Shown: in pieces, positions 1-6,548 of the stretch | How the letters are laid out: every line of letters begins with the position of its first letter | Position numbering within the stretch: position 1 is the stretch's first letter | NCBI GenBank assembly: GCA_021782525.1 | Contig: JAJXUY010000090.1 | Coordinates: forward strand, 1 to 6,548 | DNA length: 6,548 nt | Direction: 5' to 3' | Origin: Acidobacteriota bacterium | Lineage (GTDB): Bacteria; Acidobacteriota; Thermoanaerobaculia; Thermoanaerobaculales; Thermoanaerobaculaceae | Notes under the pieces: model-generated | Told to the model about the DNA's origin: nothing | The model's input: the letters and a program-made list of their open reading frames with translations, nothing else | Database searches by the model: none | Position numbers and translations under genes: made by a program

Positions 1-2
1 TG

Positions 3-359
3 GCGCCGATGCGCGAGCGCCTGATCCCTTTCCTCACCGACCTGTTCAAACGGACCGAGGAGGCCGGCCTGCGCCCCGATCGCGTCACCTACTCCGTGCA
101 GCGCGAAAAGAAATCCGGACTCGTGTACTTCAGCGCGCACTTCGACGTCAAGGGGAACTACGAACAGATCCGCCGCTGCGTGTTCGAGCTCGAGAGCTCG
201 CCGCAGTTCATCCTGCTCGAGGGCTTGGCGCTGCGCGGCTCAGACGCGGCGACGTCGCTCGAGGTCGGCGTCAATCTCGGGGTGGGCACCTACTTCGCCG
301 ATGTGGACGAGGGGCTGATGAAGGAACTCGGTGTCCGCGAGGTGGCCAGTGAAGACTAG
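3..359 (+). CDS. pilO: PilO/GspM-like pilus or secretion inner-membrane protein, C-terminal part (5' truncated)
   Basis: This reading frame is open to the left edge of the window, so only about the last 118 residues of the protein are present. The transmembrane anchor and coiled coil expected at the N-terminus of this family lie upstream and are not seen. The visible part looks like the periplasmic ferredoxin-like domain of PilO/GspM: a helix (LIPFLTDLFKRTEEAGL), a strand followed by a KGNYEQIRRCVFELESSPQF segment, then strands ending in GVGTYF. The 'YEQIRRxxxELExSPxF' block is the most recognisable signature. In the family, PilO pairs with PilN and links cytoplasmic PilM to periplasmic PilP. 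The gene ends in TAG and overlaps the next gene by about 11 bp, which fits a pilMNOP-Q type operon. An ATG at position 9 is in frame but is probably an internal Met, not the start. PilO versus GspM cannot be settled from this fragment. Confidence 0.72.
   Translation, partial: APMRERLIPFLTDLFKRTEEAGLRPDRVTYSVQREKKSGLVYFSAHFDVKGNYEQIRRCVFELESSPQFILLEGLALRGSDAATSLEVGVNLGVGTYFADVDEGLMKELGVREVASED
339..342 (+). promoter_or_regulatory. Shine-Dalgarno supporting the GTG start at 349
   Basis: GAGG (within GAGGTGG) lies 6 nt upstream of GTG 349, inside the end of the pilO-like gene. An alternative GTG at 331 has the weaker AGGA (322-325) at 5 nt. The better match favours 349, but both remain possible. 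Confidence 0.45.
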
Positions 360-912
360 GGCCGACGCGCAGAAGGTCATCCTCCTCGTCGTGCTCCTGG
401 CGGGACTCGTCTGGGTGGTGGTCACGCGGCTCATGCCGGCGCTGGGGCCGGCTGCGGAGAGCGGCGGCGCCAAGGCGGTCGCGATCGGGCAGTACACGGT
501 CCCGGAACTGGGCTGGCAAGCCGCGCGGAAGCGTGTGGTCCCGACCCCGGCCGCGGGCCGCAACCTGTTCACGTTCGGTGCGCCGCCCACCCCGACGCCG
601 GACCGCCGTCCCACCGTGCCGCCGCCGCCCCCGCCGCCCCCACCGCCGACACCGACGCCGCCCGGGATCTACGTGAACGGAAAGTGGATCCTGCCGCCGC
701 CGCCGCCGTTCACCCTCAGTTACCTGGGGTGGCTCGGCCCGGACCGACTCCCGGTCGCGGTGTTCCGTGACGGTGACGACGTGCTGACGGTGCCCGTAGG
801 AGAGAGTGTGAAGCAGAAGTTCATCGTCCGAGAGGTCGGGCCGACCGGAGTGACGGTCGGCTTTGTCGGCTACCCTGCGGACGTGGTCAACAAGGTTCCG
901 TTAGCGAGGTGA
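349..912 (+). CDS. PilP/GspC-like inner-membrane protein with polyproline linker
   Basis: About 187 residues from GTG 349 (193 if GTG 331 is used). A short basic N-terminus is followed by one transmembrane segment (about residues 9-28), so the bulk should be periplasmic. A 'GRNLFTFG' motif (70-77) resembles the RNLF/RDPF-type motif found before the folded domain of PilP/GspC proteins. Next comes a Pro/Thr linker with ten consecutive prolines (91-100) and a second run of five (116-120). The C-terminal region (about 122-187) reads as a small beta domain, with 'YLGWLG', 'LPVAVFRDGDDVLTVPVGESV' split over strands, and 'FIVREVGPTGVTVGF'. This is the pattern of the PilP/GspC homology region that binds the N0 domain of the cognate secretin. 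It sits between a PilO-like gene (overlap 11 bp) and the secretin, the usual place of pilP. The assignment rests on topology, motif pattern and neighbours; PilP and GspC cannot be told apart here. Confidence 0.68.
   Translation: MKTRADAQKVILLVVLLAGLVWVVVTRLMPALGPAAESGGAKAVAIGQYTVPELGWQAARKRVVPTPAAGRNLFTFGAPPTPTPDRRPTVPPPPPPPPPPTPTPPGIYVNGKWILPPPPPFTLSYLGWLGPDRLPVAVFRDGDDVLTVPVGESVKQKFIVREVGPTGVTVGFVGYPADVVNKVPLAR
580..708 (+). repeat. Proline-codon-rich low-complexity tract
   Basis: CCN codons dominate here. Ten consecutive Pro codons lie at 619-648, flanked by PTPTP-type stretches, and five CCG codons lie at 694-708. The tract codes for the periplasmic linker between the membrane anchor and the C-terminal beta domain of the PilP/GspC-like protein. 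It is a simple-sequence region within a gene, not a mobile repeat. Confidence 0.8.
906..909 (+). promoter_or_regulatory. Shine-Dalgarno that favours the GTG start at 915 for the secretin
   Basis: GAGG at 906-909 has a 5-nt spacer to GTG 915. The other candidate, GTG 909, overlaps the upstream stop codon (GTGA) but would itself lie on this motif; the only other purine-rich element, AAGG at 892-895, is 13 nt away. The sequence therefore favours 915. The two starts differ by only two residues. Confidence 0.45.
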
Positions 913-914
913 GT

Positions 915-3398
915 GTGACGACGAGGCCCATCAGAGTCCCGATCGGTTTGCTCCTTGCGTTTGCCTTCCTGGGGTCGTGTGCCACTTACCGCTACGAGCG
1001 CCGGGCGAGCGACGCGGTGCAGACCCGGAACTGGGACGCGGCGGTGTACTTCTACCTGGAAGCGCTGGCGCGCGACCCCGGCAACATCCACTTCAAGATG
1101 GCGCTCGAGCGGGCGCGCCTGAAGGCGGGCGAGGAGCATTTCCGCCGGGGTATGCAGTTCAAGGAGGCCGGGGCGTTCGAGCGCGCCGCGTCGGAACTCG
1201 AGCTCGCCGTGCAGTTCGACCCCACCCACCAGTACGCTGCGGTCGAGCTGGAGAAGGTGCGCAAGGACATCCAGGTCCTCGACCAAGAGGGCGGTCCCGC
1301 CAAGCTCGAGGAGATCAAAAAGGCGGCCTCGGAGATGAAGGTCAAGCCGCCGATCCTCAATCCGGCGTCGAACGAACCGATGAGCCTGTCGTTCCCGAAC
1401 CCCACCAACGTCCGCGACATCTACAAGGCGATCGGCCAGGCGTTCGGGATCAACATCCTGTTCGACAACAAGATGCGCGATCAGAAGCTGTCCATCGAGC
1501 TGAAAAACGTCACCGCCCGCGAGGCGCTCGAGTCGGTGATGCAGGCCGCCGGCCAGTTCTACAAGGTGCTCGATCCCAAGACCGTGATCGTGGTCGACGA
1601 CACGCCGCAGAACCGCCGCGACTACGAGGACCTCGTGGTGAAGACGTTCTTCCTCTCCAACGCCGACGTCAAGGACGTCGCCAACATGCTGCGCGCCCTC
1701 ATCGACGCGCGGCGGATCGCGATCAACGAGCAGCTCAACGCGCTGGTGATCCGCGACACCGCCGACAAGGTCGCGATCGCCGAACGGCTGATCAACGCCA
1801 ACGACAAGGCAAAGGCCGAGGTGCTGGTCGACGTCGAGCTGATGCAGGTCGACACCAACAAGCTGCGCGACATCGGCATGTCGCTGTCGTCGCAGTCGTT
1901 CACGGCCAACTTCGACGCCACCAAGCTGGGCGGGAGCACGTCGACCTCGGCGATCCCGCTTACCCAGCTCGGCAACATCACGCGCTCGATGTGGAACATG
2001 ACCGTGCCGTCGGTGGTCCTCAACCTGATCAAGTCGGCCGGCGAGACCGAGACGCTCGCCCAGCCACAGCTGCGAATCACGGAGCGGGAGAAGGCGAGCC
2101 TGGTGATCGGACAGAAGGTGCCGATCCCCACCACGACGTTCAACACGACACAGACGATCGGCGGCAACATCGTCCCGATCACCGCGTTCAACTACCAGGA
2201 CGTGGGGATCAAGCTGGACATCGAGCCGAAGGTTCACCACAACAACGAGGTCACGCTGAAGCTCAAGGTCGAGGTCTCGGACCTCGGCACCCCGATCCAG
2301 GTCAGTGGCCAGCCGAACCAGTACCCGATCAACACCCGCAACATCGACACGACGATCCGGCTCAAGGACGGCGAAACGTCGCTGCTCGCGGGGTTGCTCA
2401 AGGAGACCACGGCGACGAGCCGGACCGGCCTGCCGTGGCTTTCCGACCTGCCGGTGGTCGGCCGCCTGTTCGGCGACACCTCGAAGCAGGTCACGCAGAC
2501 CGACCTCATCCTCACCTTGACGCCGCACATCATCCGCTACCCCGACATCACCGAGGAGGACCTCGCGCCGCTGTGGGTCGGGACCGAGAACCGGATCACG
2601 ATCTTCGGCAACTCGCCGAGGGTGCGCTCGGCGGTCGGTAGCAGCCCTCTCGGCGGGGATTCCAGCGGCGCCACGCCGGGGTTTGGGCCAGGCATCATAG
2701 GGCTCGGGGGGCAGGAGCGCACGGAGGCGACGGAGCCCGGAGAGGCGCCGCCTGGAGGATCGAACGAGGGGCAGGCGATGTCTCAGCCGGGCGTTCCTTC
2801 TCGCCCGCGCATCCGGCTGCCTGGTGCCGCTGCCACCCCGAACCCGGGCAACGCCTCGGTGCAGAGCACTTCTTCGGACGCGTCGTCGGCAACGCCGAGC
2901 ACTGCTAGCGGGACGACGACCACAGCGACTGTGATCGGAGACGCCGCGACGACCGTGACGGCGGGAACGGCCGCCGCGACGGCGCTTGCCGCTGGCGACG
3001 GCGGCCTGCCAACGCTCACGTTCTATCCCGCCAAGGCACCGATCGTGGTCGGCAGCGAGGGGGCGGTCCAGGTGGTCCTCGATCCCGGGACCGGCGGCGC
3101 CACCGGGCCGTTGCACCTCGCCTATGACCCGGCGCGGCTCGAGGTCACGCGCCTGGAGGGGGGCGTCATGCCGGGCAGCGACGGCCCGGTGCAGATCAAG
3201 GTGTCGCACACCCCCAACCTCGGCTGGATTACGGTGAACTGGGACGGGCGCCTGACCGGGAGCGGTACCCTGCTCGGGATCGCGGTGCGCCCGCGCGAGG
3301 TGGGCGAGCTGCCGATCATCTTCGCCGGGCCGGTCGGGGCGGTCGTCGGGCACAACGGAATGGTGGTGGCGGTCCCGGCCGCGGGAGCGGGCCAGTGA
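915..3398 (+). CDS. gspD: Lipoprotein secretin (GspD/PilQ family) with C-terminal cohesin-like domain
   Basis: About 827 residues. The outer-membrane ring channel of the secretion or pilus machine. The N-terminus has a basic stretch, a hydrophobic core and a lipobox FLGSC, with Cys22 as the predicted lipidated residue. Residues about 26-116 hold two TPR-like helical pairs ending in 'ALARDPGN' and 'AVQFDPTHQ'. An N0/STN domain follows (about 156-230, from MSLSFPNPTNVRDIY), then an N1 domain (about 232-298, with 'VVKTFFLSNADVKDVANML'). The secretin core spans about 302-546 and carries the family signature GLPWLSDLPVVGRLF (505-519) and TDLILTLTPHII near its end. A Gly/Ser/Thr/Ala/Pro-rich linker (about 560-697) leads to a beta-rich domain (698-827) resembling cohesin: 'VGSEGAVQVVLDP', 'LAYDPARLEV', 'GSGTLLGIAVRP'. 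The gene overlaps the stop of the PilP-like gene if GTG 909 is used, and the next gene by 4 bp. Secretin identity is secure; the cohesin-like call rests on pattern recognition. Confidence 0.93.
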   Translation: MTTRPIRVPIGLLLAFAFLGSCATYRYERRASDAVQTRNWDAAVYFYLEALARDPGNIHFKMALERARLKAGEEHFRRGMQFKEAGAFERAASELELAVQFDPTHQYAAVELEKVRKDIQVLDQEGGPAKLEEIKKAASEMKVKPPILNPASNEPMSLSFPNPTNVRDIYKAIGQAFGINILFDNKMRDQKLSIELKNVTAREALESVMQAAGQFYKVLDPKTVIVVDDTPQNRRDYEDLVVKTFFLSNADVKDVANMLRALIDARRIAINEQLNALVIRDTADKVAIAERLINANDKAKAEVLVDVELMQVDTNKLRDIGMSLSSQSFTANFDATKLGGSTSTSAIPLTQLGNITRSMWNMTVPSVVLNLIKSAGETETLAQPQLRITEREKASLVIGQKVPIPTTTFNTTQTIGGNIVPITAFNYQDVGIKLDIEPKVHHNNEVTLKLKVEVSDLGTPIQVSGQPNQYPINTRNIDTTIRLKDGETSLLAGLLKETTATSRTGLPWLSDLPVVGRLFGDTSKQVTQTDLILTLTPHIIRYPDITEEDLAPLWVGTENRITIFGNSPRVRSAVGSSPLGGDSSGATPGFGPGIIGLGGQERTEATEPGEAPPGGSNEGQAMSQPGVPSRPRIRLPGAAATPNPGNASVQSTSSDASSATPSTASGTTTTATVIGDAATTVTAGTAAATALAAGDGGLPTLTFYPAKAPIVVGSEGAVQVVLDPGTGGATGPLHLAYDPARLEVTRLEGGVMPGSDGPVQIKVSHTPNLGWITVNWDGRLTGSGTLLGIAVRPREVGELPIIFAGPVGAVVGHNGMVVAVPAAGAGQ
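3383..3387 (+). promoter_or_regulatory. Shine-Dalgarno of the first pseudopilin gene
   Basis: GGGAG lies 7 nt upstream of GTG 3395, inside the end of the secretin gene. It supports the GTG start that overlaps the secretin stop codon (GTGA) and suggests coupled translation. Confidence 0.55.
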
Positions 3399-3850
3399 GG
3401 CGCGCGAGCCGTGGTTTCACGGTCGCCGAGCTGGTGATGGTCACCGCGCTGGTGGCGATCCTGGCCTCGGTGGCGGTGCCGACGGCGCGCTTTACCATGA
3501 AGCGCGAGCGCGAGGCCGAGTTAAGGCTCGACCTGCGCCTGATGCGGAACGCGATCGACGACTACAAGCGGCTGGCGGACCAGGGGATGATCCAAGTCGA
3601 GGTGGGCACGGAGGGGTACCCGAAGACGCTCGAGGAGCTGGCCCAGGGCGTGCCGATCGTCGGGCAGCTGACGAAGCGGAAGTTCCTCCGCCGCATCCCG
3701 ATCGACCCGATGACCGGCAAGGCCGAGTGGGGACTGCGCTCGTACCAGGACGAGATGAACTCGGACTCCTGGGGCGGCCAGGACGTCTACGACGTCTATT
3801 CGCTCTCCGGGGGCACCGCGCTCGACGGTACCAAGTACAAGGACTGGTAG
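3395..3850 (+). CDS. Pseudopilin 1, GspG-like (prepilin-type N-terminal cleavage/methylation motif)
   Basis: 151 residues. A short basic leader of normal length (MRRASRG) precedes the prepilin peptidase site G7|F8, and F8-T-V-A-E12 gives the conserved Glu at mature position +5. A hydrophobic helix (about 8-30) follows, then an amphipathic helix rich in Arg and Glu. The globular part has the GspG-type segment YPKTLEELAQG (75-85), the 'RRIPIDPMTGK' block (99-109), and a C-terminus ending TALDGTKYKDW just before the stop. The mature protein should be processed by PilD/GspO-type peptidase, anchored in the inner membrane, and assembled into the short pseudopilus. GTG 3395 overlaps the secretin stop by 4 bp and has a good ribosome site. 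Its DPMTGK block and terminal DW are shared with the following genes, which suggests tandem duplication. Whether it is the major subunit or a minor one cannot be told. Confidence 0.88.
   Translation: MRRASRGFTVAELVMVTALVAILASVAVPTARFTMKREREAELRLDLRLMRNAIDDYKRLADQGMIQVEVGTEGYPKTLEELAQGVPIVGQLTKRKFLRRIPIDPMTGKAEWGLRSYQDEMNSDSWGGQDVYDVYSLSGGTALDGTKYKDW
3839..3843 (+). promoter_or_regulatory. Shine-Dalgarno that supports ATG 3853 of the second pseudopilin
   Basis: AAGGA lies 9 nt upstream of ATG 3853, inside the last codons of pseudopilin 1. It is the only good ribosome site before the second pseudopilin. It therefore implies that the repeat-containing region after 3853 is translated as an unusually long leader. 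Confidence 0.5.
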
Positions 3851-3852
3851 CG

Positions 3853-4383
3853 ATGAAGCAGGGCACAGAGCACAGGGCACAGGGCACAGTGCACCGGGCT
3901 CCGGAAAGGCGGGGCCGGTGGCCGGTGGCCGGTGGCCGGCCGAGACAGGGCTCTGGACTCCGAACCACGGGGTCTGGAACCCGGTCTTCGCACGGCTTCA
4001 CGCTCATCGAGCTGATCGTGGTGCTGGCGATCATCGGGATCCTGGCGGCGATCGCGGTGCCGGCGATGCGCACCGCGCCGGAGCGGGCGCGCGAGTCGGC
4101 GCTCAAGGAGGACCTGTTCACGCTGCGCTCCTGCCTCGATCAGTTCCACGCCGACCGCGACCGGTACCCGACCTCGCTCGACGAGCTCGTGAGCATGGGG
4201 TACCTGCGCAGCGTGCCGGTGGACCCGATCACGAAGTCGAAGGATACCTGGGTGCCGGTGTACGAGGAGGTGGCGCCGGAGGATCAGAGTAGCGACCAGC
4301 AGCAGAGCAGCCCGGGGATCATCGATGTGCACTCCGGCTCGCCGCAGACCGCCCTCGACGGCAGCAAATATGCCGACTGGTAG
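3853..4383 (+). CDS. Pseudopilin 2, GspG-like, with 48-residue repeat-derived leader
   Basis: 176 residues from ATG 3853, which starts 2 nt after the previous stop and has AAGGA upstream. The prepilin site is H47-G48|F49-TLIE53, with Glu at mature +5, followed by a canonical helix (about 49-70) ending in IAVPAM. The globular part has YPTSLDELVSMGYLRSVPVDP (105-125), a DPITKSK block, a Gln/Ser-rich loop (about 144-153) and the terminus TALDGSKYADW, closely matching pseudopilin 1. The odd feature is the leader: 48 residues, strongly basic with 11 Arg, Ser/Gly-rich, encoded largely by two 7-bp tandem arrays (3861-3895 and 3913-3940). Class III leaders are usually about 6-25 residues. The only nearer in-frame starts are GTG 3889 and GTG 3925. 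GTG 3925 would leave a 24-residue leader but has no good ribosome site. The role is a pseudopilus subunit, perhaps the major one given its canonical N-terminus. Confidence 0.87.
   Translation: MKQGTEHRAQGTVHRAPERRGRWPVAGGRPRQGSGLRTTGSGTRSSHGFTLIELIVVLAIIGILAAIAVPAMRTAPERARESALKEDLFTLRSCLDQFHADRDRYPTSLDELVSMGYLRSVPVDPITKSKDTWVPVYEEVAPEDQSSDQQQSSPGIIDVHSGSPQTALDGSKYADW
3861..3895 (+). repeat. Tandem 7-bp repeat array A (unit GGGCACA, 5 copies)
   Basis: Units are GGGCACA, GAGCACA, GGGCACA, GGGCACA and GTGCACC at 3861, 3868, 3875, 3882 and 3889. The array lies 8 bp inside the second pseudopilin if ATG 3853 is its start, so one unit more or less would shift the frame. Confidence 0.85.
3913..3940 (+). 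repeat. Tandem 7-bp repeat array B (unit GGCCGGT, 4 copies)
   Basis: Units start at 3913, 3920, 3927 and 3934; the last ends in C instead of T. A GTG occurs at each unit junction (3918, 3925, 3932), one in each of the three frames. The array lies in the leader-coding part of the second pseudopilin. Confidence 0.87.
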
Positions 4384-5041
4384 CAGAGACGTGGTCAGTG
4401 GTCCGTGGCCCGTGGCCCGAAGTGCCGAGCCCCGGGTATCTCCGCAGTGCCAGCGGCCGGCGACCCCGTCCACGGTCCACGGTCCACGGTCTACGGTCCA
4501 CGGCTCTGCGGCCGAGGCGGGGTTCACGCTGGCGGCCATGATGGTGATCATGGCGATCATGGCGATCTTCATGACCGTCGCGGTGGAGACGGCAAGTTTC
4601 CAGAAGAAGCGGGAGAAGGAGGAGGAGCTGATCTTCCGCGGCAACCAGGTCGTCGAGGGGATCCGCCTCTTCCGCGCCCGCTTCGGCCGCTTCCCCATCT
4701 CGCTCGCCGAGCTCGCCAAGGCCGACCCGCGGGTGCTGCGCAAGATCTGGAACGACCCGATGACGGGGAAGCCGGACTGGGTCCCGGTGTACCTCGGGGA
4801 GGAGGGCACCACGCTGCAGCGTCTGCCGGGGGGCCTGCAGCCGACGCCGCCCCCGACGCCGGGGCCGGGGACGCCAAAGGCGTCGGGTGCCCGCGGCGGT
4901 CCGATCATCGGCGTCCGCTCCTCCAGCTGTGCGGAGGCGGTCAAGCTCTACAACGGGCACACCCGCTACTGCGAGTGGAAGTTTTTCTACGATCCCAGCA
5001 AACTGAACCCCGCCGGCAGGCCGGCGGCACCGCAGCGCTGA
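4370..5041 (+). CDS. Pseudopilin 3, GspK-like N-terminus lacking Glu+5, with long repeat-derived leader
   Basis: 223 residues from ATG 4370, which overlaps pseudopilin 2 by 14 bp. GTG 4391 (44-residue leader) and GTG 4412 (37-residue leader) are alternatives; none has a strong ribosome site. The cleavage site is A-G51|F52-TLAA: position +5 is Ala, not the conserved Glu. The helix is Met-rich (MMVIMAIMAIF) and is followed by a charged helix (QKKREKEEEL). Then come FPISLAELAK (108-117) and 'NDPMTGKPDWVPVY' (128-141), shared with the other two pseudopilins. A Pro/Gly linker (about 152-172) precedes a C-terminal block GPIIGVRSSS with Cys187 and Cys201, which could form a disulphide, and 'EWKFFY'. 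Loss of Glu+5 is a known trait of GspK, the tip pseudopilin, but the small globular part here is not GspK-sized, so this is probably a lineage-specific minor subunit. The leader includes the heptapeptide repeat STVHGPR, encoded by array D. Confidence 0.82.
   Translation: MPTGSRDVVSGPWPVARSAEPRVSPQCQRPATPSTVHGPRSTVHGSAAEAGFTLAAMMVIMAIMAIFMTVAVETASFQKKREKEEELIFRGNQVVEGIRLFRARFGRFPISLAELAKADPRVLRKIWNDPMTGKPDWVPVYLGEEGTTLQRLPGGLQPTPPPTPGPGTPKASGARGGPIIGVRSSSCAEAVKLYNGHTRYCEWKFFYDPSKLNPAGRPAAPQR
4391..4418 (+). repeat. Tandem 7-bp repeat array C (unit GTGGYCM, 4 copies)
   Basis: Units GTGGTCA, GTGGTCC, GTGGCCC and GTGGCCC start at 4391, 4398, 4405 and 4412, just after the stop of pseudopilin 2. 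Each unit begins with GTG, so possible start codons appear in all three frames. Written in the phase CGTGGNC, it is the imperfect inverse of array D. Confidence 0.82.
4468..4502 (+). repeat. Tandem 7-bp repeat array D (unit GTCCACG, 5 copies)
   Basis: Units start at 4468, 4475, 4482, 4489 and 4496; only the fourth differs (GTCTACG). The array must be translated whichever standard start codon is used for pseudopilin 3, because no ATG, GTG or TTG lies in frame between it and the prepilin cleavage site. It yields the peptide pattern STVHGPR-STVHGS. Confidence 0.9.
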
Positions 5042-5078
5042 CGCCCAGCCGCCGACACCGGCCCGCGCCCGTCACGGC

Positions 5079-5087
5079 TGGTACACT
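5079..5087 (+). promoter_or_regulatory. Possible extended -10 promoter (TGGTACACT) for the M16 peptidase-dut unit
   Basis: TG-N-TACACT matches the extended -10 pattern, with 4 of 6 bases of TATAAT. It is the only A/T-containing patch in the 55-bp gap between pseudopilin 3 and the peptidase gene. No -35-like hexamer is visible at the usual distance. The end of the element is 9 nt from ATG 5097, so transcription would begin within about 0-3 nt of the start codon. No Shine-Dalgarno is present, which agrees with a leaderless message. Confidence 0.42.
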
Positions 5088-5096
5088 GCGGCGTCC

Positions 5097-6335
5097 ATGG
5101 GAGCCCCGCCGACCACCTTCGTCCACGTGCTGCCGGGCGCGGCCACGGCGGCCGTGGGGGCGTGGGTTCGCAGCGGCTCCGCGCACGAGGACGCCGGCGA
5201 GGCCGGCATCACGCACCTGCTCGAGCACCTCCTGCTGCGGCGCTGCGGCGAGCGGAGCCCCGAGGCGATCGCCGAGCTGATCGATTCCCTCGGCGGCGCG
5301 GTGGACGCCTTCACCACCCACGAGGCGTGCGCCGTGACCGCCCACGTCCCTGCGGAGCGGTTCGCCGACGCGCTCGACCTCGTGCTCGACGCCGTGTTTC
5401 GCCCCCGCCTGCGCGCGGACGAGGTCGAGCTCGAGCGCAGCGTCGTCGCCGCCGAGTTCGACCTCGTCCAGGACTCGCCCGCGGAGGTGGTCGCCGAAAA
5501 CGCGCTCGCCGCCTGCTGGGGCGATCACCCGTTGGCGCGCCCCGTTCTCGGTCGCCGCGAGGTGGTCGAACGCCTGGGTGCGGGCGACCTCGAACGCTTC
5601 CACCGGGCGCGGTTCACGCCGGCCAACCTGCTGCTCGTCGCGGTCGGTCCGGTGGACGAGGCCCGCATCCGCCGGCAGGTCGCGAGCCTGGATTGCCCCG
5701 GCGGGCCGCCGCCGCCGCTCGCCGCGCCGCACTGGCGGCGAGGGGTGACCGTCGAGGAACGCGACGGGCTCGAGCAGGTCTACGCCAACCTCGTGCTCCC
5801 GGCGCTGGCGGCCGGCGATCCCGAGGCGTTCACTCTCGGGGTGCTGAACCAGCTTCTCGGCGGCGGCGCGTCGAGTCGACTGTTCCGCGAGCTGCGGGAC
5901 AGGCTGGGGCTGGTGTACGACGTGGGGAGCTCGCTGTTCGAGGCGGGAGCGGCGGGCGTGCTCGAGGTGACGTTCTCGGCGCCGGTGCGGCAGATCGGTG
6001 CGTGCTGGGACGCGGCGTTCGGGGTGCTCGGGGACGTGGCTACCGGGCGGATCAGCGACGCCGAGGTTCACCTGGCGCGGCAAGCGCTGGCGGCCAGCGT
6101 CGTGCTCGGGGCGGAGGGGACCGACGCGCTGCTCGAGGCGCACGCCGCCGAGCTCATGGCCCGCTCGCGCCCGTTCGACGCCGCCGCGGTCCGGCGCGAG
6201 CTGGAAGAGGTGACACCGGAGCGGGTGCGCGCGCTGGCGGCCAGGGTGGTGCACCTGGAAGCGCTCGCCGGCGCCGTGTGTGGCCCCGCGGCCGGCCTCC
6301 GCCTGCCCGAGGCCGTGTCGCGGAGGGTCGCGTGA
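5097..6335 (+). CDS. M16 family zinc metallopeptidase (M16B-like, processing-peptidase type)
   Basis: 412 residues, a usual length for single-chain M16B peptidases, which generally work as dimers. No signal peptide is visible, so it is probably cytoplasmic. The N-terminal half contains the inverted zinc motif H40-L-L-E43-H44, with E43 as catalytic base, and the distal ligand is likely E120 in 'RSVVAAEFDL', close to the 76-residue spacing of the family. 'FTTHEACAVTAHVP' (72-85) and 'HPLARPVLGRREVVERL' (144-160) are typical of the first domain. The second half keeps the core 'LNQLLGGGASSRLFRELRDRLGLVYDV' region (250-276), including the Arg/Tyr segment that contacts substrate. All three metal ligands are present, so it should be active. 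The N-terminus is a little short: the usual 'NG' strand before the first sheet is mostly missing. ATG 5097 is the only sensible start, and it lacks a ribosome site. The natural substrate is not known. Dut follows with a 4-bp overlap. Confidence 0.9.
   Translation: MGAPPTTFVHVLPGAATAAVGAWVRSGSAHEDAGEAGITHLLEHLLLRRCGERSPEAIAELIDSLGGAVDAFTTHEACAVTAHVPAERFADALDLVLDAVFRPRLRADEVELERSVVAAEFDLVQDSPAEVVAENALAACWGDHPLARPVLGRREVVERLGAGDLERFHRARFTPANLLLVAVGPVDEARIRRQVASLDCPGGPPPPLAAPHWRRGVTVEERDGLEQVYANLVLPALAAGDPEAFTLGVLNQLLGGGASSRLFRELRDRLGLVYDVGSSLFEAGAAGVLEVTFSAPVRQIGACWDAAFGVLGDVATGRISDAEVHLARQALAASVVLGAEGTDALLEAHAAELMARSRPFDAAAVRRELEEVTPERVRALAARVVHLEALAGAVCGPAAGLRLPEAVSRRVA
6322..6326 (+). promoter_or_regulatory. 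Shine-Dalgarno of dut
   Basis: GGAGG with a 5-nt spacer to GTG 6332, inside the end of the peptidase gene. It fixes the dut start at the GTGA overlap and suggests coupled translation. Confidence 0.65.
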
Positions 6336-6548
6336 GCGCGGACGTCGTCGTCGCCGTGCTCCGGCTGCCGCACGGGGAGGGGTTGCCGTTGCCCCGCTTC
6401 GCCACGGCCGGCGCGGCGGGGGCGGACGTGGCGGCCGCGGTGGAGTCGGAGCTCGTGCTCGCCCCGATGGAGCGCCGGGCGGTTCCGACCGGCCTCGTGC
6501 TTGCCGTGCCTCCAGGGTACGAGGTGCAGGTGCGGCCCCGCTCCGGCC
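6332..6548 (+). CDS. dut: dUTP diphosphatase (dUTPase), N-terminal part (3' truncated by window)
   Basis: The first 72 residues are present, about half of the usual 145-150. Trimeric dUTPases hydrolyse dUTP to dUMP and pyrophosphate, which keeps uracil out of DNA and supplies the dTMP precursor. Motif I is seen as AGAAGADVAA (26-35), where the family has A-G-x-D-L/V. The strand block 'RRAVPTGLVLAVPPGYEVQV' (48-67) leads into motif II, RPRSG (68-72), whose Ser and Arg contact the phosphates. The remaining motifs, including the uracil-binding hairpin, lie beyond the window. The start is GTG 6332, overlapping the peptidase stop (GTGA) with a GGAGG site. It is probably co-transcribed with the M16 peptidase. 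No functional link between the two is evident from the sequence. Confidence 0.93.
   Translation, partial: MSADVVVAVLRLPHGEGLPLPRFATAGAAGADVAAAVESELVLAPMERRAVPTGLVLAVPPGYEVQVRPRSG

Follow-up and report, generated by a model that had tools for sequence, protein, structure and literature searches.

Dispersed heptamer arrays within the predicted leaders of consecutive pseudopilin genes in Acidobacteriota

Dispersed tandem arrays of 7-bp units are already known from other phyla. In Xanthomonas (unit GGGAATC) and Nostoc (unit GGGGA(C/T)T), such arrays lie near ORF ends, and the accessible part of that report counts 70 cases of two nearby convergent sites in Xcc and 75 in Xac (PMC4692102). For Geobacter metallireducens, the accessible part of the source describes 49 elements with four tandem GGACCGG heptamers, within and between genes, and a class of 16 sites, 15 of them made up of five MTYCTGA units in tandem; the site classes are mostly paired, the elements were proposed to be regulatory RNA or sites of a global regulator, and that part presents no leader-peptide or inversion case (PMC2700814). 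In Beggiatoaceae, according to the available text, 7-bp direct repeats of TAACTGA lie mostly between genes, usually just upstream of start codons, and those within ORFs are mostly at protein ends; the unit is fixed and has forward stops in all frames, and that text gives one indirect repeat only (PMC4679880).

The locus described here, a stretch of 6,548 nucleotides referred to as the window, carries arrays of other heptamers between its pseudopilin genes. Together with those of its relatives (genomes and sequences with G and L numbers, respectively), these arrays resemble the Xanthomonas and Nostoc arrays, as far as the accessible text describes them, in being dispersed tandem heptamers with convergent pairs and with a preferred strand on either flank of ORFs. 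They differ in that several units occur per genome, often matched between arms, rather than one G-rich unit type per organism, and in that they lie inside apparently translated leaders and would not require G-quadruplex potential (PMC4692102). The window units (GGGCACA, GGCCGGT, CGTGGYC and GTCCACG) do not include GGGAATC, and no window array has the unit TAACTGA. The Beggiatoaceae unit was present in G016 (L114, 4976–5011; PMC4679880), the Candidatus Sulfomarinibacter genome from which L025 derives, and was paired there with an inverted CAGTGAT array. A search of titles and the beginnings of abstracts, with few subscription papers, returned no heptamer arrays that serve as translated leaders of prepilins or that lie inverted at the same site, and these two aspects would be what is new in the present case. 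Beyond the initial annotation of this DNA, the analysis added the inverted pairing, the in-place inversion, an embedded Shine–Dalgarno-like site and the precedents in other phyla. Rickettsia palindromic elements are repeats that reside in frame within protein-coding genes and are translated; they have a defined sequence, whereas the tandem-heptamer arms described here vary and their host site is a leader that is expected to be removed.

The window contained a secretin-like gene, three pseudopilin genes (PP1–PP3) and an M16 peptidase gene. The features relevant to the arrays were as follows (window positions).

909–3398: secretin-like gene
3395–3850, plus strand: PP1, GspG-like, with a GTG start at 3395 and a 7-residue, array-free leader
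3839–3843, plus strand: AAGGA, Shine–Dalgarno-like, in the last PP1 codons, 9 nt before the ATG at 3853
3853–3996, plus strand: predicted PP2 leader, 48 codons, with its ATG 2 nt downstream of the PP1 stop and Gly (3994–3996) before FTLIE
3859–3899, plus strand: array A, unit GGGCACA (TRF: CAGGGCA, 5.9 copies)
3913–3939, plus strand: array B, unit GGCCGGT (TRF: 3.9 copies)
3946–3990, plus strand: decayed GGACCCC-type array in the interval from B to the cleavage site of PP2 (by eye)
3997–4383, plus strand: mature part and stop of PP2, GspG-like, with a Pfam N_methyl match
4370–4522, plus strand: predicted PP3 leader, 51 codons from the ATG at 4370, overlapping the PP2 end, with Gly at 4520–4522
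4384–4508, no strand assigned: hairpin element of 125 bp with tips CAGAG/CTCTG and arms C and D, apparently inverted in place in L003
4390–4419, plus strand: array C, left arm, unit CGTGGYC (TRF: CGTGGCC, 4.3 copies)
4420–4467, plus strand: spacer of the element
4468–4503, plus strand: array D, right arm, unit GTCCACG, which is CGTGGAC on the other strand (TRF: 5.1 copies)
4523–5041, plus strand: mature part and stop of PP3, with a GspH-like N-terminus

TRF placed the four period-7 arrays between the pseudopilin genes where the initial annotation had them. None of 2000 dinucleotide shuffles of 3851–4519 held more than one such array (none in 1997, one in 3), and 300 shuffles of the whole window gave none in 293, one in 6 and two in 1. 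The arrays had been described as four different ones; their number and period stood, whereas the independence of C and D did not, since these two are the arms of one hairpin. C and D formed a convergent pair of nearby arrays, unlike A and B. Linker 1 (3851–3993) is pieced together from A, B and the decayed GGACCCC-type array, which at the same place in L001 was cleaner and read GGGCTCCGGGCCCCGGACCCCGG (by eye). The array-free PP1 leader and the lengths given earlier for the leaders of PP2 (about 48 residues) and PP3 (37–51 residues) agreed with the codon counts. PP3 had no Pfam N_methyl match, unlike PP2. Where a taxon was named, the listed homologs of PP2 and PP3 belonged to Acidobacteriota, often to Thermoanaerobaculales or similar groups.

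Reading frames were compared over linkers, defined, at the two junctions, as the DNA between the stop of the preceding gene and the Gly codon of the cleavage site. Usable linkers came from 42 of 46 sequences (L159, L163, L165 and L167 gave no usable plus-strand hits, and linker 1 of L016 and linker 2 of L029 were not delimitable); of 82 linkers, 16 were duplicates and were dropped, leaving 66 distinct ones. Loci L031–L080 (50 of 80) were used only in the locus array scan, in tblastn and in the second-repeat BLAST set. In-frame stops occurred in 1 of 2084 codons and off-frame stops in 91 of 4124 (Fisher p 1.9e-15), and for the 18 linkers whose period-7 array was strong the counts were 1 of 838 in-frame versus 29 of 1665 off-frame (p 1e-4); shared descent among the linkers means that these p values overstate the contrast. 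The sole in-frame stop lay within the left arm in linker 2 of L023, and all 33 distinct first linkers were free of in-frame stops. Linker 1 was 62–209 nt long and invariably 2 mod 3 (window and L001–L009), and linker 2 was 43–169 nt and invariably 1 mod 3 (window and L001–L008). Since units and lengths vary so much among relatives, it is implausible that the frame was kept by descent alone. The unit of L025, AATTAGG, contains TAG, and the copy that would place TAG in frame reads GAG instead (by eye).

Start codons gave a similar picture. Every one of the 33 distinct first linkers had an in-frame ATG at −1 to +8 nt from the end of the PP1 stop. A Shine–Dalgarno-like site, usually the AAGGA inside the PP1 codons for YKDW, stood 3–11 nt upstream of this start in 23 of the 33, compared with 3 of 25 internal alternatives (p 1e-5). 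For PP3, the in-frame starts ATG 4370, GTG 4391 and GTG 4412 would give leaders of 51, 44 and 37 residues. All of them lie upstream of array D, which would thus be translated from any standard start, as had been claimed, and would read STVHGPRSTVHG. The PP3 start is less certain, because ATG 4370 overlaps PP2 and has no Shine–Dalgarno-like site, and because the chosen start had such a site in only 12 of 33 second linkers. Taken together, the leaders appear to be translated, a conclusion that is well supported by frame and start conservation. Gene callers may misplace prepilin starts in this class.

We hypothesize, with a probability of roughly three in four, that dispersed heptamer hairpin elements colonised the leader-coding DNA and were tolerated there because the leader is cut off. 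The arrays would be dispersed elements of tandem heptamers, often with two opposed arms around a spacer that can form a hairpin, and within this branch of Acidobacteriota would lie mostly between genes. Because the start codon stands 2 nt after the upstream stop, leader-coding DNA would be the only spare room between the pseudopilin genes, and elements that settled there, in the sole non-essential DNA at these junctions, would be translated by initiation at this start codon. As 7 is coprime to 3, a stop-free 7-bp unit is open in all frames and gives the same heptapeptide in each, a stop-free and frame-indifferent property that may be the reason why 7-bp units suit leaders. Stop-free units were not clearly more frequent in the leaders than at other places; 69% of the possible heptamers contain no stop, and in the GC-rich genomes this holds for most units anyway. 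The leader, mostly hydrophilic, would remain cytoplasmic and be removed at G|F by the prepilin peptidase, and selection would mainly preserve the reading frame and keep out any strongly hydrophobic stretch. Recombination between the two opposed arms, or template switching from one to the other, could flip the element in place and keep the arms alike.

Arms C and D were inverse complements except at one unit position (CGTGGYC versus CGTGGAC on the other strand). An exact-seed search for inverted repeats over 3851–4519 returned 0 pairs; it misses this hairpin, since the two arms differ at about one position in each heptamer. When the operon of G003 was compared with that of the window, 4383–4509 matched on the strand opposite to the main match (82% identity over 127 bp, E 7.7e-29). 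Linker 2 of L003 scored 47 against the window in the direct and 135 in the reversed orientation, with the reversed alignment gapless over 125 bp. The spacer by itself (4420–4466 scored) gave 41 inverted and 15 direct, the maximum among 1000 shuffled spacers being 31. An in-place flip is a simpler account than a second insertion, because linker 2 measures 136 nt in both window and L003 and the flanks appear homologous. By these alignments, we read the element at 4384–4508 as inverted in place at the same junction in L003, a single case between species (L003 versus the window and L001). Reversing the element in silico in the window left PP3 open. The main units of C and D are stop-free on both strands, and the variant GTGGTCA carries a reverse-strand stop. 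At orthologous junctions elsewhere, where the comparison was confined to the 17 unaligned stretches separating blocks of alignment, 16 held no sequence alignable either way and 1 aligned directly. An all-against-all comparison of the distinct linkers (score at least 55) yielded no further same-junction inversion; its one inverted match joined the two linkers of L023 itself. MITEs have terminal inverted repeats with a target-site duplication; the present element has the tips CAGAG/CTCTG, and no target-site duplication was seen by eye around it, where no clean empty site aligned.

Inverted pairing was common among the arrays of relatives, yet not the rule. An inverted match of units (at least 6 of 7 positions) was found in 21 of 35 neighbouring array pairs and in 46 of 312 distant pairs (p 1.6e-8); 8 of the 21 came from one contig with near-palindromic units (L142) and 4 from pseudopilin linkers. 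Direct-orientation matches were present too, in 11 of the 35. A looser detector gave 25 inverted of 61 neighbouring pairs (G001 5/27, G004 1/4, G012 14/18, G016 5/12), the G001 set including L123 and L125, contigs chosen for matching the window operon. In the sampled relatives, arms near the left gene were G-rich in a ratio of 19:4 and those near the right gene C-rich in a ratio of 32:10, at median distances of 47 and 14 nt, respectively, from the gene ends (values that stand without a random-placement baseline). Array-bearing junctions were rarely divergent (3 of 72 versus 38 of 307, p 0.055; strand and junction tally without G014, in which 42% was called coding). The pair counts, with either detector, and the strand and junction tallies take in the pseudopilin-linker arrays of the sampled loci.

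This strand bias would also suit a regulatory role, in which mRNA structures at the junctions, REP-like, stabilise the upstream message or attenuate the downstream genes and translation is incidental. Several of the hairpins did fold better than shuffled sequences: the element at 4384–4508 as DNA (z −2.8, 1 of 200 shuffles as good), and linker 2 as RNA in the window (z −2.6), L001 (−3.3), L003 (−4.1) and L025 (−4.3). In linker 1 of L003 and both linkers of L005, L007, L009 and L010, however, z ranged from −0.6 to +1.9, and L011, L013 and L151 do without such elements. A scan of 3800–4560 found no terminator-like or promoter-like sites, and Rfam had no match near that interval; its only two matches, at other places in the window, were weak and fell far short of the family cut-off. 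Ribosomes would, moreover, open a hairpin that is apparently translated. We give a regulatory role a modest chance of being right and retain colonisation by tolerated elements as the preferred reading.

The colonisation reading presumes that the elements occur beyond the pseudopilin operon, as the initial annotation had proposed with its idea of a dispersed family of heptamer spacers that made their way into coding leaders, and the genomes of relatives bore this out. Patterns of three array-D units with at most 2 mismatches occurred 37 times in G001, 31 in G003 and 13 in G004, and array-A patterns 13 times in G001, 21 in G002, 11 in G004 and 7 in G005 (overlapping placements on both strands; the D pattern also covers the one-base variant unit of arm C). 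Any match was found in 7 of 16 genomes for the D pattern and 8 of 16 for the A pattern, and the reversed-pattern controls gave one match per search, in genomes other than those with the counts listed here. TRF detected 20 period-7 arrays in G004 (400 kb), 17 in G001 (93 kb), 23 in G012 (108 kb) and 27 in G016 (142 kb), counts that include operon loci with pseudopilin-linker arrays, versus 1, 0, 0 and 0 in block-shuffled copies of the same samples. A lag scan showed period 7 exceeding periods 4, 5, 8, 10, 11 and 13. Like the Xanthomonas-type arrays, those of G004 were mostly intergenic: 16 of 19 lag-7 segments in 400 kb lay between genes, though a simple gene finder called 88% coding, and one of the three others was the PP2 leader itself. 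Heptamer density was patchy across the class. Nested inverted arrays were seen by eye at L124 (10466–10690; outer GAGTGAA/TTCACTC, inner GGGAAGA/TCTTCCC) and were absent from the matching junction of G003 (L215).

At the pseudopilin junctions themselves, units vary among relatives (GGGCACA, GAATTCG, ATTTCGG), and unit length would differ by lineage. Both junctions of L028 (Holophagales; 9242–9438 and 9854–9984) carried inverted arrays of 8-bp units (GGAACGCT-like / CGCCTTCC), and a stretch of about 70 bp spanning the spacer was identical in the two. From this identity, the L028 element seems to have been copied together with its spacer. A more speculative view, which we consider quite unlikely to hold as stated, is that some general process in bacteria creates short arrays in inverted pairs where genes end, holding the length of the unit constant (7 bp for most of the lineages examined, 8 bp at the same two junctions in one Holophagales genome) and leaving its sequence nearly unconstrained; such a process would renew, match and flip the arms, these leaders would be invertible and a population could switch between two peptides. 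Unrelated units of equal length at the same junctions across lineages make the origin of bacterial heptamer arrays testable.

REP/RAYT elements have a conserved palindrome, form one sequence family with conserved units and are linked to a Y1 transposase. Spread of the hairpins by such REP-associated transposases (RAYTs), which would make them REP-like with repetitive arms, is decidedly unlikely. Y1_Tnp matched in 14 of 16 genomes and was missing from two, G011 and G013, and TRF found no period-7 array at their loci L011 and L013; genome size and completeness confound this comparison. The array-dense G016 and G014, on the other hand, had one Y1_Tnp match each, G006 had two with no period-7 array detected by TRF in its locus of 20 kb, and the array units vary, unlike those of REPs. 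A reverse-transcriptase link was considered as a separate candidate and rejected, RVT_1 being present in 8 of 16 genomes and missing from the array-rich G001, G002 and G016.

Both window leaders had the traits of class III signal peptides, namely a hydrophilic leader with Gly (codons at 3994 and 4520) before a hydrophobic stretch. The highest 15-residue hydropathy was −0.84 in linker 1 and −0.20 in linker 2, and in the leader of L012 it reached +1.13. With 48 and 37–51 residues, they exceed the range of 6–26 residues that the accessible part of a 2014 review gives for class III leaders (PMC4471445); very long leaders in Streptococcus sanguinis are mentioned in the accessible part of a 2023 review (PMC10191384). 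Among the homologs with a cleavage motif, leaders of more than 26 residues were common, in 91 of 115 for PP2 and 46 of 81 for PP3 (best 120 of 2179 and of 243 matches; the motif was not found in 5 and 39 of the 120, respectively), and the search queries carried leaders, which favours long-leader matches. Lag-7 identity was 0.179 in 92 PP2 leaders of at least 25 residues (shuffle maximum 0.120) and 0.141 in 46 PP3 leaders (shuffle maximum 0.124). Long leaders are not required, because L011, L013 and L151 show an array-free state with linkers of only 14–26 nt.

A second, unrelated dispersed repeat (peptide like RDSLPARGGGTGGRERPGGGWSGRGTPRQ) was present in linkers of four relatives (L002, L004, L005 and L006; for L004 and L006 at both junctions) and also elsewhere in G004. 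It is read through in the leaders and had one orientation throughout (first 70 of 89 BLAST rows):

L002, 5060–5157: second repeat
L004, 9414–9474 and 9893–9997: second repeat
L006, 9107–9204 and 9643–9711: second repeat

This finding supports the view that pseudopilin leaders may serve as a landing pad for dispersed repeats, and together with frame conservation it lends weight to the earlier suggestion that the leader tolerates insertions. The locus would then illustrate how, in nature, dispersed repeats from non-coding DNA can turn into protein sequence with no evident harm, at a site whose peptide is thrown away.

It is very doubtful that the heptapeptide repeats were selected for a function of the leader, such as chaperone binding or slower membrane insertion. 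The frequency of long leaders among homologs would fit such selection, as would the unit of array A, which was kept in the window, L001, L002, L004 and L005 and partly in L003, a retention across several species that simple neutral decay does not predict. Units and peptides nevertheless differ among relatives, another dispersed repeat can replace the arrays, and the leaders of L011, L013, L027 and L151 are just 6–9 residues long. That translation starts directly before the cleavage site and leaves the arrays untranslated can hardly be right, for although some linkers have in-frame starts near the site (an ATG at 9 residues in L009, a GTG at 5 in L012), none follows array D, and the frame and stop statistics over 66 linkers and the Shine–Dalgarno-like site at the upstream ATG speak against it.

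Three further observations concern the surrounding DNA. A dispersed repeat of about 190–310 bp at L123 (6045–6354) has many copies in G002 and G003, and one of its readings is similar to a portion of the peptide that the second leader repeat encodes. The C-terminal extension of the secretin-like gene (2990–3398), which we take to be cohesin-like from its look, had no cohesin match among the Pfam matches of that gene. Finally, a gene start at 6332–6548, presumably dUTPase-like, overlaps the 3′ end of the M16 peptidase gene.
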